A stretch of 64,000 nt of DNA from Bifidobacterium dentium JCM 1195 = DSM 20436 (GTDB lineage Bacteria > Actinomycetota > Actinomycetes > Actinomycetales > Bifidobacteriaceae). The notes beneath the pieces are model-generated. The model was not told the origin of the DNA and did no database searches. It worked only from the letters and a program-made list of their open reading frames with translations. The position numbers were made by a program, and so were the translations under genes. The stretch spans positions 186,001-250,000 of the forward strand of contig NZ_AP012326.1 in NCBI RefSeq assembly GCF_001042595.1. The letters are read 5' to 3'. This document shows, one piece after another, positions 1-64,000 of the stretch; positions within the stretch are counted from its first letter, which is position 1; each line of letters begins with the position of its first letter.

Positions 1-116
1 CCTCTCAGCCTTTCGGCTCCCGTTCGGTTGTGCCCCTATCTTCCCTCAGCCGCCCGACAAGATCGTCGGAATCAGGTGATGGATTGGCGTACTACCTGAA
101 GATTCGCCTCTGAGTT

Positions 117-328
117 GCGAGAGTCGGCCTGTTGCTCGACGGTGGCGTCCTTAAGTCCGTGTGGCTCGGGTTCTGGACTGCGAGAATCGGCCTGTTGCCC
201 AACGACGGCAGCCTCAAATCGGTCTGGGAACGGCTCTTACCGTTGAGGAACGGGGCGATTCTCGCGGTTTGCAGCCCCAAACACACGGGCTCGAGGCCGT
301 CACCGTCGAGCAACAGGCCGATTCTCGC
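117..328. repeat. Inverted array of 63-bp repeats
   Basis: Two direct copies start at 117 and 180 with GCGAGARTCGGCCTGTTGC. Two inverted copies end at 265 and 328 with CGATTCTCGC. Both pairs are spaced exactly 63 bp. The outer arms 117-145 and 300-328 are almost perfectly complementary, so the block could fold into a long cruciform. The frame of the downstream reductase stays open through the array from 161, and 63 bp is 21 codons. Upstream bases 1-116 show no gene I can support. Confidence 0.85.
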
Positions 329-388
329 GGCGTATGCCCCATGACTGCTGCCCTAAGGATTCCCGAGCCAGTCAGTGGGTATGTGAGA

Positions 389-1483
389 ATGAAATCAGGG
401 TACGAGAAGGAGATGGCGTTGAAGGATTCAGCAACGGACGCAGTGCCAGGTGCAGTGATGGGCGAACTGGCAGGATTTACGATTCCTCGGCTTGGCATGG
501 GAACGATGGCGCTGGCGATCGAGGGCCGGCCGGATCGTGACACGGCAATCCGCGCGATTCATGCCGGTCTGAATGCCGGCGTGCGATATCTGGATACCGC
601 ATGGTCGTACTATCTGCCGAGCCGGCCCGGTACCGGAACCCCGGAGGATCTGGGCTATGGCGAGAAACTGGTGCGTGATGCGTTGGCGACCTGGGATGGT
701 CCGCGCGATGAGGTGCTTGTCGCCACGAAGACCGGTTACCGTCGCACGATGGAGCCTGCCGTGCGAGTGTCCGATTCACCAGAATCGGACACTGACGATC
801 CAGCAGCCCCGTGTGCATATTCCGCGGCACGCGATGACGATTCCGTAACACCTGCTATGCGGTCCGACCGATCTGCGGAACGTCAGCATCTGCAGGCCGT
901 TGGCAGTCGATACGGTTGGATGGCGGATTCGCGGCCCGAAACGATGATTCGCGATGCGAAGGAGTCGGCCATGCGCCTCGGTGTGGAGGCGCTCGATTTG
1001 CTGTATTCGCATGGTCCGGATCCTGCGGTGGATTATGCGGATCAGATCGGTGCGCTCAAGCGACTGCTTGACGAAGGGGTGATCAGGAACGCCGGCATTT
1101 CGCGCGTGAACAACGAGCAGATTGACCTCGCCCGTGAGATTTTGGGAGATGGCTTGGTTGCCGTGCAGAATCAGTTCTCACCGTCATACCCCGACCCCGA
1201 ACATACGCTGGAACACTGTGAGAAGCTAGGTCTTGCGTTCGTCTGTTGGTCGCCATTGGGGGGATTCCTCGATGCGTTCGACCAACGCGCGTACGATGCG
1301 TTCCGCGTGATTGCCGATAAGCGTGGATGCTCCTACCAGCGTGTGGTATTGGCTTGGGAGTTGAGTCGCTACGACCGGCTGTTCACCATCCCGAGTGCCC
1401 GCAATCCGCATGAGATTCAGGATTCGTTCGCCGCTACCGAACTTACGCTTGCCGATGAGGAGCTTGGATTCCTGAATAGCTAG
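389..1483 (+). CDS. Aldo/keto reductase family protein with repeat insertion
   Basis: Predicted cytosolic NAD(P)H-dependent oxidoreductase with a TIM-barrel fold; the substrate is unknown. Counting from ATG 389, the AKR tetrad is visible as D69 and Y74 (RYLDTAWSYY), K114 (VATKTGY) and H208 (LLYSHGPDP). Between K114 and the conserved YGWMADSRPE segment lies about 45 extra residues, rich in Asp, Ser and Arg, that families of this type normally lack. It begins with VSDSPESDT, encoded by the dispersed palindrome at 768-791. The start is uncertain: ATG 389 has a weak ribosome site, ATG 413 directly abuts AGAAGGAG, and ATG 458 is also possible. The frame is open upstream to 161, but that part is repeat DNA and was excluded. 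No operon partner is evident. Confidence 0.8.
   Translation: MKSGYEKEMALKDSATDAVPGAVMGELAGFTIPRLGMGTMALAIEGRPDRDTAIRAIHAGLNAGVRYLDTAWSYYLPSRPGTGTPEDLGYGEKLVRDALATWDGPRDEVLVATKTGYRRTMEPAVRVSDSPESDTDDPAAPCAYSAARDDDSVTPAMRSDRSAERQHLQAVGSRYGWMADSRPETMIRDAKESAMRLGVEALDLLYSHGPDPAVDYADQIGALKRLLDEGVIRNAGISRVNNEQIDLAREILGDGLVAVQNQFSPSYPDPEHTLEHCEKLGLAFVCWSPLGGFLDAFDQRAYDAFRVIADKRGCSYQRVVLAWELSRYDRLFTIPSARNPHEIQDSFAATELTLADEELGFLNS
768..791. repeat. Dispersed palindrome, single copy inside the reductase
   Basis: The arms read TGTCCGATTC and GAATCGGACA with a short centre (ACCA). This is the same family as the repeats at 22900-22974 and 45480-45656. Here it is translated in frame as VSDSPESDT. Further copies at 51-bp offsets are not recognisable. 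Confidence 0.85.
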
Positions 1484-1596
1484 TCTCCAACGGACCGCGC
1501 GCTGTCACCTTACGTGGGGAGATTCAACGGTTCGCGGTGAGCGAGGGCGGATTGCGCTGTGTGCGGCACGCGTAGCGTGATCAGGAGATAAACAGT

Positions 1597-1608
1597 TTGC
1601 AGTGTAAG
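1597..1608. promoter_or_regulatory. Probable MarR operator upstream of marR
   Basis: TTGCAGTGTAAG at 1597-1608 matches, on the opposite strand and with one change, the perfect palindrome CTTACACTGTAAG found upstream of the ABC exporter at 2399-2411. It lies 38 bp before the marR start, where an A+T-rich -10-like stretch (AAGATAAAATA) follows it. This suggests autoregulation; it is inference from sequence only. Confidence 0.7.
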
Positions 1609-1646
1609 ATAAAATATCGGTTGATCATACGGGAAGGAGGGTACGC

Positions 1647-2147
1647 GTGGGCTATGAACAGGAGGCGTTCCGCAAGTTGATGTCGAATATCTGGGGCAAG
1701 AAATCCCGGATGCAGGAGGAGATGTCAAAAGGCGCGAAAGGTGAGCCGTTCATCGTGCAGGAGCTCTCGCGGAAAGGTCCGCAGACGCCGACGCAGCTGG
1801 CCGCGGCGATGCGTGCCACTACCGGCAGGGTCTCCACGTTGCTGTCCGCGTTGGAAAAGAAGGGGCAGATTACGCGCGAAATCGACCCGAATGATCGCAG
1901 AATCGTGCATGTGAGTCTTACCGAAGCAGGCGAACGGCGTGCCGAAAAGCAGCGTGAGGACATGCGGGAGGCGGTCTGCTGGATCTTTTCGCAGATGGGT
2001 GAACGGCGCACCCGTGAGTTCGTGGACCTCGCCGTCGAATTTACCACCTACATGTCCTTGTGCATGCCGGGCAAGTCACGCCCCACTCCGGAGCAGGTCA
2101 GGCAGGCCTTCGGCTCGACAGGTGGCTCCGACGGCGCAGCAAGCTGA
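1647..2147 (+). CDS. MarR family transcriptional regulator
   Basis: A 166-residue DNA-binding protein of MarR size. The winged helix-turn-helix spans roughly residues 45-95, including TQLAAAMRATTGRVSTLLSAL as the recognition region and the wing ITREIDPNDRRIVHVSLTEAG, which carries the family DxRR motif. GTG 1647 is chosen because GGAAGGAGG ends seven bases upstream. It lies upstream of, and co-directional with, an ABC exporter pair that shares its operator. The likely role is therefore ligand-sensitive repression of itself and of the exporter, as in other MarR-exporter pairs. The ligand cannot be inferred. Confidence 0.88.
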   Translation: MGYEQEAFRKLMSNIWGKKSRMQEEMSKGAKGEPFIVQELSRKGPQTPTQLAAAMRATTGRVSTLLSALEKKGQITREIDPNDRRIVHVSLTEAGERRAEKQREDMREAVCWIFSQMGERRTREFVDLAVEFTTYMSLCMPGKSRPTPEQVRQAFGSTGGSDGAAS

Positions 2148-2398
2148 CGGCGTGCGCGGGCCATCCCGGCGCGGGCAATCCGTGACGATATCGTGGAGCC
2201 GTTGTGGCAATACCGTGGCGGGTGGCGTTCTGTTTCGGTGCGCGCAATGTCGCGTCCGGTCAAGCAATCGCATCCAGTCAGCCCTGCGGCTGCGGGTGGC
2301 AGTGTGTGCCGATCGTTCGCGGAAGCGCCGCAACCAACAGCGGCAAACCATGCAATCGCAAATCGCTCTCAGGGAATACGCAGAAACGGGCGTAATAT

Positions 2399-2411
2399 CT
2401 TACACTGTAAG
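2399..2411. promoter_or_regulatory. Palindromic operator upstream of the ABC exporter
   Basis: CTTACACTGTAAG is a perfect 13-bp palindrome. It is followed by TTGACA (2415-2420), a possible -35 element, and lies 44 bp before the exporter start. It matches the site in front of marR (1597-1608). The preceding gap 2148-2398 contains nothing else I can support. Confidence 0.75.
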
Positions 2412-2454
2412 TAATTGACATCGTAAAGTAATCACCACAGAGAAGGAACCGAGC

Positions 2455-4212
2455 ATGCTTCGCATCATGCGATACCTCTCCAAAGCGGAGATAGGCCAGA
2501 TGCTCATAGCGTTGGTCAGCATCATCGGTCAGATCTGGCTTGATCTGACCCTGCCGGACTACATGTCCAACATCACCGAACTCGTTGAAACTCCGGGCAG
2601 CAGCATGTCCGACATCTGGGTGGCAGGCGGCAAAATGCTCGCCATCTCACTGGGATCCGCGGCCTGCGCCGTCGTGACCGGCTACATCGCCGCACGCGTG
2701 GGCGCCTCATTCAGCCAAAGGCTACGCTCGCTGGAGTTCAACAAGGTCGAAAGCTTCGGACCGGCGGAAATGAACCGCTTCTCCACTGCGTCGCTCATCA
2801 CCCGCTCCACGAACGACATCACGCAGATCCAGATGTTCATCACCATGGGCCTGATGATGATCGTCAAGTCGCCGATCATGGCCGTGTGGGCAGTATGCAA
2901 GATTGCGGGCGACGGATTCGAATGGACGCTCGCCACTGGCATCGCCGTGGCGGTACTGCTGGTCGCGATCGGCATTCTGATGGCGCTGGTCATGCCGAAA
3001 TTCAAGTCCATGCAGCGTCTGACGGACAACATCAACCTGGTGGCGCGCGAAAACCTGACCGGCCTGCGCGTGGTGCGCGCCTACAACGCCGAAGACTATC
3101 AGGAATCGAAATTCACGCAGGCCAACAAGGAACTGACCGAAACCCAGCTGTTCACCAACCGTGCCATGGCGGTCATGATGCCGCTGATGAACACCATCAT
3201 GAACGGCCTGATGCTCGCCGTCTACTGGATCGGCGCATACCTGATCGAAGCGGCCGACGCCACCGACAAACTCACCACCTTCGCGAACATGGTGGTGTTC
3301 TCCAGCTATTCCGTGCAGGTGATCATGAGCTTCCTGCTGATGAGCATGGTATTCGTGCTGTGGCCGCGCGCCGACGTATCCGCACAGCGCGTGCTTGAAG
3401 TGATCGACACCGAGCCGATGGTCGTAGATGGCAGCCGGACTGCGGGAAAGTCCGGCATGGAAGGCGACATCGAATTCCGCAACGTGAGCTTCGCCTACCC
3501 GGATTCGCGCGAGGCCATGCTGGAAGGCATCAGCTTCAAAGCCGCAAAAGGTCAGACGGTCGCGTTCATCGGCTCGACCGGCTCCGGCAAATCGTCGCTG
3601 ATCAATCTGGTGCCGCGCTTCTACGACGCCACCCAAGGCGAAGTGCTCGTCGACGGCGTGAACGTGCGCGACTACACGCTCAAGGCATTGCGCGACAAGA
3701 TCGGCTACGTGCCGCAACAGGCGTTCCTGTTCAAGGGCACCATCGCCGGCAATGTGGCATACGGCGACACCGAACTGCGCGAACGGGACGTGAAGGACGC
3801 CTGCGATGTCGCGCAGGCCACGGAATTCATCGACAAGAAGGAACATGGCTACGAATCCGACATTTCGCAAGGCGGCGCCAACGTGTCCGGCGGGCAGAAG
3901 CAACGACTGTCAATCGCAAGGGCCGTGTATCGGCATCCGGAAATCCTCATCTTCGACGACTCCTTCTCCGCACTTGACTTCAAAACGGACCGTGCCGTAC
4001 GCGACGCGCTCGCGAAGGAGGCCAAGGATTCCACGAAACTGATCGTCGCGCAGCGCATCGGCACCATCATGGATGCCGACCGCATCGTCGTGCTCGACGA
4101 AGGCAGGGTGGTCGGACAGGGCACGCACCGTGAACTGCTCGAGACCTGCGAGGTGTATCGGCAGATCGCGCAGTCGCAGCTGAGCGAAGACGAACTGAAG
4201 GGAGGCCGCTGA
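2455..4212 (+). CDS. ABC exporter, permease-ATPase half (degenerate-site subunit)
   Basis: A 585-residue half-transporter with six membrane segments (about 1-320) and a nucleotide-binding domain (about 345-585). Walker A is GSTGSGKS (373-380) and the signature is NVSGGQKQR. Two catalytic positions are altered: Walker B reads ILIFDD (497-502), with Asp in place of the catalytic Glu, and the switch histidine is Gln (Q533, AQR). Those are the hallmarks of the degenerate-site subunit of heterodimeric exporters such as TM287/288 or LmrCD. It is followed one base later by its partner and is probably controlled by the upstream MarR protein. The likely role is efflux of drugs or amphipathic compounds; the substrate is unknown. 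Confidence 0.9.
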   Translation: MLRIMRYLSKAEIGQMLIALVSIIGQIWLDLTLPDYMSNITELVETPGSSMSDIWVAGGKMLAISLGSAACAVVTGYIAARVGASFSQRLRSLEFNKVESFGPAEMNRFSTASLITRSTNDITQIQMFITMGLMMIVKSPIMAVWAVCKIAGDGFEWTLATGIAVAVLLVAIGILMALVMPKFKSMQRLTDNINLVARENLTGLRVVRAYNAEDYQESKFTQANKELTETQLFTNRAMAVMMPLMNTIMNGLMLAVYWIGAYLIEAADATDKLTTFANMVVFSSYSVQVIMSFLLMSMVFVLWPRADVSAQRVLEVIDTEPMVVDGSRTAGKSGMEGDIEFRNVSFAYPDSREAMLEGISFKAAKGQTVAFIGSTGSGKSSLINLVPRFYDATQGEVLVDGVNVRDYTLKALRDKIGYVPQQAFLFKGTIAGNVAYGDTELRERDVKDACDVAQATEFIDKKEHGYESDISQGGANVSGGQKQRLSIARAVYRHPEILIFDDSFSALDFKTDRAVRDALAKEAKDSTKLIVAQRIGTIMDADRIVVLDEGRVVGQGTHRELLETCEVYRQIAQSQLSEDELKGGR

Positions 4213-4213
4213 C

Positions 4214-6052
4214 ATGCCTAGGGGACCAATGGGACGTGGACCTGCTGAAAAACCGAAGGATTTCGGCGGTGTGATGAAGAAACTCATACGTTTCTGCCGC
4301 CGCTACATTCCCGTGATCATCATCGCGCTGGTGCTTGGCGCAGCCGGAACCGTATGCCAGATCATCGGGCCCGACAAACTCAAGGACATGACCAACGAGA
4401 TCACCAAGGGCCTGCCGGCCATCGTACACGGCAAGCCGGTGATGAACTCGATCGACTTCACCGCGGTCGGCCGTATTGCATGGCTGCTGGTGGCGTTGTA
4501 TGTCGGCTATGCGGTGCTGTGCTATCTGCAAAGCTGGCTGATGGCAAGCGTGACGCAACGCACCGCGCAACAGCTGCGCGAGGAGATCGGCCGGAAGATC
4601 AATCGCCTGCCGCTCAAATATTTCGACAAGGTCAGCTACGGCGATGTGCTGAGCCGCATTACCAACGATGTGGACGCGATCGGGCAGACGCTCGGCCAGT
4701 CGCTGGGCTCGCTGATTACGTCGGTCACGCTGTTCTTCGGTGCGCTGATCATGATGTTCTACAACAACGTAATCCTAACGTTGTGCGCCATCGGCTCCGC
4801 ACTGCTCGGCCTGATCGTGATGGGCGGCATCATGAAGGCCTCGCAACAATACTTCGCGCGCCAGCAGGCGGCCCTCGGCGATGTGAACGGCCATGTTGAG
4901 GAGATGTATACCGGGCATACCGTGGTCAAGGCGTACGGTGGCGAGGCCGATTCCATCAGCCGCTTCGAACGCTACAACCAGGACCTGTACGTGTCTGGTT
5001 GGAAGAGCCAGTTCCTGTCCGGCCTGATGATGCCGCTGATGAATTTCATCGGTAATTTCGGCTATGTGGTCGTATGCGTGGTCGGTGCGGTGCTTGCGAT
5101 GGATGGCAAGATCGAGTTCGGCGTGATCGTGGCGTTCATGATGTACATCCGCCTGTTCACGCAGCCGCTGTCGCAGTTCGCGCAGGCCTTCCAGAACCTG
5201 CAACGCTGCGCCGCCGCATCCGAGCGCGTGTTCGGCTTCCTGGAGGAGCCGGAGTTGGCCGACGAATCCGATAAACGGCCGTTGCTCGGCGTCGATGCGG
5301 ACGGCAGGCCGCAACCGGTGCGTGGCGACGTGGAATTCAGCCACGTACGCTTCGGCTACGAATCCGACAAGACGATCATCCACGACTTCTCCGCTTCGGT
5401 GAAGTCCGGTCAGAAGGTCGCCATCGTCGGCCCGACCGGTGCCGGCAAGACCACGATGGTGAACCTGCTTATGCGCTTCTACGAGATTTCCGGCGGCACG
5501 ATTTCGATTGATGGCGTCGATACCAAATCGGTGCCGCGTTGGAATGTGCACGATCAGTTCTCGATGGTGCTGCAGGATACGTGGGTGTTCCGTGGAACGG
5601 TGCGTGAAAACATCGCATATTCCAAGAAGGGCGTGACCGACGAGCAGATCGTCGCCGCATGCAAGGCCGTTGGGTTGCACCACTACATCATGTCGCTGCC
5701 GGATGGCTATGACACGATTCTCGATGACAAGGCGTCGCTGTCGCAGGGTCAGAAGCAGTTGCTGACGATTGCGCGCGCGATGGTGGAGGATGCGCCGATT
5801 CTGATTTTGGACGAGGCGACCTCTTCCGTCGATACGCGTACCGAAGAACTGATTCAGAAGGCGATGGACGCGCTGACGGTGGGGCGTACGAGTTTCGTGA
5901 TCGCGCATCGCCTGTCGACGATTCGTGACGCCGACATGATTCTGGTGATGGACGGCGGCGATATCGTAGAGCGCGGTACGCACGAGGAGCTGCTTGCGAA
6001 GGGCGGTTTCTACGCCGATATCTACAACAGTCAGTTCACGCTGGCTGGCTGA
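4214..6052 (+). CDS. ABC exporter, permease-ATPase half (catalytic subunit)
   Basis: A 612-residue half-transporter with six membrane segments followed by a nucleotide-binding domain. Walker A is GPTGAGKT (from residue 406), Walker B is ILILDEA with the catalytic Glu, and the switch region is IAHR with His. The signature is LSQGQ rather than LSGGQ, as seen in the partner subunits of degenerate-site heterodimers, so this chain completes the pair with the preceding gene. ATG 4214 follows GGGAGG and sits one base after the upstream stop, so translation is probably coupled. The C-terminal codons LAG lie in a 16-bp tandem repeat (6043-6090), so the 3' end may be variable between strains. Confidence 0.9.
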   Translation: MPRGPMGRGPAEKPKDFGGVMKKLIRFCRRYIPVIIIALVLGAAGTVCQIIGPDKLKDMTNEITKGLPAIVHGKPVMNSIDFTAVGRIAWLLVALYVGYAVLCYLQSWLMASVTQRTAQQLREEIGRKINRLPLKYFDKVSYGDVLSRITNDVDAIGQTLGQSLGSLITSVTLFFGALIMMFYNNVILTLCAIGSALLGLIVMGGIMKASQQYFARQQAALGDVNGHVEEMYTGHTVVKAYGGEADSISRFERYNQDLYVSGWKSQFLSGLMMPLMNFIGNFGYVVVCVVGAVLAMDGKIEFGVIVAFMMYIRLFTQPLSQFAQAFQNLQRCAAASERVFGFLEEPELADESDKRPLLGVDADGRPQPVRGDVEFSHVRFGYESDKTIIHDFSASVKSGQKVAIVGPTGAGKTTMVNLLMRFYEISGGTISIDGVDTKSVPRWNVHDQFSMVLQDTWVFRGTVRENIAYSKKGVTDEQIVAACKAVGLHHYIMSLPDGYDTILDDKASLSQGQKQLLTIARAMVEDAPILILDEATSSVDTRTEELIQKAMDALTVGRTSFVIAHRLSTIRDADMILVMDGGDIVERGTHEELLAKGGFYADIYNSQFTLAG

Positions 6053-6090
6053 ACGGTTGGCTGGCTGAACGGTTGGCTGGCTGAACGGCC
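6043..6090 (+). repeat. Three tandem 16-bp repeats over the exporter stop codon
   Basis: The unit GGCTGGCTGAACGGTT occurs at 6043-6058 and 6059-6074, and again at 6075-6090 with CC as its last two bases. The first copy contains the exporter stop codon. This looks like recent slippage. Confidence 0.9.
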
Positions 6091-6106
6091 AGCCGGCAGA
6101 GTGGTT

Positions 6107-6138
6107 GTTCGGCCCGTTGATGGGCCAATGGGCCGAAC
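6107..6138. terminator. Hairpin between convergent genes
   Basis: GTTCGGCCC (6107-6115) pairs perfectly with GGGCCGAAC (6130-6138). No T-run follows. It could end transcription of the exporter and of the convergent ATPase gene. Confidence 0.5.
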
Positions 6139-6187
6139 AGTCCTCCGCAACGGCAGGTGCCATGCCCGGCGCTATACGGCGTGGTGC

Positions 6188-7327
6188 CTAAAGGCGCTTC
6201 CTAAGATAAGCGCCCAGATGGGAGATGGCGAATTCGAGGGATCCGTGGCCGGCCGGCTGAATGATCTTGTCTTTGATCAATGCGGCCCGGTACTTATTCA
6301 CCCAGCTTCGACTACGCCCGGTTCGGGTTTCGATTGCACTGACTGCGGTTGCGGCTGGCGCGTCACAAGCCATGGCATTCAGGAACTCGAGTTCCGCCGG
6401 CTTCAGCCCGTCCAGCGCGGGTGCGCATACGGCATCATCGAAAGCGATCTGCGCGTCCGCAATGCCGGTCGCAACGTCGCTTGCGGTGATTCCCGTCGCG
6501 TGGCGGCGCTGGGAGGCCTGCCACATGTAATAACCGACAAGTTGCACCATGTAAGGGTATCCGTTGGTTGCCTGCGCCGCCAGCCAGGCCTCGTCGTTGC
6601 CGATCGTCTTGCCGGAATCGGCGACGGATTCAAGGAATGCGTTCTTGACATCCACCAGTGGAACGTTGTCAAGCTCGCAACGCAGGGCTCTGCGCAGGAA
6701 AGTGACGACATCGTCGTTGACCAGGTCGTTGACCGTTGATGGCAGCCCCGCGAATACGATGGCGATGCCCTTCTTCTCGGCGTCGGGCACATTGGTCTCA
6801 TCGATGGACGTAGTGACGTGTTGTATGGCTGTGGCGATGGCGACAAGGTCGTCAAGCGAAGCGGCCTGTGTTTCGTCGATGGTGATGAGAATGCCTTTCC
6901 CCTTGCCGATTTTTCCGCTTTCCAAACGTTTGGCGATTGCATTGCGTAGCGTGAGCGGCGTGGTGGTTGAGGAAAGATCGATATGGCCGAGGCTTGCGCT
7001 GGCGATTCCCGGGATGCTGACCGAAGGGCTCACGCTTGCCTGATTGATGTGAAGGCCGCTGGGCGTAAGCGCTTCAATGAGGCGTTGCGCAACATCGGGT
7101 GAAGCGGTTTCGGAGATGGTCTCCCATCCGCGCTCGGCGGCGATGCGGCGAAATTCGGTCAGGAGCACGGTCTTGCCGAAGCCGCGCTGTCCGGTGACCA
7201 ACATGATGCGTCCTGGGGCGCCGGCGCCGTTGTCCAGCCCCTCCGTGAATTCCTCGATGGCGGTCTCGCGGCCGATGAGTATCGGCGGCATTTTGCCGGC
7301 AGTCGGCTTGAATGGGTTCATTGCCAT
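6188..7327 (-). CDS. AAA+ ATPase, ORC1/Cdc6-like ATP-binding protein
   Basis: A 379-residue P-loop ATPase. It has Walker A GQRGFGKT near residue 50, Walker B ILITIDET, a sensor-like segment IVFAGLP, and a C-terminal winged-helix-like part (AIETRTGRSRSWVNKYRAALIKD). The architecture resembles small archaeal-type ATPases found singly in actinobacterial genomes. The function is unknown; partner binding or DNA binding is a guess from the C-terminal domain. ATG 7327 is preferred over 7360 because GGAGAAGG precedes it at good distance. The promoter side contains two 30-bp direct repeats (7371-7430). It is monocistronic. Confidence 0.75.
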   Translation of the reverse strand: MAMNPFKPTAGKMPPILIGRETAIEEFTEGLDNGAGAPGRIMLVTGQRGFGKTVLLTEFRRIAAERGWETISETASPDVAQRLIEALTPSGLHINQASVSPSVSIPGIASASLGHIDLSSTTTPLTLRNAIAKRLESGKIGKGKGILITIDETQAASLDDLVAIATAIQHVTTSIDETNVPDAEKKGIAIVFAGLPSTVNDLVNDDVVTFLRRALRCELDNVPLVDVKNAFLESVADSGKTIGNDEAWLAAQATNGYPYMVQLVGYYMWQASQRRHATGITASDVATGIADAQIAFDDAVCAPALDGLKPAELEFLNAMACDAPAATAVSAIETRTGRSRSWVNKYRAALIKDKIIQPAGHGSLEFAISHLGAYLRKRL

Positions 7328-7370
7328 GGAGCACCTTCTCCGTGAATCTTTTCGAATCAAGACATGTGAA

Positions 7371-7430
7371 CATGTATGAATGTATACGAAAGTATACCAA
7401 CATGTACGAATGTATACGAAGATGTACGAT
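7371..7430. repeat. Two 30-bp direct repeats upstream of the ATPase gene
   Basis: The copies at 7371-7400 and 7401-7430 both begin CATGTAYGAATGTATACGAA. A third begins at 7431 and stops after about five bases. The core TGTATACG is itself palindromic around GTATAC. The position, just upstream of the ATPase start, suggests iterated binding sites, possibly for the ATPase itself. Confidence 0.75.
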
Positions 7431-7504
7431 CATGTGTGGCGCTGTGCGAGCGTCCGTATGCGGTATGGCCCGTTCCTCGGCGTTCGTTGGCGATCCAAGC
7501 TTGT

Positions 7505-8551
7505 TCAGAACAGCCTTCCGGGGAAATCGCTGCTGACGGCGGCGTGACGACCGGCATTCAAGGTCACGCAGGCGAACGAGAACGCGCGTCTCAGTTCTTC
7601 CGGGCTGGTCGTGAACAATGCGGTGGCCAAGCCGTCGGCCAGAGCGCTGGGATGGGCGGCAAACGGTCCGATGGCATCTTGAGGCGACGAATCCGAAGTC
7701 CGTGGTGCGCCATGCGTGGCACGCGCCTCCGGCTCGCGAACTCGCGCCGACGGGTCCGGCGCTGATCCGGGCATGTAAACCCATGTGGCTTCGGTCTGTT
7801 GGACGGGCAGGCCATCAATGGCATTGAGCAGATGGTGGATGCTCAGTTGGGTACGCTCGTTGACCGCTACCTCCCAGTGGCGACGACTGGGGGCGCTTGC
7901 GCAGAGCGCGCCGTCGATGATGTGCGCCACGCCAATCGCGCGGGTGGAATCATCCGGGTCCTCGAGTGCGATGGCTATCGGTTCGGCGGAATGAATCAGC
8001 AGGTCGCCTCCCGCGTCGATTACGAACTCGGCGGAAGCAGAGGCAAGGAATGCGCCGAGCAGGTCGACGAGATACCCTTTGCCGCAGGCGCCGAAGTCCA
8101 GATCGACTGGACGGCGGGTGATCAGCGTGGTGCCTCGGCGTTCCACGTCATCACCCCATGTGGGCCGCCCTCGCAGGGCGCCCAGATGCTCGGCGGACCC
8201 AGGTTTGACCGTGAAACTCAAGGAGGCGTCGTAGCCGAGACGAATCAGATCTTCGCCAATGCACGGGTCGATTGCGCCGGAGGTGGCGGCGAACAATGCG
8301 TCGTACAGGCCGAACAGCGGTTCGGTCCAATCCGGGAAATCGAAATTCCCGCCATGCTTTGCCCGTCCGATTTCGGCGACGAGCGAATCGTCTCGGAACC
8401 GGGACAGCACCTGCTCGTACGTTTCCAAGAGCTCCGACATCCTTGTGCGCAGATCCTCATGTACCGGTTGAGGCGTTGAAATCACGATTCCGGTGCCAAG
8501 CGCCTTCGGGAAGGCTGTGACATGGGGCATGCGCAGTGAAAGGGAGACCAT
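7505..8551 (-). CDS. apbE: FAD:protein FMN transferase (ApbE family)
   Basis: A 348-residue ApbE-type flavin transferase, which in this family attaches FMN covalently to Thr/Ser of exported flavoproteins using FAD. Visible family features are the N-terminal ALGTGIVIS strand, AIDPCIGEDLIRLGYD, the core DLDFGACGKGYLVDLL (counterpart of DLGGIAKGYAVD) and FVIDAGGDLLI. No signal peptide or lipobox is visible, so a cytoplasmic or non-classical location is possible. Between QTEATWVYMP and FAAHPSALADGLATALF there is a linker rich in Pro, Arg and Ser. ATG 8551 is the most likely start, although no clear ribosome site precedes it. The FMN-binding lipoprotein at 24534-25097 is a candidate substrate in this window. 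Confidence 0.85.
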   Translation of the reverse strand: MVSLSLRMPHVTAFPKALGTGIVISTPQPVHEDLRTRMSELLETYEQVLSRFRDDSLVAEIGRAKHGGNFDFPDWTEPLFGLYDALFAATSGAIDPCIGEDLIRLGYDASLSFTVKPGSAEHLGALRGRPTWGDDVERRGTTLITRRPVDLDFGACGKGYLVDLLGAFLASASAEFVIDAGGDLLIHSAEPIAIALEDPDDSTRAIGVAHIIDGALCASAPSRRHWEVAVNERTQLSIHHLLNAIDGLPVQQTEATWVYMPGSAPDPSARVREPEARATHGAPRTSDSSPQDAIGPFAAHPSALADGLATALFTTSPEELRRAFSFACVTLNAGRHAAVSSDFPGRLF

Positions 8552-8568
8552 GCCTACGATGCTAGTGG

Positions 8569-8678
8569 TATTTCGCTTATAGATGGCGGATTCTCCTGAA
8601 GGAATGGTCGAAAGGGGGTATTCCCATGCCTCCTGGAGACGTTGTCTCCAGGAGAATCCGCCATCTATAAGCGAAATA
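8569..8678. repeat. Perfect 30-bp inverted repeat between divergent genes
   Basis: The left arm 8569-8598 and right arm 8649-8678 are exact reverse complements, separated by 50 bp. Inside the loop and right arm, CCTGGAGAC and GTCTCCAGG form a second hairpin. Both arms carry CTATAAG, reading outward toward apbE on one side and toward the symporter on the other. The divergent genes therefore share duplicated promoter-like DNA. The arms also contain GGATTCTCC, reminiscent of the other palindrome families in the window. Confidence 0.9.
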
Positions 8679-8715
8679 GTGCGTACAGTTGGGCCCGGAA
8701 ACGATGCTAGAGTGA

Positions 8716-8730
8716 TTGACATAGTGTCAA
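8716..8730. promoter_or_regulatory. Palindromic operator TTGACA-TAG-TGTCAA
   Basis: A perfect inverted repeat, six bases per arm, one base before the AAGGAGG ribosome site of the symporter gene. A repressor bound here would block transcription or cover the leader. No regulator is adjacent on the symporter side. Confidence 0.55.
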
Positions 8731-8743
8731 CAAGGAGGTTGTG

Positions 8744-10150
8744 ATGAGTGGTGGCGCGGCGCAGACGGTCCAGTCGGGGCAGTCCCGAAAGGCGCTGGAT
8801 CTGCCGATGCCCAAGGTATGGGCGTTCGCGGTGGGCCAGTTCGGTTGGGCGTTGCTGTCCGGCATCATCTCGAATTGGCTGGTGTACTTCTACCAGCCCG
8901 ACAACGAGACCATCGCGCAAGGCCAGACGGTATTCGTGCCGCAAGGGCTTGCAGTGCTTGGCGTCGTGACGGTGGTCGGTGGCATCACCGCGTTCGCGCG
9001 TTTCTTCGACGCCTTCGTGGACCCGGCCGTGGCAAGCCTGTCCGATCGTTGCCAGTCGGCCGTCGGCCGCCGCATGCCGTTCCTGAAGTGCGCCGCATTG
9101 CCGCTGGCTCTTGTCACCGTGCTGGTGTTCTGGAGTCCGATCAACGGAACCAGCTGGGTCAACGGTGTGTTCCTGTTCGTCGCCGTGATTGGCTATTACA
9201 TCGCGCTTACGTTCTATTGCACTCCATACAACGCGCTTATCGCCGAACTCGGTCATGACTCCAAGCAACAGCTCACGATTTCCACCGCCATCTCGTTCAC
9301 GTGGGTGGCGGGCACCGCCATCGCGTATGTCGCGCCGGTGGTCTGGGCCGGTTTCGTTCCGGGACTCGGCCGCGTGAACGCCATCCGCCTGACCTTCTCG
9401 ATTATGGCCGCCATCGCGCTTGCCTGCATGCTCGTGCCGCCGCTGGCCATCAAGGAACGCGATTACGTCAACTCGCAACCGACCTCCGAGTCAACCGTCG
9501 AATCGTTGAAGCAGACCTTCGGTGACGGTGAATTCCGCAAGTTCGTTTGTTCCGACGTGGTTTACTGGGTGGCCATCACCACGTTCCAGACCGGCCTGCC
9601 GTTCTTCGTGACGAGTCTGCTGAAGCTGCCCGAAACCACTACGACGATTTACTTCGTGCTCATGACCGCGGTATCCGTGCTGTTCTACCTGCCGGTGAAT
9701 CTGATGGCGAACCACGTCGGCAAAAAGAGGATCCTGCTCGTCGCATTCGCGATCTTCACCTGTGCATTCGCCTTCGCCGGCGCGCTTGGTTCCGGCTTGC
9801 TCGGCGCGATTCCGCCCATGGCGCAGGGGTTGATTCTTTCGATCGTCGGCGCGATTCCGATGGCCGCGTTCGGTATTCTTCCGCAGGCGATTGTGGCGAA
9901 TATCGCCGATGCGAGCTCGAAGACGACCGGCCAGGACCGCCAGGGCATGTTCTATGCGGCCCGCACGTTCGCCATGAAAATGGGCCAATCCGTGGCGATG
10001 TTGCTGTTCACCGGTGTGAGCACGATCGGCATGGCGTCTGGAACCGGCTATCGCATCGCCGCCATCTGCGCCGCCGTGCTGTGTGGCATGGGAGGCCTCG
10101 TGTTCGCGTTCTACAACGAGCGCAAGGTGCTCAGCGTGCTCGAATCCTGA
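8744..10150 (+). CDS. GPH-type sugar:cation symporter (MFS)
   Basis: A 468-residue, twelve-helix transporter. Its motifs fit the glycoside-pentoside-hexuronide group (MelB-like): an early YFYQP helix end, FFDAFVDPAVASLSDRC in place of the FxDxxxDPxxGxxxDR motif, and GRRMPFLKC in the following loop. It probably imports a glycoside or oligosaccharide with a cation; the sugar is not predictable. ATG 8744 is preferred over the adjacent GTG 8741 because of the spacing to AAGGAGG (8732-8738). The gene ends three bases from the convergent lacI gene, with no terminator between them. Confidence 0.85.
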   Translation: MSGGAAQTVQSGQSRKALDLPMPKVWAFAVGQFGWALLSGIISNWLVYFYQPDNETIAQGQTVFVPQGLAVLGVVTVVGGITAFARFFDAFVDPAVASLSDRCQSAVGRRMPFLKCAALPLALVTVLVFWSPINGTSWVNGVFLFVAVIGYYIALTFYCTPYNALIAELGHDSKQQLTISTAISFTWVAGTAIAYVAPVVWAGFVPGLGRVNAIRLTFSIMAAIALACMLVPPLAIKERDYVNSQPTSESTVESLKQTFGDGEFRKFVCSDVVYWVAITTFQTGLPFFVTSLLKLPETTTTIYFVLMTAVSVLFYLPVNLMANHVGKKRILLVAFAIFTCAFAFAGALGSGLLGAIPPMAQGLILSIVGAIPMAAFGILPQAIVANIADASSKTTGQDRQGMFYAARTFAMKMGQSVAMLLFTGVSTIGMASGTGYRIAAICAAVLCGMGGLVFAFYNERKVLSVLES

Positions 10151-10153
10151 GCG

Positions 10154-11197
10154 TCATCGACGTGTGGAGGCGCGGCGGACCAGTATGGGTTTGATCAGCG
10201 TGGTGGCGTGCACATGCGCGTCGGCGTCACTCATGTGATCAAGCATTTGGGTCATGGCCTTGCGTCCGATATCGGTGGCGTTGGCGGCCACGCTGGTCAG
10301 CGGCAGTGAGCCGAGCGGTTTGATCTGTGCCTCATCACAGGCGATCACGCTGATGTCTTCGGGGATGCGCACGCCTTGGTCGAGCAGTGCGTTGACGACG
10401 CCTACGCCCAACGGCGTGTCCACGGTGATGATGCCGTCGGGGCGTTCGCCTTCCGGCATTGCGGCGATGGTCAGGCCGGATTCGTAGCCGTCTTCGATGT
10501 ACAGGCCGCCGGAATCGATTACTTCCGCGGAGACTTGCGGCGTCCGGTTGCTGCGGGTGGCCAGCATGACGGCTTTCTGCACGCCAAGCTGGCGGTCCTG
10601 TACGGATTCGTAGTCGAATGAATGCGCCAGAAACGCGAGCTTCGTGCAGCCGGTGCGGATGAGTTCCTCGGCGGCGATCTGACCGGCCGACACGTTGTCG
10701 GTCATTATGGAGCAGACCGGATCGGCGTCGCGGGGGTTTGTGTGGTCGATGAGGATGATCGGAATTCCTGCGGCGCGCGCGGCCGCCACGTCTTCCGGCG
10801 AATCCTCCACGGTGCTCAGGATGATGCCGGCCACGTTCATGCCGATCAGCAGCCGCACCATATCGCTTTGCCGCTGTTTGTCGGACAATGCGTTGAGTCC
10901 CACGACCTGCATGCCGTGGTCCTCGCACACCTCCTGTGCGCCTTCGAAGATCGACGTGAACAGTGAGTGCTCGATGTCGGTCATCACGAAGCCGATTACG
11001 GGCGTGGCGTTGGATGCGGGGATCTGCCCGTTGCTGTGTTTCGGCACGTAGCCGAGGTCGGCGATGGCGCGGCTGATCTTCGTTTTCAGCGTTTCGGAGA
11101 CACGTTCCGGATAGTTGAGATAGTTGGAGACGGTGCCGATGGAGACGCCTGCATGCTTGGCGATGTCGGAGACGCCGACTTTCTTGTTGGCTGGCAT
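10154..11197 (-). CDS. LacI family repressor of the rhamnoside locus
   Basis: A 347-residue LacI/GalR regulator. It has an N-terminal helix-turn-helix (VSDIAKHAGVSIGTVSNYLN) with the hinge region after it, then a periplasmic-binding-protein-like effector domain (from PVIGFVMTDIEHSLF). ATG 11197 follows GAAGGAGG. It is divergent from an MFS transporter and GH78 rhamnosidase, and several TTGAAA-N-TTTCAA palindromes lie in the shared 218-bp region. The inferred role is local repressor responding to rhamnose or a rhamnoside. The effector is inferred only from the neighbours. Confidence 0.9.
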   Translation of the reverse strand: MPANKKVGVSDIAKHAGVSIGTVSNYLNYPERVSETLKTKISRAIADLGYVPKHSNGQIPASNATPVIGFVMTDIEHSLFTSIFEGAQEVCEDHGMQVVGLNALSDKQRQSDMVRLLIGMNVAGIILSTVEDSPEDVAAARAAGIPIILIDHTNPRDADPVCSIMTDNVSAGQIAAEELIRTGCTKLAFLAHSFDYESVQDRQLGVQKAVMLATRSNRTPQVSAEVIDSGGLYIEDGYESGLTIAAMPEGERPDGIITVDTPLGVGVVNALLDQGVRIPEDISVIACDEAQIKPLGSLPLTSVAANATDIGRKAMTQMLDHMSDADAHVHATTLIKPILVRRASTRR

Positions 11198-11263
11198 AGG
11201 GCCTCCTTCGGCTTGCGGTTGATGCTTTCAATGAAATATTAGATGAAGATCGCGATTCCCGTT

Positions 11264-11309
11264 TTGAAACTTTCAACACGCCGGGTGAAAAGTAGATTGA
11301 AAATTTCAA
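11264..11309. promoter_or_regulatory. Two LacI-type operators (TTGAAA-N-TTTCAA)
   Basis: TTGAAACTTTCAA lies at 11264-11276 and TTGAAAATTTCAA at 11297-11309. They are perfect 13-bp palindromes with centres 33 bp apart, about three helical turns, which suits cooperative binding. A degenerate relative (TTGAATTTGTCAA) lies at 11325-11337. Confidence 0.8.
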
Positions 11310-11386
11310 AACAAGGATTTATTCTTGAATTTGTCAAGGAAGAAATATCAAGTAACAGCGAGGTTCTTGAACGCTCTCGAGTCTCG

Positions 11387-11399
11387 TTGAATATTTCAA
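11387..11399. promoter_or_regulatory. Third LacI-type operator
   Basis: TTGAATATTTCAA differs from the two sites at 11264-11309 by one base in an arm and the central base. It lies 16 bp before the MFS start, overlapping the AAAAGAAGGAAAAG leader region, so binding would block expression of the transporter-rhamnosidase genes. Confidence 0.75.
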
Positions 11400-11415
11400 A
11401 AGAAGGAAAAGAGAA

Positions 11416-12729
11416 ATGAACGCTGCAGCTCAGAAGAAGGAAGGAATCGGCGGGTACATGCCGCTCGCGGTTGCCGCAGGCATCGGTTCCATGCTGGGAT
11501 CCGGCATCATCGTCGGCCTGTCCGCAACCATCACCGTCTGGCAGAACGGTCTCGGCCTCGACACCACCCAGGTCGGCCTGCTTTCCGGCATCCTGACCTT
11601 CGCCATCGCGTTCGGCTCGCTGTTCGGCGGCCGTCTGGCCGATAAGATCGGCCGTGTGCTGGTGTTCAACTGGATCAACCTGCTGTATGCCATCGGCGCC
11701 GCCATCTGCGTGTTCGCGCCGGACTTCACCGTACTGCTCATCGGCCTGATCATCGCCGGCGTCGCCTCGGGTGCGGATCTGCCGATCTCCATGACCATCG
11801 TCTCCCATGACGCCCCGAACGACAAGGTCGCCGCGCAGCTCGTCTCCACCACCCAGGTGTTCTGGCAGGTGGGCGTGTTCATCTCCTTCATCTGCGCGTT
11901 CCTCGTCTCCACCATGGAGGGTGCGATGGGCGGCCGCGTGGTCTTCGCCATCCTCGCCGTGTTCGCCGTCATCGCATGGCTGTGGCGTCTGATCTCCCCG
12001 ACCTTCCGCCGCTTCCACGAGGAAGCCGACGCCCGTGATGCCGCCGCAGGCCACGTCGCCACCGCCACCGAGAAGGTCTCCGTCACCAAGATGCTGTTCG
12101 CAGGCACCGAAAACAGCAAGATGCTGCTCGGCTTCTTCCTGGCCATCACCATCTTCTACTGCGGCTGGAACCTGCTGGCCAACACCTGGGGTCAGTTCCA
12201 GACCTACATGCTGGTGCAGGCCAACGCCTCCCAGTCCCTGGCCACCGGCCTGGGCATCATCCTGAACTTCATCACCCTCGCCCTGAACATCGCCTTCGCC
12301 TCCATCGCAGGTGGCAAGTATCGCAACAAGCTGTTCTTCGTGGGCATGGGCATTTCCATCGTGGCCATGGTCTGCCTGGCTCTGGGCGGCACCAACATGT
12401 GGGTCATCTTCGGCGCCACCGCACTGATGAACCTCGGTGGTCCGTTCGCCGGCGAGGCCATGTACAAGGTGTGGACCCAGGAATCCTTCCCGATCGAGAT
12501 CCGCGCCTCCATCCAGGGCTTCATCAACGGCTTCTCCCGCCTGCTGTGCGGCCTGTTCGCCCTGATCACCCCGGCCCTCGTGCTGCCGTCCACCATCAAG
12601 ACCACCATGTGGTGCTTCGTGGGCGTGGTCGTGCTCGAACTGGTCGCCGGCTCGATCATGATCGCCAAGCAGAACAAGTACGGCACCGACGAGGAGCGCC
12701 AGCTCAAGGCCTCTTCCGCCGAAGCATGA
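11416..12729 (+). CDS. MFS sugar transporter of the rhamnoside locus
   Basis: A 437-residue, twelve-helix MFS permease. The loop 2-3 motif is GGRLADKIGR, and later helices include SFPIEIRASIQGFINGFSRL, typical of the sugar porter branch. It probably imports rhamnose-containing glycosides or rhamnose. It is the first gene after the three palindromic operators and is followed 69 bp later by the GH78 gene, so it is the presumed head of an operon. ATG 11416 follows GAAGGAAAAGAG. Confidence 0.85.
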   Translation: MNAAAQKKEGIGGYMPLAVAAGIGSMLGSGIIVGLSATITVWQNGLGLDTTQVGLLSGILTFAIAFGSLFGGRLADKIGRVLVFNWINLLYAIGAAICVFAPDFTVLLIGLIIAGVASGADLPISMTIVSHDAPNDKVAAQLVSTTQVFWQVGVFISFICAFLVSTMEGAMGGRVVFAILAVFAVIAWLWRLISPTFRRFHEEADARDAAAGHVATATEKVSVTKMLFAGTENSKMLLGFFLAITIFYCGWNLLANTWGQFQTYMLVQANASQSLATGLGIILNFITLALNIAFASIAGGKYRNKLFFVGMGISIVAMVCLALGGTNMWVIFGATALMNLGGPFAGEAMYKVWTQESFPIEIRASIQGFINGFSRLLCGLFALITPALVLPSTIKTTMWCFVGVVVLELVAGSIMIAKQNKYGTDEERQLKASSAEA

Positions 12730-12736
12730 TACGACG

Positions 12737-12768
12737 CAGGGCGTCTCCCGCTGGAGGGAGGCGCCCTG
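12737..12768 (+). other. Intercistronic hairpin
   Basis: CAGGGCGTCTCCC (12737-12749) pairs with GGGAGGCGCCCTG (12756-12768) through one G-T pair. No T-run follows, so it is more likely an mRNA-stabilising or attenuating element between transporter and rhamnosidase than a full terminator. Confidence 0.6.
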
Positions 12769-12798
12769 CCCGCCGATAACAAAGGAGTTATGAGAATC

Positions 12799-15462
12799 AT
12801 GGACACGCAAATCATCAAGCCGATTGCAGTGGGGGACCTGCACATCACGCGCTTTACCATCGAACACTTCCCGGGAGATGCGCTCGGCATTCCGACCGCC
12901 ACCCCGCGCATGAACTGGACCTATTCCCGCACCGTTCCGGACGGCTCTCAGATTCTGCTGAAGATCAGCCGCCGCATTCCGGGCGCGCAGGCTCGGGAGG
13001 AGTACACCTACCTTCCTCCGGAAGACAATGTGCTCGTGCCTTGGCAGTTCACCCCGCTCGCTTCACGCGAAGAGGTCTTCGCCACCGTGCAGCTCGTGTC
13101 AGCCGCGCACAAGCCGCTGAGCGATCCCAGCGCCACCCTACACTTCGAGGCCGGCCTCATGCAGGAATACGAGCATGTCGCCGATTTCGTAGGACCGTCT
13201 TGGGCGGAACCGGAAACCGACCATCGCCATCTGCCGCTGGTGCGTACGGAAATCGCGATCAAGGCGAAGCCGAAGCGTGCACGCCTGTATCTGAGCGCCC
13301 TCGGCCTGGTCGAAGCGGAAATCAACGGCGTGAAAATCGGCAATGATGCGTTGATCCCCGGCTGGACCAACTACGAACAGCGCGTGCAGTGCTGGACCTA
13401 CGACGTCACCGACGAGCTCAACGAGGGCGCCAACGCCATGGGCTTCTGGCTCGGCGACGGCTGGTATCGCGGCCGTCTCGGCTTTGATGGCGGCTATGTG
13501 AATTACTACGGCGATCGTCTCGGCGTGTTCGCGCAGCTCGAAATCGAATATGAGGACGGCGGCATCGAGCACGTCTACTCCAATGCGTGGGATCGTCAGT
13601 GGAAGGCCTCGCTCGGCCCGATCGTTTGCTCCGATTTGTGTGAGGGTGAACGGTACGACGCACGCCTCGAGCAGCCGGGCTGGTCCGAGCCGGGCTTTGA
13701 CGACTCGAACTGGAAGCCGGTTTCCGAGATTTTCTATGATCCCGCGAAAATCGAGAATCCCGATACCTCACCGGTGCGCGCGCATGAAATCAACGAACCG
13801 GTATCCATCGCGCGCACCGGCGACACTCCTGACGGCCGTGGCATCTGGCTGGTCGACTTCGGCCAGAACTGCACGCAGCGCATCCGTCTACGCATCGCAG
13901 GCCTTGAGGCCGGGCAGAGCGTGGAATTGCATCATGTGGAGGTACTCGAACCGAACGGTGAGATCGCCACACGCACCTTGCGCCGCGGCCAGCAGCATGA
14001 CATCTACACGTCCAACGGCACGGACGCCTGGTGGGAGCCGCGTTTCGCGATGCATGGCTTCCGTTATGCGCAGATCGAGGGCGTGGTGGGCGAGCTGACC
14101 GTCGCCGACATCGAATGCCATGTGTACCACTCCGTGATGGACCGTGCGGGCGAACTGGAAACCTCCAATCCGCTGCTCAATCGACTGCACGCCAATGCAT
14201 CGTGGTCGATGCGTTCCAACTTCGTATCCGTTCCGCAGGACTGCCCGCAACGTGACGAGCGCATGGGCTGGACGGGCGATATCTGCCTGTTCGCGCCGAC
14301 CGCCGCTTACCTGTATGACGTGTACGGCTTCCTCAAGAGCTGGCTCAAGGACGTTCGCGCCGATCAGGTCAAATGGGGTACGGTGCCGTTCTACGTGCCG
14401 TTCATTCCGCTCGGCGGCTGGGCTCATCCGCAGGCCATCTCCACGTGGGGCGATTCCGCGGTCGAAGTGCCGTGGGTGCTGTACATGGAGTCCGGCGATC
14501 CGCAGATTCTTGCCGATTCGTACGAGTTGAGCCGTGACTGGATCGACGAGGTGGCCGGATATCTCTCTGCCGACGGCGTATGGGACCGCCGCCCGGACTA
14601 TGTGCTCGGACAGCTTGGTGATTGGCTTGACCCGACCGCTCCGCCGGACGATCCGACGCAGGCGATGACCGAGAAGGAGCTCGTCGCGACCGCCTTCTTC
14701 GCCCGTTCCTGCGCACAGGCCGAGCAGATTGCGCAGATTCTCGGCAAGAGCGAGGACGTCGTACGGTTCGGTGATTTGCGCAAGCATGTCACCTCCGGTT
14801 TCCTGGGACGTTTCACGAACCTGGACGGCACGATGACGTCCGACACGCAGTGCGCCTACGCGCTGGCGATTGCGTTCGGTCTGCTTGACGGTGAGCCGGT
14901 GCGCCGCGTGAAGGCCGGCAACCGCTTGGCCAAGCTCGTGCGCGAGTCCGGCGGCAAGGTGAGCACCGGTTTTGCGGGTACGCCGTTCGTGCTGCCGGCG
15001 CTGACCATGACCGGACATAACGAGGAGGCTTACGGGCTGTTGCTTTCCGAGGAGTGCCCGAGCTGGCTGTATCAGGTGAAGATGGGCGCCACCACCACGT
15101 GGGAACGTTGGGATTCCATGCGTCCGGACGGATCGCTCAACCCTGGCGGCATGACCTCGTTCAACCATTATGCGCTCGGCTCCGTTGCCGAATGGATGCA
15201 TGCGCATATCGGCGGCCTCGAAGCCATCGAAGCCGGATGGAAGCGATTCCGCGTGGCGCCGGTGATCGGCGGCGGCATCGATCATGCCTCCACTGCGCAC
15301 GTCACCCCGTACGGCAAGGCCTCCGTGGCTTGGAAGACTTCCGAAACGGGCGTGGAACTCGACGTGACCGTGCCGATCGGCGCCACCGCAGTGGTGGAAC
15401 TGCCCGACCACGAACCGACCGAACTGATTGGCGGAACGCACCACTTGGTCGTGGCGCTGTAA
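12799..15462 (+). CDS. Alpha-L-rhamnosidase (GH78)
   Basis: An 887-residue glycoside hydrolase that removes terminal alpha-L-rhamnose from glycosides. An N-terminal beta-sandwich region is followed by the Bac_rhamnosid domain with WLGDGWYRGRLGF, then the (alpha/alpha)6 catalytic domain. The latter carries the GH78 hallmark DCPQRDERMGWTGD at about residues 481-494, where the DER glutamate is the expected general acid. A C-terminal beta domain ends the protein. There is no signal peptide, so substrates must be imported, which fits the flanking MFS genes. The start is a choice: ATG 12790 lies only two bases from AAAGGAG, whereas ATG 12799 is 11 bases away and is used here. Confidence 0.93.
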   Translation: MDTQIIKPIAVGDLHITRFTIEHFPGDALGIPTATPRMNWTYSRTVPDGSQILLKISRRIPGAQAREEYTYLPPEDNVLVPWQFTPLASREEVFATVQLVSAAHKPLSDPSATLHFEAGLMQEYEHVADFVGPSWAEPETDHRHLPLVRTEIAIKAKPKRARLYLSALGLVEAEINGVKIGNDALIPGWTNYEQRVQCWTYDVTDELNEGANAMGFWLGDGWYRGRLGFDGGYVNYYGDRLGVFAQLEIEYEDGGIEHVYSNAWDRQWKASLGPIVCSDLCEGERYDARLEQPGWSEPGFDDSNWKPVSEIFYDPAKIENPDTSPVRAHEINEPVSIARTGDTPDGRGIWLVDFGQNCTQRIRLRIAGLEAGQSVELHHVEVLEPNGEIATRTLRRGQQHDIYTSNGTDAWWEPRFAMHGFRYAQIEGVVGELTVADIECHVYHSVMDRAGELETSNPLLNRLHANASWSMRSNFVSVPQDCPQRDERMGWTGDICLFAPTAAYLYDVYGFLKSWLKDVRADQVKWGTVPFYVPFIPLGGWAHPQAISTWGDSAVEVPWVLYMESGDPQILADSYELSRDWIDEVAGYLSADGVWDRRPDYVLGQLGDWLDPTAPPDDPTQAMTEKELVATAFFARSCAQAEQIAQILGKSEDVVRFGDLRKHVTSGFLGRFTNLDGTMTSDTQCAYALAIAFGLLDGEPVRRVKAGNRLAKLVRESGGKVSTGFAGTPFVLPALTMTGHNEEAYGLLLSEECPSWLYQVKMGATTTWERWDSMRPDGSLNPGGMTSFNHYALGSVAEWMHAHIGGLEAIEAGWKRFRVAPVIGGGIDHASTAHVTPYGKASVAWKTSETGVELDVTVPIGATAVVELPDHEPTELIGGTHHLVVAL

Positions 15463-15473
15463 ATCGGATCCTT

Positions 15474-15508
15474 CCGCTGGCGGGCCGGGCCATGAAGCCC
15501 GCCAGCGG
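15474..15508 (+). other. Intercistronic hairpin
   Basis: CCGCTGGCGGGC (15474-15485) pairs perfectly with GCCCGCCAGCGG (15497-15508). It lies between the rhamnosidase and the second MFS gene and has no T-run. It is the second strong hairpin at a gene junction of this locus. Confidence 0.65.
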
Positions 15509-15548
15509 GGTCAACCCGGCTGCAAAACAATAAGAGAAAGGGATAATC

Positions 15549-16865
15549 ATGTCACTCAACGATGAGTCGGCAGTCGCCGCCGCCATTCCACCAGAGGAAA
15601 TCGCCCCAGATACCGGACGTCGCCTCACCACGGCCGAAAAACTGCGCTTCGGCATCGGCTTCGCACTGTTCTCGCTGCTGTGGATGACCGCCGGCACTTC
15701 CGGATCTGGCGTACTGCTGCCGCAGCGTTTCGACGAACTCAACATCGGCACCCCGGAAGTGATTCTGGGTGCGATGAACTCCGTCGGCTGCATCTTCGCG
15801 CTGTTCGCGAACATCATCTTCGGCGCGCTGTCCGATATCACGCGTTCGCGCTTCGGCAAGCGTACCCCGTGGATCGTGGCCGGCGGCTTCGTCACCGCGG
15901 CCGGCTATGTGCTGGCGTTCTCGTCCGCTTCGCTCGCGGGCATCGTGGCGGGCTGGTCCATCGTGCAGGTCGGCGTCAACATGATGATCGCCCCGGCCGT
16001 AGCCGTCCTGTCCGACCGCATCCCCGAAAACGTACGTGGCACCTTCTCGTCGTTCTACGGCGGCGCAATGATCGTCGGCCAGTCCGCCGGCACCTTCCTG
16101 GGATCGAAGTTCATCGACACCATGGGCGTCGGCTTCGTGATCGGCGCGGTGCTGTTCGCCATCACCGGCATTCTGACGATCATCATCTGGCCTGCCGAAC
16201 GCTCGTCGAAGGTCGGCAGCGCGGCGGACGACACCAAGGCGAACGTGAAGCTCAGCCCGGCTGCCATTGCGAAGTCCTTCATTCCGCCGACCAAGAACTG
16301 CCGCGACTTCTATCTCGCACTCGTCGGCCGTCTGCTGCTGATTTTCGGATGGTCCATGATCTCCGGCTACCAGCTGTACATTCTCAAGAAGTATTGCGGA
16401 CTTAGCGTTGACGATGCCGCTTCGACGCTTGCCACCATGTCGCTGATTTCGATGGTCGTGCTCATGATCTGCTCGGTCGTCTCCGGTCCGATCTCCGACA
16501 AGCTGCACAAGCGCAAGATCATCGTGGCCATCGGCTCCGTAATCATCGCCGTGGGCGTGGCGATTCCGTTCTTCATGCCGACCGCGCTGGGCATGATGCT
16601 CTACGCTGGCATCGGCGGCGTCGGCTACGGCATCTACATCGCCGTGGACCAGGCGCTGAACGTGGACGTGCTGCCAAGCGCCGACGAGGCCGGCAAGGAC
16701 TTGGGCATCCTCAACCTCGCCAACACCGTCGGCCAGGTACTCGCCCCGGTCGCGACCGGCGCGATCGTGGTGGCCACCGGCAGCTACGCGCAGATCTTCC
16801 CGGTCGCCATCGTCTCCGTGCTCATCGGCGCCGTGGTGATCATGCTCATCAAGAAGGTCGCCTAA
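15549..16865 (+). CDS. MFS transporter (second permease of the rhamnoside locus)
   Basis: A 438-residue MFS protein with about twelve helices. After a short acidic N-terminus, the loop 2-3 motif is FGALSDITRSRFGKRTPW, a pattern shared with sugar and GPH-like carriers, and the second half has SGPISDKLHKRK. It is co-directional with and 86 bp downstream of the rhamnosidase, across a hairpin, so it probably belongs to the same transcription unit. Two dissimilar permeases may handle glycoside import and export or import of a product. ATG 15549 follows AGAGAAAGGGAT. Confidence 0.82.
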   Translation: MSLNDESAVAAAIPPEEIAPDTGRRLTTAEKLRFGIGFALFSLLWMTAGTSGSGVLLPQRFDELNIGTPEVILGAMNSVGCIFALFANIIFGALSDITRSRFGKRTPWIVAGGFVTAAGYVLAFSSASLAGIVAGWSIVQVGVNMMIAPAVAVLSDRIPENVRGTFSSFYGGAMIVGQSAGTFLGSKFIDTMGVGFVIGAVLFAITGILTIIIWPAERSSKVGSAADDTKANVKLSPAAIAKSFIPPTKNCRDFYLALVGRLLLIFGWSMISGYQLYILKKYCGLSVDDAASTLATMSLISMVVLMICSVVSGPISDKLHKRKIIVAIGSVIIAVGVAIPFFMPTALGMMLYAGIGGVGYGIYIAVDQALNVDVLPSADEAGKDLGILNLANTVGQVLAPVATGAIVVATGSYAQIFPVAIVSVLIGAVVIMLIKKVA

Positions 16866-16886
16866 CGCTGTTTTCCCTTCCCGAAA

Positions 16887-16944
16887 CGTGAGCCTTGCCT
16901 GTCATTCCTGGTTGCGCAAACCTCGATAGCGGGCAAGGCTCACG
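16887..16944 (+). terminator. Hairpin after the rhamnoside operon
   Basis: CGTGAGCCTTGCC (16887-16899) pairs with GGCAAGGCTCACG (16932-16944) around a 32-base loop. It lies just past the last MFS stop and is the probable transcription end, although no T-run follows. Confidence 0.5.
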
Positions 16945-17024
16945 CCGTTCCATGTCCCGCCTTGCTGGGCAAAGGGTGGCAGTAACCACTATGTGAGACG
17001 GAGCGCACAAGATAGGAAAATCAG

Positions 17025-17046
17025 AAATGGCGGGATTCCGCCATTT
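17025..17046. other. Hairpin upstream of the iron operon
   Basis: AAATGGCGG (17025-17033) pairs perfectly with CCGCCATTT (17038-17046) across GATT. It sits in the A+T-rich stretch about 150 bp before the FTR1 start. It may be a terminator for read-through or part of the operon leader. I see no recognisable DtxR/IdeR box in 16945-17198. Confidence 0.5.
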
Positions 17047-17198
17047 TGATGTCACCTACAACAAAATTCTTCAAAAATCAAGACTGTTCTTCGGGAATCT
17101 TCCGTTCTATGTTGTGGTCACGGTGCGCGTGTTGCGTACGGCAACGGGGGCGCATCAATCGAACTTTTGGAACGGGCTGAGAGAGAGGAACCGGTCTC

Positions 17199-18944
17199 AT
17201 GTCATTGCGCGACGTGCGCTCGCAGGGCCTTGGCCGCATCACCGCCATCATCGCGGCGATGATGATTGCGCTTGCCACGATGTTCGCTTTCACGTCAATG
17301 CCGCAGCAGGCGCTTGCCGCCGACGACTCCCAGACGAATTTCGATTCCTGGACCGAGGTCGCGGCCAACATTGAAAAGCAGCTGGAGACCGCCGAGCAGG
17401 ACTACAACGACGGCAACTACTATCAGGCCGGCACCGACTTCCAGAATGCGCACTGGGTCGGCTACGACGCATCCAACTTCTCCAAAGTCGTCAACGACAC
17501 CATCGGAGCCGACAAGCAGAAAGCGCTGCTGCAGGAATTCACCGACCTCGAAAGCCTCGCCTACCAGCAGGATCAGGGCGACGCCATCACCGCCAAGGTC
17601 GATGCGCTGACCGCCGACCTCAACGCGACCGCGCAGACGCTCGACGCCGACACCAGCCTCGCCGATCCCAAGACATACGCGAAGCAGCGCGCGGAAGAGA
17701 CCGCCAAGGAGCGTAAGAAGCTCGATGCCGCCAAGAAGAACTCGTCCAAGGGCAAGGGCGATCGTACTTGGAGCGACGTGGCCAGCGAAATGAACGTCAT
17801 CCTCGACAAGGCATACAAGGCCGCTATCTCCGGCAAGGGTGCGGAAGGCTCCAGCCTCGTCAACAACGCGTACTACCAGTACTACGAGAAGCTCGGCTTC
17901 GAAAAGAACGTCATGAACGCGATCTCCGGCGACCGCGTCTCGCAGGTCGAATACCAGTTCAAGATGACCCGCAAGACCATGCGCGACGGCGGTTCCCAGA
18001 AAGAGATCAAAAAGCTCGTCGACGACCTCAAGAGCTGGCTCGTGGAAGACGCGGCCACGCTTGACGGCGGTGCGACCAGCAATGTCAACAGCTTCACCAA
18101 GTTCATCACCAGCTCCGTCGGACAGGCGTTCCTCATCCTGATCCGTGAGGGCCTCGAGGCGCTGCTGGTGGTGGCCGCGGTGATCGCCTACCTCGTGAAG
18201 TCGGGCAACAAGCGCTTCACCAAGTTCATCTACCTCGGCGTACTCGCCGGCTTGGCGGGCTCCGGCCTGATTGCGGTGCTCTTCACCTTCCTATTCGGCG
18301 GCTCCGGCCCGATTCAGGAGATTTCCGAAGGCGTGTGCGCGCTCATCGCCATGGCCATGCTGCTGTGGACCAGCAACTGGATGCTCAACAAGAGCTCCGT
18401 GGAAGCGTGGAACCGCTATATCCGCAACAAAACCGAAGCCGCTGTGGCCAGCGCGCAAAGCAAGATGGAGGCCGGTGAAGGCGTAAGTTTCGGCATGGTC
18501 GTCTCACTCGCCATGCTGAGCTTCCTCGCCGTGTTCCGTGAAGGCGCCGAAACCGTGATCTTCTACGAGTCCATCTATTCGATGAGCCAAGACTCGCGAG
18601 GCATGTGGATTGGCGGCATTGCGGCCGCGGTCGTGCTGCTGATCATCTTCTTCGTGCTACGTTTCACCTCCGTGAAGATTCCGATCGGCCCGTTCTTCCT
18701 TGTCACGTCGATTCTGATGGCCGTACTGGTCGTCATCTTCGCCGGTGGCGGCATCCACGCGCTGATCGAAGGCGACCTGATCGAAGGCACCTACCTGAGC
18801 AACGTACCGACCAATGACTGGATCGGCCTGTACCCGTACGTCGAATGTCTCGTGGCACAGGTGTTGGCCGCCATCGCCGTGATCACGCTGTTCGTGGTCG
18901 GCTTCGTCAAGAAGCGCAAACTCAAGATTTCCGATATTTCCTAA
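17199..18944 (+). CDS. FTR1 family iron permease with exported N-terminal domain
   Basis: A 581-residue iron permease. A signal-type helix (about 14-41, ending QQALAADD) leads into an exported, charged, partly helical domain of about 260 residues. Six or seven membrane helices follow, carrying the two REXXE iron-binding motifs REGLE (316-320) and REGAE (447-451). FTR1 proteins move ferric iron delivered by oxidation or a binding partner, and long bacterial forms (FetM/EfeU-like) work with P19-type proteins. It is the first gene of a seven-gene operon that includes such a protein. ATG 17199 follows GAGAGAGGAAC. A wide loop of about 330 bp separates it from the previous gene. Confidence 0.9.
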   Translation: MSLRDVRSQGLGRITAIIAAMMIALATMFAFTSMPQQALAADDSQTNFDSWTEVAANIEKQLETAEQDYNDGNYYQAGTDFQNAHWVGYDASNFSKVVNDTIGADKQKALLQEFTDLESLAYQQDQGDAITAKVDALTADLNATAQTLDADTSLADPKTYAKQRAEETAKERKKLDAAKKNSSKGKGDRTWSDVASEMNVILDKAYKAAISGKGAEGSSLVNNAYYQYYEKLGFEKNVMNAISGDRVSQVEYQFKMTRKTMRDGGSQKEIKKLVDDLKSWLVEDAATLDGGATSNVNSFTKFITSSVGQAFLILIREGLEALLVVAAVIAYLVKSGNKRFTKFIYLGVLAGLAGSGLIAVLFTFLFGGSGPIQEISEGVCALIAMAMLLWTSNWMLNKSSVEAWNRYIRNKTEAAVASAQSKMEAGEGVSFGMVVSLAMLSFLAVFREGAETVIFYESIYSMSQDSRGMWIGGIAAAVVLLIIFFVLRFTSVKIPIGPFFLVTSILMAVLVVIFAGGGIHALIEGDLIEGTYLSNVPTNDWIGLYPYVECLVAQVLAAIAVITLFVVGFVKKRKLKISDIS

Positions 18945-18975
18945 ACGAAACTCCCAAGAAACAAAGGAAGAGATA

Positions 18976-19638
18976 ATGAAGAACAAGAAGATCGCCGCTC
19001 TGCTCGGCCTCCTGCTGGCCGGTTCCATGGCCTTCTCGCTGTCCGGCTGCGGCAACAGCAATAGCTCCGCCTCCAACGACAAGAGCAGCAGCTCCTCGTC
19101 CACGGCCACCGACGATTCCAGCAAGGATGACTCCAGCTCCGACGATTCCGCCGGCTTCGAAGAGATTCAGGTCGACGAGAAGCACTCCGATCAGGAAGTC
19201 GGCCCGCTGACCGTCAACGCCGTATACTTCCAGCCGATCGATATGGAGCCGTCCGGCATGGGTCTGAAGGCCGCCGACGCCAGCTTCCATCTCGAAGCCG
19301 ACATCCACGCCAACCAGAAGGGCACCGAACTCGGCTACGGTAAGGGTGACTTCGTTCCGGATCTGACCGTGAACTATGACATCATCGACAAGACCTCCAA
19401 CGAATCCGTCGGCTCCGGTACCTTCATGCAGATGAACGCCTCCGACGGCCCGCACTACGGCGCCAACGTCAAGCTCGACAAGGCCGGCTCCTACAAGCTC
19501 GTGCTGAAGATCGAATCCCCGGAGAAGAAGGGCTGGATGCTGCACGTCGATCCGGAAACCGGCGTCAAGGGCCGCTTCTGGACCGAGCCGCTTGAGGTCA
19601 CCTTCCCGGATTGGAACTACACTCCGCAGGAGTGGTGA
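18976..19638 (+). CDS. P19-like iron-transport lipoprotein
   Basis: A 220-residue lipoprotein with a signal peptide ending in the lipobox LSGC (C25), then a Ser/Asp-rich linker of about 35 residues. The single domain (about 65-220) matches the iron-transport-associated P19/Tp34 family. It contains VGPLTVNAVYFQPIDMEPSG, GDFVPDLTVNYD and GTFMQMNASDGPHYG, with the Met and His residues used for Cu/Fe binding in that family. It probably captures iron outside the membrane and feeds the FTR1 permease encoded 31 bp upstream. ATG 18976 is preceded by AAAGGAAG. Confidence 0.88.
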   Translation: MKNKKIAALLGLLLAGSMAFSLSGCGNSNSSASNDKSSSSSSTATDDSSKDDSSSDDSAGFEEIQVDEKHSDQEVGPLTVNAVYFQPIDMEPSGMGLKAADASFHLEADIHANQKGTELGYGKGDFVPDLTVNYDIIDKTSNESVGSGTFMQMNASDGPHYGANVKLDKAGSYKLVLKIESPEKKGWMLHVDPETGVKGRFWTEPLEVTFPDWNYTPQEW

Positions 19639-19723
19639 GCCCCACCATTTAAACCATAAATGCAGTTGAGTCGGAGCTCGCGAAAAGCGGGTTCCGACTT
19701 CATGCGTAATTGTAAGGGGAAAG

Positions 19724-20995
19724 ATGCTGCTGCAGTATGTGACGGTGTTGCAGGGATTGCTGGCACCGGCTTTGCTGATCATGGCGCTGAACGTGATGCT
19801 CACCGTCGGTGAGGGGCGTGACAAGCCGCTGAGCGCGTACTGGCGCTTGACCGGCTTCCTCGTCGGATTCGCGGGCGCCATCGTGTTCGCCGCGCTGCGT
19901 GCCACGGCCGTCATCACGCAGCGTACTTTCGTCAACTATCCGACGCTATGGTGTTGCGTGATCTTTGACATTGCGGTGTTCGTCATCGTGATCTTCGCGC
20001 GACGCATCACCACGGCATGGCATGATCATCGTCCCCTGCTGGATGCGGCCAATCTCATCGCCGCGCTGGCCATCGCCGCCACCACCTTCCGTGCGCTGCC
20101 GGACGTGATCCTGCGTCTTACGATTTTCGTCGAGCCGGGCGATCCGGTCTTCACCTCCGATATGCTGCTCCGCGCGCTCGGCTTCGCGCTCGGCGCCGCC
20201 ACCGCGATCATCGCGGCCTGCATCTTCCGTACGATGCGCTCCACCGCCGTGCGCTGGTCGTTCACCACGGCCGTGCTGCTGCTCATCATGCTGCTGTTCG
20301 CCTCTCATTTCACCGATCTGGCGCAGCTGCTGCAATCCAAGCGCATCGTCAGCTTCCCGACCGCCGCATTCCTGGCGCTCGTGTGGGGCATCAATCATCA
20401 GCGCGAAATGGCCATCGCCATGGCGCTCGTATTCGTCATTCCGGCGGCTGCCAGCATCGTCATGGGCTTCAAGATCAAACCGACCGGACCCAACGAGGCG
20501 ATCGCACGTTCCCATGTGGCGTTCCGCCGTCGCGCGAAGGCCGCCGGCGCATGGAGCCTTGTCGCCATGATCGGCATCACCGTGGCATTGACCTATGGCG
20601 TAGCGCAGACGCAGAAGGTCATCACCCTTTCGCCGCCTGAAGAGTACTCGCTCAAGGACGGTGTGGCCACCATCACCTTCAGCCAGGTTTCCGACGGCCA
20701 CCTGCACCGCTTCCAATACAAGGCGAAGGATGGCACCGTCATGCGCTTCATCATCATCAAGAAGAACGGCGGCGCGTACGGCGTCGGCCTCGACGCCTGC
20801 GACAACTGCGGCGACGCCGGCTACTATGAGAAGGACGGCAAGATCATCTGCAAGAAGTGCGATGTGGCCATCAATCTCGCGACCATCGGCTTCAAGGGCG
20901 GCTGCAATCCGGTGCCGTTCGACTATCAGGTCAAGCCGGGCAAAATCGTCATCCAAACCTCTGTGCTCGACGCGCTGTCAAGCCACTTCCAGTGA
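19724..20995 (+). CDS. DUF2318 membrane protein with two CxxC pairs
   Basis: A 423-residue protein with roughly eight membrane helices, followed by an exported C-terminal domain of about 130 residues of the Fe-S-containing DUF2318 type. It contains ACDNCGDAGYY and CKKCDVAINL, two CxxC pairs, and then GGCNPVPFDY. The family recurs in bacterial iron-uptake operons beside FTR1 and P19 proteins. A role in redox conversion or metal handling at the outer face is inferred from that context. The order here (FTR1, P19, DUF2318, permeases, ATPase, FMN lipoprotein) matches the known fet-type cluster layout. ATG 19724 follows AAGGGG. Confidence 0.82.
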   Translation: MLLQYVTVLQGLLAPALLIMALNVMLTVGEGRDKPLSAYWRLTGFLVGFAGAIVFAALRATAVITQRTFVNYPTLWCCVIFDIAVFVIVIFARRITTAWHDHRPLLDAANLIAALAIAATTFRALPDVILRLTIFVEPGDPVFTSDMLLRALGFALGAATAIIAACIFRTMRSTAVRWSFTTAVLLLIMLLFASHFTDLAQLLQSKRIVSFPTAAFLALVWGINHQREMAIAMALVFVIPAAASIVMGFKIKPTGPNEAIARSHVAFRRRAKAAGAWSLVAMIGITVALTYGVAQTQKVITLSPPEEYSLKDGVATITFSQVSDGHLHRFQYKAKDGTVMRFIIIKKNGGAYGVGLDACDNCGDAGYYEKDGKIICKKCDVAINLATIGFKGGCNPVPFDYQVKPGKIVIQTSVLDALSSHFQ

Positions 20996-21016
20996 GCGGA
21001 AAGGAGTGATCGACCG

Positions 21017-22360
21017 ATGTTCTTTCTCCGCATGATTTTCCGCTCGTTCAGCCGTCAGTTCAAACGCCGTCTGCTGATCGCCGTCACCGTGTGCCTGTCG
21101 GCCACCGTGAGCGTGGCCATGCTCGGCGTGGTGTTCGACGTGGGCGACAAGCTCAACGCGGAACTGTCGACATACGGCTCGAACATCACCGTGCAGCCGA
21201 AGGCCGACGCGGTGGTGAGCGACCTGTACAACACGGGCGGATCTTCGGGTTCGTCCTCCGATTCCGACCCGACCGCGTTCCTCAAGGAATCGGATGCGCC
21301 GAAGATCAAGACGATCTTCTGGGCATTCAACATCACCAATTTTGCGCCGGAACTCAACATCCACGTGGACGCGGGATGCTCGGACGGCTCGGCATCCGCC
21401 GATTCATGCAAGGCCACCAACGTGCCGATCGTGGGCACATGGTTCGCCAAAACCCTGCACATGGATTCCGGCGAATCCACCGTGGCCGGCATGAATGGCA
21501 TGCGTTCCTGGTGGAAACTCGACGGTTCCTGGCCAAAAGACGACACCGAACAGGGACTGATCGGCACCAGCCTGGCTTCGCAGCTCGGCGTGAAGATCGG
21601 TGACACCGTCACGCTTGGCAAGACCATCTCCACCGGCGAACGCAATCAGGTGAAGGTGAAGATCACCGGCATCTACGATTCGGGCGATTCCGACAACAAC
21701 GGCATGTACATTCCGTCCATCGTGGCGCAGACGCTGGCGAATCTGCCCGATTCGATCGACAAGATCGAAGTCAAGGCGCTGACTACGCCTGACAACGATC
21801 TGGCGCGCAAGGCATCGAAAAACCCGAATGCGCTTACGCAAGACGAGTGGGAGACATGGTACTGCACCGCATATCCGTCATCCATCGCCTATCAGATCGA
21901 AGAGGTGATTCCGGGGTCGGTGGCCAAGCAGGTGCGTCAGGTCGCCGCATTGCAGGGCGATGTGCTTCAGAAAACACAGGCGGTGATGGTGCTGATGACC
22001 GTGCTGTCGCTGGTCGCGGCCGCGATTGCCGTGGCGAATCTGATGGCCGCCTCGATTGGCGAACGCGGCTCCGAACTTGCTTTGATGAAGGCGATCGGCG
22101 CGACGGATGGTGCGGTTTCCCGCCTGATGCTCGCCGAAACCGCCGTGATTTCGCTGGTCGGCGCGCTGGTCGGCGCGTTGTTTGGCTCCGGCGTGGCGCA
22201 GATCGTCGGACACGTGGTGTTCGGCTCCGGCATTACGATGCGTCCGATGGTGTTCGTACTGGTGTTCGTGCTGCTTGCCGTCACCGTGCTCATCGCCTCG
22301 TTCTCGTCGATTCGTTCGATTCTGAACCTGAAGCCTGCGGAGGTGCTCCATGGCCGCTGA
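21017..22360 (+). CDS. FtsX/MacB-type ABC permease of the iron operon
   Basis: A 447-residue permease with one N-terminal helix, an exported domain of about 250 residues (MacB periplasmic core type) and three C-terminal helices of the FtsX fold, including ERGSELALMKAIGATDG. It is predicted to form a heteromeric mechanotransmission ABC complex with the next two genes. In this context it probably acts on the P19/DUF2318/FMN proteins rather than translocating iron itself. ATG 21017 follows AAAGGAG. The stop overlaps the next start. Confidence 0.85.
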   Translation: MFFLRMIFRSFSRQFKRRLLIAVTVCLSATVSVAMLGVVFDVGDKLNAELSTYGSNITVQPKADAVVSDLYNTGGSSGSSSDSDPTAFLKESDAPKIKTIFWAFNITNFAPELNIHVDAGCSDGSASADSCKATNVPIVGTWFAKTLHMDSGESTVAGMNGMRSWWKLDGSWPKDDTEQGLIGTSLASQLGVKIGDTVTLGKTISTGERNQVKVKITGIYDSGDSDNNGMYIPSIVAQTLANLPDSIDKIEVKALTTPDNDLARKASKNPNALTQDEWETWYCTAYPSSIAYQIEEVIPGSVAKQVRQVAALQGDVLQKTQAVMVLMTVLSLVAAAIAVANLMAASIGERGSELALMKAIGATDGAVSRLMLAETAVISLVGALVGALFGSGVAQIVGHVVFGSGITMRPMVFVLVFVLLAVTVLIASFSSIRSILNLKPAEVLHGR

Positions 22361-23696
22361 TCGTAGGAAACATGAAATGACCAATCGCAAGATGTTCTTC
22401 GCCATGCTGTGGGGTGCGGTGTTCCGTCGCCGTTCGCGTGCGGTGATGGCCGTGATCGCATCGCTGGTAGGTGCGGCCACGCTGTTCTGCCTGGCTTCCG
22501 TGTGCATTGCCGTACCTCAGCAGATGAACGAGGAGATGCGCGCATATGGCGCGAACCTCATCGTCACCCCTGCCGATGCGACCTCGAAATCCGAAGGTAT
22601 CAGCACGGCCACCATCACCAACGTGACCGCGCTCGTAACGGCCGAACACAGCGCGAAATCCGCCGCCTATCGTTACGAAAGCGTGCGCATCAACTCCGCA
22701 CCGTATACGTTGGCCGGCGTCAATCCCAAGGCCGTGCAGACGCTGAACCGCCACTGGAACGTGACCGGTGACTGGCCGAGCGAGGGCAACGTGATGGTGG
22801 GCCGCGATGTGGCCGACGCACTCGGGGTGCATATCGGTTCGCGTATCACCATCGGCTACCGTGCCTCCGACAATTCGGCCGCGTCCTCCGCATCAGGATC
22901 GTCCGATTCTGGAGAATCGGACAACCAAAGCGACGAAAACGGGTCCCAGATGTCCGATTCTGGAGAATCGGACAATCAGACGGTGGGCAAACTGGGGCAG
23001 ACCGAATCCCAAGTCAAGGAAAACGGCCGCGTCTCATCCGACATCATGAACAATGAAGGTACCGAATTCCGCGTGGCCGGCATCGTCGATACCGGCGGCA
23101 ACGAGGATTCCATCGTGTACGCCACCACCGCTGATGTGGCCAAACTGGCCGGCTCCAAGCGTGGCGCCGACGTGGTCGAATATTCCGTGAACGCCATGGG
23201 CGATGACCTGAACGCCATCGTCAAAACCCTCAATGCCAACCCGAACACCGGCGTGAAGGCGCAGACCGTCACCAAAATCACCTCGTCCGATACTCGCATC
23301 ATCACCATGCTGCAGACACTGTTCTGGATCGTATCGCTTGTCGTGCTGGTGCTGACGCTGGTCGGCGTGGGAACCACCATCAGCTCCATCGTGAGTCAGC
23401 GGCGCAACGAAATCGGCCTACGCAAGGCCTTGGGCGCGTCATCGCAGGCAATCGGCACCGAATTCTACGTGGAATCCGCCATCTATGGGCTCATCGGCGG
23501 TCTGTTCGGCACGGCCATCGGCTATGCGCTGGCCCGTGTGCTGTGCGTCACCGTATTCGAACGTGCCATCGGCTTTAATTGGCTGTTGGGCCTCGCATCG
23601 CTCGTGTTGAGCATGCTGATCGCTGTCGTCGCGTCCATTCCGCCGGTCCGCCGCGCAACTCGTATTGACCCCGCCATCGTTTTGAGGGAGGAATAA
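22350..23696 (+). CDS. FtsX/MacB-type ABC permease carrying two palindrome repeats
   Basis: A 448-residue paralogue of the preceding permease, with an N-terminal helix, exported core and three C-terminal helices with QRRNEIGLRKALGASSQ. The start codon lies inside the previous gene (11-bp overlap), so translation is coupled. The exported domain has a hydrophilic insert at about residues 180-215. It consists of two copies of SDSGESD (185-191 and 202-208) separated by ten residues, encoded by the palindromes at 22900-22974. A surface loop would tolerate this. The partner permease has no such insert. Confidence 0.85.
   Translation: MAADRRKHEMTNRKMFFAMLWGAVFRRRSRAVMAVIASLVGAATLFCLASVCIAVPQQMNEEMRAYGANLIVTPADATSKSEGISTATITNVTALVTAEHSAKSAAYRYESVRINSAPYTLAGVNPKAVQTLNRHWNVTGDWPSEGNVMVGRDVADALGVHIGSRITIGYRASDNSAASSASGSSDSGESDNQSDENGSQMSDSGESDNQTVGKLGQTESQVKENGRVSSDIMNNEGTEFRVAGIVDTGGNEDSIVYATTADVAKLAGSKRGADVVEYSVNAMGDDLNAIVKTLNANPNTGVKAQTVTKITSSDTRIITMLQTLFWIVSLVVLVLTLVGVGTTISSIVSQRRNEIGLRKALGASSQAIGTEFYVESAIYGLIGGLFGTAIGYALARVLCVTVFERAIGFNWLLGLASLVLSMLIAVVASIPPVRRATRIDPAIVLREE
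22900..22974. repeat. Two dispersed palindromes at 51-bp spacing within a permease gene
   Basis: The copies lie at 22900-22923 (first base C instead of T) and 22951-22974. The arms are TGTCCGATTCT and AGAATCGGACA around GG. The 27-bp interval between them is not repeated elsewhere. The period, 51 bp, equals that of the array at 45480-45656. Both copies are read in frame as SDSGESDNQ. Confidence 0.92.
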
Positions 23697-23698
23697 TC

Positions 23699-24511
23699 AT
23701 GGGCTCCGAAAACATCCTGCTTGAGCTTGACCACATCTCCAAGATCTACGGCGACCTGCATGCCGTCGACGACCTGAATCTGACCGTGCCGGAAGGCGAA
23801 TGGCTGGCGATCGTCGGCTCGTCCGGTTCCGGCAAGACCACGCTGATGAACATGATCGGCTGCATGGATACGCCGTCCAAGGGCTCCGTGATGCTTGAAG
23901 GCCGCAAACTTGAGGATCTGAATGCCAAGCAGCTCGCCGACGTGCGCAAGAACATGATCGGGCTCGTGTTCCAGAAATTCTATCTCGTGCCTCATTTGAC
24001 GGCTGCGGAGAACGTGATGGTCGCGCAGTACTATCATTCTGTAGTCGATGAGACGCAGGCCTTGGAGGCGTTGGAACGCGTAGGATTGAAGGATCGCGCA
24101 CACCATCTGCCAGGGCAGCTTTCCGGCGGCGAGCAGCAGCGCGTGTGCATCGCCCGAGCGCTGATCAACTGCCCGAAGCTGATTCTCGCCGACGAACCGA
24201 CCGGCAATCTGGATGAGAAAAACGAGAAGATCGTGCTTGACCTGTTCCGTCAGCTGCATGAGCAGGGCACTACGATCATCGTCGTCACGCATGATGCGCT
24301 CGTCGCCTCCTGCGCGCAGCGAGAAATCATGCTCAACCACGGTGTGCTCATCGGCGAAAAGTGGAATGATGAAGCGGCAAGGCAAGCGTACGAGGCGGCC
24401 GGCGGCAAGCCCGCCTCCACCGGCTCGACCGCCGAGGGCGCGCAGACCGGCGAAACCGCCATCGAATTCGCCGATCCCACCAAAGCCGCCAAAACCGGAG
24501 CTACGGAGTGA
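23699..24511 (+). CDS. ABC transporter ATP-binding protein (LolD/MacB type)
   Basis: A 270-residue ATPase pairing with the two FtsX-type permeases. It has Walker A GSSGSGKT, signature LSGGEQQRV, Walker [13 protein letters not shown] and switch VVTHD, as in LolD/MacB/FtsE ATPases that drive mechanotransmission complexes. A C-terminal tail of about 45 residues rich in Ala, Gly and Thr extends beyond the usual domain. ATG 23699 is two bases after the permease stop and is preceded by GGGAGGAA. Confidence 0.9.
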
Positions 24512-24533
24512 TCCAATCCAACGGAGTGACTGA

Positions 24534-25097
24534 GTGACTATGACTGACGAGAAATCGACTGCTGTGAAAGTGATCGCCCTGACCGCGGCGAGCCTTGCGT
24601 TGCTTTCGGCCTGTGGCGAGCCGAAAGCAACGCCGATGGACGACGAGTATGCCGGCAACTCCGGCGAAAGCGTCGAATCGCAGGAAGACAAGTCCAAAAC
24701 CGACGGTAAGGCCACCGACAACTCCTCCAACGACGATGATTCCGTCAAAAATCATGCCGACGACTCGAATTCCACGAAGTCCGACAAGAAAGACACCGGC
24801 AATTACGCCGACGGCACCTATTCGATTAACGGCCAATACGGTCCGGTCGGCGAAGACACCATCGATGTGCATCTGACCGTCAAGGATCAGAACGTGACCG
24901 ATGTGAGCATAGTCGGCCATCCGTTCACGTCCATCTCCAAAAAGCATCAGGACGCCTTCGCCAAGGCCGTGCCGGATGCCGTGGTGGGCAAGCCTCTGAA
25001 AGACCTCAAAATCGACAAGATCGCGGGCGCCAGCTGGACCACCGAGGCCTTCAACAAGGCCCTCGAGGTGGCTCGGCAGGAGGCTTCCATCCAGTAA
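24534..25097 (+). CDS. FMN-binding domain lipoprotein
   Basis: A 187-residue lipoprotein. The signal helix ends in the lipobox LLSAC, followed by a charged Ser/Asp linker to about residue 85. An FMN_bind domain then runs from YADGTYSINGQYGPVG to the end. The segment DKIAGASWTT is a good match to the ApbE flavinylation motif (Asp, then SGAT-like, then Thr), so FMN is probably attached covalently to a Thr or Ser here. It is expected to be an extracytoplasmic electron carrier, perhaps reducing ferric iron for the operon. It is the last gene of the iron operon. GTG 24534 is used because of its spacing from CGGAG; ATG 24540 is the alternative. Confidence 0.85.
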   Translation: MTMTDEKSTAVKVIALTAASLALLSACGEPKATPMDDEYAGNSGESVESQEDKSKTDGKATDNSSNDDDSVKNHADDSNSTKSDKKDTGNYADGTYSINGQYGPVGEDTIDVHLTVKDQNVTDVSIVGHPFTSISKKHQDAFAKAVPDAVVGKPLKDLKIDKIAGASWTTEAFNKALEVARQEASIQ

Positions 25098-25300
25098 TGG
25101 TTTCATCATTCGATTTGTGAACTGTTTCTTTACCAGCGGAGAAATACCGGATTTCTGTTTGGCGATGTAACGCCTAGCACATATCGTCTTCGGCCCTATC
25201 GCATTGTGTGATGCAACGTGGCATGTGAGGCTTCCATGTGCGATAATGCTTATGTCTGAAGGTCTGTTCCGGCAACAATGCAGCGTTGAAGGGACAGGAA

Positions 25301-26365
25301 ATGAATAATGGCTTAGACCATAAAGCCACGTTGAAAGATATAGCGACGAAGGCGGGGGTGTCGGTGACGGCCGCATCCTTGGTTTTGAACAACCGCAGGG
25401 TGCGCATTTCAAAAGAAAAACGCGATCGTATCCTGCAGGTTGCAAAGCAACTGGACTATCGTCCCAATCAGGTTGCCCGTAATCTTGCAGCGGGTGAATC
25501 GAGACTGATTGCGCTGATTGTGCCGAGCATAGAGAATCTATTCTTTGCATCGTTGGCGAAACGGCTTGAATGTGAATGCGCGAATGATGGCTACTCTCTC
25601 GTCGTAGCGGTTTCGGAAGAATCGCGTGCCAAAGAGCATGCGGTAATGAATCGATTATCGGCTCTCGGGGTAGATGGTGTATTTTTAGTCGCTGCCTGTG
25701 AATCTTACGAAGCGGAGCGCGAGCTTCGCAAGGATGCGGAGCGTGTAATGTGCCCTGTGGTGTTGATGGATCGACTGTTTTCAAGCTCGTGGTGTGACGG
25801 TCTGGCTTTTGATGGCTACCTTGGTGGCAGACAGGCCTCACAGCGCTTGGTCGATGCAGGGCATCGTCGGATTGGATGTGTAACGGATGAAGCTGACGGG
25901 GAAGGGCTTGGAGTGCGTACACGAGGTTTTGTGGATGTACTCCAGGAATCAGGAATTGGATTCGATCCAGCATTGTGGGTGAGAGGAGACTATCGTTTTA
26001 GCAGCGGTTACATGGCGGCGGACAGACTCATCGATATGGGTGTGACGGCTGTGTTCTGTGGCAATGACTTGATGGCTGCTGGATTTATACAGCGTGTGAC
26101 GGAACGAGGGCTATGCGTGCCAGCGGATATATCGGTGGTGGGTTTCGATGATGTCTTGGAGTATTACGGTCTGTTTCGCGCGGTAACTAGTGTGGCGCAA
26201 GACATCAGCCAATTAGCGAAACGCGGATGGGGCAAGATGCGAGAATACATCGAGTTATTGGATTCCGATGATGTTGACGGTTGTCCGTGGCTAGAAAATC
26301 ACCATGCCGAATTGTTGAAACCGCATCTTGTGGAACACGGGACCATAAGCGACATCGCGATGTGA
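25301..26365 (+). CDS. LacI family regulator (first of two at the ribose locus)
   Basis: A 354-residue regulator with an N-terminal helix-turn-helix (ATLKDIATKAGVSVTAASLVLNNRR) and a sugar-binding-like effector domain, including LIALIVPSIENLFFASLAKRLE. ATG 25301 follows AGGGACAGGAA; TTG 25286 lies upstream in frame but has no ribosome site. It is followed by another LacI gene 477 bp downstream, with GGTAACGTTACC sites between, so it may control or cross-regulate the ribose genes. Base composition from here to about 32100 is visibly richer in A+T than the flanks, suggesting a separate origin. The hairpin TGCTTTG/CAAAGCA (26416-26437) lies beyond the stop. Confidence 0.85.
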   Translation: MNNGLDHKATLKDIATKAGVSVTAASLVLNNRRVRISKEKRDRILQVAKQLDYRPNQVARNLAAGESRLIALIVPSIENLFFASLAKRLECECANDGYSLVVAVSEESRAKEHAVMNRLSALGVDGVFLVAACESYEAERELRKDAERVMCPVVLMDRLFSSSWCDGLAFDGYLGGRQASQRLVDAGHRRIGCVTDEADGEGLGVRTRGFVDVLQESGIGFDPALWVRGDYRFSSGYMAADRLIDMGVTAVFCGNDLMAAGFIQRVTERGLCVPADISVVGFDDVLEYYGLFRAVTSVAQDISQLAKRGWGKMREYIELLDSDDVDGCPWLENHHAELLKPHLVEHGTISDIAM

Positions 26366-26527
26366 TGGATGGTCGTAATTTCTTGGAATTGATCAATCGG
26401 GCGTGAATCGATATCTGCTTTGGCTTGTTTCAAAGCAAAGGGGATATGTTGCGGCGGGTAGGGTTTCCTGTGACACGCCTGAAATAATGCGGAAGTTGAG
26501 AATCCGGAAGCAGTGCATTATAGTTGT

Positions 26528-26539
26528 GGTAACGTTACC
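26528..26539. promoter_or_regulatory. LacI-type operator GGTAACGTTACC
   Basis: A perfect 12-bp palindrome followed by GCA. The same sequence and flank recur at 26573-26584, 45 bp downstream, and a variant precedes rbsA. It is the probable binding site of the RbsR-like repressor encoded next. Confidence 0.85.
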
Positions 26540-26572
26540 GCATTGAAATGGTAAAGGAGCTGAATTAGATGA

Positions 26573-26584
26573 GGTAACGTTACC
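26573..26584. promoter_or_regulatory. LacI-type operator GGTAACGTTACC (second copy)
   Basis: Identical to the site at 26528-26539. An AAAGGAG sequence and a two-codon frame, ATG AGG TAA (26569-26577), overlap it, probably by chance. The rest of the gap 26585-26842 shows no gene I can support. Confidence 0.85.
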
Positions 26585-26842
26585 GCATTAGCTGTAACTT
26601 AATATATGCAAAGAATATGCAAGATTGGGTTACCTGATGGGTGAAAGAAACAGACCTGATTCATTCGACAACGTCGAAGTTCCGAATGAATTTTGCGGAA
26701 CGTAATGGAGGCGTCCAAGTCGTCCGCAGTCAGACATACATAAAAGAGGCGGCAATTGATCTCATCCAACCCAATGAGGATGGGTTCCGGAAGCGAGACT
26801 GGCAAGCCGCACATGGTATTCTCACAGTTGAGAGGAGGTGTT

Positions 26843-27841
26843 ATGGCGTACGTTACGATTCGCGACGTGGCGCGGCGCGCAGGTATTTCTGTATCTACGG
26901 TGTCACGAGCGCTCAACGGCAATGGCAGGATATCCGCCGAGACCAAGCATGCGGTCGAGAAGGCGATGGAAGAGCTCCACTACATTCCCGACTCACGTGC
27001 TCGGGCCATGCGATCATCGTCCACGAAGACCGTCGGGCTGCTTGTTCCCGATATTCGAAACGGATACTTTGCGGATCTGGCGTATGCGATTCAAGACACT
27101 CTATCTAAAGCGGGATATTGCACATTCATCGGAACATCGTCCGAGAATGTGAGACAGCAGGATGTTTTCATCACGAACATGCTGTCGCAGCATATCGATG
27201 GGGCGATTATTGTGCCTCAGGGTGAGATGTCGGAGGCATTGCAACGTCTGTTGCGTAGACAATTGCCGGTGGTATTTGTGGACCGTCGCGCGGATGAGCT
27301 CGACATGGTGCCCTTAGTGGATTCCGACCCGTTCCCCGGGATGGAATCCGCATTAAGAGACATTCAAGAGCAGGGGCATTCCAAGGTTGGATATGTCTCC
27401 GGTCCGATTTTGGATTCGCCTACTTTGCGAGAGCGTGAGCTTGCTTTCCGTGATTGCGGAACACGTTTATTCGGCGAAGAGAATGTCTTCGTTGAATCTA
27501 CCAGTTTTGACCAGTCCTCTTGTGTCTCAGTGATACGCCGCATGCTGTCGTCCGGCGTGACGTCGATGGTGTTTGGCTATTCGCCTGATACCGTACGTGC
27601 CATTGCCATGATGAATGGCGTGGGGGGTGTGCTGGAAAGTGGAATGTCATTTATTTCATTTGATGACATTGAGCTATTCCGATTGACGACGCCGCAAGTG
27701 TCCGTGATTTCTCAGCAAGTGCAAAGACTGGGTTGTTTAGGCGCGGAAACCTTCCTTGACATGGTTCAAGGAGGTCACCCGCGATCCCGGCGAGTGGAGA
27801 CAATCTATATTCAGAGAGGATCTGTCGAGTCTGTCCGATGA
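26843..27841 (+). CDS. LacI family regulator of the ribose operon (RbsR-like)
   Basis: A 332-residue LacI/GalR repressor with a helix-turn-helix (VTIRDVARRAGISVSTVSRALN), hinge and effector domain (TVGLLVPDIRNGYFADLAYAIQ). ATG 26843 follows GAGAGGAGGTG; the longer frame from 26756 lacks a ribosome site. Two GGTAACGTTACC palindromes lie upstream and one variant lies between it and rbsA, so both autoregulation and control of rbsACBD are likely. The assignment to ribose comes from the neighbours. A weak hairpin (CTTGGG/CCCAAG, 27910-27935) follows. Confidence 0.88.
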   Translation: MAYVTIRDVARRAGISVSTVSRALNGNGRISAETKHAVEKAMEELHYIPDSRARAMRSSSTKTVGLLVPDIRNGYFADLAYAIQDTLSKAGYCTFIGTSSENVRQQDVFITNMLSQHIDGAIIVPQGEMSEALQRLLRRQLPVVFVDRRADELDMVPLVDSDPFPGMESALRDIQEQGHSKVGYVSGPILDSPTLRERELAFRDCGTRLFGEENVFVESTSFDQSSCVSVIRRMLSSGVTSMVFGYSPDTVRAIAMMNGVGGVLESGMSFISFDDIELFRLTTPQVSVISQQVQRLGCLGAETFLDMVQGGHPRSRRVETIYIQRGSVESVR

Positions 27842-27950
27842 GGGACAGGAGACGCAACTGATTGCGGGCGCGAGTCTGCGATTCTGATCAACAACATCAA
27901 TACATGCCGCTTGGGCCTGTTTCAGCAGACCCAAGGAATAAGTGCATCTT

Positions 27951-27972
27951 GGTGCGGTAACGTTGCCGCACC
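27951..27972. promoter_or_regulatory. Operator upstream of rbsA
   Basis: A 22-bp near-perfect palindrome centred on GCGGTAACGTTGCCGC, a one-base variant of the sites at 26528 and 26573 with longer arms (GGTGC...GCACC). It ends 20 bp before the rbsA start, so binding would cover the start region. Confidence 0.85.
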
Positions 27973-27992
27973 CGTAGGGAAAGCGAGAGAAT

Positions 27993-29495
27993 ATGACGCA
28001 ACTATCTCTTGTCGGTGTCTCCAAGATATTTGGAAGCACCAAGGTAGTGAACAATGTCTCGGTCAAAGTGGAACCGGGTAAAGTCCATGTACTTCTCGGT
28101 GAGAACGGTGCCGGCAAATCTACCGTCATCAAAATGATGAGCGGCATCTACCAACCTGATGAAGGCCATATTGAGATTGACGGCAAAGAAGTACGTATTC
28201 CCAATGTTGATACCGCCCGTAAATTCGGCATTGCAGTTATTCATCAGGAGCTCAACCTTGTTCCGCAATTGTCCATTATGGAGAATTTATTCCTTGGCAC
28301 ACTGCCGAACAAAGCGGGTTTTGTCGATCGCAAAACCATGGCTGAAAAAGCCAGAAAAGCCATCAAGCTCATTGGGTTGGAAGAAGACGTGCACACTGCG
28401 ATGGGTGAATTAGGTGTGGCCCGTCAGCAGATGGTGGAAATCGCAAAAGCTCTGATGCAGGATGCATCGATTCTGATTCTGGATGAACCGACTGCCGCGC
28501 TGACCCGCAGGGAATGTGACCAGTTGTTCGCCATTATGGATGAGCTGAAGGCGAAAGGCGTAGGTATGGTCTTCATCTCCCACCATCTTGACGAAATAGC
28601 CCGTGTGGGAGACGTGGTTTCGGTGCTGCGAGATGGTCAATACATCGATACGGTTCCAGCGTCTACCAGTGAGGATGAACTTGTCAAGCTTATGGTCGGC
28701 CGTGACATTACCAACCAGTTTCCACGCATCGCGCAGGAGCCGGGCGAGGTACTGCTTGATGTAAAAGAGCTGACTCGTGAAGGTGCGCTCGATAAAGTGT
28801 CACTGCAAGTGCATGCCGGCGAGGTTGTCGGATTGGCTGGCCTGGTTGGTGCAGGGCGAACTGAAGTTATTCGTGCGATTTTCGGTGCGGATTCATATGA
28901 TTCTGGCTCCGTCAGCGTGTGCGGAAAAAAGCTGCAGAAGAAGTCCATTGCTCAGTCCATTGAGGCTGGTCTGGGCCTGGTGCCGGAAGATCGTCGTACG
29001 CAAGGTCTAATTCTGGATGCCTCGGTGGCTGAAAATCTCGGCTTGGCGACTATGTTGTCTACTGCAAAATGCGGATTCGCCGATCTCGCAGGGCAACGCA
29101 GGCGTGAGAACGAGACCGCCCAAAAACTACGTATCAGAATGGCCAACGTCAATCAAACCGCAGGGTCGTTATCAGGCGGTAATCAGCAGAAAATAGTGTT
29201 CGGCAAATGGTCCATGGCCAACGTCAAAGTGCTGCTGCTTGATGAACCAACCAGAGGCGTCGATGTTGGTGCCCGTGTTGAAATCTACGACCTTATCAAT
29301 GAAATTACCGCCAATGGAGGCGCGGTGCTTATGGCATCCTCGGATCTACCAGAGGTGCTTGGCATGTCGGACAAGGTCCTGGTAATGAGCGAAGGCCGTA
29401 TTACAGGCCATATGCCCGCTAGTAAGGCCACGCAGGAAAAGGTAATGGCACTCGCGGTCTCCCATATGGATGACGAAAACGACAACGAACACTGA
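27993..29495 (+). CDS. rbsA: Ribose-type ABC transporter ATP-binding protein
   Basis: A 500-residue tandem ATPase of the carbohydrate CUT2 class, the same size as E. coli RbsA (about 500). The first domain has GENGAGKST, VARQQMVEIAKAL and ILDEPTAAL. The second domain lacks a canonical Walker A (GLVGAGRTE), as usual for this class, and has LSGGNQQKIVFGKW and LLLDEPTRGVDVG. It energises uptake through RbsC. ATG 27993 follows AGGGAAAGCGAGAG, just after the operator. RbsC, RbsB and RbsD genes follow in order. Confidence 0.9.
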   Translation: MTQLSLVGVSKIFGSTKVVNNVSVKVEPGKVHVLLGENGAGKSTVIKMMSGIYQPDEGHIEIDGKEVRIPNVDTARKFGIAVIHQELNLVPQLSIMENLFLGTLPNKAGFVDRKTMAEKARKAIKLIGLEEDVHTAMGELGVARQQMVEIAKALMQDASILILDEPTAALTRRECDQLFAIMDELKAKGVGMVFISHHLDEIARVGDVVSVLRDGQYIDTVPASTSEDELVKLMVGRDITNQFPRIAQEPGEVLLDVKELTREGALDKVSLQVHAGEVVGLAGLVGAGRTEVIRAIFGADSYDSGSVSVCGKKLQKKSIAQSIEAGLGLVPEDRRTQGLILDASVAENLGLATMLSTAKCGFADLAGQRRRENETAQKLRIRMANVNQTAGSLSGGNQQKIVFGKWSMANVKVLLLDEPTRGVDVGARVEIYDLINEITANGGAVLMASSDLPEVLGMSDKVLVMSEGRITGHMPASKATQEKVMALAVSHMDDENDNEH

Positions 29496-29515
29496 TCGGA
29501 TTAAGGAGAATACAA

Positions 29516-30505
29516 ATGACCAATGCAGACAAGAAACTCGGTTATGATTCCGGAGACAAGACCACGGTCGCTCGCATCAAGACATTTGCCTCACAAAATG
29601 GTGCGCTAATCGGTCTGATTATCCTGTGTATCGCCTTGTCCATTGTGGCTCCGGCGTTTCTCAGCGCCTCGAATCTCATGAACGTCGGTATTCAGGCGGC
29701 AACCGTCGCCATTCTTGCCTTCGGGCAGACATTTGTGATTGTTGCTGCGGGCATCGATCTGTCGGTCGGTGCGACAGCGGCTGTCGCCAGCATGCTGGTT
29801 GCTTACACAGGTGCCAACATGGGACTTCCTGCAGGCGTGACCATCATTGTCGGTCTGCTGGCAGGTGCAGTATTCGGCGCCTTATCCGGTATGATGAATG
29901 CGTTCCTGAGGTTACCTTCCTTTATCGCTACACTGGCCATGATGTCCGTGGCTCGCGGCTTGACCTTGGTCATCTCTGATGGACGTCCTATCTCCACCTC
30001 CGGCATGGTCAACTTCTTCGGCGGCACCATCATTGGTATTCCGGTTCCAATCATCATGATGGTCATCATGGGCATCATTGCCTCCGTTATCCTGAACTTC
30101 ACCACTATTGGTCGTTCTATGTATGCAGTTGGCGGCAACATGGAGGCTTCTAGGCTTTCAGGCATTTCCGTGCATAAAACGCAGATTATGGTGTTTGTGC
30201 TCTCCGGCATCTTCGCGGCTGTGGCTGGCTTGGTCATTGCGGGCCGTCTGCATTCCGCCCAGCCGCAGGCGGCAGATGGATATGAGATGGACGCCATTGC
30301 TTCCGTTGTCATCGGCGGTGCGTCCCTTTCTGGAGGCAAAGGTAAGGTTTCCGGCACTTTCATCGGTGCCATTTTGCTGGCCGTCATTCGTAACGGTTTG
30401 AATATATTGAATGTCTCTTCCTTCTGGCAGAAGGTTGTTATCGGCCTAGTCATTGCTTTCGCGGTCAGCTTCGATACTTTGCGTCGCAAGGTCGATGCTC
30501 ACTGA
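29516..30505 (+). CDS. rbsC: Ribose-type ABC transporter permease
   Basis: A 329-residue membrane protein of the BPD_transp_2 (CUT2) family. About ten helices are visible, with family segments GIDLSVGATAAVASM, GMMNAFLRLPSFIATLAMM, YAVGGNMEASRLSGI and IASVVIGGASLSGGKG. It forms the channel energised by the preceding ATPase. ATG 29516 follows TTAAGGAGAAT and is 20 bp after the rbsA stop. Confidence 0.92.
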   Translation: MTNADKKLGYDSGDKTTVARIKTFASQNGALIGLIILCIALSIVAPAFLSASNLMNVGIQAATVAILAFGQTFVIVAAGIDLSVGATAAVASMLVAYTGANMGLPAGVTIIVGLLAGAVFGALSGMMNAFLRLPSFIATLAMMSVARGLTLVISDGRPISTSGMVNFFGGTIIGIPVPIIMMVIMGIIASVILNFTTIGRSMYAVGGNMEASRLSGISVHKTQIMVFVLSGIFAAVAGLVIAGRLHSAQPQAADGYEMDAIASVVIGGASLSGGKGKVSGTFIGAILLAVIRNGLNILNVSSFWQKVVIGLVIAFAVSFDTLRRKVDAH

Positions 30506-30635
30506 TGCAACTCTGCTTTCCTCAAATCTCCATCGCGTGATTGCTCTCTAAATTGCGTGCTCCTTGCTCCGACCCCAAAAACATAACTGAAACGAACCTA
30601 ATCCAACCAAATTTGGAAAAGAAAGAAGAAAGACC

Positions 30636-31583
30636 ATGCTTAACCCGTGTTTTAAGAAAACCATCCGCGCAGCAGTTGCTGTTGCCTGTGCGGCTACGTT
30701 GGCGATCGGTGCGAGTGCTTGCGGCGCATCCAACTCCGGCAACGGTTCCGACAAGGTGGCTTTGTTGATCTCTACCCTGAACAATCCGTTCTTCGTTGAT
30801 CTGCGGGACGGTGCTCAAGCTGAGGCGAATAAGCTAGGTGTGAATCTGTTGGTGTCCGATGCGCAAAACGATTCCGCAACGCAACAGAATCAAGCGCAGA
30901 ACGCCCAGTCTCAAGGCGCCAAAGCAGTCATCATTAATCCGGTCGATTCCGACGCTGCGTCTCCAGCCGTGGCTCCGTTGCTGTCCGCCAATCTGCCTGT
31001 TATTTCTGTTGACCGTTCCGTTACGGGCGAGGATGTGACTGCGCACATCGCATCCGACAATGTGGCGGGTGGTGCTCAGGCTGCCGATGAGTTGGCGAAA
31101 GCCATTGGAGAAAAAGGAGACATCATCATCCTGCAGGGCACCCCTGGAGCGGCCTCCACTCGTGACCGAGGTGATGGATTCAAGAAAGAAATCAAGAAAT
31201 ATGCCGGCATTAAGGTGGTTGCTGAACAGACGGCCAACTTTGATCGTTCCGAAGCACTCGATGTCACCAGTAACTTGATGCAGGCCAATCCTAATATCGT
31301 CGGAGTCTATGCAGAGAACGATGAAATGGCCCTAGGCGCGATTCAAGCTCTTGGCTCCAAGGCCGGTACGGACGTGAAGATTGTCGGTTTTGATGGAACT
31401 GATGACGGTCTGAAGGCCATCTCTTCCGGCACCTTGACCGGTACCATTGCGCAGCAGCCGAAGGAGCTCGGCAAGCAGGCAGTACAGGCGGCAGTCAAGG
31501 CGATCAAAGGCGAGAAAGTCGATAAAACCCAGTCGATTGAAGTCAAAACCGTCACCAAGGAGAATGTCGCGGATTTCCAGTGA
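30636..31583 (+). CDS. rbsB: Ribose-type substrate-binding lipoprotein
   Basis: A 315-residue binding protein with a lipobox (GASAC, about C29) and a two-lobed type I periplasmic-binding fold. It begins VALLISTLNNPFFVDLRDGA and includes AVIINPVDSDAASPA, PVISVDRSV and VKIVGFDGTDDG, close in style to RbsB. Anchored outside the membrane, it delivers sugar to RbsAC. It sits 130 bp after rbsC, a larger gap than elsewhere in the operon, allowing separate expression of this abundant component. ATG 30636 follows GAAAGAAGAAAG. Confidence 0.9.
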   Translation: MLNPCFKKTIRAAVAVACAATLAIGASACGASNSGNGSDKVALLISTLNNPFFVDLRDGAQAEANKLGVNLLVSDAQNDSATQQNQAQNAQSQGAKAVIINPVDSDAASPAVAPLLSANLPVISVDRSVTGEDVTAHIASDNVAGGAQAADELAKAIGEKGDIIILQGTPGAASTRDRGDGFKKEIKKYAGIKVVAEQTANFDRSEALDVTSNLMQANPNIVGVYAENDEMALGAIQALGSKAGTDVKIVGFDGTDDGLKAISSGTLTGTIAQQPKELGKQAVQAAVKAIKGEKVDKTQSIEVKTVTKENVADFQ

Positions 31584-31718
31584 CTGGATTTGACACAACA
31601 GGCTGAGGTGAAGATGCCTCTGCCCCCCATGGCATGCGGAATGCGTTGAGGGAAAACGCAGCCAAGAATGGGTTCCATTTCGCAATCCGCATGCCAACAC
31701 TACGAAAGGATAGCCGAT

Positions 31719-32114
31719 ATGCTTACTCATGGAATACTGAATGCACAACTCTCAGCTGCACTTGCGGGATTACGGCACAAGGATGTGTTCGTCGTTTCCG
31801 ATTGTGGTCTTCCTGTGCCGCAGGGTATTGAAGTCATTGACTTGGCGGTGGTATTCGGTGTGCCTCGCTTCGAAGAAGTGCTGGAAGCGCTACGGCCGCA
31901 GCTTGTATTAGAGGAGGGTCTGATGGCTGAAGAGGCTCGAGGCGAACAGGCCGAACGATGGGTCAAAGACCACTTCAATGTACCTTTGTCTTATGTGCCG
32001 CATGACGGTTCGGGGGGATTTAAGTCCCATGTCAGGAATGCGAAATTTGTCGTTCGCACGGGTGAAACCACCTCGTACGCCAATGTGATTTTCCGATGTG
32101 GCGTGCCATTCTAG
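31719..32114 (+). CDS. rbsD: D-ribose pyranase
   Basis: A 131-residue RbsD/FucU family protein that interconverts beta-pyranose and beta-furanose forms of ribose, helping kinase use. Family features are the N-terminal HGILNAQLSAALAGLRHKD with the catalytic His, VVSDCGLPVP, and a C-terminal FVVRTGETTSYANVIFRCGVPF. ATG 31719 follows GAAAGGA; the frame from 31668 is longer but has no ribosome site. It strongly supports ribose as the transported sugar. No ribokinase gene (rbsK) follows, so phosphorylation must be encoded elsewhere. Confidence 0.92.
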   Translation: MLTHGILNAQLSAALAGLRHKDVFVVSDCGLPVPQGIEVIDLAVVFGVPRFEEVLEALRPQLVLEEGLMAEEARGEQAERWVKDHFNVPLSYVPHDGSGGFKSHVRNAKFVVRTGETTSYANVIFRCGVPF

Positions 32115-32185
32115 GAATCCGATGCATATGGCAGTTGCCTCATTACGGATAACCTGATTTACCGGAAATCAAAATTACCGTTAAT

Positions 32186-32220
32186 GATGGTTCAGGCTGC
32201 CTCCGGCAGTCTGAACCATC
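32186..32220. terminator. Bidirectional terminator between rbsD and tetR
   Basis: GATGGTTCAG-G-CTGCC pairs with GGCAG-T-CTGAACCATC around TCC, a 15-bp stem with one mismatch. It lies between convergent genes and serves both. Confidence 0.8.
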
Positions 32221-32236
32221 GACGCATTTTCACGAC

Positions 32237-32902
32237 TCATGCCTTTACAAACGGCCAGATGAGCGTGGCCATACGCTCCGACCAAGGAACGTCTGAGTCG
32301 GAGTCCTTATACAGCGCCTTACAGGTGAGCATGGAGCCCAGTATGGTGCTGAACAGGAATTTCGTATCCAGTCCACGGCGGAAGGCTTCGCTTGCCACAC
32401 CGCGCTCGACGAACGTCGCAAAACGTTGCTCCGCCGGCGTGATTACCTGATCGGCGATCGTCTTCAACGAATCGTTGTCGGACGAGAGCACCACGCCGAC
32501 CGCTTTCAGACCGATCTCGCTGTCGAAGCAGTTCTGGATACGTTCCAACATGGCCTGCAGGCCGGAACGAGACGGCTGCAAATCGCCGAAATCCGGCAAT
32601 CCCGCAACTTCTAGCTGAATGCGTTGCAACAGGTCATCGGCGTTTTTGTAGCGTCGGTAAATCGTCGTCTTGGCTACGCCGGAACGGCGGGCGACCTCCT
32701 CAATCGTAACGGCCGCAACGCCTTTGGAAATCATGATCTCCAAAGTGGCCCTCATGATCTTGCGATCGGTCTGCTCACGTAACTGCTCGCGTCGGCCCTG
32801 AATCTTCTGCACGGCTCCCTGCACCGCCGTCTCGACCACGCTTGCCGGCGAAGCGGCAGGGGAGACAGTCGGCGGCACACCGGTGTTCATTAATCCATTC
32901 AT
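32237..32902 (-). CDS. TetR family regulator of the YhgE operon
   Basis: A 221-residue TetR repressor with an N-terminal helix-turn-helix (AAVTIEEVARRSGVAKTTIYRRYKNADDLL) and a variable helical effector domain. The start overlaps the stop of the upstream membrane protein gene (TGATG), so translation is coupled and it is the third gene of the operon. Palindromic sites in the operon promoter (37834-37863) are the likely target. The inducing signal is unknown; regulators of this context usually sense membrane-active or toxic compounds. Confidence 0.88.
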   Translation of the reverse strand: MNGLMNTGVPPTVSPAASPASVVETAVQGAVQKIQGRREQLREQTDRKIMRATLEIMISKGVAAVTIEEVARRSGVAKTTIYRRYKNADDLLQRIQLEVAGLPDFGDLQPSRSGLQAMLERIQNCFDSEIGLKAVGVVLSSDNDSLKTIADQVITPAEQRFATFVERGVASEAFRRGLDTKFLFSTILGSMLTCKALYKDSDSDVPWSERMATLIWPFVKA

Positions 32903-35139
32903 CACATGATCACCTTCGTGCTTTCCACCTTTGCGATATACCATTTGTTGAACTTCATCATCGGAATGCGTAGCAGCAGGCCGATGAGCAATAGCGGTGG
33001 GATGAACAGCGCCAGCGCGCCGATCGACGTCCAGAAATCATTGTTGTATATGCCGGCGATGGCCGCACGCATGGCCGTGACCGAATGCGTGACCGGTAGG
33101 AACGGACTGATGTCGGAGATGATGCGCGGCATGACGGCCAGCGGATACGCGCCGTTCGAACCGGAGATCTGCATGATGAGGAACAGTACGCCGATGGCTT
33201 TGCCCACGTTACCGAAACTCGCCACCATCGTATATGCAAAGAACGAGTAGATCAGTGCGGAAATCCAGCCGGAAATCATGAATAGCCACGGGTGCACGGC
33301 CTGCACATGCATGAATAGCAGACTGCCGCCAAGCGAGAACGTGGCCTGCATGAGTGCGATCACCGCGAATACGAGGTAGTGGCCGAAGAACAGCTGGTGT
33401 GGTTTCGGGTTGCCCAGTGCCATGCGGGTTTTGCGGGACACGGAGGTCTTCAAGGTCACGGCCATGAGCAGTGAACCCACCCACAACGTCACGAATGTGT
33501 ACAGGGGGGCGAGCTGCGAGCCGAAATTCTTCACCGGGAACACGGCGGTGCGCTTCACCTTGACAGGGGCCGCGAGCGTGGTGGCCAGCGAGTCGGTGTT
33601 CTTGCCCAGCACGTCCTTGACCATGCTCATGTCGCCGCTGTTCAGCGCGTCGGACAGCGTGTCATTGAATGTAGAAAGCTTGTTGCCGGTCGTGGTGAGG
33701 CTGTCGGCGGTGGAGTCCAACACCTCACGGATGGTGGTCAGCTGCTTGTCCGCACTCGACGTGGTCTTGTTAAGGTCGCCGAGTGCGCTCTTAAGATTGG
33801 CGGCACTCGCGTTGAGTGCGCTCGAAGCGGTGCTTACGGAGCTGCCGATTTCGTTGAGCTGCGGCTTGAGATTCGTGTCGAAATCGGAGTGCACGGCATT
33901 GATCGAGGCCTTCGCCTGCGTGGCGAGATCCTTGATGGCGGCTTGGCTTTCCTTGGAATCGCTGATGCCGTCGTCGATATGCTGCGCCGCATCGGTAAGT
34001 GTGGCTGCGAGTGTCTTCTGCATATCGATGGCATTGTTCAGCTTGCTGATGGATGCCTCGAATTTGCCGATGATCGCCGTCAGCGTCTTCTTCTCCAAAT
34101 CGGTCAGCGAGGTATCGGTGTCGAGCTTGTTCTGCAGATCATCGTGGGTTTTCTGCAGATCGTCGACGATGTGCTGGTATTGCGCGGCTTGGTTGGTCAC
34201 GTTGGATGCCTGATTGCGTAACGCGGTCGCGGTATCGCCCGCCTGCGTACTCACATTGGCGAACAATGAGTCGACCTCGTCTCCCACCGCGGCGAAGCTT
34301 TCGCCGGACTGCTTGATGGCGGTGCTGAGTGCTTCGGTGGAGGTGTTCAGCGCACCGGATAGGTCGGTCACGCTACCGGAAGCCGATTTCAGCTGTTTGC
34401 CGGCGGTTTTCGCGCTGGATGCGGCCTGTTGGATCAGGGTTCCGGAGCTGTCGAGCAGGGTTTGTGCGCTGCCGGTCAATGAGCTGAAGGTCTTGAGTGA
34501 TGAGGCGGTCTGCGTGAGTCCGGCCGCGAAATCGCTGATGTTCGAGCTGAACTGTTGCAGTTGGTTCTTTGCCTCGGGCTTGTCGAGCTGATCGGATAGC
34601 TGCGTGGCGAGGTCCAGCGCCGTTTCGGTGAGTGTCTTCGAGAACATCTCGTTGATCTCCGCCGACACCGTGTCGGCGCCCTGACCGGTCACCTTTGGCG
34701 CGAGTGCGTTCTTTTTCTCATTGTTGTAGTAGGTGAGCTCCGCATGCTTGGAATCCTTGGAGAAGAAGGTCATCATGCGCTTGCTGAAATCCTTCGGAAT
34801 GATGACGGCGGCATAGTATTTGCCGGATTTCGTGCCATCGATGGCCTCCTCTTTGGAGGTGAAGGTCCAGTCGAGCTGGCTGTTGGCGCGCAGGGTGTTG
34901 ACCACCTGATCGCCCACGTTGATCTTGACGGGAATCAGATCGCTTTTGTAGCCGGCATCGACGTTCGCGACGGCGAATTTGAGATTGCCGGTATTGGAGA
35001 ACGGATCCCAGCTGGCGGCCACGTTGAACCAAGTGAACAGCGCGGGCAGCACGGTCAGGCCGATGACGATGATCACGGACACGACGTTGCTGGTGAGGCG
35101 TTTGACGTCGCCTACGAACAGCTTCCAGATTGCCTTCAT
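32902..35139 (-). CDS. YhgE/Pip domain membrane protein
   Basis: A 745-residue protein of the YhgE/Pip (phage infection protein) family with an ABC-2-like fold. One N-terminal helix (VVSVIIVIGLTVLPALFTWF) is followed by WDPFSNTGNLKFAVANVD, a long exported alpha-helical Ser/Thr/Ala-rich stalk (about 150-530), then five or so C-terminal helices. Relatives include the lactococcal phage receptor Pip and ESX/EsaA-like proteins. It forms a pair with the larger paralogue upstream, overlapping by four bases (ATGA), and is followed by tetR. The function is unknown; export or envelope stress is plausible. Confidence 0.85.
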   Translation of the reverse strand: MKAIWKLFVGDVKRLTSNVVSVIIVIGLTVLPALFTWFNVAASWDPFSNTGNLKFAVANVDAGYKSDLIPVKINVGDQVVNTLRANSQLDWTFTSKEEAIDGTKSGKYYAAVIIPKDFSKRMMTFFSKDSKHAELTYYNNEKKNALAPKVTGQGADTVSAEINEMFSKTLTETALDLATQLSDQLDKPEAKNQLQQFSSNISDFAAGLTQTASSLKTFSSLTGSAQTLLDSSGTLIQQAASSAKTAGKQLKSASGSVTDLSGALNTSTEALSTAIKQSGESFAAVGDEVDSLFANVSTQAGDTATALRNQASNVTNQAAQYQHIVDDLQKTHDDLQNKLDTDTSLTDLEKKTLTAIIGKFEASISKLNNAIDMQKTLAATLTDAAQHIDDGISDSKESQAAIKDLATQAKASINAVHSDFDTNLKPQLNEIGSSVSTASSALNASAANLKSALGDLNKTTSSADKQLTTIREVLDSTADSLTTTGNKLSTFNDTLSDALNSGDMSMVKDVLGKNTDSLATTLAAPVKVKRTAVFPVKNFGSQLAPLYTFVTLWVGSLLMAVTLKTSVSRKTRMALGNPKPHQLFFGHYLVFAVIALMQATFSLGGSLLFMHVQAVHPWLFMISGWISALIYSFFAYTMVASFGNVGKAIGVLFLIMQISGSNGAYPLAVMPRIISDISPFLPVTHSVTAMRAAIAGIYNNDFWTSIGALALFIPPLLLIGLLLRIPMMKFNKWYIAKVESTKVIM

Positions 35140-37778
35140 GCGTTGTCCTTTTCGTTCTTCGTGCGGTGGTGCTTGGCGGCCTTGCGCGTCAGTTTGGCCT
35201 TGCGTTCCTCCAGGGCGCGCTTCTTACGGCGAATGCGGGCTTTCTGGCGTTCCATGAGCATGCCTTGGATGGCTTCGTCGCTCAAGGAACCGAGCTCCAC
35301 CTGACGGCGCATGCTGTCGCGCATGTATTCGATGACCATCAGGAACCCGATGATAAGCAACACCCAGATGATCCATGTGGCCAGTGCTACCAGTTTCGTG
35401 CCATTGGTCAGCGAGAATACGGTGGCCAGAATGGTCGGCACGATGAAGCCCGCAATCAGTGCGCCGCGCTTAAGCTTCGGGTACAGTTCGGTGAACCGGC
35501 TCGCACGGTACTCGATGGCCTCGCGGTAGCCGCCCTTGTCGGACAGGACGTGGATGATCTGCGACACGTTATAGCCACGATTCTCCACCATCGGCCGCTC
35601 GCCGATGATCATGTCGCTTTCCTCGATCTCGCGGGCGAACAGGCGGTTCAGATTGGTCAGCAGCGGGCGGATCACAATGCCGATGAAGAAGGCGATCGCC
35701 ACGAACAGCAGCATCACGCCGACCATCTTCAGCCAATGCCCGTCATAGAAGCCGGCGATCGTCTCGCGGAAGGCGTCGATGGTATAGCGGAACGGGATGA
35801 ACGGGTAGACCGCGCGGAAGAATCGCGGCATCATATCGATCGGGTATAGGCCGGAACCTCCCGGAATCAGCAGAATCGCGAGCAGAATGCACATGCCCTT
35901 GCCAACGTGCATGAAGGTAGTCGACAACGCGTAGGTGATGCTCAGGAACGTAAGCGACGTCAATGTGCCGGTCAGTATGAACATGAACGGGTTGACCGCC
36001 TGCACGCCGATGATCAGGTCGCCGATTGCGCATAGTGCGCCTTGGATGGCGGCCGGAATGGCGAGCAGCAGGAAGCGGCCGAGATACTTCTCGGTGGTGG
36101 TCAGATCGAGATCTTCAAGGTCGTCGTCATCCACTTCGAGCTTCATGATCACCATGTAAGCGAACGCGCCCACCCATAGCGAGAGGGTGTTGAACATCGG
36201 TGCCATGCCGGAGCCGTACGTGTTCACCGGGTAGATGTTCTTCGTCTTGATCACGGTGGGGGACTGCATGAAATCAGCGATTTTCGTGACGTCCAGGCCA
36301 TCTTCGCCGATGAGGTCGTTCAGCAGGCTCGCGCCCGACAGTGCGTTCAGATCGGTGGATAGCTGGCCCAGCTTGTTCTCGATGGTCTGCAGTTGCTCAT
36401 CGGTGTCCTTAAGCATGGAACGCGTGTCGGCGGAGACCCGCTCAAGCTGGTCGAGTACGGACGAGGTCTGTTGCGTCAGGAAATTCTGGCTGGTCACGGT
36501 GCCGGAAAGGGTTCCGGCGGTCGCGGCGAGCGAGCTCAGGCCGCTGTTGAGTTGGGGCAGCGCACTCGAATTGATGGCGTTGCGTGCGTCCGTGGCGGAG
36601 TTCAGCGTGGACTGCGCGGAGGTGTTGAACTGGTTCGACAGTTTCGTGGTGCCGGCCACCGTGTTCTTGGTGTCGGTATTGAGCTGATTGAGGTCGTTGA
36701 GCGTATTCGCCGACTGTCGGTTACGTGATTGCAGGTCGCTGATGATCTGCTGATACTGCTTGTTCAGTTCGGGGCTGACATTGGAGATGTCGATCTTCTG
36801 TAGGCTGTCGAGCACTTTCGCATTGTCGCTGTTGACCTTCTGCATGGTGCCGATGGCGCTGCCGGCGTAGCCGTTGGCCGCCGCCAGACCGCTGGTCACC
36901 GTGTTGACGCTGGTGTTCGTCTGCGTGGACAGTTGCGAGAGCAGCGCCGAGCCTTGGTCAAGCGAGGCCGATGCGGTCGATGAGAAGGTGTTGATGCGGG
37001 TCTGCGTATCGGTGATCAGATTGGCGGTGCCGGACAGCCCTTTGCCGGCGCTCGCGGCGGCGGTCTGTACGTCGTTCAACGCGGCGCGTGCGGCCTGAAT
37101 CTGATCGGGGGTGTTGGCCAGGTTGGCGCTGAGATCGCTGATGGTGGTGCGAATCTTCTCTACGTTCCGCTGTGTCTTGTCAAGTTCGGCAACGGCTTCG
37201 CTGGTCACGTTGTCGGTCTGTGTCGTGATGGTATCGCTTACCGAGTTCACGGTTTTGGAGAGCACTTCGCTCACAGTGGAAACGAAGGTGCTGTTCACGG
37301 TGCGATCCACGGTGGTGGTTCCCGAATCGGTGACCTTCGGTACGAAGGCGCTGGCCTTCTCATTCACGTAGTATTCGAGGGTCGGACGTTCGGAATTGCC
37401 GGTGATCACGCCCGCGAGGTCTTCGCTGAAGTCCTTGGGAATGATGATGGCCGCATAGCAATCGCCCGACTGCACGGCCTCCATGGCCTTGGCCTTGCTC
37501 ATGAACTGCCAGCCGAGCTGATCGTTCTTCTTGAGTGTGCTTTCAATCTGGTCGCCGAGATTCAGCTGGCCCAGCATGGCGTTGTCGGTGCCTTCGTCGA
37601 CGTTCGCCACCGCCACCCTGATGTTGTTGGTGTTGCCGTATGGATCCCAGAATCCATAGATATTGAACCATGCATACAGCGGCGGAATGACGGTCAGGCC
37701 GGTCATGATGACCCACGCCGCGGGCACGCGAAGAATTCGCATGATGTCACGGTGCAGGATCTTCAGCACGTTGCTCAT
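35136..37778 (-). CDS. YhgE/Pip domain membrane protein (larger paralogue)
   Basis: An 880-residue paralogue of the next gene, with the same plan: N-terminal helix (VPAAWVIMTGLTVIPPLYAW), WDPYGNTNNIRVAVANVDEG, a long helical exported stalk with many Asn/Thr/Leu heptads, five or six C-terminal helices and a basic cytoplasmic tail (RQKARIRRKKRALEERKAK). ATG 37778 is chosen over 37826 because of the GGGAG spacing and because N-terminal alignment with the paralogue starts there. It is the first gene of a three-gene operon ending in tetR. Two related chains suggest a heteromeric complex. Confidence 0.85.
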   Translation of the reverse strand: MSNVLKILHRDIMRILRVPAAWVIMTGLTVIPPLYAWFNIYGFWDPYGNTNNIRVAVANVDEGTDNAMLGQLNLGDQIESTLKKNDQLGWQFMSKAKAMEAVQSGDCYAAIIIPKDFSEDLAGVITGNSERPTLEYYVNEKASAFVPKVTDSGTTTVDRTVNSTFVSTVSEVLSKTVNSVSDTITTQTDNVTSEAVAELDKTQRNVEKIRTTISDLSANLANTPDQIQAARAALNDVQTAAASAGKGLSGTANLITDTQTRINTFSSTASASLDQGSALLSQLSTQTNTSVNTVTSGLAAANGYAGSAIGTMQKVNSDNAKVLDSLQKIDISNVSPELNKQYQQIISDLQSRNRQSANTLNDLNQLNTDTKNTVAGTTKLSNQFNTSAQSTLNSATDARNAINSSALPQLNSGLSSLAATAGTLSGTVTSQNFLTQQTSSVLDQLERVSADTRSMLKDTDEQLQTIENKLGQLSTDLNALSGASLLNDLIGEDGLDVTKIADFMQSPTVIKTKNIYPVNTYGSGMAPMFNTLSLWVGAFAYMVIMKLEVDDDDLEDLDLTTTEKYLGRFLLLAIPAAIQGALCAIGDLIIGVQAVNPFMFILTGTLTSLTFLSITYALSTTFMHVGKGMCILLAILLIPGGSGLYPIDMMPRFFRAVYPFIPFRYTIDAFRETIAGFYDGHWLKMVGVMLLFVAIAFFIGIVIRPLLTNLNRLFAREIEESDMIIGERPMVENRGYNVSQIIHVLSDKGGYREAIEYRASRFTELYPKLKRGALIAGFIVPTILATVFSLTNGTKLVALATWIIWVLLIIGFLMVIEYMRDSMRRQVELGSLSDEAIQGMLMERQKARIRRKKRALEERKAKLTRKAAKHHRTKNEKDNA

Positions 37779-37833
37779 AGGAAGTGCTCCCTTTTGCCGG
37801 ATCGCTCCGGTAGTGGCGGTGTTCACGACTGTC

Positions 37834-37863
37834 GCGTAGCGATACGCAATTCGTAGCGCTACG
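37834..37863. promoter_or_regulatory. Operators upstream of the YhgE operon
   Basis: GCGTA-GCGA-TACGC (37834-37847) and the perfect palindrome CGTAGCGCTACG (37852-37863) lie 56-85 bp upstream of the operon. Further GTAGCGTAAT follows. The repeated GTAGCG core suggests the TetR protein of this operon as ligand. Bases 37864-38094 contain one more imperfect hairpin (37984-38012) and the start region of the divergent gene. Confidence 0.7.
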
Positions 37864-38094
37864 CTTCAAGTAGCGTAATACCATCTCCCGGACAATCCCG
37901 CTTCCCGTTCTCAGATACGGGCAGTGTCGTAGGAAATGCGGCGGAAAAGGGGGAAATCATTGTCAGCGAATGTCCAAAAATCTTCTAGAAACCTTCCTGA
38001 CGGTTTCCAGAGATCGGCCAATCGGCTGTTGTTCAATACAACTAACGACGTCGCATAACCCAAGAACATCCACCTTCTCGTGAAAGGAACGATC

Positions 38095-39654
38095 ATGGTT
38101 TATGCAGCTCATCATCCACGGCAAACGCATCGACCGGTCGGCAAAATCATCGCCATCGCGGCGGCCGTCTCGCTAGTCTCCGGTTTTGGTGCGGGCGCAG
38201 GCGTAGCCGCCATCGTGAAAGCGAGCGCAACCAGTCAGCAATCCGTCATGTCTTTGGTAGGGCAGGGAGGCGGCGCCGACACCATGAGCTACGACTACAC
38301 CGGCAGCTATTCCGGGGCTCTCACCGCCGACGGCAAGTCGGTGGAGTCGAGTGGTGAAACGGTTTCCGCAACCAGCTCCGACCAGAACGCAGCCCTTGTG
38401 CAAAATGGCGGAACGTTAACCATCACCAATGGCAAGCTGACCAAATCCGGCGACAGTGACAACGCCGACAACTGCAACTTCTACGGCACCAACTCCGCAT
38501 TGCTGGCGGTGGGGGAGAAGTCGAAGGCCATCATCTCCGACTCTTCCATTGACGCGACGAGCTCCGGATCGAACGCCATCTTCTCCACCGATTCCGCATC
38601 CGTGCTGGCCAATAATGTCAACATCACCACGTCCGCGGCCAACTCGCGTGGCCTTGATGCCACTTATGGAGGCTCGATCATCGCCAATGCGATGACGATT
38701 TCGACCAAGGGCGACCACAGTGCGTCACTCGCCACCGATCGCGGCGGCGGATCGGTTTCCGTGACCGACTCCACGCTGAACACGGCCGGCAGTGGCTCCC
38801 CACTGCTGTACTCGACCGGCGATATTGAGGTTTCGGGCGTGACCGGTACGGCGAGCGGTTCGCAGATCGCCGGTATGGAGGGCCTGAACACCATCCTGAT
38901 CAACAATTCGACGCTGGAAAGCACGAATACCGGCACCACCGGTTCCGATCCGGTGGCGAACGGCGTGATCATCTACCAGTCGACCTCCGGTGACGCGGAA
39001 TCCTCGACCGGTCAACATGCCACCTTCCAGGCGAAGGACTCCACGTTGAAATCGGCGATCACCAGCGGATCGATGTTCTATTTCACCAACACCACAGCCG
39101 ACGTGGTGCTCTCGAACACCGATCTGGACTTCGACTCGGACGCGGCGAACCTGATCATGGCGGCCGGCAACGATTCGAATAACTGGGGTACCGCAGGCTC
39201 GAACGGTGCGACGGTGAACTTCACCGGGCGTTCGCAGACGTTGAAGGGCAAGGTGAGCGCCGACACCATTTCGAGCGTGACGCTCAACCTGCTGGAAGGC
39301 TCCACGTGGACGGGTTCCGCTGAAATCACTGAGAATTCCGCCGGTTCGACTTCGGACGCTCCGATCACCGTGAATGTTGACGGCACTTCGACGTGGGTGG
39401 TCACGGCCGACACGACCGTCTCCGCCCTGAACGTGGCCGATGGCGGCAAGGTGGTGGACTCCTCCGGCAAAACCGTCACCATCAAGGCCAACGGCAAAAC
39501 CGTGGTCTCCGGCGACAGTGACCTGACCGTCACGGTCACCGGCTCCTACGGCACCACCGTCGAGGCCGGTTCCGACACCGAACTCAGCTCGGATGTGACT
39601 GACCGCACGGCATTCGACAAGCAATTCGGCACCAGCACCTCTTGGTCCTTCTGA
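38095..39654 (+). CDS. Exported beta-helix surface protein
   Basis: A 519-residue protein. An N-terminal membrane helix (about 17-45) precedes an exported domain made of short repeats rich in Ser, Thr, Asn, Asp and Gly. Strand-turn periods such as GGTLTITNGKL, KSKAIISDSSIDATS and GGSIIANAMTISTKG resemble a right-handed parallel beta-helix. It lacks a C-terminal LPXTG motif, so it is membrane tethered or released. It may bind carbohydrate or act as an adhesin, which is inference from fold only. ATG 38095 follows GAAAGGAAC; GTG 38080 overlaps that ribosome site. The next gene, 57 bp downstream, is probably co-transcribed. Confidence 0.75.
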   Translation: MVYAAHHPRQTHRPVGKIIAIAAAVSLVSGFGAGAGVAAIVKASATSQQSVMSLVGQGGGADTMSYDYTGSYSGALTADGKSVESSGETVSATSSDQNAALVQNGGTLTITNGKLTKSGDSDNADNCNFYGTNSALLAVGEKSKAIISDSSIDATSSGSNAIFSTDSASVLANNVNITTSAANSRGLDATYGGSIIANAMTISTKGDHSASLATDRGGGSVSVTDSTLNTAGSGSPLLYSTGDIEVSGVTGTASGSQIAGMEGLNTILINNSTLESTNTGTTGSDPVANGVIIYQSTSGDAESSTGQHATFQAKDSTLKSAITSGSMFYFTNTTADVVLSNTDLDFDSDAANLIMAAGNDSNNWGTAGSNGATVNFTGRSQTLKGKVSADTISSVTLNLLEGSTWTGSAEITENSAGSTSDAPITVNVDGTSTWVVTADTTVSALNVADGGKVVDSSGKTVTIKANGKTVVSGDSDLTVTVTGSYGTTVEAGSDTELSSDVTDRTAFDKQFGTSTSWSF

Positions 39655-39711
39655 TCCCCACGGCAAACCCAATATCCAACATCACTGCAATAGCACTCAA
39701 AGGAGTACATC

Positions 39712-40287
39712 ATGACTAACTTCGATTTCGATACCAGGAACACCCAAAACCAGCAGCAGAACACCGACGGGCAGCCGACCCAGACCATGCCCGAACAGCA
39801 GGGTACGCAGGCTTCGCAGCCCGCTCAGCAATATTATGCGCCGCCCACCCAGCCGGCGCAGCCTGTTCCGGATTCGTTCAATGGTCCGGTTGCCGCGAAG
39901 TCCAATACCAAGCTCGGTGGCAAGGTCATCGGCGTCGTGGCGGGCATAAGCCTCTTGTGCGGTCTGGTCGGTGGCGTCGGCGGTGCCTTCGCCGTGAATG
40001 CGCTGTCCGGTTCCAATGAGCCGCAGATGAGCCAGCAAGGTGGCCCGAGCCAAGGCGGCCCGGGGCAGATGGGCGGCCAGTCCGGCAATGGCAATTCCCA
40101 GAATGGCAATGGCCAGATGGGTGAGCCTCCGAGCGGGCAGGGCGGTCAAAGCGGCTCTGATGGCCAGTCCGATTCCAATGGCAATTCCGGTAGCCAGTCC
40201 GACGGCTCCAGCTCCGGCAAGTCCAGTGGTTCGAACTCCAGCAGCAGCTATTCCGACGCCGACGATTCGGACACCATCGCCAGCTGA
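39712..40287 (+). CDS. Low-complexity single-span membrane protein
   Basis: A 191-residue protein I cannot assign. A Gln/Pro/Thr-rich cytoplasmic N-terminus (about 1-60) precedes one membrane helix (GKVIGVVAGISLLCGLVGGV), then an exported tail made mostly of Gly, Gln, Asn and Ser (GGPSQGGPGQMGGQ and similar) ending in a Ser-rich acidic stretch. The N-terminal layout resembles that of trypsin-like or beta-helix surface proteins of bifidobacteria. It follows the beta-helix gene and is closed by a good terminator, so the two probably form an operon. ATG 39712 follows AAAGGAG. Confidence 0.75.
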   Translation: MTNFDFDTRNTQNQQQNTDGQPTQTMPEQQGTQASQPAQQYYAPPTQPAQPVPDSFNGPVAAKSNTKLGGKVIGVVAGISLLCGLVGGVGGAFAVNALSGSNEPQMSQQGGPSQGGPGQMGGQSGNGNSQNGNGQMGEPPSGQGGQSGSDGQSDSNGNSGSQSDGSSSGKSSGSNSSSSYSDADDSDTIAS

Positions 40288-40329
40288 CCGCATATTGTCA
40301 TGCTGAATGGGAACGCGCGGCGTTTTCCT

Positions 40330-40370
40330 CCTCGCGGTGAAGGCTTGCGCCTTCATCGCGAGGATTCTTT
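40330..40370 (+). terminator. Terminator after the beta-helix gene pair
   Basis: CCTCGCGGTGAAGGC (40330-40344) pairs with GCCTTCATCGCGAGG (40349-40363) around TTGC, with one mismatch, followed by ATTCTTT. Confidence 0.85.
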
Positions 40371-40373
40371 ATG

Positions 40374-40527
40374 CCCCTAAAACGCTATCTGGCTGCCGTG
40401 TGAGCATCTTTGCCCATATGCCCCGATATCGGTTCCTGGGATTCGCTAAAAATAGCGGCCTATAGGAACCGATATCGGGGCATGTCATGTTTTTCGCTCA
40501 CACGGCAGCCAGATAGCGTTTTAGGGG
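40374..40527. repeat. 154-bp three-tier perfect palindrome
   Basis: The outer arms 40374-40405 and 40496-40527 are 32-bp exact reverse complements. The middle arms ATGCCCCGATATCGGTTCCT (40417-40436) and their complement (40464-40483) are also exact. The innermost stem is CGCTA/TAGCG (40445-40458). It lies after a terminator and before the next gene. It encodes no protein and has no flanking transposase. It could be a miniature mobile element or a cruciform-forming site. Confidence 0.93.
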
Positions 40528-40616
40528 GTATGAGGTCTCATGTTTTCGGGCACTTGGCATTTTCCCTACGCGATATTACGCGTTTTTTGATAGCGTTGGC
40601 CCGGGAGGGTGCACAT

Positions 40617-41882
40617 ATGAACGAGCACGAAACAAGCGCGGCCATCGCCGACGAAACCGTTATCGACGCCATCGAAGGTGCGCAAGCCGTTGATGCGGTG
40701 ACGGCCGATGAATCCAGCGACCCCGCCGATCGCCGCCTGCCGTTGATTTTCCGCATCTACGGCATCATCATGCTGGTCGAGGGTGTGGTCACGCTGCCGA
40801 TCATCGTGCTTGCGGCCTTGTATGCGGTACGTGCCGTGATCGAAGGCCGTATGGCGGTCGACGCCATCAACCTCACCGTTATCCTGTCGGTCATTCATGC
40901 GGTCGTGCTGTTGGCCACCACGGCCTGTCTGGCGGTGTTCGGCGTGCTGCTGGTACTGAACAAACGGCGTCACGTGGCGCAGTGGACATACGTGATGATT
41001 CCGCTCACCCTCGCGGAGGGTCTCTTATCGTTGGCGTTGCAAGGTCTTGACGTCAATCTGATCGCTCCGGCCGTGCAGCTGGTCGTGTTGATTGCGTTGC
41101 ATATCACCGCCGACCCGTCGCTGCGCGAGGAGCGCCGACTGCAGTTCGCCTTGCGCCGCATGGATGCGCGTAGTGAGTACGAGGATGCCGTGGCCGTGGG
41201 CATGGCCGGCCGGGATCTGACCGGCAAAGGCTACATTTCGCTGGACTTCTTCAATCTGTTCTGGCTATTCGTGGTCGGTTGCGTGTTCGGTCTGGCGATT
41301 GAGACCATCTACCATTTCATTCTGTTCGGCGAGTATCAGGATCGTGCCGGCTTCCTATGGGGGCCATTTTCGCCGATTTACGGCTTTGGCGCGGTGATCC
41401 TGACCGTGCTGTTGAATCACCTGTGGCGGTCCAATTGGCTGCTGATTTTCTGTGCCAGTGCGCTGATCGGCGGTGCCTTCGAATATTTCACCAGTTGGTT
41501 CATGGAAACGGCCTTCGGCATCACGGCGTGGAACTATACGGGTCAATGGTTGTCGATTGACGGCCGCACTTCCGGCAAGTACATGTTTTTCTGGGGGTTG
41601 CTCGGTCTGATATGGGTCAAGCTGATTTTGCCGAGATTGCTGGCGTTGATTCAGCACATTCCGTGGAAGGTGCGTTATTCGTTGACGGCCGTATGCTTCG
41701 TGCTGCTGTTCGTCGACGGCGTAATGACGCTGATGGCATTGGACGCCTGGTATTCGCGCATGGCCGGCATCGCCCAGAATTCACCGGTCTCGCAGTTCTT
41801 TGCCACCTATTTCAATGATGCGTTCATGGTCGACCGTTTCCAGACCATGTCTATCGACCCGTCTTCCGCTGGCCGCATGTAG
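40617..41882 (+). CDS. CmpB-like membrane protein (putative ABC transporter permease family)
   Basis: A 421-residue membrane protein. The N-terminal part has four predicted helices after an acidic segment. The C-terminal half (about 210-370) matches the PF06541 family, annotated as putative ABC transporter type IV or CmpB, with FFNLFWLFVVGCVFGLAIET, GFLWGPFSPIYGFGAV and AFGITAWNYTGQWLSIDGR. The function is unknown. ATG 40617 follows GGGAGGGT. The frame stays open back to 40410, but that part lies in the palindrome and was excluded. No partner ATPase is adjacent. Confidence 0.78.
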   Translation: MNEHETSAAIADETVIDAIEGAQAVDAVTADESSDPADRRLPLIFRIYGIIMLVEGVVTLPIIVLAALYAVRAVIEGRMAVDAINLTVILSVIHAVVLLATTACLAVFGVLLVLNKRRHVAQWTYVMIPLTLAEGLLSLALQGLDVNLIAPAVQLVVLIALHITADPSLREERRLQFALRRMDARSEYEDAVAVGMAGRDLTGKGYISLDFFNLFWLFVVGCVFGLAIETIYHFILFGEYQDRAGFLWGPFSPIYGFGAVILTVLLNHLWRSNWLLIFCASALIGGAFEYFTSWFMETAFGITAWNYTGQWLSIDGRTSGKYMFFWGLLGLIWVKLILPRLLALIQHIPWKVRYSLTAVCFVLLFVDGVMTLMALDAWYSRMAGIAQNSPVSQFFATYFNDAFMVDRFQTMSIDPSSAGRM

Positions 41883-41947
41883 CCGTTGCCTCTTCCCCAG
41901 ACGGGGGAGGATTACGCTGTGGGTGTGACGGCGGTAGGGGGTGCTTG

Positions 41948-42184
41948 CTATGCCGCGAAGCTTTGCGCCAGCTGTCGAATCAGATCCGGCCTATGCCCGC
42001 TCCAGGACGAGTTTGGCGAAATCACCACTGGAATCTGCTTGAATCCGGCGTCCTTGATCTGCTCGAACGTTGAGGGATTCTGCGTCAGGTCAATGGCCAC
42101 ATAGCGTACGCCCAGTTTTGCAAGCTCTTGCTCGGTGGCTTCGCACTGCGGGTTGCTCGGATTGGTGAAAACGGTTACGGTCAT
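41948..42184 (-). CDS. NrdH-like glutaredoxin with an incomplete active site
   Basis: A 78-residue thioredoxin-fold protein of the NrdH size and pattern, with VTVFTNPSNPQCEATEQEL, an IPVVISPN cis-proline region and WSGHRPDLIRQL near the end (family WSGFRPD). NrdH supplies electrons to class Ib ribonucleotide reductase through a CxxC pair. Here the first cysteine is Asn (N11-P-Q-C14), so dithiol chemistry is not possible. ATG 42184 follows GGAGGAA. Upstream lie two NrdR-like boxes and a LexA-like box, so regulation with DNA precursor supply is likely. The remaining role could be monothiol or structural. Confidence 0.8.
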   Translation of the reverse strand: MTVTVFTNPSNPQCEATEQELAKLGVRYVAIDLTQNPSTFEQIKDAGFKQIPVVISPNSSWSGHRPDLIRQLAQSFAA

Positions 42185-42263
42185 CGATTCCTCCCTATGC
42201 AAGCTGTACTGGCCACGTTCTTCGGTTGTGCTTGTTCGTCTGCAAACCACTATCTAGGATACA

Positions 42264-42277
42264 CACTACCTGTAGTG
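42264..42277. promoter_or_regulatory. NrdR-like box 1
   Basis: CACTACCTGTAGTG is an inverted repeat whose centre lies 32 bp from a second box at 42296-42309, the three-turn spacing typical of NrdR operators. It is 80 bp upstream of the NrdH-like gene on the minus strand. Confidence 0.75.
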
Positions 42278-42295
42278 GTGTGTCGCGCGTTTCAC

Positions 42296-42309
42296 CACTG
42301 CATATAGTG
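42296..42309. promoter_or_regulatory. NrdR-like box 2
   Basis: CACTGCATATAGTG, flanked by C and G (CCACT...AGTGG), matches box 1 in both arms. It overlaps the start of another perfect palindrome, GGGGAATTCCCC (42309-42320). Confidence 0.75.
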
Positions 42310-42336
42310 GGGAATTCCCCAGATTGACGTCAGGTA

Positions 42337-42350
42337 CGAACGTTTGTTCG
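42337..42350. promoter_or_regulatory. LexA-like SOS box
   Basis: CGAACGTTTGTTCG fits the actinobacterial and Gram-positive SOS consensus CGAAC-N4-GTTCG exactly. It is about 150 bp upstream of the NrdH-like gene; no gene starts to the right before 42905. The rest of 42351-42704 contains only short frames with no supported ribosome site. Confidence 0.75.
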
Positions 42351-42705
42351 AATGATTCCAGTCTATCCCAAAGCGTGGAATGTGACCCATCTCGCATGTC
42401 GCCAATCGAGTCCTCGCCCGTTCCTGAAGCGTGCGCAGGCCGCATCCGTCCATGCCGACCATTGCGGCTGGCGTATCCGTCGCGTCATCGTCCTACGGAT
42501 TTTCCGCGCAGATGGATTGCCCGGTGGCCAATGCGAACGATCTTCCAGCCCTGAAATGGCATGAGGACACTCAACAACGAAAGGAACAGGAGCCGGAGAT
42601 GGCGAATGAAATGCCACTGAGATACGGGTTAGTGCTTTCGAAATGACATTGCTACGCAACGAGATACGGGACAAGATGCGCAACGAAACGCGAGATGAGA
42701 ACCTG

Positions 42706-42778
42706 TGCCCCCCCAGGGATTCGAACCCTGAACCCACGACTTAAAAGGACGCTGCTCTAACCGTTGAGCTAGAGGGGC
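42706..42778 (-). tRNA. tRNA-Lys (anticodon TTT)
   Basis: On the minus strand the 73-base molecule has a 7-bp acceptor (GCCCCTC/GGGGGGC with one T-G pair), D stem GCTC/GAGC, anticodon loop CTTTTAA with TTT at 34-36, and T arm CAGGG-TTCGAAT-CCCTG. The anticodon stem has one T-T mismatch. CCA is not encoded. It is a single tRNA, not part of a cluster. Confidence 0.9.
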
Positions 42779-42904
42779 AACAGTGACATAGTATACAGCA
42801 CATTCGGACCAAACGCCACACGAATTGGCGATGCGCGGTGAATCTACCAGTGAATATATCGAGAATTCCGTCGTCACCCATCAAATCGGCCTAGAGTGAG
42901 GCAT

Positions 42905-43390
42905 ATGTCATGCACCACGATTCTTGTAGGCAAAAAAGCCAGTTACGACGGCTCCACCATCATCGCCCGCGATGACGATTCCGGATCCGGCCGTTACGAT
43001 CCGAAACGATTCGTCGCCATCACGCCGGAGGTCTCGACCGACAATCTGTATTGGACGAACCGGCTGATTGCGGCGCTCGCCGATGCACATTTCTATGAGA
43101 CCAGCAATGCGATTGAAGCATTCGCGGAGGCCGCTTGCACGTACGGTCATCGTTTGGTCGAACATACGGATGCCGCCTTACGCAATATCGGCAAGGATTC
43201 AGACGATTCGGCCGTCGGCGATTCCGTGGCGGAGACAGCGGGGGAGCCGATTGCCGGGCGGCTGCGGGCGGCCAACGACGAGATGGCGGAATACTTGCGT
43301 ACGCATGCCACGAAACTGCTCAATGACGTGCTGTACACGTCCAGCAATCTTATGCGCAACGGTTTCGCGATGTCGGATCGCTGGAACTGA
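42905..43390 (+). pseudogene. C69 family dipeptidase with internal in-frame deletion
   Basis: The 161-residue product joins two ends of a C69 dipeptidase (PepD), a family of about 470-530 residues. The N-terminus [20 protein letters not shown] has the nucleophilic Cys exposed near the start and ends around FVAITPE. It continues directly into the C-terminal part ([18 protein letters not shown] to the final [13 protein letters not shown]). About 350 residues of the catalytic domain are missing without a frameshift, so the product cannot be an ordinary peptidase. ATG 42905 is the natural start for this N-terminal nucleophile family. It is convergent with the glycosyltransferase gene. Confidence 0.82.
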
Positions 43391-43427
43391 GCCCGCCGTA
43401 CGGCGCATCGGCTCCGGTTCGGCCGAC

Positions 43428-44459
43428 TCAGTTGAATCCGACGACGTGTTCCGCCACGAAATAGCCGTTGCGAATCACGAACCGACCGATTGAGCCGCGC
43501 AGATTCAGCGCGCGCGACATGGCCTTTCTGCGTACATCCGCATACATGGAAGGCGAGTAGGCTTTGATGTCCGCCCACATCTCCTTCTTTTTCGCATAGT
43601 TTTCCGGCTTGCGAGACAGGATCATGAACACGCTCGCCACGGAAGTCTCAATCGCCAGGAAATGAATCATGTAACGGTACAGGCCTTCCGGCACGGTCCC
43701 GCGTTCCGGGGTCGCCCGCACCATGTACTGGTTCACCAGGCGCAGCTGGTCCACGCGGCGGATCATCACGTCGGTCTGTACGCTTTGGCCGTCACGGCCG
43801 ATGAAATAGTGGTAGAACGGCGTGTCCAGGTACTTGATCGTCTTCACCCACGGGAATGGCTGGTAAGCGTAGATGAAATCCACGTAGAAGGTGTGCTCGG
43901 GCAGCTGCATGCCGGATGCGCGCACCACCGCGGTGCGGAAGGTCAGCGCATGCATGAGAATGTATTCCGCCAATCCGAAATGGCCCAGATCGTTCCAGGT
44001 CAGTCGTTCGTCGGACTTCATGGCGCGACGGAAGTTCACCACGTGTTTCACGATCTTGCCGACCTTGTCGTACACGTAGTTGGTCACCAGCATGTCGATC
44101 GGATCGGTGCGCTCGGCCTCCTCGCGTAGTGTGGCCATTACGAGCTCAAGCGATTCGGCCCCCACCCAATCGTCCGCGTCCACGACCTTCACGTACATGC
44201 CGCTCGCCGCCGCGATGCCGGTGTTCACCGCGCCGCCATGCCCCTTGTTGTCCTGATGGATCGCGCGCACCACGCCGGGATGCCGCTGTTCGAAGGACTT
44301 CGCCATGGCAAGCGTACCGTCGGACGAACCGTCGTCGATGATCAGCACTTCGATGTCATCGTTGCGTTTCGCGGCAATCAGCGACTCGACGCACCGTCCC
44401 AGATACGTTTCCATGTTGTACGCGGGCACCACGAAGGTGAGCGTCTTCTTCTCCTGCAT
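43428..44459 (-). CDS. Glycosyltransferase family 2
   Basis: A 343-residue GT-A fold enzyme. The nucleotide-sugar site is visible as TFVVPAYNMETYLGRCVESL, VLIIDDGSSDGTLAMA and GAVNTGIAAASGMYVKVVDADDW, the last carrying the metal-binding DADD. The C-terminal part (about 210-343) has hydrophobic stretches but no clear membrane helix. It probably adds a sugar to a cell-surface polymer or lipid; the acceptor is unknown. ATG 44459 follows AAGGAAGAAT, and the longer frame to 44600 has no ribosome site. It appears monocistronic. Confidence 0.88.
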   Translation of the reverse strand: MQEKKTLTFVVPAYNMETYLGRCVESLIAAKRNDDIEVLIIDDGSSDGTLAMAKSFEQRHPGVVRAIHQDNKGHGGAVNTGIAAASGMYVKVVDADDWVGAESLELVMATLREEAERTDPIDMLVTNYVYDKVGKIVKHVVNFRRAMKSDERLTWNDLGHFGLAEYILMHALTFRTAVVRASGMQLPEHTFYVDFIYAYQPFPWVKTIKYLDTPFYHYFIGRDGQSVQTDVMIRRVDQLRLVNQYMVRATPERGTVPEGLYRYMIHFLAIETSVASVFMILSRKPENYAKKKEMWADIKAYSPSMYADVRRKAMSRALNLRGSIGRFVIRNGYFVAEHVVGFN

Positions 44460-44547
44460 ATTCTTCCTTGGGTAAAGCCAAAGGCGTCGGTTACGGTAGC
44501 GGATCGTCCGATTGCCGCATAACGAAACTAACGTAGCACCTTGTGCG

Positions 44548-44587
44548 CTTTCGGGGTACCCGTTATGCACAATCGGTACCCCGAAAG
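44548..44587. other. Perfect 13-bp inverted repeat upstream of the glycosyltransferase
   Basis: CTTTCGGGGTACC (44548-44560) pairs with GGTACCCCGAAAG (44575-44587). It lies 89-128 bp before the glycosyltransferase start, between two minus-strand genes, so it may be an operator or the end of the upstream transcript. A second short hairpin (TTGACGTT/AACGTCAA, 44637-44661) follows nearer the tetR stop. Confidence 0.7.
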
Positions 44588-44682
44588 TCGTAAACTGCAC
44601 CTGAAATTCCCCCTAGGGATACCTTCGGTACATTCGTTGACGTTTGTTCGCTTAACGTCAATCCTTGCGACTGCGGTAGCCG

Positions 44683-45438
44683 TCAGTCCGCTTCCGTCTC
44701 TTCCGGCGAAGAAGTCGCCATCGGGGATGACTGGGGGAGGGGATTCTCGGATTTCGGCCCTTTTACGGCTTTTCTTTCTTCTCTCTCCATGCGTTTTTCC
44801 GCCTCCCGTTGCGCCTTGTCCCCTTCGAAACGCAGCTCCGGCTTGGCTTCCATGCGGCTCAGGCCGTACCAGGCGAGATTCACGATGTGCGCGGCCAGCT
44901 GCTCCTTGCTGAGCTTGCGCTGGTCGGCCCAATACTGGCAGGTGTATACGGTCATGCCGATGAGCATCTGCGCATAATATGGCACGCCCTTGGCGGGTAG
45001 GTGCTGGCGTTTGAACGATTCGGTGAGCAGGTCTTCCACGCGAATGCTGATATCGCCGAGCAGTGAGCTGAACGATCCGGCCGGATCGGTTTTCGGCGAA
45101 TCTCGGGTGAGCACGCGAAATCCTTTGGCGTTCTCCTCCACATAGGTGAGCAGGGCCAGTGCGGCACGTTCCACGATTTGACGAGGGTGCGCCTGTTGGT
45201 CGGACAGCGCGTTGACGAGTGTGTCGGTGAGTGCGCGCATCTCACGGTCCACCACTACGGCGTACAGGCCTTCCTTGCCGCCGAAATGTTCATAGACGAT
45301 GGGCTTCGATACCTTCGCGGTCGCGGCAATCTCCTCTACGCTTACCGCTTCGAACCCCTTCGACGCGAACAGCGACCGACCGATTTCGATGAGCTGCTCA
45401 CGTCTTTGGAATGACGTCATCCTGGATGTACTGGCCAT
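44683..45438 (-). CDS. TetR family transcriptional regulator
   Basis: A 251-residue TetR-type protein. The DNA-binding region is QLIEIGRSLFASKGFEAVSVEEI-AATAKVSKPIVYEHFGGKEGLYA near the N-terminus. A helical ligand domain follows, and a charged tail (KAQREAEKRMEREERKAVKG) extends beyond the usual length. ATG 45438 is preferred; ATG 45420 is a close alternative. The frame continues upstream to 45882 through the palindrome array, which would add SDSPESD-type repeats, but no ribosome site supports it. Its targets are unknown; the nearest divergent gene is ftsY. Confidence 0.85.
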   Translation of the reverse strand: MASTSRMTSFQRREQLIEIGRSLFASKGFEAVSVEEIAATAKVSKPIVYEHFGGKEGLYAVVVDREMRALTDTLVNALSDQQAHPRQIVERAALALLTYVEENAKGFRVLTRDSPKTDPAGSFSSLLGDISIRVEDLLTESFKRQHLPAKGVPYYAQMLIGMTVYTCQYWADQRKLSKEQLAAHIVNLAWYGLSRMEAKPELRFEGDKAQREAEKRMEREERKAVKGPKSENPLPQSSPMATSSPEETEAD

Positions 45439-45479
45439 GCTGTCCAGTTTTTCACGCCCCGTGGATGAGCTCCTCCGAG

Positions 45480-45656
45480 TGTCCGATTCTCCAGAATCGG
45501 ACACATAAGGTACCCGCACACGCCCTTGCATGTCCGATTCTGGAGAATCGGACAACTGTGGGGAAGCGGAGCGTATCTGTTTGTCTGATTCTGGAGAATC
45601 GGACATGTAGGATGCCTGCATGTGCCTCTGAGTGTCTGATTCTGGAGAATCGGACA
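45480..45656. repeat. Array of four palindromes with exact 51-bp period
   Basis: Copies start at 45480, 45531, 45582 and 45633, each 24 bp, with arms TGTCCGATTCT / AGAATCGGACA. The first copy has centre CC, the others GG. Copies 3 and 4 share a C-to-T change in the left arm. The three 27-bp intervals differ. It lies between tetR (minus) and ftsY (plus). Open frames cross it on both strands with a 17-residue period, but neither is supported as a gene start. It superficially resembles a small CRISPR array. Confidence 0.95.
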
Positions 45657-45702
45657 GGTGAGGATGGGGCGATGTGTCCGTTGCGGTTTTTAGGCTGGGA
45701 TT

Positions 45703-46899
45703 ATGGATACCAATGTGATTATCGCGATTGTCGCCATTGTTGTGATTGCAGCGCTGTTGCTGCTTGGTGGTTGGTGGTTCGGCAAGTCGCGCAAGAAAGC
45801 CGTAGACAAGTCCGTTGAGGATGCCAAGGCCAAGGCTGATAAGCGTCTTGCCCAAGAAGTCCAGAAAGCTGAGACGGCCCAAGAAGCCGAGGAAGTCCAG
45901 GAAGTAGCGGCCGAAGTCCCTCCGATCGCCTCGACGGAAGAGGCGAAGGCCGCGCCGGCGGTGGAAACCCCGGAGTCCACGGGCTCGCGCATTCAGCGTC
46001 TCAAGGCCAAGCTGGCCAAGTCAGGCAATCCTTTTGGCAAGGTATTGTTCAACATCCTCGCCAAGGACCATCTTTCCGAGTCCGATTGGGAGGATGTCGA
46101 AGACACCCTGCTACTTGCTGACGTCGGCGCCGAGGCCAGCGAACAGTTGGTTGAGGAACTGCGTAACGATGCCCGCATCAGCGGTCAGTCCGATCCGTCC
46201 GAAGTGCGCAAAGCCTTGAAAGACAAACTGCTCAAGCTGGTCGGCACCGATACGGATCGTCGTCTCAACGCCGACAAGGAAGGTGCGAACAAGCCGAGCG
46301 TCATCATCATGGTCGGCGTGAACGGCACCGGTAAGACCACCACTGCGGGCAAGCTGGCTCGTCTGTTCGTGGCCGACGGCAAGCAGGTGATGATGGGCGC
46401 CGCCGATACGTTCCGTGCGGCGGCCGCCGATCAGCTCGAAACCTGGGGCGCGAAGGTGGGCGTACCGGTCGTGCGCTCCGACAAGGATGGTGCCGACCCG
46501 GCGTCCGTCGCATTTGAGGCCAGTGAACAAGCCAAGGAAACGCATGCCGACGTACTCATCATCGATACCGCCGGCCGCTTGCAGAACAAGGCGAATCTCA
46601 TGGACGAGCTTGGCAAGATCCGCCGCGTCACCGAAAAGAACCTGCCGGTCGACGAAGTGTTGCTCGTACTCGACGCCACCACCGGCCAGAACGGCATGGC
46701 GCAGGCGAAGGTGTTCGCCGAAGCGATTGGCATTACCGGCGTGGTGCTGTCCAAGCTGGACGGTTCCGCCAAGGGCGGCATCGTGATTTCCGTACAGAAG
46801 GAGCTCGGCGTTCCGGTCAAGCTCGTCGGCTTGGGCGAAGGTCCGGATGATCTCGCTCCGTTCGATCCGGAAGGCTTCGTCGACGGCATCCTCGCCTGA
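45703..46899 (+). CDS. ftsY: Signal recognition particle receptor FtsY
   Basis: A 398-residue SRP receptor that docks ribosome-SRP complexes at the membrane. An N-terminal membrane helix (IIAIVAIVVIAALLLLGGWW) and an acidic Ala/Glu-rich linker precede the helical N domain (from about 95) and the GTPase G domain. G1 is GVNGTGKTTT, followed by AADTFRAAAADQL, DTAGR, LSKLDGSAKGG and GLGEGPDDL. ATG 45703 is close to the four-palindrome array, which lies within its presumed promoter region. A terminator hairpin follows at 46920-46956. Confidence 0.95.
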   Translation: MDTNVIIAIVAIVVIAALLLLGGWWFGKSRKKAVDKSVEDAKAKADKRLAQEVQKAETAQEAEEVQEVAAEVPPIASTEEAKAAPAVETPESTGSRIQRLKAKLAKSGNPFGKVLFNILAKDHLSESDWEDVEDTLLLADVGAEASEQLVEELRNDARISGQSDPSEVRKALKDKLLKLVGTDTDRRLNADKEGANKPSVIIMVGVNGTGKTTTAGKLARLFVADGKQVMMGAADTFRAAAADQLETWGAKVGVPVVRSDKDGADPASVAFEASEQAKETHADVLIIDTAGRLQNKANLMDELGKIRRVTEKNLPVDEVLLVLDATTGQNGMAQAKVFAEAIGITGVVLSKLDGSAKGGIVISVQKELGVPVKLVGLGEGPDDLAPFDPEGFVDGILA

Positions 46900-46919
46900 A
46901 GGACGGACGCCCCGAATGC

Positions 46920-46956
46920 AAACGACCGACCCTGCGTGAAGCACGGTCGGCCGTTT
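46920..46956. terminator. Terminator after ftsY
   Basis: AAACGACCGACC pairs with GGTCGGCCGTTT (46945-46956) through one mismatch and ends in GTTT. It lies between convergent genes. Confidence 0.75.
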
Positions 46957-47006
46957 GGCATCTTGTGCAGTTCTTCGGAACGGCCTTGCCTGCCATGCCC
47001 TCGCTG

Positions 47007-48164
47007 CTATGCCTGTGCCGGTATGCGCTTGATGGTAAGTTTCAGCAACAGCGGAGCGACCAGCGTGACCAGTGAAATGATGAAGATGATCGTCGAGTAA
47101 TACTCATTGCCGAGCACATGCTCGTTGAAGCCGATTTGCGCCGTGATCAGCGCCATTTCGCCACGCGGCACCATGCCGGCGCCGATCATCACCGACGAGG
47201 CCGCACCGAAGCCGGCCATTGCGCCGCCCAGGCCGCAACCGACGATTTTCGTGATCACGCCGAGAATCGTCATGATCACGATGAATACGATCATGCGTGA
47301 ATCATCGACCGCGGTCGTATTCAAGCCGATGCCCACGAAAAAGACCGGTACGAACAGCGTATCCCCGACAGGCTCTATATAACGGTCCGTTTCTTCGGCA
47401 TAGTCGCTGTTGCTCACCGCGATGCCGGCGAAGAATGCGCCGACCGCGTAGCTCAGTCCGGCAAGATCCGAAGCCCACGCCATCGCAAGGCAGATGATCA
47501 CCGCCATCACCGCGATGCCGGACGGCGCCTTCAGCACGCCCGCAAGCGTCATGAGCGCCGGTGCGATCCATACGATCACCACCACGGCCCCTACGAAGAA
47601 CGCCGCCTGCTTCAGGATGATGAGTCCCAGGTCGGCCACGTTCACGCTACCGGTGTTCACCAGCGTGCACATTACGGACAGCAGGATCACGCCGATCACG
47701 TCGTCGGCCACGGCCGCGCCCAGAATCGACACGCCTTCCTTCGAATCGAGCAGTCCTGCCTCCTTCAGCACCGCCACCGAAATCGACACGGACGTCGCGG
47801 AGAACACCACGCCGATGAACGCCGCAGGAATCGGCTCGAATCCGAACGCGAGGCTCACCCCGCCCATGACGACCACCGGGAACACCACGCCCATGCATGC
47901 GATGATGATCGCCGCCTTCGAGTATTTCTTCAGCAGTTGCAGATCACAGCCGACGCCGCCCAAGAACATCAGAATGATGATGCCGAGATCGCTGAACAGC
48001 GAAATGTAGTCGCTTGAGTGCAGCACATTCAGCAATGCCGGCCCGCAGACGATGCCTACGAGAATCTGTCCGATCACCTCCGGCAGCTGCAGTTTTCTGC
48101 AGACCAGTCCTGAACAGGTGGTCAGCGCCAACATGGCGCACAACGAGACGATGAACGTCGCCAT
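47007..48164 (-). CDS. Cation:proton antiporter (CPA2 family)
   Basis: A 385-residue membrane protein with about twelve helices of the Na+/H+ exchanger fold. The motif PEVIGQILVGIVCGP near the N-terminus is typical of CPA2 members, and VADDVIGVILL carries the acidic pair of the ion site. There is no C-terminal TrkA-N domain, so it is a short NapA/KefB-core type protein rather than a full Kef channel. It may serve sodium or potassium and pH balance. ATG 48164 follows GGAGAAAAT; the longer frame to 48248 lacks a ribosome site. Confidence 0.85.
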   Translation of the reverse strand: MATFIVSLCAMLALTTCSGLVCRKLQLPEVIGQILVGIVCGPALLNVLHSSDYISLFSDLGIIILMFLGGVGCDLQLLKKYSKAAIIIACMGVVFPVVVMGGVSLAFGFEPIPAAFIGVVFSATSVSISVAVLKEAGLLDSKEGVSILGAAVADDVIGVILLSVMCTLVNTGSVNVADLGLIILKQAAFFVGAVVVIVWIAPALMTLAGVLKAPSGIAVMAVIICLAMAWASDLAGLSYAVGAFFAGIAVSNSDYAEETDRYIEPVGDTLFVPVFFVGIGLNTTAVDDSRMIVFIVIMTILGVITKIVGCGLGGAMAGFGAASSVMIGAGMVPRGEMALITAQIGFNEHVLGNEYYSTIIFIISLVTLVAPLLLKLTIKRIPAQA

Positions 48165-48494
48165 ATTTTCTCCGTCTTCCTCACGGTACGACAGTGCCTT
48201 GTGCATTGCCGTTCTTGCGGATATTCCGTGATGCCTGTCTCCCCGCAACGTATTTCGGCCATGCCGTAAACGGGGGTCTGTTGCGATGTCATGGGATTCG
48301 TGCGTACTCCTGCCCTCCGCCAGGTCACATTGTATGAGAATCCTGATTCCATACGATTGCCGATACGAAAAATAGATGAAACATTCGCTGCGGCCATGAT
48401 CGTGAGGGGTTGTTCAAGGTTGGTTTTCCGCCTTTTTCGCGGTATGTTTCGCGGGGGTATGCCAAAGGTAATCTGCTAGATTGCCGTATATGGC

Positions 48495-48531
48495 GTTACG
48501 TCTCCGTAACACTTCGTAACGTTTTCAAAAC
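48495..48531. promoter_or_regulatory. GlnR-like boxes upstream of amtB
   Basis: GTTAC-n6-GTAAC (48495-48510) is followed after five bases by GTAAC-n6-AAAAC (48516-48531), close to the actinobacterial GlnR pattern GTnAC-n6-GaAAC in tandem. It lies 89-125 bp upstream of amtB. This fits induction of ammonium uptake under nitrogen limitation. Bases 48165-48494 show nothing else I can support. Confidence 0.6.
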
Positions 48532-48619
48532 GAGGGCGGCGTTCCATACCGTTCTGTCAACCCCACACGATGGGGTCGGAAATTTTCGAATTAGGTAAAG
48601 AAAAGAGAGGGAGGGTGAC

Positions 48620-50255
<1,636 letters not shown>

Positions 50256-50320
50256 TCCGCATCGGTTCGGATAGGCCGTATTAAAGACCCCCGGGTTATT
50301 CTCGGGTTATCAATAAGACA

Positions 50321-50360
50321 GATCCCCGTACGTGCTATGTGCCGTGCGGGGATTTTCGTT
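50321..50360 (+). terminator. Terminator after glnB
   Basis: ATCCCCGTACG (50322-50332) pairs with CGTGCGGGGAT (50343-50353) through one mismatch, followed by TTTCGTT. Some read-through into glnD is possible. Confidence 0.8.
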
Positions 50361-50438
50361 TCCCTCCATCCTCCTTCTGATGGCGAGACGCCGTACGGGG
50401 CGCGGCGGAGGGGCGCAATCGTCAAAAGGACTTGCACT

Positions 50439-52265
50439 ATGACTTCTGCAGTCGATGGTCTCAAGCAACGTTTCATGGCCATGAGCCAGCCGGATGCCGA
50501 CGGCGTGTACCGCGATGGTGCGGCGAAACGCAAGGCCCGTACCGATCTGGCCATGACTTGCCTCAAACAGCTCTGGCAGGAGGCTCTCGATGCGGTCTCC
50601 TTCGAAGTGCCCGCCACTGGCATCGGCCTTGGCGCGGTCGGCTCGCTGGCTCGCGGTCAGGTTGGACCGGGCTCCGACCTTGATCTGGTGGTCATTTATG
50701 AACCGCACGCCCTGACCGATCGGCAACTCAACGAGCTCGCCAACAAACTGTGGTACCCGATTTGGGATTCAGGGCTTGACCTCGACCAGTCCGTCCGCAC
50801 CCGCACCCAATGCGAGGCCGTCACTGACCATGATCTGCCTGCGGCCATGGGATGGCTTGACGTGGTGCCGATTGCGGGAGATACGCAGCTCATCGAAACC
50901 ACGGCCACCTCCATTCTCGAACGATGGCGCAAGGCCGCCCGCAAGCGTTTGCCGGAACTGCTCGGTTCCGCCACGTCCCGACTCAACGAATTCGGCCGTA
51001 TGGCCTACATCAACCAACCCGATATCAAGGAGGCCCGTGGTGGTCTGCGCGATTCGGTGCTGGTCGCGGCGCTTGCCGCCTCCTGGCTGGCCGATCGTCC
51101 GCACGGCCGGTACGACGATGCCGTCGAACGTCTGCTCGACGTGCGCGACTGCATTCATCTGGTCGCCAACAAAGACACGAACATACTGCTTTCGCCCTAT
51201 CAGGCCAAGGTGTCCGCAATGCTGGGCCTTGCCGACCCGACGTTGCCGGATGGCGAACGCGAAGCCAAGTCGATCGACGATCTGCAGACGCTGCTTGCCC
51301 GGGTCGGTCGCCAAATCGCGTTTTCCTTGGATTCCACCGCCTCGCGAGCCGAGCATTCCCTCACCCATGAGAAGCCGAGATTCGCTTTCTTCCAGGTGTT
51401 CCAGCCACGCGGCGGCGGCAGGCGGCAGGCGCCGACCTTCGATGTGATCGCCCCCGGCGTGGCCAAGCATGAGGAGGAGATCGTGCTGGCCCCCGGTGCC
51501 GATCCGAAGACCGACGCGAAACTCGCGTTGCGTGTTGCCGTCGCATCCGCCGAGTTCGGGCTGCCGATCGCACCTGGCACGTTGCAGAATCTCAGGAACT
51601 GCCCCATTCGCGACCGTGATTGGGATGAGGAATCCCGCAAGCTGTTCGTGCGCCTGCTCGCCACCGGCCCGGAACTGCTCAACGTGTGGGAGGAGATCGA
51701 TTTCGTGGACATTCCCGGCCGTTGGATTCCCGAATGGCTGGGCGTGCGCAACCGCCCAAGCGCTTCGGCCGCGCACCGATACACCATCGACCGTCATATG
51801 GTTGAGGTGACCACACGCCTTGGTCGCGAAACCCCACGCGGCAACCGGTATGACGACAGGCATTACACGGCCCTGCTGCTGGCCGGCATCCTGCATGACA
51901 TCGGCAAGCGCCCGGGCGTTACGAACCATGCGTCCGAGGGTGCACGTCATGCCTCCACGGTGCTTAAACGCATGGGTTTCGACCGTGACATCATCTGGTG
52001 GGTCACGTTGCTGGTCCGTGAGCATCTGACGCTCTCGGAATTCGCGACCGGGCAGAATCCCAACGATCCGACGGTCGGCGACGAGCTGGCCTCTCGCATA
52101 GATCATGATCCGGTGCTGCTCGACATGCTGTTCGACCTGACCCGCGCCGACGGCTCCTCGCTCGGCGCCACTTCGGGCGAGACCATTTCCAAACAGTACG
52201 GTTGGAGCAAGTGGCGCGAATCGCTTGTGCGCAACATGTACAACGCCACCCGCTACCACATGTGA
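50439..52265 (+). CDS. glnD: PII-modifying nucleotidyltransferase GlnD, lacking ACT domains
   Basis: A 608-residue bifunctional enzyme that adds and removes a nucleotide on PII. The nucleotidyltransferase site is GSLARGQVGPGSDLDLVV, with GGLRD following, and the HD hydrolase domain is ILHDIGKRPG. E. coli GlnD (about 890 residues) ends in two ACT domains that sense glutamine; this protein stops soon after the HD domain (ending NMYNATRYHM), so those are missing. It sits after amtB-glnB, across a terminator. ATG 50439 follows AAAAGGA, and the frame back to 50337 is not supported. Confidence 0.88.
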   Translation: MTSAVDGLKQRFMAMSQPDADGVYRDGAAKRKARTDLAMTCLKQLWQEALDAVSFEVPATGIGLGAVGSLARGQVGPGSDLDLVVIYEPHALTDRQLNELANKLWYPIWDSGLDLDQSVRTRTQCEAVTDHDLPAAMGWLDVVPIAGDTQLIETTATSILERWRKAARKRLPELLGSATSRLNEFGRMAYINQPDIKEARGGLRDSVLVAALAASWLADRPHGRYDDAVERLLDVRDCIHLVANKDTNILLSPYQAKVSAMLGLADPTLPDGEREAKSIDDLQTLLARVGRQIAFSLDSTASRAEHSLTHEKPRFAFFQVFQPRGGGRRQAPTFDVIAPGVAKHEEEIVLAPGADPKTDAKLALRVAVASAEFGLPIAPGTLQNLRNCPIRDRDWDEESRKLFVRLLATGPELLNVWEEIDFVDIPGRWIPEWLGVRNRPSASAAHRYTIDRHMVEVTTRLGRETPRGNRYDDRHYTALLLAGILHDIGKRPGVTNHASEGARHASTVLKRMGFDRDIIWWVTLLVREHLTLSEFATGQNPNDPTVGDELASRIDHDPVLLDMLFDLTRADGSSLGATSGETISKQYGWSKWRESLVRNMYNATRYHM

Positions 52266-52442
52266 GCCGGCAGTTTCCGCGCCGTCGCGATTCTTGATTC
52301 GAACATGACGTTTCATGACGAAGGCTTTCGTGCGTTTCGCCGTGAAACGTCGTTCAACGCCGATTCACCAAAATGTGGGGAACATAGCATCTTCCGTTCA
52401 CTTCGGCAAATCGGCGCTGACGCACTCTCCAGATCCGGTGGA

Positions 52443-52557
52443 TTGTCCCCAAGTTATCCACTCAGTTGTCCCCATGTTGTGGAAAACCATGCCGCTTGTC
52501 CACGTAGTTATCCCCAAAATGTGCATAACTCGCTGATTTTCGGATTCGTTATCCACA
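52443..52557. promoter_or_regulatory. Cluster of DnaA boxes upstream of dnaB
   Basis: Sites at 52454 (TTATCCACT), 52496 (TTGTCCACG), 52508 (TTATCCCCA), 52549 (TTATCCACA, exact) and 52443 and 52466 (TTGTCCCCA) point one way. TGTGGAAAA at 52478 is inverted. Seven 9-mers within one mismatch or two of the consensus in 115 bp is far above background. It may be a DnaA-controlled promoter or a titration site. Confidence 0.8.
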
Positions 52558-52705
52558 ATACCCCTTGCATAGCGTGTCGCGGCCCCATCAGGCATGGAGA
52601 CAAGGGAAACGAAAGCGCGCGCCATCCACACGCAATCGAACATGGGGAGATTCGGACGCAATCCATCCACACCACCGTTCGTGACTATGCACAGGTATTA
52701 TGGTT

Positions 52706-52734
52706 TTCCTCGGTATCGAATCGATACCGAGGAA
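52706..52734. promoter_or_regulatory. Perfect 29-bp palindrome in the dnaB leader
   Basis: TTCCTCGGTATCGA and its complement are separated by one base. A -10-like TATTAT (52696-52701) lies just before it, so the hairpin would form at the very 5' end of the dnaB transcript, or the DNA may be an operator. Confidence 0.8.
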
Positions 52735-52759
52735 GCACTGATGATTGCGGTTGGTGAGC

Positions 52760-54205
52760 ATGGCAGAAGAGACTACTTGGAACGGCGCCCCTGCACAGGG
52801 TCGGCGAAACGGCGGATTCACGCCGAGCGGAGGCAACGGCTTCAGCGGCGGCAATGCCGTACGCGACATGATTTTCGACCGCATCCCACCGCACGACGAT
52901 GACGCGGAAATGGCCGTGCTCGGCGGCATGCTGATGAGCAAGGACGCCATCGGCGAAGTCTCCCAGACCATCGACGTCACCGATTTCTACCAGCCGCGCA
53001 ACCAGACCGTCTACGAGGCGATCATCAGCCTGTTCGCCGCCTCGCAACCGGTCGACGCGGTGCTCGTGGCCAACCAGCTACTGAAAGACGGCGATCTCGA
53101 AAAAGTGGGGGGAAGCGACTATCTGCATAGTCTCGTCGCTTCCGTACCGACCGCCGCGAACGCGACGTTCTATGCCGACATCATCCATCAGCGCGCCATC
53201 CTGCGCAACGTGATCGCGGCCGGCACCAAAATCGCACAGCTCGGCTATACCGCGGAAGGCTCCCAAGCGGAAGACGTCGTCAATCTGGCGCAGGCCGAAG
53301 TCTATGAGATGTCCACCGGTAAAGTGCGACAGGATTATGCGGCCATCGGCCCGGTAATCGGCGACACCCTCGACCAGATCGAACGTCTGCAGAACGGTGA
53401 GGTCTCACGCGGCGTGCCGACCGGATTTCGTGACATCGACGATGTGACGCAGGGTCTGCAGCCGGGACAGATGATCGTCGTGGCGGGCCGACCGGCCATG
53501 GGCAAGTCCACGCTCGGCGTCGATTTCGCGCGTGCGGCGTCGCTGCACCACGGCATGCCCACCGTCATCTTCAGCTTGGAAATGAGCAAAACCGAACTGG
53601 CGCAACGTATCATCGCCGCCGAAGCGAATATTCCGCTGGCCGCCATGCGCCGCGCCGACGATATCACGCCGGAACGCTGGAACATGCTCAACAATCTGCA
53701 GGACGCCCTGCAGAACGCGCCGCTGTTCATCGACGACAGTCCGAACATGAGCCTGATGGAGATCCGTGCGAAATGCCGCCGCCTCAAGCAGACGAACGAT
53801 CTGAAACTCGTCGTGATCGACTACCTGCAGCTCATGACCTCCGGCAAGGCCGTGGAAAGCCGACAGCAGGAGGTGTCCGACTTTTCGCGTGCGCTGAAAC
53901 TGCTCGCCAAGGAGCTTGAGGTGCCGGTGGTGGCGCTGAGCCAGCTGAACCGTGGCCCGGAAATGCGTAACGACAAGAAGCCGCAGCTGTCCGATCTTCG
54001 TGAATCCGGCTCCATCGAACAGGATGCCGATGTGGTGTTCCTCGTGCACAGGCCGGACTTCTACGACAAGGAGGACCGCCCGGGCGAGGCCGACATCATC
54101 ATGGCGAAGCACCGTAACGGCCCGACCGACACGTTCCATCTGGCGTTCCTTGGCGCGTATTCGAAGTTCAAGGACATGCCGCAGGACTACCAGCAGGAGG
54201 TGTGA
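52760..54205 (+). CDS. dnaB: Replicative DNA helicase DnaB
   Basis: A 481-residue hexameric helicase of the replisome. A low-complexity Gly/Asn N-terminus (about 1-35) precedes the DnaB N domain (DAEMAVLGGMLMSKDAI) and the RecA-like domain. Walker A is AGRPAMGKST, followed by FSLEMSKTELAQR, VVIDYLQLM and LSQLNRGPE, and DNA-binding loops end in KHRNGPTDT. There is no intein. ATG 52760 has a weak ribosome site (GGTGAG). It precedes murT by one base, so helicase and cell-wall genes may be partly co-expressed. Confidence 0.95.
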   Translation: MAEETTWNGAPAQGRRNGGFTPSGGNGFSGGNAVRDMIFDRIPPHDDDAEMAVLGGMLMSKDAIGEVSQTIDVTDFYQPRNQTVYEAIISLFAASQPVDAVLVANQLLKDGDLEKVGGSDYLHSLVASVPTAANATFYADIIHQRAILRNVIAAGTKIAQLGYTAEGSQAEDVVNLAQAEVYEMSTGKVRQDYAAIGPVIGDTLDQIERLQNGEVSRGVPTGFRDIDDVTQGLQPGQMIVVAGRPAMGKSTLGVDFARAASLHHGMPTVIFSLEMSKTELAQRIIAAEANIPLAAMRRADDITPERWNMLNNLQDALQNAPLFIDDSPNMSLMEIRAKCRRLKQTNDLKLVVIDYLQLMTSGKAVESRQQEVSDFSRALKLLAKELEVPVVALSQLNRGPEMRNDKKPQLSDLRESGSIEQDADVVFLVHRPDFYDKEDRPGEADIIMAKHRNGPTDTFHLAFLGAYSKFKDMPQDYQQEV

Positions 54206-54206
54206 T

Positions 54207-55781
54207 ATGGCTTGGAACTCCTTTGCGACGCCATTGATCGGCAAGGCCGTTCGCGCGGCCTCCCGTCTCGCACATGGTGGCGGCAGCGCGTTCCCGGGCA
54301 AGATCGTCGAGCGGATCGACCCCGGCTTTCTGGCACGTACGCTGGACCGCCTGCCGCTCGGCGTGGTGCTGGTCTCCGGCACGAACGGCAAGACGACCAC
54401 CACGCGCATGGTGGCGAGCATGCTGGAATCGTTGGGATTGAAGGTATTCACGAACCCGACCGGCTCGAACTTCACACGTGGTGTGGTCTCGTCGCTGCTG
54501 AGTGAGGTCTCGCTTTCCGGCAAGCTGGATGCGGATATCGCGGTTTTGGAACTCGATGAGGCGTATGCCGTGCATTTCGTCAGGCAGGTGCAGCCCGATT
54601 ACTGTCTGCTGCTCAATGTGATGCGCGACCAGCTCGACCGCTTCGGCGAAATCGACAACACCGCACGATTGTTGAGCAAGGCCGCGGAAGCGACCACCGG
54701 AACCGTCGTACTCAATCGCGAGGATCCGCGCATCGCACGGCTTGCGGACGTCGTGCATGCCGAAGACGGTGTGGAAGTGCGCTATTTCGGTCTTGATGCG
54801 TCATTGCGCGGCTTCTTTCCGTCCGATGACGACATGCAGACGACCGTCGACACGGAAAGCGGGGAATCCGCGGCGAACGCAACCCACATCAATCCACCGC
54901 AGGATGTGGATAAGTCGGTTGCGTCATCCGTCGAGTCAACCGAAATCGCAGACTCTGCCGAACCATCGGCGGACGTGACGTTGCTCGCCGTCGGCGACCA
55001 CCGCGCAAGTTTCGGCATCGACGGCAAAACCTACGAAACCGACGTCAGGCTGGAAGGCGTCTACAACCTGTATAACGCGGCGGCAGCGCTTGCCGTCGTG
55101 CGTGCCGTCGCCGCCGATGCGAACGCCATGTTCCTGCCGTTCCTCGGTGCGGATGCCAACGACTCCGGGGATTCAGCCGCAGACTTCGCCACGCAGGCCG
55201 TCTATTCCACCGGCCCAATCGAGTCGCCGGAAGTCGACGTGCCGTCTGCCAAGACCCTGCGCAAGCTTGGTATTTCGCCGCGCATCGTAGATTTCGCACG
55301 GTCCACCACGCAGGCCATGATCGACGCGGCGGCGCAGGTCACGCCGGCATTCGGCCGCGGCGAAGTCATCGATGTGAACGGCTCTCCCGTGGAACTGCTG
55401 CTCGTCAAGAATCCCATGGGATTCCGCCTGTCGCTCGCCTCCTTCAAACCGGAAGGCTGCGACACCATGATCTGCATCAACGACGAATACGCCGACGGTC
55501 GCGACATGAGCTGGCTGTGGGACGTGGACTTCACCTCCTTGCGCGGCACCGGCGTCAGGATGGTTTCCGGCGTACGCGCATGGGACATGGCCCTGCGTCT
55601 CGAATACGATCAGGTGCCGGTCGAGGCCGTCAGCACCGAGCTCGAAGAGTCCGTCACGGCATTCGTAAACGCGAACCCCGGTACGCGCAAGCACATCTAC
55701 TGCACATACACCGCCATGCTCAAGGTGCGCGCTGCCCTGGGTAGGATCGCCGACGTCTCCGACGCGGGCGTGGGCAAATAA
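54207..55781 (+). CDS. murT: Lipid II isoglutaminyl synthase, MurT subunit
   Basis: A 524-residue Mur ligase-like protein that, with GatD, amidates the D-Glu of lipid II using glutamine-derived ammonia. The ATP site is SGTNGKTTTT (near residue 58), with MRDQLDRFGEID and YNLYNAAAALAV further along, then a C-terminal DUF1727 domain (NPMGFRLSLASF, WDVDF). The four-cysteine ribbon found in many MurT proteins after the central domain is absent. In its place is an acidic Ser/Asp-rich stretch (about 205-260). ATG 54207 follows AGGAGGTG at the dnaB stop. GatD is encoded 18 bp on. Confidence 0.92.
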   Translation: MAWNSFATPLIGKAVRAASRLAHGGGSAFPGKIVERIDPGFLARTLDRLPLGVVLVSGTNGKTTTTRMVASMLESLGLKVFTNPTGSNFTRGVVSSLLSEVSLSGKLDADIAVLELDEAYAVHFVRQVQPDYCLLLNVMRDQLDRFGEIDNTARLLSKAAEATTGTVVLNREDPRIARLADVVHAEDGVEVRYFGLDASLRGFFPSDDDMQTTVDTESGESAANATHINPPQDVDKSVASSVESTEIADSAEPSADVTLLAVGDHRASFGIDGKTYETDVRLEGVYNLYNAAAALAVVRAVAADANAMFLPFLGADANDSGDSAADFATQAVYSTGPIESPEVDVPSAKTLRKLGISPRIVDFARSTTQAMIDAAAQVTPAFGRGEVIDVNGSPVELLLVKNPMGFRLSLASFKPEGCDTMICINDEYADGRDMSWLWDVDFTSLRGTGVRMVSGVRAWDMALRLEYDQVPVEAVSTELEESVTAFVNANPGTRKHIYCTYTAMLKVRAALGRIADVSDAGVGK

Positions 55782-55799
55782 TAAGGGAAGGCGAGGAAT

Positions 55800-56558
55800 A
55801 TGAGTCAGGCAATCGACATCGTGTCGCTGTACCCGAAAGACATGAACATCTACGGCGACTCCGGCAACGTGCTCACCATCCAGCGGCGTCTCGCGCTATA
55901 CGGCTACGAACCGCACGTGCATGCCTACAATCAGGGCGACGAGTGGCCCGAGCACGTCGACATGATTCTCGGCGGCGGCGGCCAGGACACCGGTCAGAAG
56001 AAAATCATCGGCGACTTCTTCATGCGCGCCGATCTGCTGCGCTCACTTGCGGCCGACGGTATGCCGATGCTCATGATCTGCGGCCTGTACCAGTTGTTCG
56101 GCGAATATTTCGAGACGGTCGACGGCTCCCGGCTGGACGGCATCGGCGTGATCGGCGCCTATACGGTCGGTCGGGAAGTGCGTATGATCGGCAATCTGAC
56201 CGAAACGTCCGACGACTTCGGCAAGATCGTCGGCTACGAAAACCATTCCGGCCAGACGTTCCTGCGCGAGGGGGTGCAGCCGCTCGGCCATGTCGAAGCG
56301 GACGGCACCGGCAACAACGGTGAGGATCATACCGAGGGAGCCCGCGTGAACAATGTGATCGGCACATACATGCACGGTTCGTTGCTACCGAAGAATCCGG
56401 CCATTGCGGACTTTCTGATTCGTACCGCGGTCGAGCGCCGCTACGGCACGTTCGATCCGGTCGCGGTCGGCCAGACCTCCGCACAGAAGGCTGCGCTGAA
56501 CCGTATCAACGAGGTTGCGCAACGTGCGCGCCGCGTGGCTATGTCCCGCCCGCGCTAG
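55800..56558 (+). CDS. gatD: Lipid II isoglutaminyl synthase, glutaminase subunit GatD
   Basis: A 252-residue glutamine amidotransferase of the CobB/CobQ-like class. It has the nucleophile C94 in LMICGLYQLFG and catalytic His (H192) in GTYMHGSLLPKNP, and begins SLYPKDMNIYGDSGNVL like other GatD proteins. It makes ammonia for MurT, which amidates peptidoglycan precursors in the cytoplasm. ATG 55800 follows AAGGGAAGGCGAGGA. Repeats and a hairpin (56583-56718) follow the gene. Confidence 0.95.
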   Translation: MSQAIDIVSLYPKDMNIYGDSGNVLTIQRRLALYGYEPHVHAYNQGDEWPEHVDMILGGGGQDTGQKKIIGDFFMRADLLRSLAADGMPMLMICGLYQLFGEYFETVDGSRLDGIGVIGAYTVGREVRMIGNLTETSDDFGKIVGYENHSGQTFLREGVQPLGHVEADGTGNNGEDHTEGARVNNVIGTYMHGSLLPKNPAIADFLIRTAVERRYGTFDPVAVGQTSAQKAALNRINEVAQRARRVAMSRPR

Positions 56559-56582
56559 GTGGCGGTCGGTCTGACGGTTCGG

Positions 56583-56662
56583 GCTGGTTCCTACGGAAGC
56601 TCGCTGGTTCCCACGAAAACCGGCTCATTTCCACGTGAAACCGCTCCGTTCCCACAAATACC
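56583..56662 (+). repeat. Four degenerate 20-bp tandem repeats
   Basis: Units start at 56583, 56603, 56623 and 56643, all of the form GCTSRTTYCYACGNNAAMCC. They lie between gatD and the next gene and encode nothing recognisable. Confidence 0.8.
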
Positions 56663-56718
56663 AATCTATCTATGACACCCAGCCATCATAAACAGGCCAG
56701 TATTTGTGGAAATGGAGC
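56643..56718. terminator. Hairpin formed by an inverted copy of the 20-bp repeat
   Basis: The fourth unit (56643-56662, containing CCCACAAATACC) is matched by an inverted copy at 56699-56718 (AGTATTTGTGGAAATGGAGC), with three mismatches over 20 bp. It could end the gatD transcript, although no T-run follows. Confidence 0.55.
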
Positions 56719-56827
56719 GTTGCTTGCTAGAAATAGGCCGTAATCAGGAGGATTGGCCAGTTTCATTCAATGCGGGTGTGAAGAAAGTGCGATAGAGTGG
56801 TACCACCATCACCCAAGGGAGGTAATC

Positions 56828-57064
56828 ATGGCTGATTTTGATTTTGGTGACGGCCTGCGCAAGGTTTTTCTCGCCGGCGTCGGTGCTCTGGCGACCACCG
56901 TTGAAAAGAGCCAGGAGATCGTAGACGATCTTGTCAAGAAGGGCGAGCTGACCGTGGAGCAAGGCAAGGCCCTCAACGCCGAACTCAAGCACAAGGTCCA
57001 GGAGGCCAAGGAAGCTTCGGAAGAGGCCAAGCCCGAAGCCGAAACGGAAACCAAGGCCGAGTAG
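56828..57064 (+). CDS. Small phasin-like coiled-coil protein
   Basis: A 78-residue soluble protein. The segment GDGLRKVFLAGVGALATTVEKSQEIVDDLVKKGELTVEQGKALNAEL resembles phasin/poly(hydroxyalkanoate)-granule-associated small proteins, and an acidic Glu/Ala/Lys tail follows. In bifidobacteria a granule role is unlikely; membrane surface or partner binding is a guess. It is 70 bp upstream of the AarF/UbiB kinase gene and probably shares its transcript, as similar pairs do elsewhere. ATG 56828 follows AAGGGAGGTAAT. Confidence 0.8.
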   Translation: MADFDFGDGLRKVFLAGVGALATTVEKSQEIVDDLVKKGELTVEQGKALNAELKHKVQEAKEASEEAKPEAETETKAE

Positions 57065-57134
57065 CATTCGTTCGATTCGCCGTCTGCCGCGCATAGGCGC
57101 CCGGACGGCGAAGTCGTGTTGTGCGAGTGGTGAT

Positions 57135-58967
57135 ATGTCTGTGAATGCCCAGTCAGATAGATCGGATAATGCGCGTCCGGAAAGCGTGGAACCGGTCACC
57201 CTGTCCGACCGAGTCAACGCGGTGATCAATCCCGCCGCCGACCCGTCGCCGGATGCGGCCGCGACGGCTGCCGCAAAGTCGGGGGTTTCGCAATCCACGC
57301 AGTGGCAGACGTCCATCGAAACGATCGGACTGTTCGGTCCACGCAAGGACACATTTTCCACGCGCTATCATCTTACGCGGCGCGGCAAGCTGAAGCGACT
57401 GAAGCAGATTGCGCAGATCGCCAATCATTTTGATGTTCTGCATGGCCTGACGCCGGTCAAAATGCGGCTTATGCTGGAAGCGCTCGGACCGACGTTCGTG
57501 AAGGTCGGCCAGATTCTGTCGATGCGTTCCGAGATTCTGCCGCAGCCGTTCTGCGACGAACTTGCCAAGTTGCGTGCCGATGCCGATCCGATGCCGTACA
57601 GTACGGTGTTGCAGGTGCTTGAAGACGAGTACGGTCGGCCGGTCGACGAGATCTTCGACCATATCGATGCCACGCCGCTTGGTTCGGCCAGCCTTGCACA
57701 GGTGCATCGTGCGAAGCTGACGTCAGGTGAAGACGTGGCCATCAAGGTGCAGCGTCCGGGCGTGCGCGAAACCATGGCGCAGGATGTGTCCATCATGCGT
57801 TCCATCGCCAAAGTGGCCACAAGGACCATGCACAGCGCACAGGTGGTGGACCTGTCCGGCGTGGTCGAAGAGCTGTGGGACACGTTCGAATCCGAAACCG
57901 ACTTCTTGGTGGAAGCGAGGAACCTGAGCGAATTCAACCGTTTCTGCGAACGGTACAAGTACATGGATTGTCCGAAGCCATACATTGACCTGTGCACCGA
58001 GCATGTGGTCGTGATGGACTATGTGGAGGGCATCTCCGTCTCGCATCCCGACCAGTTGCTCGAGGCCGGCTACGATCTGAAGGAGATCGGCACCAAACTG
58101 GTCGACAACTATGCCACGCAAGTGCTTGACGAAGGCTTCTTCCACGCGGATCCGCACCCCGGCAACATCATGGTGAGCGGCGGGCGGATCGTGTTGCTCG
58201 ACCTTGGCATGACCGGCCGGCTGAACGCAAAGACCCGCTCCGTGCTGAAGGATATGATCTTCGCGGTGGCCGAACAGGATTCGCCCGCGCTCGCCGACGG
58301 TCTGCTGCGTTTCGCCGGCGCGGAGGCCGATCCGGAGGATTACCCGGCGCTGCTTGCCGATTTGGATGTGATCGTCAAGGAATTCGGCACCGTTGATTTG
58401 GTGGAGCTCGATATTGCCGCGATGCTGACCGCGCTGACGCAGATGGCGCAGCGTCACGGCATCGAGGTGCCGAGTACCGTCACTACGGTCGGCCGTGCGC
58501 TGGTCACGTTGGAGGGATTGCTGGACGAGTTCATTCCCGACGTGAACATGATTCAGATTATTTCCGACCATATTGCGGCGAGTACGTCGAAGAAGGATTT
58601 CATCAAGGAGGAGACGAAGTCGCTGGCGATTGAAGGACATCAGGCGTTGCATAGCCTGCTTGCCGCAGCCAACGAGCTTAAGGTCGCCTCGCGTATGCTT
58701 ACGCGCGGCCAGTTGCGTGTGAATATGGAGATGGTCGGTTCTCAGGAGCCGATTCACCTGCTTGCCAACATGGTGAACCGGTTGACGATGGCTCTGATTG
58801 TGGTCGGCCTGTTCATCGGTTCGTCGATTGTGTATTATGCGGGCATCAAGCCGGTGATTTTCGGCATCCCGATCGTAGGCTTCCTCGGGTACGTGATCGC
58901 CTTCATTCTTTCCGTCTGGATTGTCTTCGACATTTACTTCAAGGGCCGTAACTCAAAGAAGCGGTAA
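57135..58967 (+). CDS. AarF/UbiB (ABC1) family atypical kinase
   Basis: A 610-residue ABC1/UbiB protein. Family features are LGPTFVKVGQILSMRSEILP (the KxGQ motif region), a LGSASLAQVHRAKL glycine-rich loop variant, VVVMDYVEGISV, HADPHPGNIMV with the catalytic Asp, and DLGMTGRL. Two membrane helices close the protein (VVGLFIGSSIVYYAGI and after). Members act on membrane lipids or isoprenoid pathways; the substrate here is unknown since bifidobacteria lack respiratory quinone synthesis. GTG/ATG choice: ATG 57135 with a moderate GTGATATG context. Confidence 0.88.
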   Translation: MSVNAQSDRSDNARPESVEPVTLSDRVNAVINPAADPSPDAAATAAAKSGVSQSTQWQTSIETIGLFGPRKDTFSTRYHLTRRGKLKRLKQIAQIANHFDVLHGLTPVKMRLMLEALGPTFVKVGQILSMRSEILPQPFCDELAKLRADADPMPYSTVLQVLEDEYGRPVDEIFDHIDATPLGSASLAQVHRAKLTSGEDVAIKVQRPGVRETMAQDVSIMRSIAKVATRTMHSAQVVDLSGVVEELWDTFESETDFLVEARNLSEFNRFCERYKYMDCPKPYIDLCTEHVVVMDYVEGISVSHPDQLLEAGYDLKEIGTKLVDNYATQVLDEGFFHADPHPGNIMVSGGRIVLLDLGMTGRLNAKTRSVLKDMIFAVAEQDSPALADGLLRFAGAEADPEDYPALLADLDVIVKEFGTVDLVELDIAAMLTALTQMAQRHGIEVPSTVTTVGRALVTLEGLLDEFIPDVNMIQIISDHIAASTSKKDFIKEETKSLAIEGHQALHSLLAAANELKVASRMLTRGQLRVNMEMVGSQEPIHLLANMVNRLTMALIVVGLFIGSSIVYYAGIKPVIFGIPIVGFLGYVIAFILSVWIVFDIYFKGRNSKKR

Positions 58968-59114
58968 GCGGCCCTGCGCATTACCGTTCCCCATGCCTCC
59001 CCTGTCGGTGGCCTATGCCCCCGCTTCATCCCCTCCGAACGCTATTGTGTACCCCATGCGTCATGCCTGGTGGGCGTAGTGACCCACAAGTCGCGATCCC
59101 GTAGGAGGTGCCAT

Positions 59115-60101
59115 ATGGCCGAAGCCGAACCTTGGCGTCCTCTGCCGTTTGATGAGGTGATTGACATTTCGGCGGGTGAGGCGCGTAAGCGCCGGTTGCG
59201 CCGGCAGTTGCATGCATGGTATGCGTTTGTGATCACGCTGGTGATTGCCGCAATCAATATCGCCGGATTCCCCTACGTGCTGCAGTGGCGGGCCTCGTTG
59301 CGCACGGCGCAGACGGCCGATGCGGCCGCGCAGCATGTTGAGGGTTGGCCGTATCCGCAGGCCGAGGAGGCATTTGCTGCGGCGAAACGATATAACAGGA
59401 AGATTGCCGCTTCTGATCAGACCGTTCTTGGAGAGGCCGAAGACCCGTTCACCAGTACGGCGGGCGGCTCGCATGCCTCCGGCAAGGATTCGCTGGCCGC
59501 CAAAGATAGTGAGTATCAGTCGTTGCTGGATTCCGGCGACGGCGTGATGGGTACGATCCGTGTGCCGAAGGTATCGATCAAACTGCCGATTTATCATGGC
59601 ACGTCGGATGCTGCGCTTGCTTCCGGCGCGGGGCATCTATATGGCACAAGCCTTCCGGTGGGAGGGAAAAGCTCGCATGCGGTGATTACCGGGCATCGTG
59701 GCTTGGTGGAGGCGGCCATGTTCACGAGGCTTGATGAGATGCGCGAGGGTGACTTCTTCTACATCGAGGTGATGGGGGAGACCCTCGGGTATGAGGTGGA
59801 TCGCATCGATGTGATTGAGCCGTCGGAGACGAGCCGGCTGCGTGTGGTCAAAGGCGAAGACCGTGTAACGCTCATGACCTGCACGCCATATGGCGTGAAC
59901 ACGCACAGGCTGTTGGTCTCCGGCCATCGCGTGAAGATCCCGGTGCCCGCACCTGATCCGAACGCCATGCATGATCCCATGCGGATGGGGTTATACGCCG
60001 TACTGGGTGTGCTTGTTCCCGGCTGGCTGTTCTTCCTTATTCTGGGACGTCGCCGCAATCCACGGCCTCGCATCATGCGGCATGCGGTCGTTCACCTTTA
60101 G
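59115..60101 (+). CDS. Class C sortase
   Basis: A 328-residue membrane transpeptidase that polymerises pilins or anchors them. An N-terminal helix (about 34-55) and a C-terminal helix (GLYAVLGVLVPGWLFFLIL) flank the catalytic domain, the class C arrangement. Catalytic residues are H194 (VITGHRG), C256 (LMTCTPYG) and R265 (THRLLVSGH). A lid-like segment, DPFTSTAGG, lies before the domain. ATG 59115 follows TAGGAGGTG. It is immediately upstream of the pilus-type adhesin, the reverse of the usual pilin-then-sortase order. Confidence 0.93.
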   Translation: MAEAEPWRPLPFDEVIDISAGEARKRRLRRQLHAWYAFVITLVIAAINIAGFPYVLQWRASLRTAQTADAAAQHVEGWPYPQAEEAFAAAKRYNRKIAASDQTVLGEAEDPFTSTAGGSHASGKDSLAAKDSEYQSLLDSGDGVMGTIRVPKVSIKLPIYHGTSDAALASGAGHLYGTSLPVGGKSSHAVITGHRGLVEAAMFTRLDEMREGDFFYIEVMGETLGYEVDRIDVIEPSETSRLRVVKGEDRVTLMTCTPYGVNTHRLLVSGHRVKIPVPAPDPNAMHDPMRMGLYAVLGVLVPGWLFFLILGRRRNPRPRIMRHAVVHL

Positions 60102-60134
60102 TTGTGTCGCGCAGATGCACTGCCCGTCATCCCG

Positions 60135-60143
60135 CCCCCCCCC
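60135..60143 (+). repeat. Nine-base poly-C tract between sortase and adhesin genes
   Basis: Nine C residues (ten including the one before a single G upstream are not continuous) lie 34 bp after the sortase stop. Homopolymers of this length slip during replication. Poly-G/C tracts are known to vary pilus expression in some bifidobacteria; here the tract is in the leader, so any effect would be on transcription or leader structure. Confidence 0.8.
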
Positions 60144-60285
60144 TATTAACGAGGGTATTTTGTGTGGTTTTGGGGTTGTTGTAAGGAGGGTGTAGACTTC
60201 CGAGCAGCATGTCTTTGTAAGGTATGGATAACGATTTGTTCTACCAGTGTTTACGCGGCAAATAAGGCTAAGGATAAGGTTTATA

Positions 60286-63200
60286 ATGGGTGGGTTCTCT
60301 TGTTTGCCTGGAGGGGCGAACAAGGGTGCTCTGAGTAATGTTCCGCAACCCGTTGCTGCCGTGGTGGCCGTTGTGATGCTCCTCGTCACGGTGATCGTGG
60401 CGCCTTCCGCACAAGCCGATGAGACTTCGAGTGTCCCTTTTTCGGATCATGTGGTGAGTAATACCGTGAGCCCGTCCGGCACTACCATCAATTTGTTCGA
60501 TTATTGGGTGCAGCCGTATGGGTGCGCGGATATTGATGATAGCTACTGCAACGGTCAAGCGTTTAACCACTCCGACACGGGAATCAATGCAGGTAAACAG
60601 CTACGTTTCACGTATAACGGCGAAAGCCAAAACACCATCAACAAATGGACGGGAAGCGCCTCGCCGCGCAAGGGAATGGTCAAGTCGCTGCTGCAGGACG
60701 GCTATCCGGTTATCGCGGCAGATCAACTGTATTCCTGGGACGGCAAGATAACCGACGGTACGCAATCGCTGGCATACCTGTTCGATACCGAGAATACCGA
60801 GAGCGATTCCAGGAAGGTCTATCCGAACGTAACCGGCCTACTGCAGCTGCAGAACGGCTACTATGTGTACGATAGCACCAAGAATTTCGCTACATTGAAC
60901 GACAAGTCCACGTCGGGCAAATCGTCATATTCCATGACCTTGTACGACACTCCGGGTGTGCGGGCGGAATGGGGCAGCTCCGTTGGTGAGTTTTTCCCCT
61001 TCAACTCTGCCGAAGACGTGTTCGAGGACTCCAACGGGTCGTTGTCGAACAAGGTTTCGTCGAGGAACTCCGTGCTGAACCATTACTTCGGCGTGCATTC
61101 CCAATCGGAGTTCATGCAGCCGGTCAACGGCATCATCAACGACGAGGCGATGACCTTCGACTTCCAAGGCGACGATGACGTATGGGTGTTCATCGACGGC
61201 GTGCTGGTCGGCGATGTCGGCGGCATCCACAACAGCGCCGCCTTGCACATCGACTTCCAGACGGGTTCCGTGAAGGTGACGGACGCATCCGGCAACAGCA
61301 CCTACACCAATACGACGATTCGCGAGATGTTCGCCAACGCGTACGGTGGTGAGGATTCCGACGAATTCCAATCCGTAGAATGGTCACAGACCAACACGAG
61401 CACCTTCGCGGATAGCACCTACCACACGCTGGACTTCTTCTATCTGGAACGCGGCAACAATGAGTCCAATCTAAAACTCAAGTACAACCTCGCCGACATT
61501 CCCGAAAACAACCTGGTCAAACTCGACCAGCAAGGCAACCGCGTGGCCGGAGCGAACTTCGAACTGTACAAGGCGGGCAGCGACTATTCCTACACTGCCG
61601 CCGACCTGATTAGCAAGGGCACCACCGATAAGGACGGCGTCTATACGTTCACCAACCACGAGACCGGCAAGCCAGTGAATTTCGCCGATCTCGCCCGTAA
61701 CGGCCGGGGCATCACGCATTACGTGCTGAAGGAGACCAAAGCTCCGCCGGGGTACCGCAAATCTTCGGATATTCATTTGCGCTACCAGATCAGTCCCGCA
61801 GGAGACGGCGTGCTGCTCTGTAACGATGAGAGCGGCAAATGGGATTCAGGCGCGTGGTCGGTGGCCCACGAAACGATGACCGTGGCCGACGGCGCCACCG
61901 TCTACGACATGAACGGCACATCCCATGACGTTACTCAAGGCAAGGTCTTCGCCGTCATCATGCACAGGGATAAGACGGCCGCCGGCACGCTGGAGTCCGA
62001 TGCGTGGAGGGCGGTTTCCGGTAGCGCATTGGAAGGCTGGAACCTATCGTCCGATGCGGTGAATGGTATGGCTGACGTCGTCCAGCTGGCCAAGTCGGAT
62101 GGCGCCGGAAGCACGAACTACCTGCATTTCTTCGGCCTGGATTCCGAAGGCAAGTATTCGGCCTCGATTTCCAGCCTGCCCGGTGACATTTTCACCTACT
62201 ATTTCATGCGCTCCGACGCAGAAAAGGCTGATTCGCTGTATGCCATGGGCGTGTACTACACCACGGCCGATTCCACGGAAGGCATCAATGCCTCGAACAC
62301 CGTTCGTCTGGACACTACGGAGACGGGCGCATACGGCCGGCAGTTCCTGCGTAATTTCGGCGTGCAGATCGCCATCACCGATGTGCGCAACGATCCGATC
62401 GTGCAGAAGGTCGATGATGCCGGTAACCCAGTGGAAGGTGCGGAATTCAGCCTCTATGCCGCGGATCAGGTCAATGCGGACGGCACGAGCCTGCTGGAGG
62501 GAGCGACCGCATTGCAGACCTGCGTCACGGCGAATACGAGCTATCCGTACGAGATGAAGGGCTCGTGCATGTTCGGCATGGCGGGCTCGTCTTCCGAAGG
62601 TGTGCAAGGCAGTGGCGTCGATCTGGACAACGGCACCTATTACGTCAAGGAAACCAAAGCGCCTGAGGGTTATGAGATCAATGACACGTTGGTGAAACTG
62701 CTCATCACCGATAACGGCATCTTCGCAGACGCCGGCACCGAAGATAATGGTGTCTCCACCATGACTCATATCGGTACGTTGAATGAGGCGCTGAAACAGT
62801 TCGCGGCCAATCGCGATATCAATCGCACGCTTTCCGATCTGAAGGTCACGCAGTTGCGTTGCGCGGATGAGGAATGTGTGACCAATGGCAGCTGGTCCGA
62901 AACCATCGGCTCCGAACATGGGAAGTCCGTGGACGTCAGTTGGACCGGCGACTACAAGAATGGCTACTACACGCTGACCGATCAAAGCACCATGACGGAT
63001 AACGGCTTCGTCAACACGACCGGTTGGACGTACTACAAGGTCAGCCAGGCCGAAGACAAGGACGATGGTTCCCAAGGGAAGGGCGTTCGTTTCAGTCTGA
63101 AGAATTCCAACCTGGCGCATATATTCACCGGCGCGAACGTGATTCGCGTGCAAGATAAGCGCAAGGCCAGTCTGACGCTCACCAAGAAGGTTACGGTGGG

Positions 63201-63972
63201 TGACGGTTATGACAAACCGGATGATTTTGACACGCAGCGGTTCTCGTTCGACGTCACGTTGAGCGCAGATGACGCCGCCACATTGCAGCAGGATGGCACA
63301 ACCGACTATTATCATGGCACGATTTCCGGCGGTACCGGCGACGGCAAGAAGGACGATCGGCAGATCGTCATGAAACTGCATCGCGATTCCGAATCCGCTA
63401 CTTCCGGCAAGCTCCTCCAGTGCGTTGCGGATGGCGACACCGATGCGGAGAAGTGTGCAGAGACCGCATCGATCACGCTTTCCAACAAGCAGACGCTCAG
63501 CATCGCCAATATTTCGGACGGCGTCACATACACGATTAAGGAAACGGGCCTGCCGAACGGTTACGTGTTCGAAAGCGCGCAATCCAGTAACCTGACCGGT
63601 ACCATTCAGCGCTCCTCCGGCATTGCGGCCGCGGTGGTGGGCAACGTGTACCAGCCGAACAGCATTACGTTGGTTGCGGGACGGTTCGTCACGGTCGTGA
63701 AGAAAGTGGTTGGCAGCGCAACAGGCTCATATCCGTTTGAATTCCAGCTACAGGCCGCGCAGGGCACGCCGCTGCCTACCTGCGGTACCGCCGATACCTG
63801 TTCCGTTTCCGATGTGGACGCCAACGGCAATCATGTCATGAAGAAGACGTTGACGTATCAGACTTCGGGTGAGCAATCGCAGAGCATGACGTTCGGTGAC
63901 ATCACCTTCACAAAGCCGGGCACGTACACATATTCGTTGTCTGAGATCACGCCGTCTTCCGGCGCTCTGTAA
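60286..63972 (+). CDS. Pilus-type adhesin with SpaA-like domains, interrupted by an in-frame stop
   Basis: A 1228-residue exported protein as read. A signal helix ends at SAQADE. A fibro-slime-type domain follows (MTFDFQGDDDVWVFIDGVLVG), then SpaA/prealbumin-like isopeptide domains (NLVKLDQQGNRVAGANFELY, VQKVDDAGNPVEGAEFSLY) and FctA-like pilin domains (from SLTLTKKVTVGDGY). It ends GTYTYSLSEITPSSGAL at TAA 63970-63972. The frame after the TAA stays open to the window end and reads GFNYSRAQY, the expected next part of the FctA domain. The gene was therefore probably longer, and an LPXTG sorting signal is missing. ATG 60286 is used; GTG 60247 is also in frame. Confidence 0.82.
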   Translation: MGGFSCLPGGANKGALSNVPQPVAAVVAVVMLLVTVIVAPSAQADETSSVPFSDHVVSNTVSPSGTTINLFDYWVQPYGCADIDDSYCNGQAFNHSDTGINAGKQLRFTYNGESQNTINKWTGSASPRKGMVKSLLQDGYPVIAADQLYSWDGKITDGTQSLAYLFDTENTESDSRKVYPNVTGLLQLQNGYYVYDSTKNFATLNDKSTSGKSSYSMTLYDTPGVRAEWGSSVGEFFPFNSAEDVFEDSNGSLSNKVSSRNSVLNHYFGVHSQSEFMQPVNGIINDEAMTFDFQGDDDVWVFIDGVLVGDVGGIHNSAALHIDFQTGSVKVTDASGNSTYTNTTIREMFANAYGGEDSDEFQSVEWSQTNTSTFADSTYHTLDFFYLERGNNESNLKLKYNLADIPENNLVKLDQQGNRVAGANFELYKAGSDYSYTAADLISKGTTDKDGVYTFTNHETGKPVNFADLARNGRGITHYVLKETKAPPGYRKSSDIHLRYQISPAGDGVLLCNDESGKWDSGAWSVAHETMTVADGATVYDMNGTSHDVTQGKVFAVIMHRDKTAAGTLESDAWRAVSGSALEGWNLSSDAVNGMADVVQLAKSDGAGSTNYLHFFGLDSEGKYSASISSLPGDIFTYYFMRSDAEKADSLYAMGVYYTTADSTEGINASNTVRLDTTETGAYGRQFLRNFGVQIAITDVRNDPIVQKVDDAGNPVEGAEFSLYAADQVNADGTSLLEGATALQTCVTANTSYPYEMKGSCMFGMAGSSSEGVQGSGVDLDNGTYYVKETKAPEGYEINDTLVKLLITDNGIFADAGTEDNGVSTMTHIGTLNEALKQFAANRDINRTLSDLKVTQLRCADEECVTNGSWSETIGSEHGKSVDVSWTGDYKNGYYTLTDQSTMTDNGFVNTTGWTYYKVSQAEDKDDGSQGKGVRFSLKNSNLAHIFTGANVIRVQDKRKASLTLTKKVTVGDGYDKPDDFDTQRFSFDVTLSADDAATLQQDGTTDYYHGTISGGTGDGKKDDRQIVMKLHRDSESATSGKLLQCVADGDTDAEKCAETASITLSNKQTLSIANISDGVTYTIKETGLPNGYVFESAQSSNLTGTIQRSSGIAAAVVGNVYQPNSITLVAGRFVTVVKKVVGSATGSYPFEFQLQAAQGTPLPTCGTADTCSVSDVDANGNHVMKKTLTYQTSGEQSQSMTFGDITFTKPGTYTYSLSEITPSSGAL

Positions 63973-64000
63973 GGGTTCAACTATTCGCGTGCGCAGTACG

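Follow-up and report, generated by a model that had tools for sequence, protein, structure and literature searches.

Beside its replication origin, the chromosome of Bifidobacterium dentium carries dozens of short arrays of a 24-bp palindrome, in which neighboring copies usually follow one another at a step of 51 bp and the intervals between them are mostly unrelated. Sequence comparison suggests that these are cooperative binding arrays of a putative protein that would mark the origin-proximal domain, a reading to which a probability of about 0.5 is given. That the arrays are double-stranded protein-binding sites under selection is, taken by itself, probable, and a role in the origin domain would be similarly probable once binding is granted; the binding-site part is well supported, whereas the chromosome role is one that we infer. 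If the reading is correct, Bifidobacterium would possess a second chromosome-marking system beside ParB-parS, and the precise definition of the site would make both protein and role directly testable. An entry in the CRISPR literature would also be corrected, and the arrays would provide a case of putative DNA-level binding sites that reshape the proteins of their host genes.

The window, a stretch of 64,000 nucleotides (positions 186,001 to 250,000 of contig NZ_AP012326.1), contains seven copies of the motif at up to three mismatches, against 0.00 expected from 100 dinucleotide shuffles (Table 1). An earlier note, made from the letters alone, had described four palindromes at a 51-bp distance upstream of ftsY, separated by intervals that differ from one another, and a pair with the same spacing inside a gene; the positions, the distance, the differing intervals and the in-gene pair were all reproduced. 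The 11-bp arms are complete in copies 1 and 2, and copies 3 and 4 each carry one C-to-T change on the left side. The location beside ftsY is one of 34 places in the genome and not a special one. The ftsY ATG lies 47 bases past the last base of the array, and the neighbors of the array are a glycosyltransferase gene, the TetR gene, ftsY and a Na/H exchanger-like gene. The TetR-regulator frame, whose start codon position is ambiguous, stays open across the array up to 45882 and is the one that reads SDS[PG]ESD. Of the in-gene pair, the first copy begins with CGTCC, its one mismatch, and is 51 bp from the second. The single copy in the 440-aa ORF is absent from the earlier note. Further short tandem repeats, of dyad character by eye, occur at window 7369-7435 and 26521-26595, with units AACATGTACGAATGTATACGAAAATATACC and TAGATGTGGTAACGTTACCGCAT.

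Table 1. Palindrome copies and associated features in the window (window coordinates).
Feature	Position	Strand	Basis or remark
Palindrome copy 1 of the four-copy array (TGTCCGATTCTCCAGAATCGGACA)	45480..45503	no strand	motif scan
Palindrome copy 2 of the four-copy array	45531..45554	no strand	motif scan
Palindrome copy 3, left arm with one C-to-T	45582..45605	no strand	motif scan
Palindrome copy 4, left arm with one C-to-T	45633..45656	no strand	motif scan
Three 27-bp intervals, mutually different	45504-45530, 45555-45581, 45606-45632 (span 45504..45632)		
First palindrome of in-gene two-copy array, one mismatch	22900..22923		reads SDSGESD
Second palindrome of in-gene two-copy array	22951..22974		reads SDSGESD
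Single palindrome copy, one mismatch	768..791		inside 440-aa ORF
440-aa ORF hosting the single copy	161-1483		Aldo_ket_red, E 4e-54
TetR-family regulator, divergent from ftsY	44683..45438	-	TetR_N, E 1.9e-14
ftsY, 398 aa	45703..46899	+	SRP54 GTPase, E 2e-75; SRP54_N, E 2e-11
448-aa ORF with FtsX-like permease domain, host of the in-frame two-copy array	22350..23696	+	E 4e-19

The genome-wide search that the earlier note had suggested returned 75 copies of TGTCYGATTCNNNNGAATCRGACA at up to three mismatches in the whole B. dentium genome (G000; 2,635,669 bp), and a control motif, reversed without complementing, returned 0. Seventy of these copies lie between genome positions 10,599 and 391,073 (10.6-391 kb), beside dnaA, with the DnaA domain at 466-966, and five are outlying (1806935, 1806986, 2176503, 2189719 and 2189770). 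The DnaA domain places the origin at position 1 in this genome; for the other genomes, an origin at position 1 is only suggested by the place of parB. Counted as arrays or single copies, the total is 34 places (30 in the first 309,900 bp, one at 391050 and three far from the origin), and 31 of them fall within 14.8% of the chromosome (binomial p 8e-23, with places treated as independent). The 30 places in positions 1 to 309,900 hold 70 sites, one of which is a five-mismatch copy retained because it is in register, and comprise 14 two-copy, 5 three-copy, 4 four-copy and 1 five-copy arrays along with 6 single sites. Single copies are not relics of longer arrays, since no remnant is found plus or minus 51 bp away at 39 such sites. 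The three-copy arrays at 99069, 103406 and 106068 are each mirror-symmetric as a whole, the altered half-sites (TGGCTG) of the outer copies facing the middle copy. The far place at 2176503 (L095) is shared with G020 at 1959279 (L114), in both cases within a long ABC-transporter-like ORF (about 1300 aa) that holds a single copy in G000 but two in G020; orthology was judged by eye.

Within the arrays of the first 309,900 bp, 37 of 40 intervals measure 51 bp, two 50 bp and one 52 bp, in a count for which all sites except one were located regardless of spacing. Random spacing genome-wide, which the earlier note had named as contrary evidence, is thus not seen. The step is 51 bp in 257 of 274 intervals from ten Bifidobacterium species as well (167 arrays or single sites in sampled stretches; remainder 48, 49, 50 or 52), a count that is somewhat favored because copies with three to five mismatches were admitted only with a neighbor 50-52 bp away. 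Moreover, a motif-free comparison of palindromic dyads at any lag also gives 51 as the strongest lag. Two 100-kb pieces of the B. dentium genome contain 11 and 16 pairs at lag 51 (27 in 200 kb) and 3 and 4 at lag 102, against means for other lags of 0.10 and 0.14 per 100 kb in these pieces and 0.05 in G020. Lag-51 pairs number 5 in G020 and 1 in G001, and 0, 0, 1 and 0 in the first 100 kb of each of four genomes chosen as motif-free. The earlier note had stressed that 51 bp is a whole number of codons. When the first 310 kb are divided by the authors' own ORF calls, all 14 genic intervals measure 51 bp, and because 23 of 26 intergenic ones do so as well, the step is a property of the DNA, from which the reading frame just removes exceptions. 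The reading frame is therefore not the entire cause of the step; the codon multiple explains little alone but could account for the tolerance of arrays within genes.

Across 436 sites, the half-site consists, outward from the center, of two variable bases, GAATCGGACA and then a weakly patterned stretch, with a predominance of pyrimidines at its third base and of purines at its fourth and sixth. Information content declines about 22 bases from the dyad center. In 82% of the sites the two central bases break the symmetry and are then nearly always GG or CC. Departures from the arms are one-sided in 469 cases, two-sided and compensated in 7, and two-sided and uncompensated in 6. Because arm changes are almost never compensated, the sites look like double-stranded protein-binding dyads rather than hairpins, and the one-sided changes would be those of a protein dyad with one tolerant half, not of a stem. 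Against this, two of 26 dyad positions, 11 and 13 from the center, agree slightly above chance (0.991 versus 0.986 and 0.420 versus 0.353), while positions 1, 2, 6, 7, 8 and 15 agree across the center less than shuffles do.

Comparison of orthologous places shows that the arms are constrained beyond their surroundings among close species. B. dentium and B. moukalabense share 95.7% of arm bases, compared with 73.7% of interval bases and 72.7% of the central four bases (arms versus intervals, Fisher p 1e-32); flanks are 86.6% identical where genic and 84.4% where intergenic. This alignment covers 21 of 30 places, with 13% of arm and 27% of interval positions gapped. The same pattern is clear in B. 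ruminantium (9 places; arms 0.953, intervals 0.697), N4G05 (11 places; 0.936 and 0.711) and B. kashiwanohense (14 places; 0.883 and 0.738). The difference is small in B. erythrocebi (4 places; 0.853 and 0.806) and reversed, so that constraint is absent, in B. adolescentis (11 places; 0.832 and 0.848) and B. angulatum (5 places; 0.809 and 0.846). A third or more of arm positions are gapped in the alignments of B. kashiwanohense, B. adolescentis and B. angulatum. The choice of sites by their motif in B. dentium creates a bias toward conserved arms on the dentium branch; by our reasoning, however, this selection at most about halves the divergence and does not account for the sixfold gap seen with B. 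moukalabense.

The arrays themselves turn over. Copy number differs between species at orthologous places: upstream of ftsY there are 4 copies in B. dentium, 1 in B. moukalabense, 3 in B. ruminantium and 2 in B. kashiwanohense (at up to four mismatches). Arrays are also copied, mostly locally. Thirteen interval pairs within a species are alike at 20 or more of 27 bases, against 0 in 20 shuffles. The members of 10 pairs are no more than 6 kb apart, and those of the remaining 3 (two pairs in N4G05, one in B. ruminantium) lie on different contigs. Some near pairs lie 101-102 bp apart in one array (B. erythrocebi, B. merycicum), others are shared by nearby arrays, and one, in B. moukalabense, is an exact copy in inverted orientation. 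In G071, an identical interval recurs in tandem units. The two-copy arrays at B. dentium 12266 and 18163 have 24 of 27 interval bases in common within unrelated flanks, and their similarity covers the array plus a few bases beyond and then ends.

A repeat-and-interval layout is also that of CRISPR, and the repeat has in fact been printed as such: PMC4521832 gives TGTCCGATTCTCCAGAATCGGACA in B. dentium LMG 11045 (8 spacers) and the variant ATGTCCGATTCTGCAGAATCGGACA in B. ruminantium (16 spacers) as "Undetermined" CRISPRs, the repeat being without cas genes. The earlier note's proposal of a modular repeat class that is not CRISPR agrees with a single motif, a 51-bp step, a species-variable copy number and the lack of a phage, plasmid or viral match for the window array; its suggestion of novelty does not survive, as the paper's entry is the same thing as the present repeat under a doubtful label. 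Of the literature matches listed, PMC4521832 is the sole paper with Bifidobacterium and TGTCCGATTC, and any of five 16-base cores appears in it alone. The main text of the CRISPR surveys PMC7284854 and PMC12838274 does not contain the queried repeat ends, the available text of the B. dentium Bd1 genome paper (PMC2788695) reports two CRISPR loci with cas genes and does not mention such arrays, and the 51-bp and palindrome mentions in PMC5746004 are unrelated. Foreign-derived intervals, the outcome that the earlier note had held against its proposal, are not seen for the window array: it has no match at E up to 1 among 50,697 phage and 72,556 plasmid records, and each of its three intervals has 0 exact matches in viral contigs, a test covering 3 out of the 40 array intervals found in the first 310 kb. 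Moreover, rather than one or a few loci outside genes, the repeat occupies 34 separate places in one genome, with 16 of 30 inside called genes, many of these unrelated, and its intervals are copied between arrays in both orientations. The "Undetermined" CRISPR label should therefore be dropped, and a degenerate or orphan CRISPR array is scarcely credible. Hairpins in RNA or as cruciforms, such as terminators or processed small RNAs, are very improbable too and are rejected on the arm changes, of which 469 of 482 are one-sided and 7 compensated. The array RNA does fold strongly (-108.2 kcal/mol versus a shuffle mean of -59.1), but this is no evidence for an RNA, since palindromes must fold; many copies lie in the middle of a reading frame, and an Rfam search of window 44500-47000 returned no family at E up to 0.1. 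Another alternative, operators of a large-regulon transcription regulator with several sites per promoter for cooperative repression, is improbable. It gains from the divergent TetR gene that flanks the ftsY array and from the intergenic position of 14 of 30 places in the first 310 kb, despite 86% coverage by called genes (own GC-frame ORF calls, certainly with some wrong frames, such as 104755-107625). However, 5 of those 14 places lie between convergent genes (6 tandem, 3 divergent), the other 16 fall within called genes, in some cases well downstream of the start, and the confinement of 31 of 34 places to one chromosome sector would be odd for a regulon. With arrays between genes of all orientations and inside genes, no single gene-level role fits. 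A repeat selected at the protein level is likewise rejected on the intergenic places, although 28 of 30 genic copies are in one frame, reading SDSGESD, SDSPESD or close forms (the exception is a pair at genome 292918, close to where a called gene begins).

The main rival to binding arrays is a selfish or neutral palindromic repeat, comparable to Rickettsia palindromic elements, REP or MITE-like sequences, that would spread by local copying, survive where its frame is harmless and serve no host function; it is the less probable of the two. Local copying alone may explain the origin-side clustering, which is the strongest argument for such a repeat. Furthermore, arrays can be extra DNA relative to orthologues without them: the P-type ATPase-like gene at genome 68556-70991 hosts two arrays, both missing in L058 (pongonis) and L061 (merycicum), in which the two array places are shorter by 78 and 186 bp (BLAST ends, alignment). 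The duplication of the whole two-copy array at 12266 and 18163 into unrelated flanks, the inverted identical interval in B. moukalabense and the hydrophilic SDSxESD frame of nearly all genic sites would also be expected of a selfish element. Decaying copies, however, should not keep orthologous arms 95.7% identical while center and intervals drop to about 73%, and gene conversion would have preserved the center too; the same arm constraint appears in B. ruminantium and N4G05, but not in B. adolescentis or B. angulatum. The 51-bp step within as well as between genes also argues against it. Nor are target-site duplications of the MITE kind apparent: among 161 places, flank repeats of 6 or 7 bases are no more frequent than in shuffled pairs, with 2 repeats of at least 7 bases versus 1.6 expected, and the mean flank repeat is slightly above 290 of 300 shuffles. 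REP/BIME elements have a linked RAYT transposase.

Arrays of this kind are limited, in the collections searched, to some members of the genus. Of 112 Bifidobacterium genomes, 15 contain the exact 24-bp form and 27 the pair form when up to two mismatches are allowed; 15 of these 27 carry at least six pairs, and several single pair-form matches look like chance or low complexity. A scan of a genome collection (84,980 species), which may leave out the B. dentium genome itself, returned 52 stretches, 50 from Bifidobacterium and 2 single copies, set aside, in alphaproteobacterial MAGs. Viral contigs contain 0 matches to the exact form. In a scan of the order (396 genomes, 22 of them Bifidobacterium), which by its CGATNC core would miss arrays with other cores, 14 genomes match the core pair. 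Exact pairs occur in G000, G020 and G015, all Bifidobacterium genomes, and the other 11 have one two-mismatch match each; 9 of these 11 are the only matching genomes among the 374 from other genera. Some lineages keep the 51-bp step with altered arms (CGACGGATTC in G024; CGTCCGATTC in G071; like G071 with frequent GATAC or GATCC in G072), as expected if protein and sites drift together.

Origin-side clustering recurs across genomes. In G040, 38 of 39 sites (up to one mismatch) are in the first 296 kb; G060 has 45 sites, and the 36 among the matches listed are all at 34.8-151.8 kb. Exact sites are at 44-178 kb in G020 (8 of 10), 32-111 kb in G019 (7 of 9) and 64-128 kb in G001 (4 of 4). The 2.02-Mb genome G006 has 5 of 6 exact sites at 1.905-1.945 Mb, and the inversion of most of the gene block accounts for this position to the left of the origin. 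Relative to B. dentium 46-109 kb, 16 of the 21 BLAST pieces longer than 500 bp run in reverse, so that the arrays travel with their genes. Against an origin-side rule, the arrays of G071 and G072 are spread over many contigs.

Several candidate binders were considered; no binding protein emerged, a point against the proposed reading. A ParB paralogue is not seen, because the B. dentium genome has one ParB ORF and both ParB_N (PF02195) matches are two stretches of that protein. The two-stretch match, as if split by an insertion, recurs in several other Bifidobacterium. ParB_N is found in 110 of 112 genus genomes; the complete 2.4-Mb genome G043 has no match, and the only other such genome is the fragmentary G094. 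Five exact copies of canonical parS lie within 10 kb left of position 1, on the origin's other side, two of them inside the parB ORF (L097 13712-15019), which spans them and reads VSRET twice. Neither an HTH_Tnp_2 protein (genome 180923-181579) nor a membrane-bound XRE protein (99405-100631) follows array presence, and both were rejected as array-specific binders. The former has merely distant relatives in the array-rich G029 and G045 and a close one in G100, which has no array pair; the latter is missing from G029, G006, G019 and G024 yet occurs in three genomes without an array pair (G011, G063 and G064). YhgE-like genes close to arrays in other species were looked at as well and dropped.

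In the proposed explanation, a putative dimeric Bifidobacterium DNA-binding protein would occupy each palindrome as a double-stranded site, a dyad wider than 24 bp that would reach about 40 bp with its weak flanks. Neighboring sites would be bound together on roughly one helix face, which would fix the step at 51 bp, or about five turns. Many such places, each with between 1 and 9 copies in the species examined, would be distributed across the origin-proximal chromosome, and the complex could serve as an origin-domain landmark in folding, anchoring or segregation, in the neighborhood of ParB-parS but distinct from it. Arrays would change through local copying and the gain or loss of whole units; their persistence inside genes would be due to a step of whole codons and to the harmless SDSxESD that they encode. 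Origin-side clustering together with the lack of a gene-level rule suggests a chromosome role, and the presence of arrays in only some Bifidobacterium indicates that the genus as a whole can do without the function. More tentatively, and with somewhat less than an even chance, the dozens of 51-bp-phased dyad arrays could form a genus-specific, origin-centered, centromere-like system with a putative reader separate from ParB-parS. Its geometry but not its arm sequence would be conserved between lineages, its sites would have spread into coding genes, and it would organize or anchor the origin domain.

Among known systems, plasmid centromeres of the sopC type come close in layout. In the F plasmid, sopC consists of 43-bp repeats with an inverted repeat. 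Such centromeres share regularly spaced dyads for a cooperative partition protein with the present arrays, which differ in that their intervals are mostly unrelated and that they occupy dozens of places, are chromosomal and also occur in genes. Rickettsia palindromic elements, as described in PMC10969869, are likewise palindromic DNA inserted in-frame in many unrelated genes, and in-frame presence in many genes is found here as well. However, those elements are about 150 bp long and encode a peptide, whereas the present units are origin-clustered 24-bp dyads with constrained arms, a 51-bp step and a free 27-bp interval, and share only SDSxESD. PARCEL sequences, according to PMC2996958, are dyad-symmetric DNA in tandem coding repeats of variable copy number that form 25-residue amphipathic protein repeats in ORFs; unlike these, about half of the present places are intergenic, and no more than SDSxESD is shared.

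Another parallel is with parS and NBS, which, as given in PMC7383237, are dyads with a TTCNNNNGAA core in the same phase as here (parS TGTTTCACGTGAAACA, NBS TATTTCCCGGGAAATA). Canonical parS too lies beside the origin, with two of its five copies in the parB ORF, and some array half-sites (TGGCTGATTCAC) are 1 of 12 bases off the native parS half with its flank (TGGCTGTTTCAC). The shared core and the near-parS half-sites offer a hint of a ParB/Noc fold for the putative binder, although the core match is weak evidence, as chance matches of this size are not rare and G072 often lacks TTC. The arrays are nevertheless distinct from the canonical 14-16 bp sites: they carry GATTCNNNNGAATC, apart from canonical parS, and have a wider motif, a free center and a 51-bp array arrangement, while the single B. 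dentium ParB has five canonical parS of its own.
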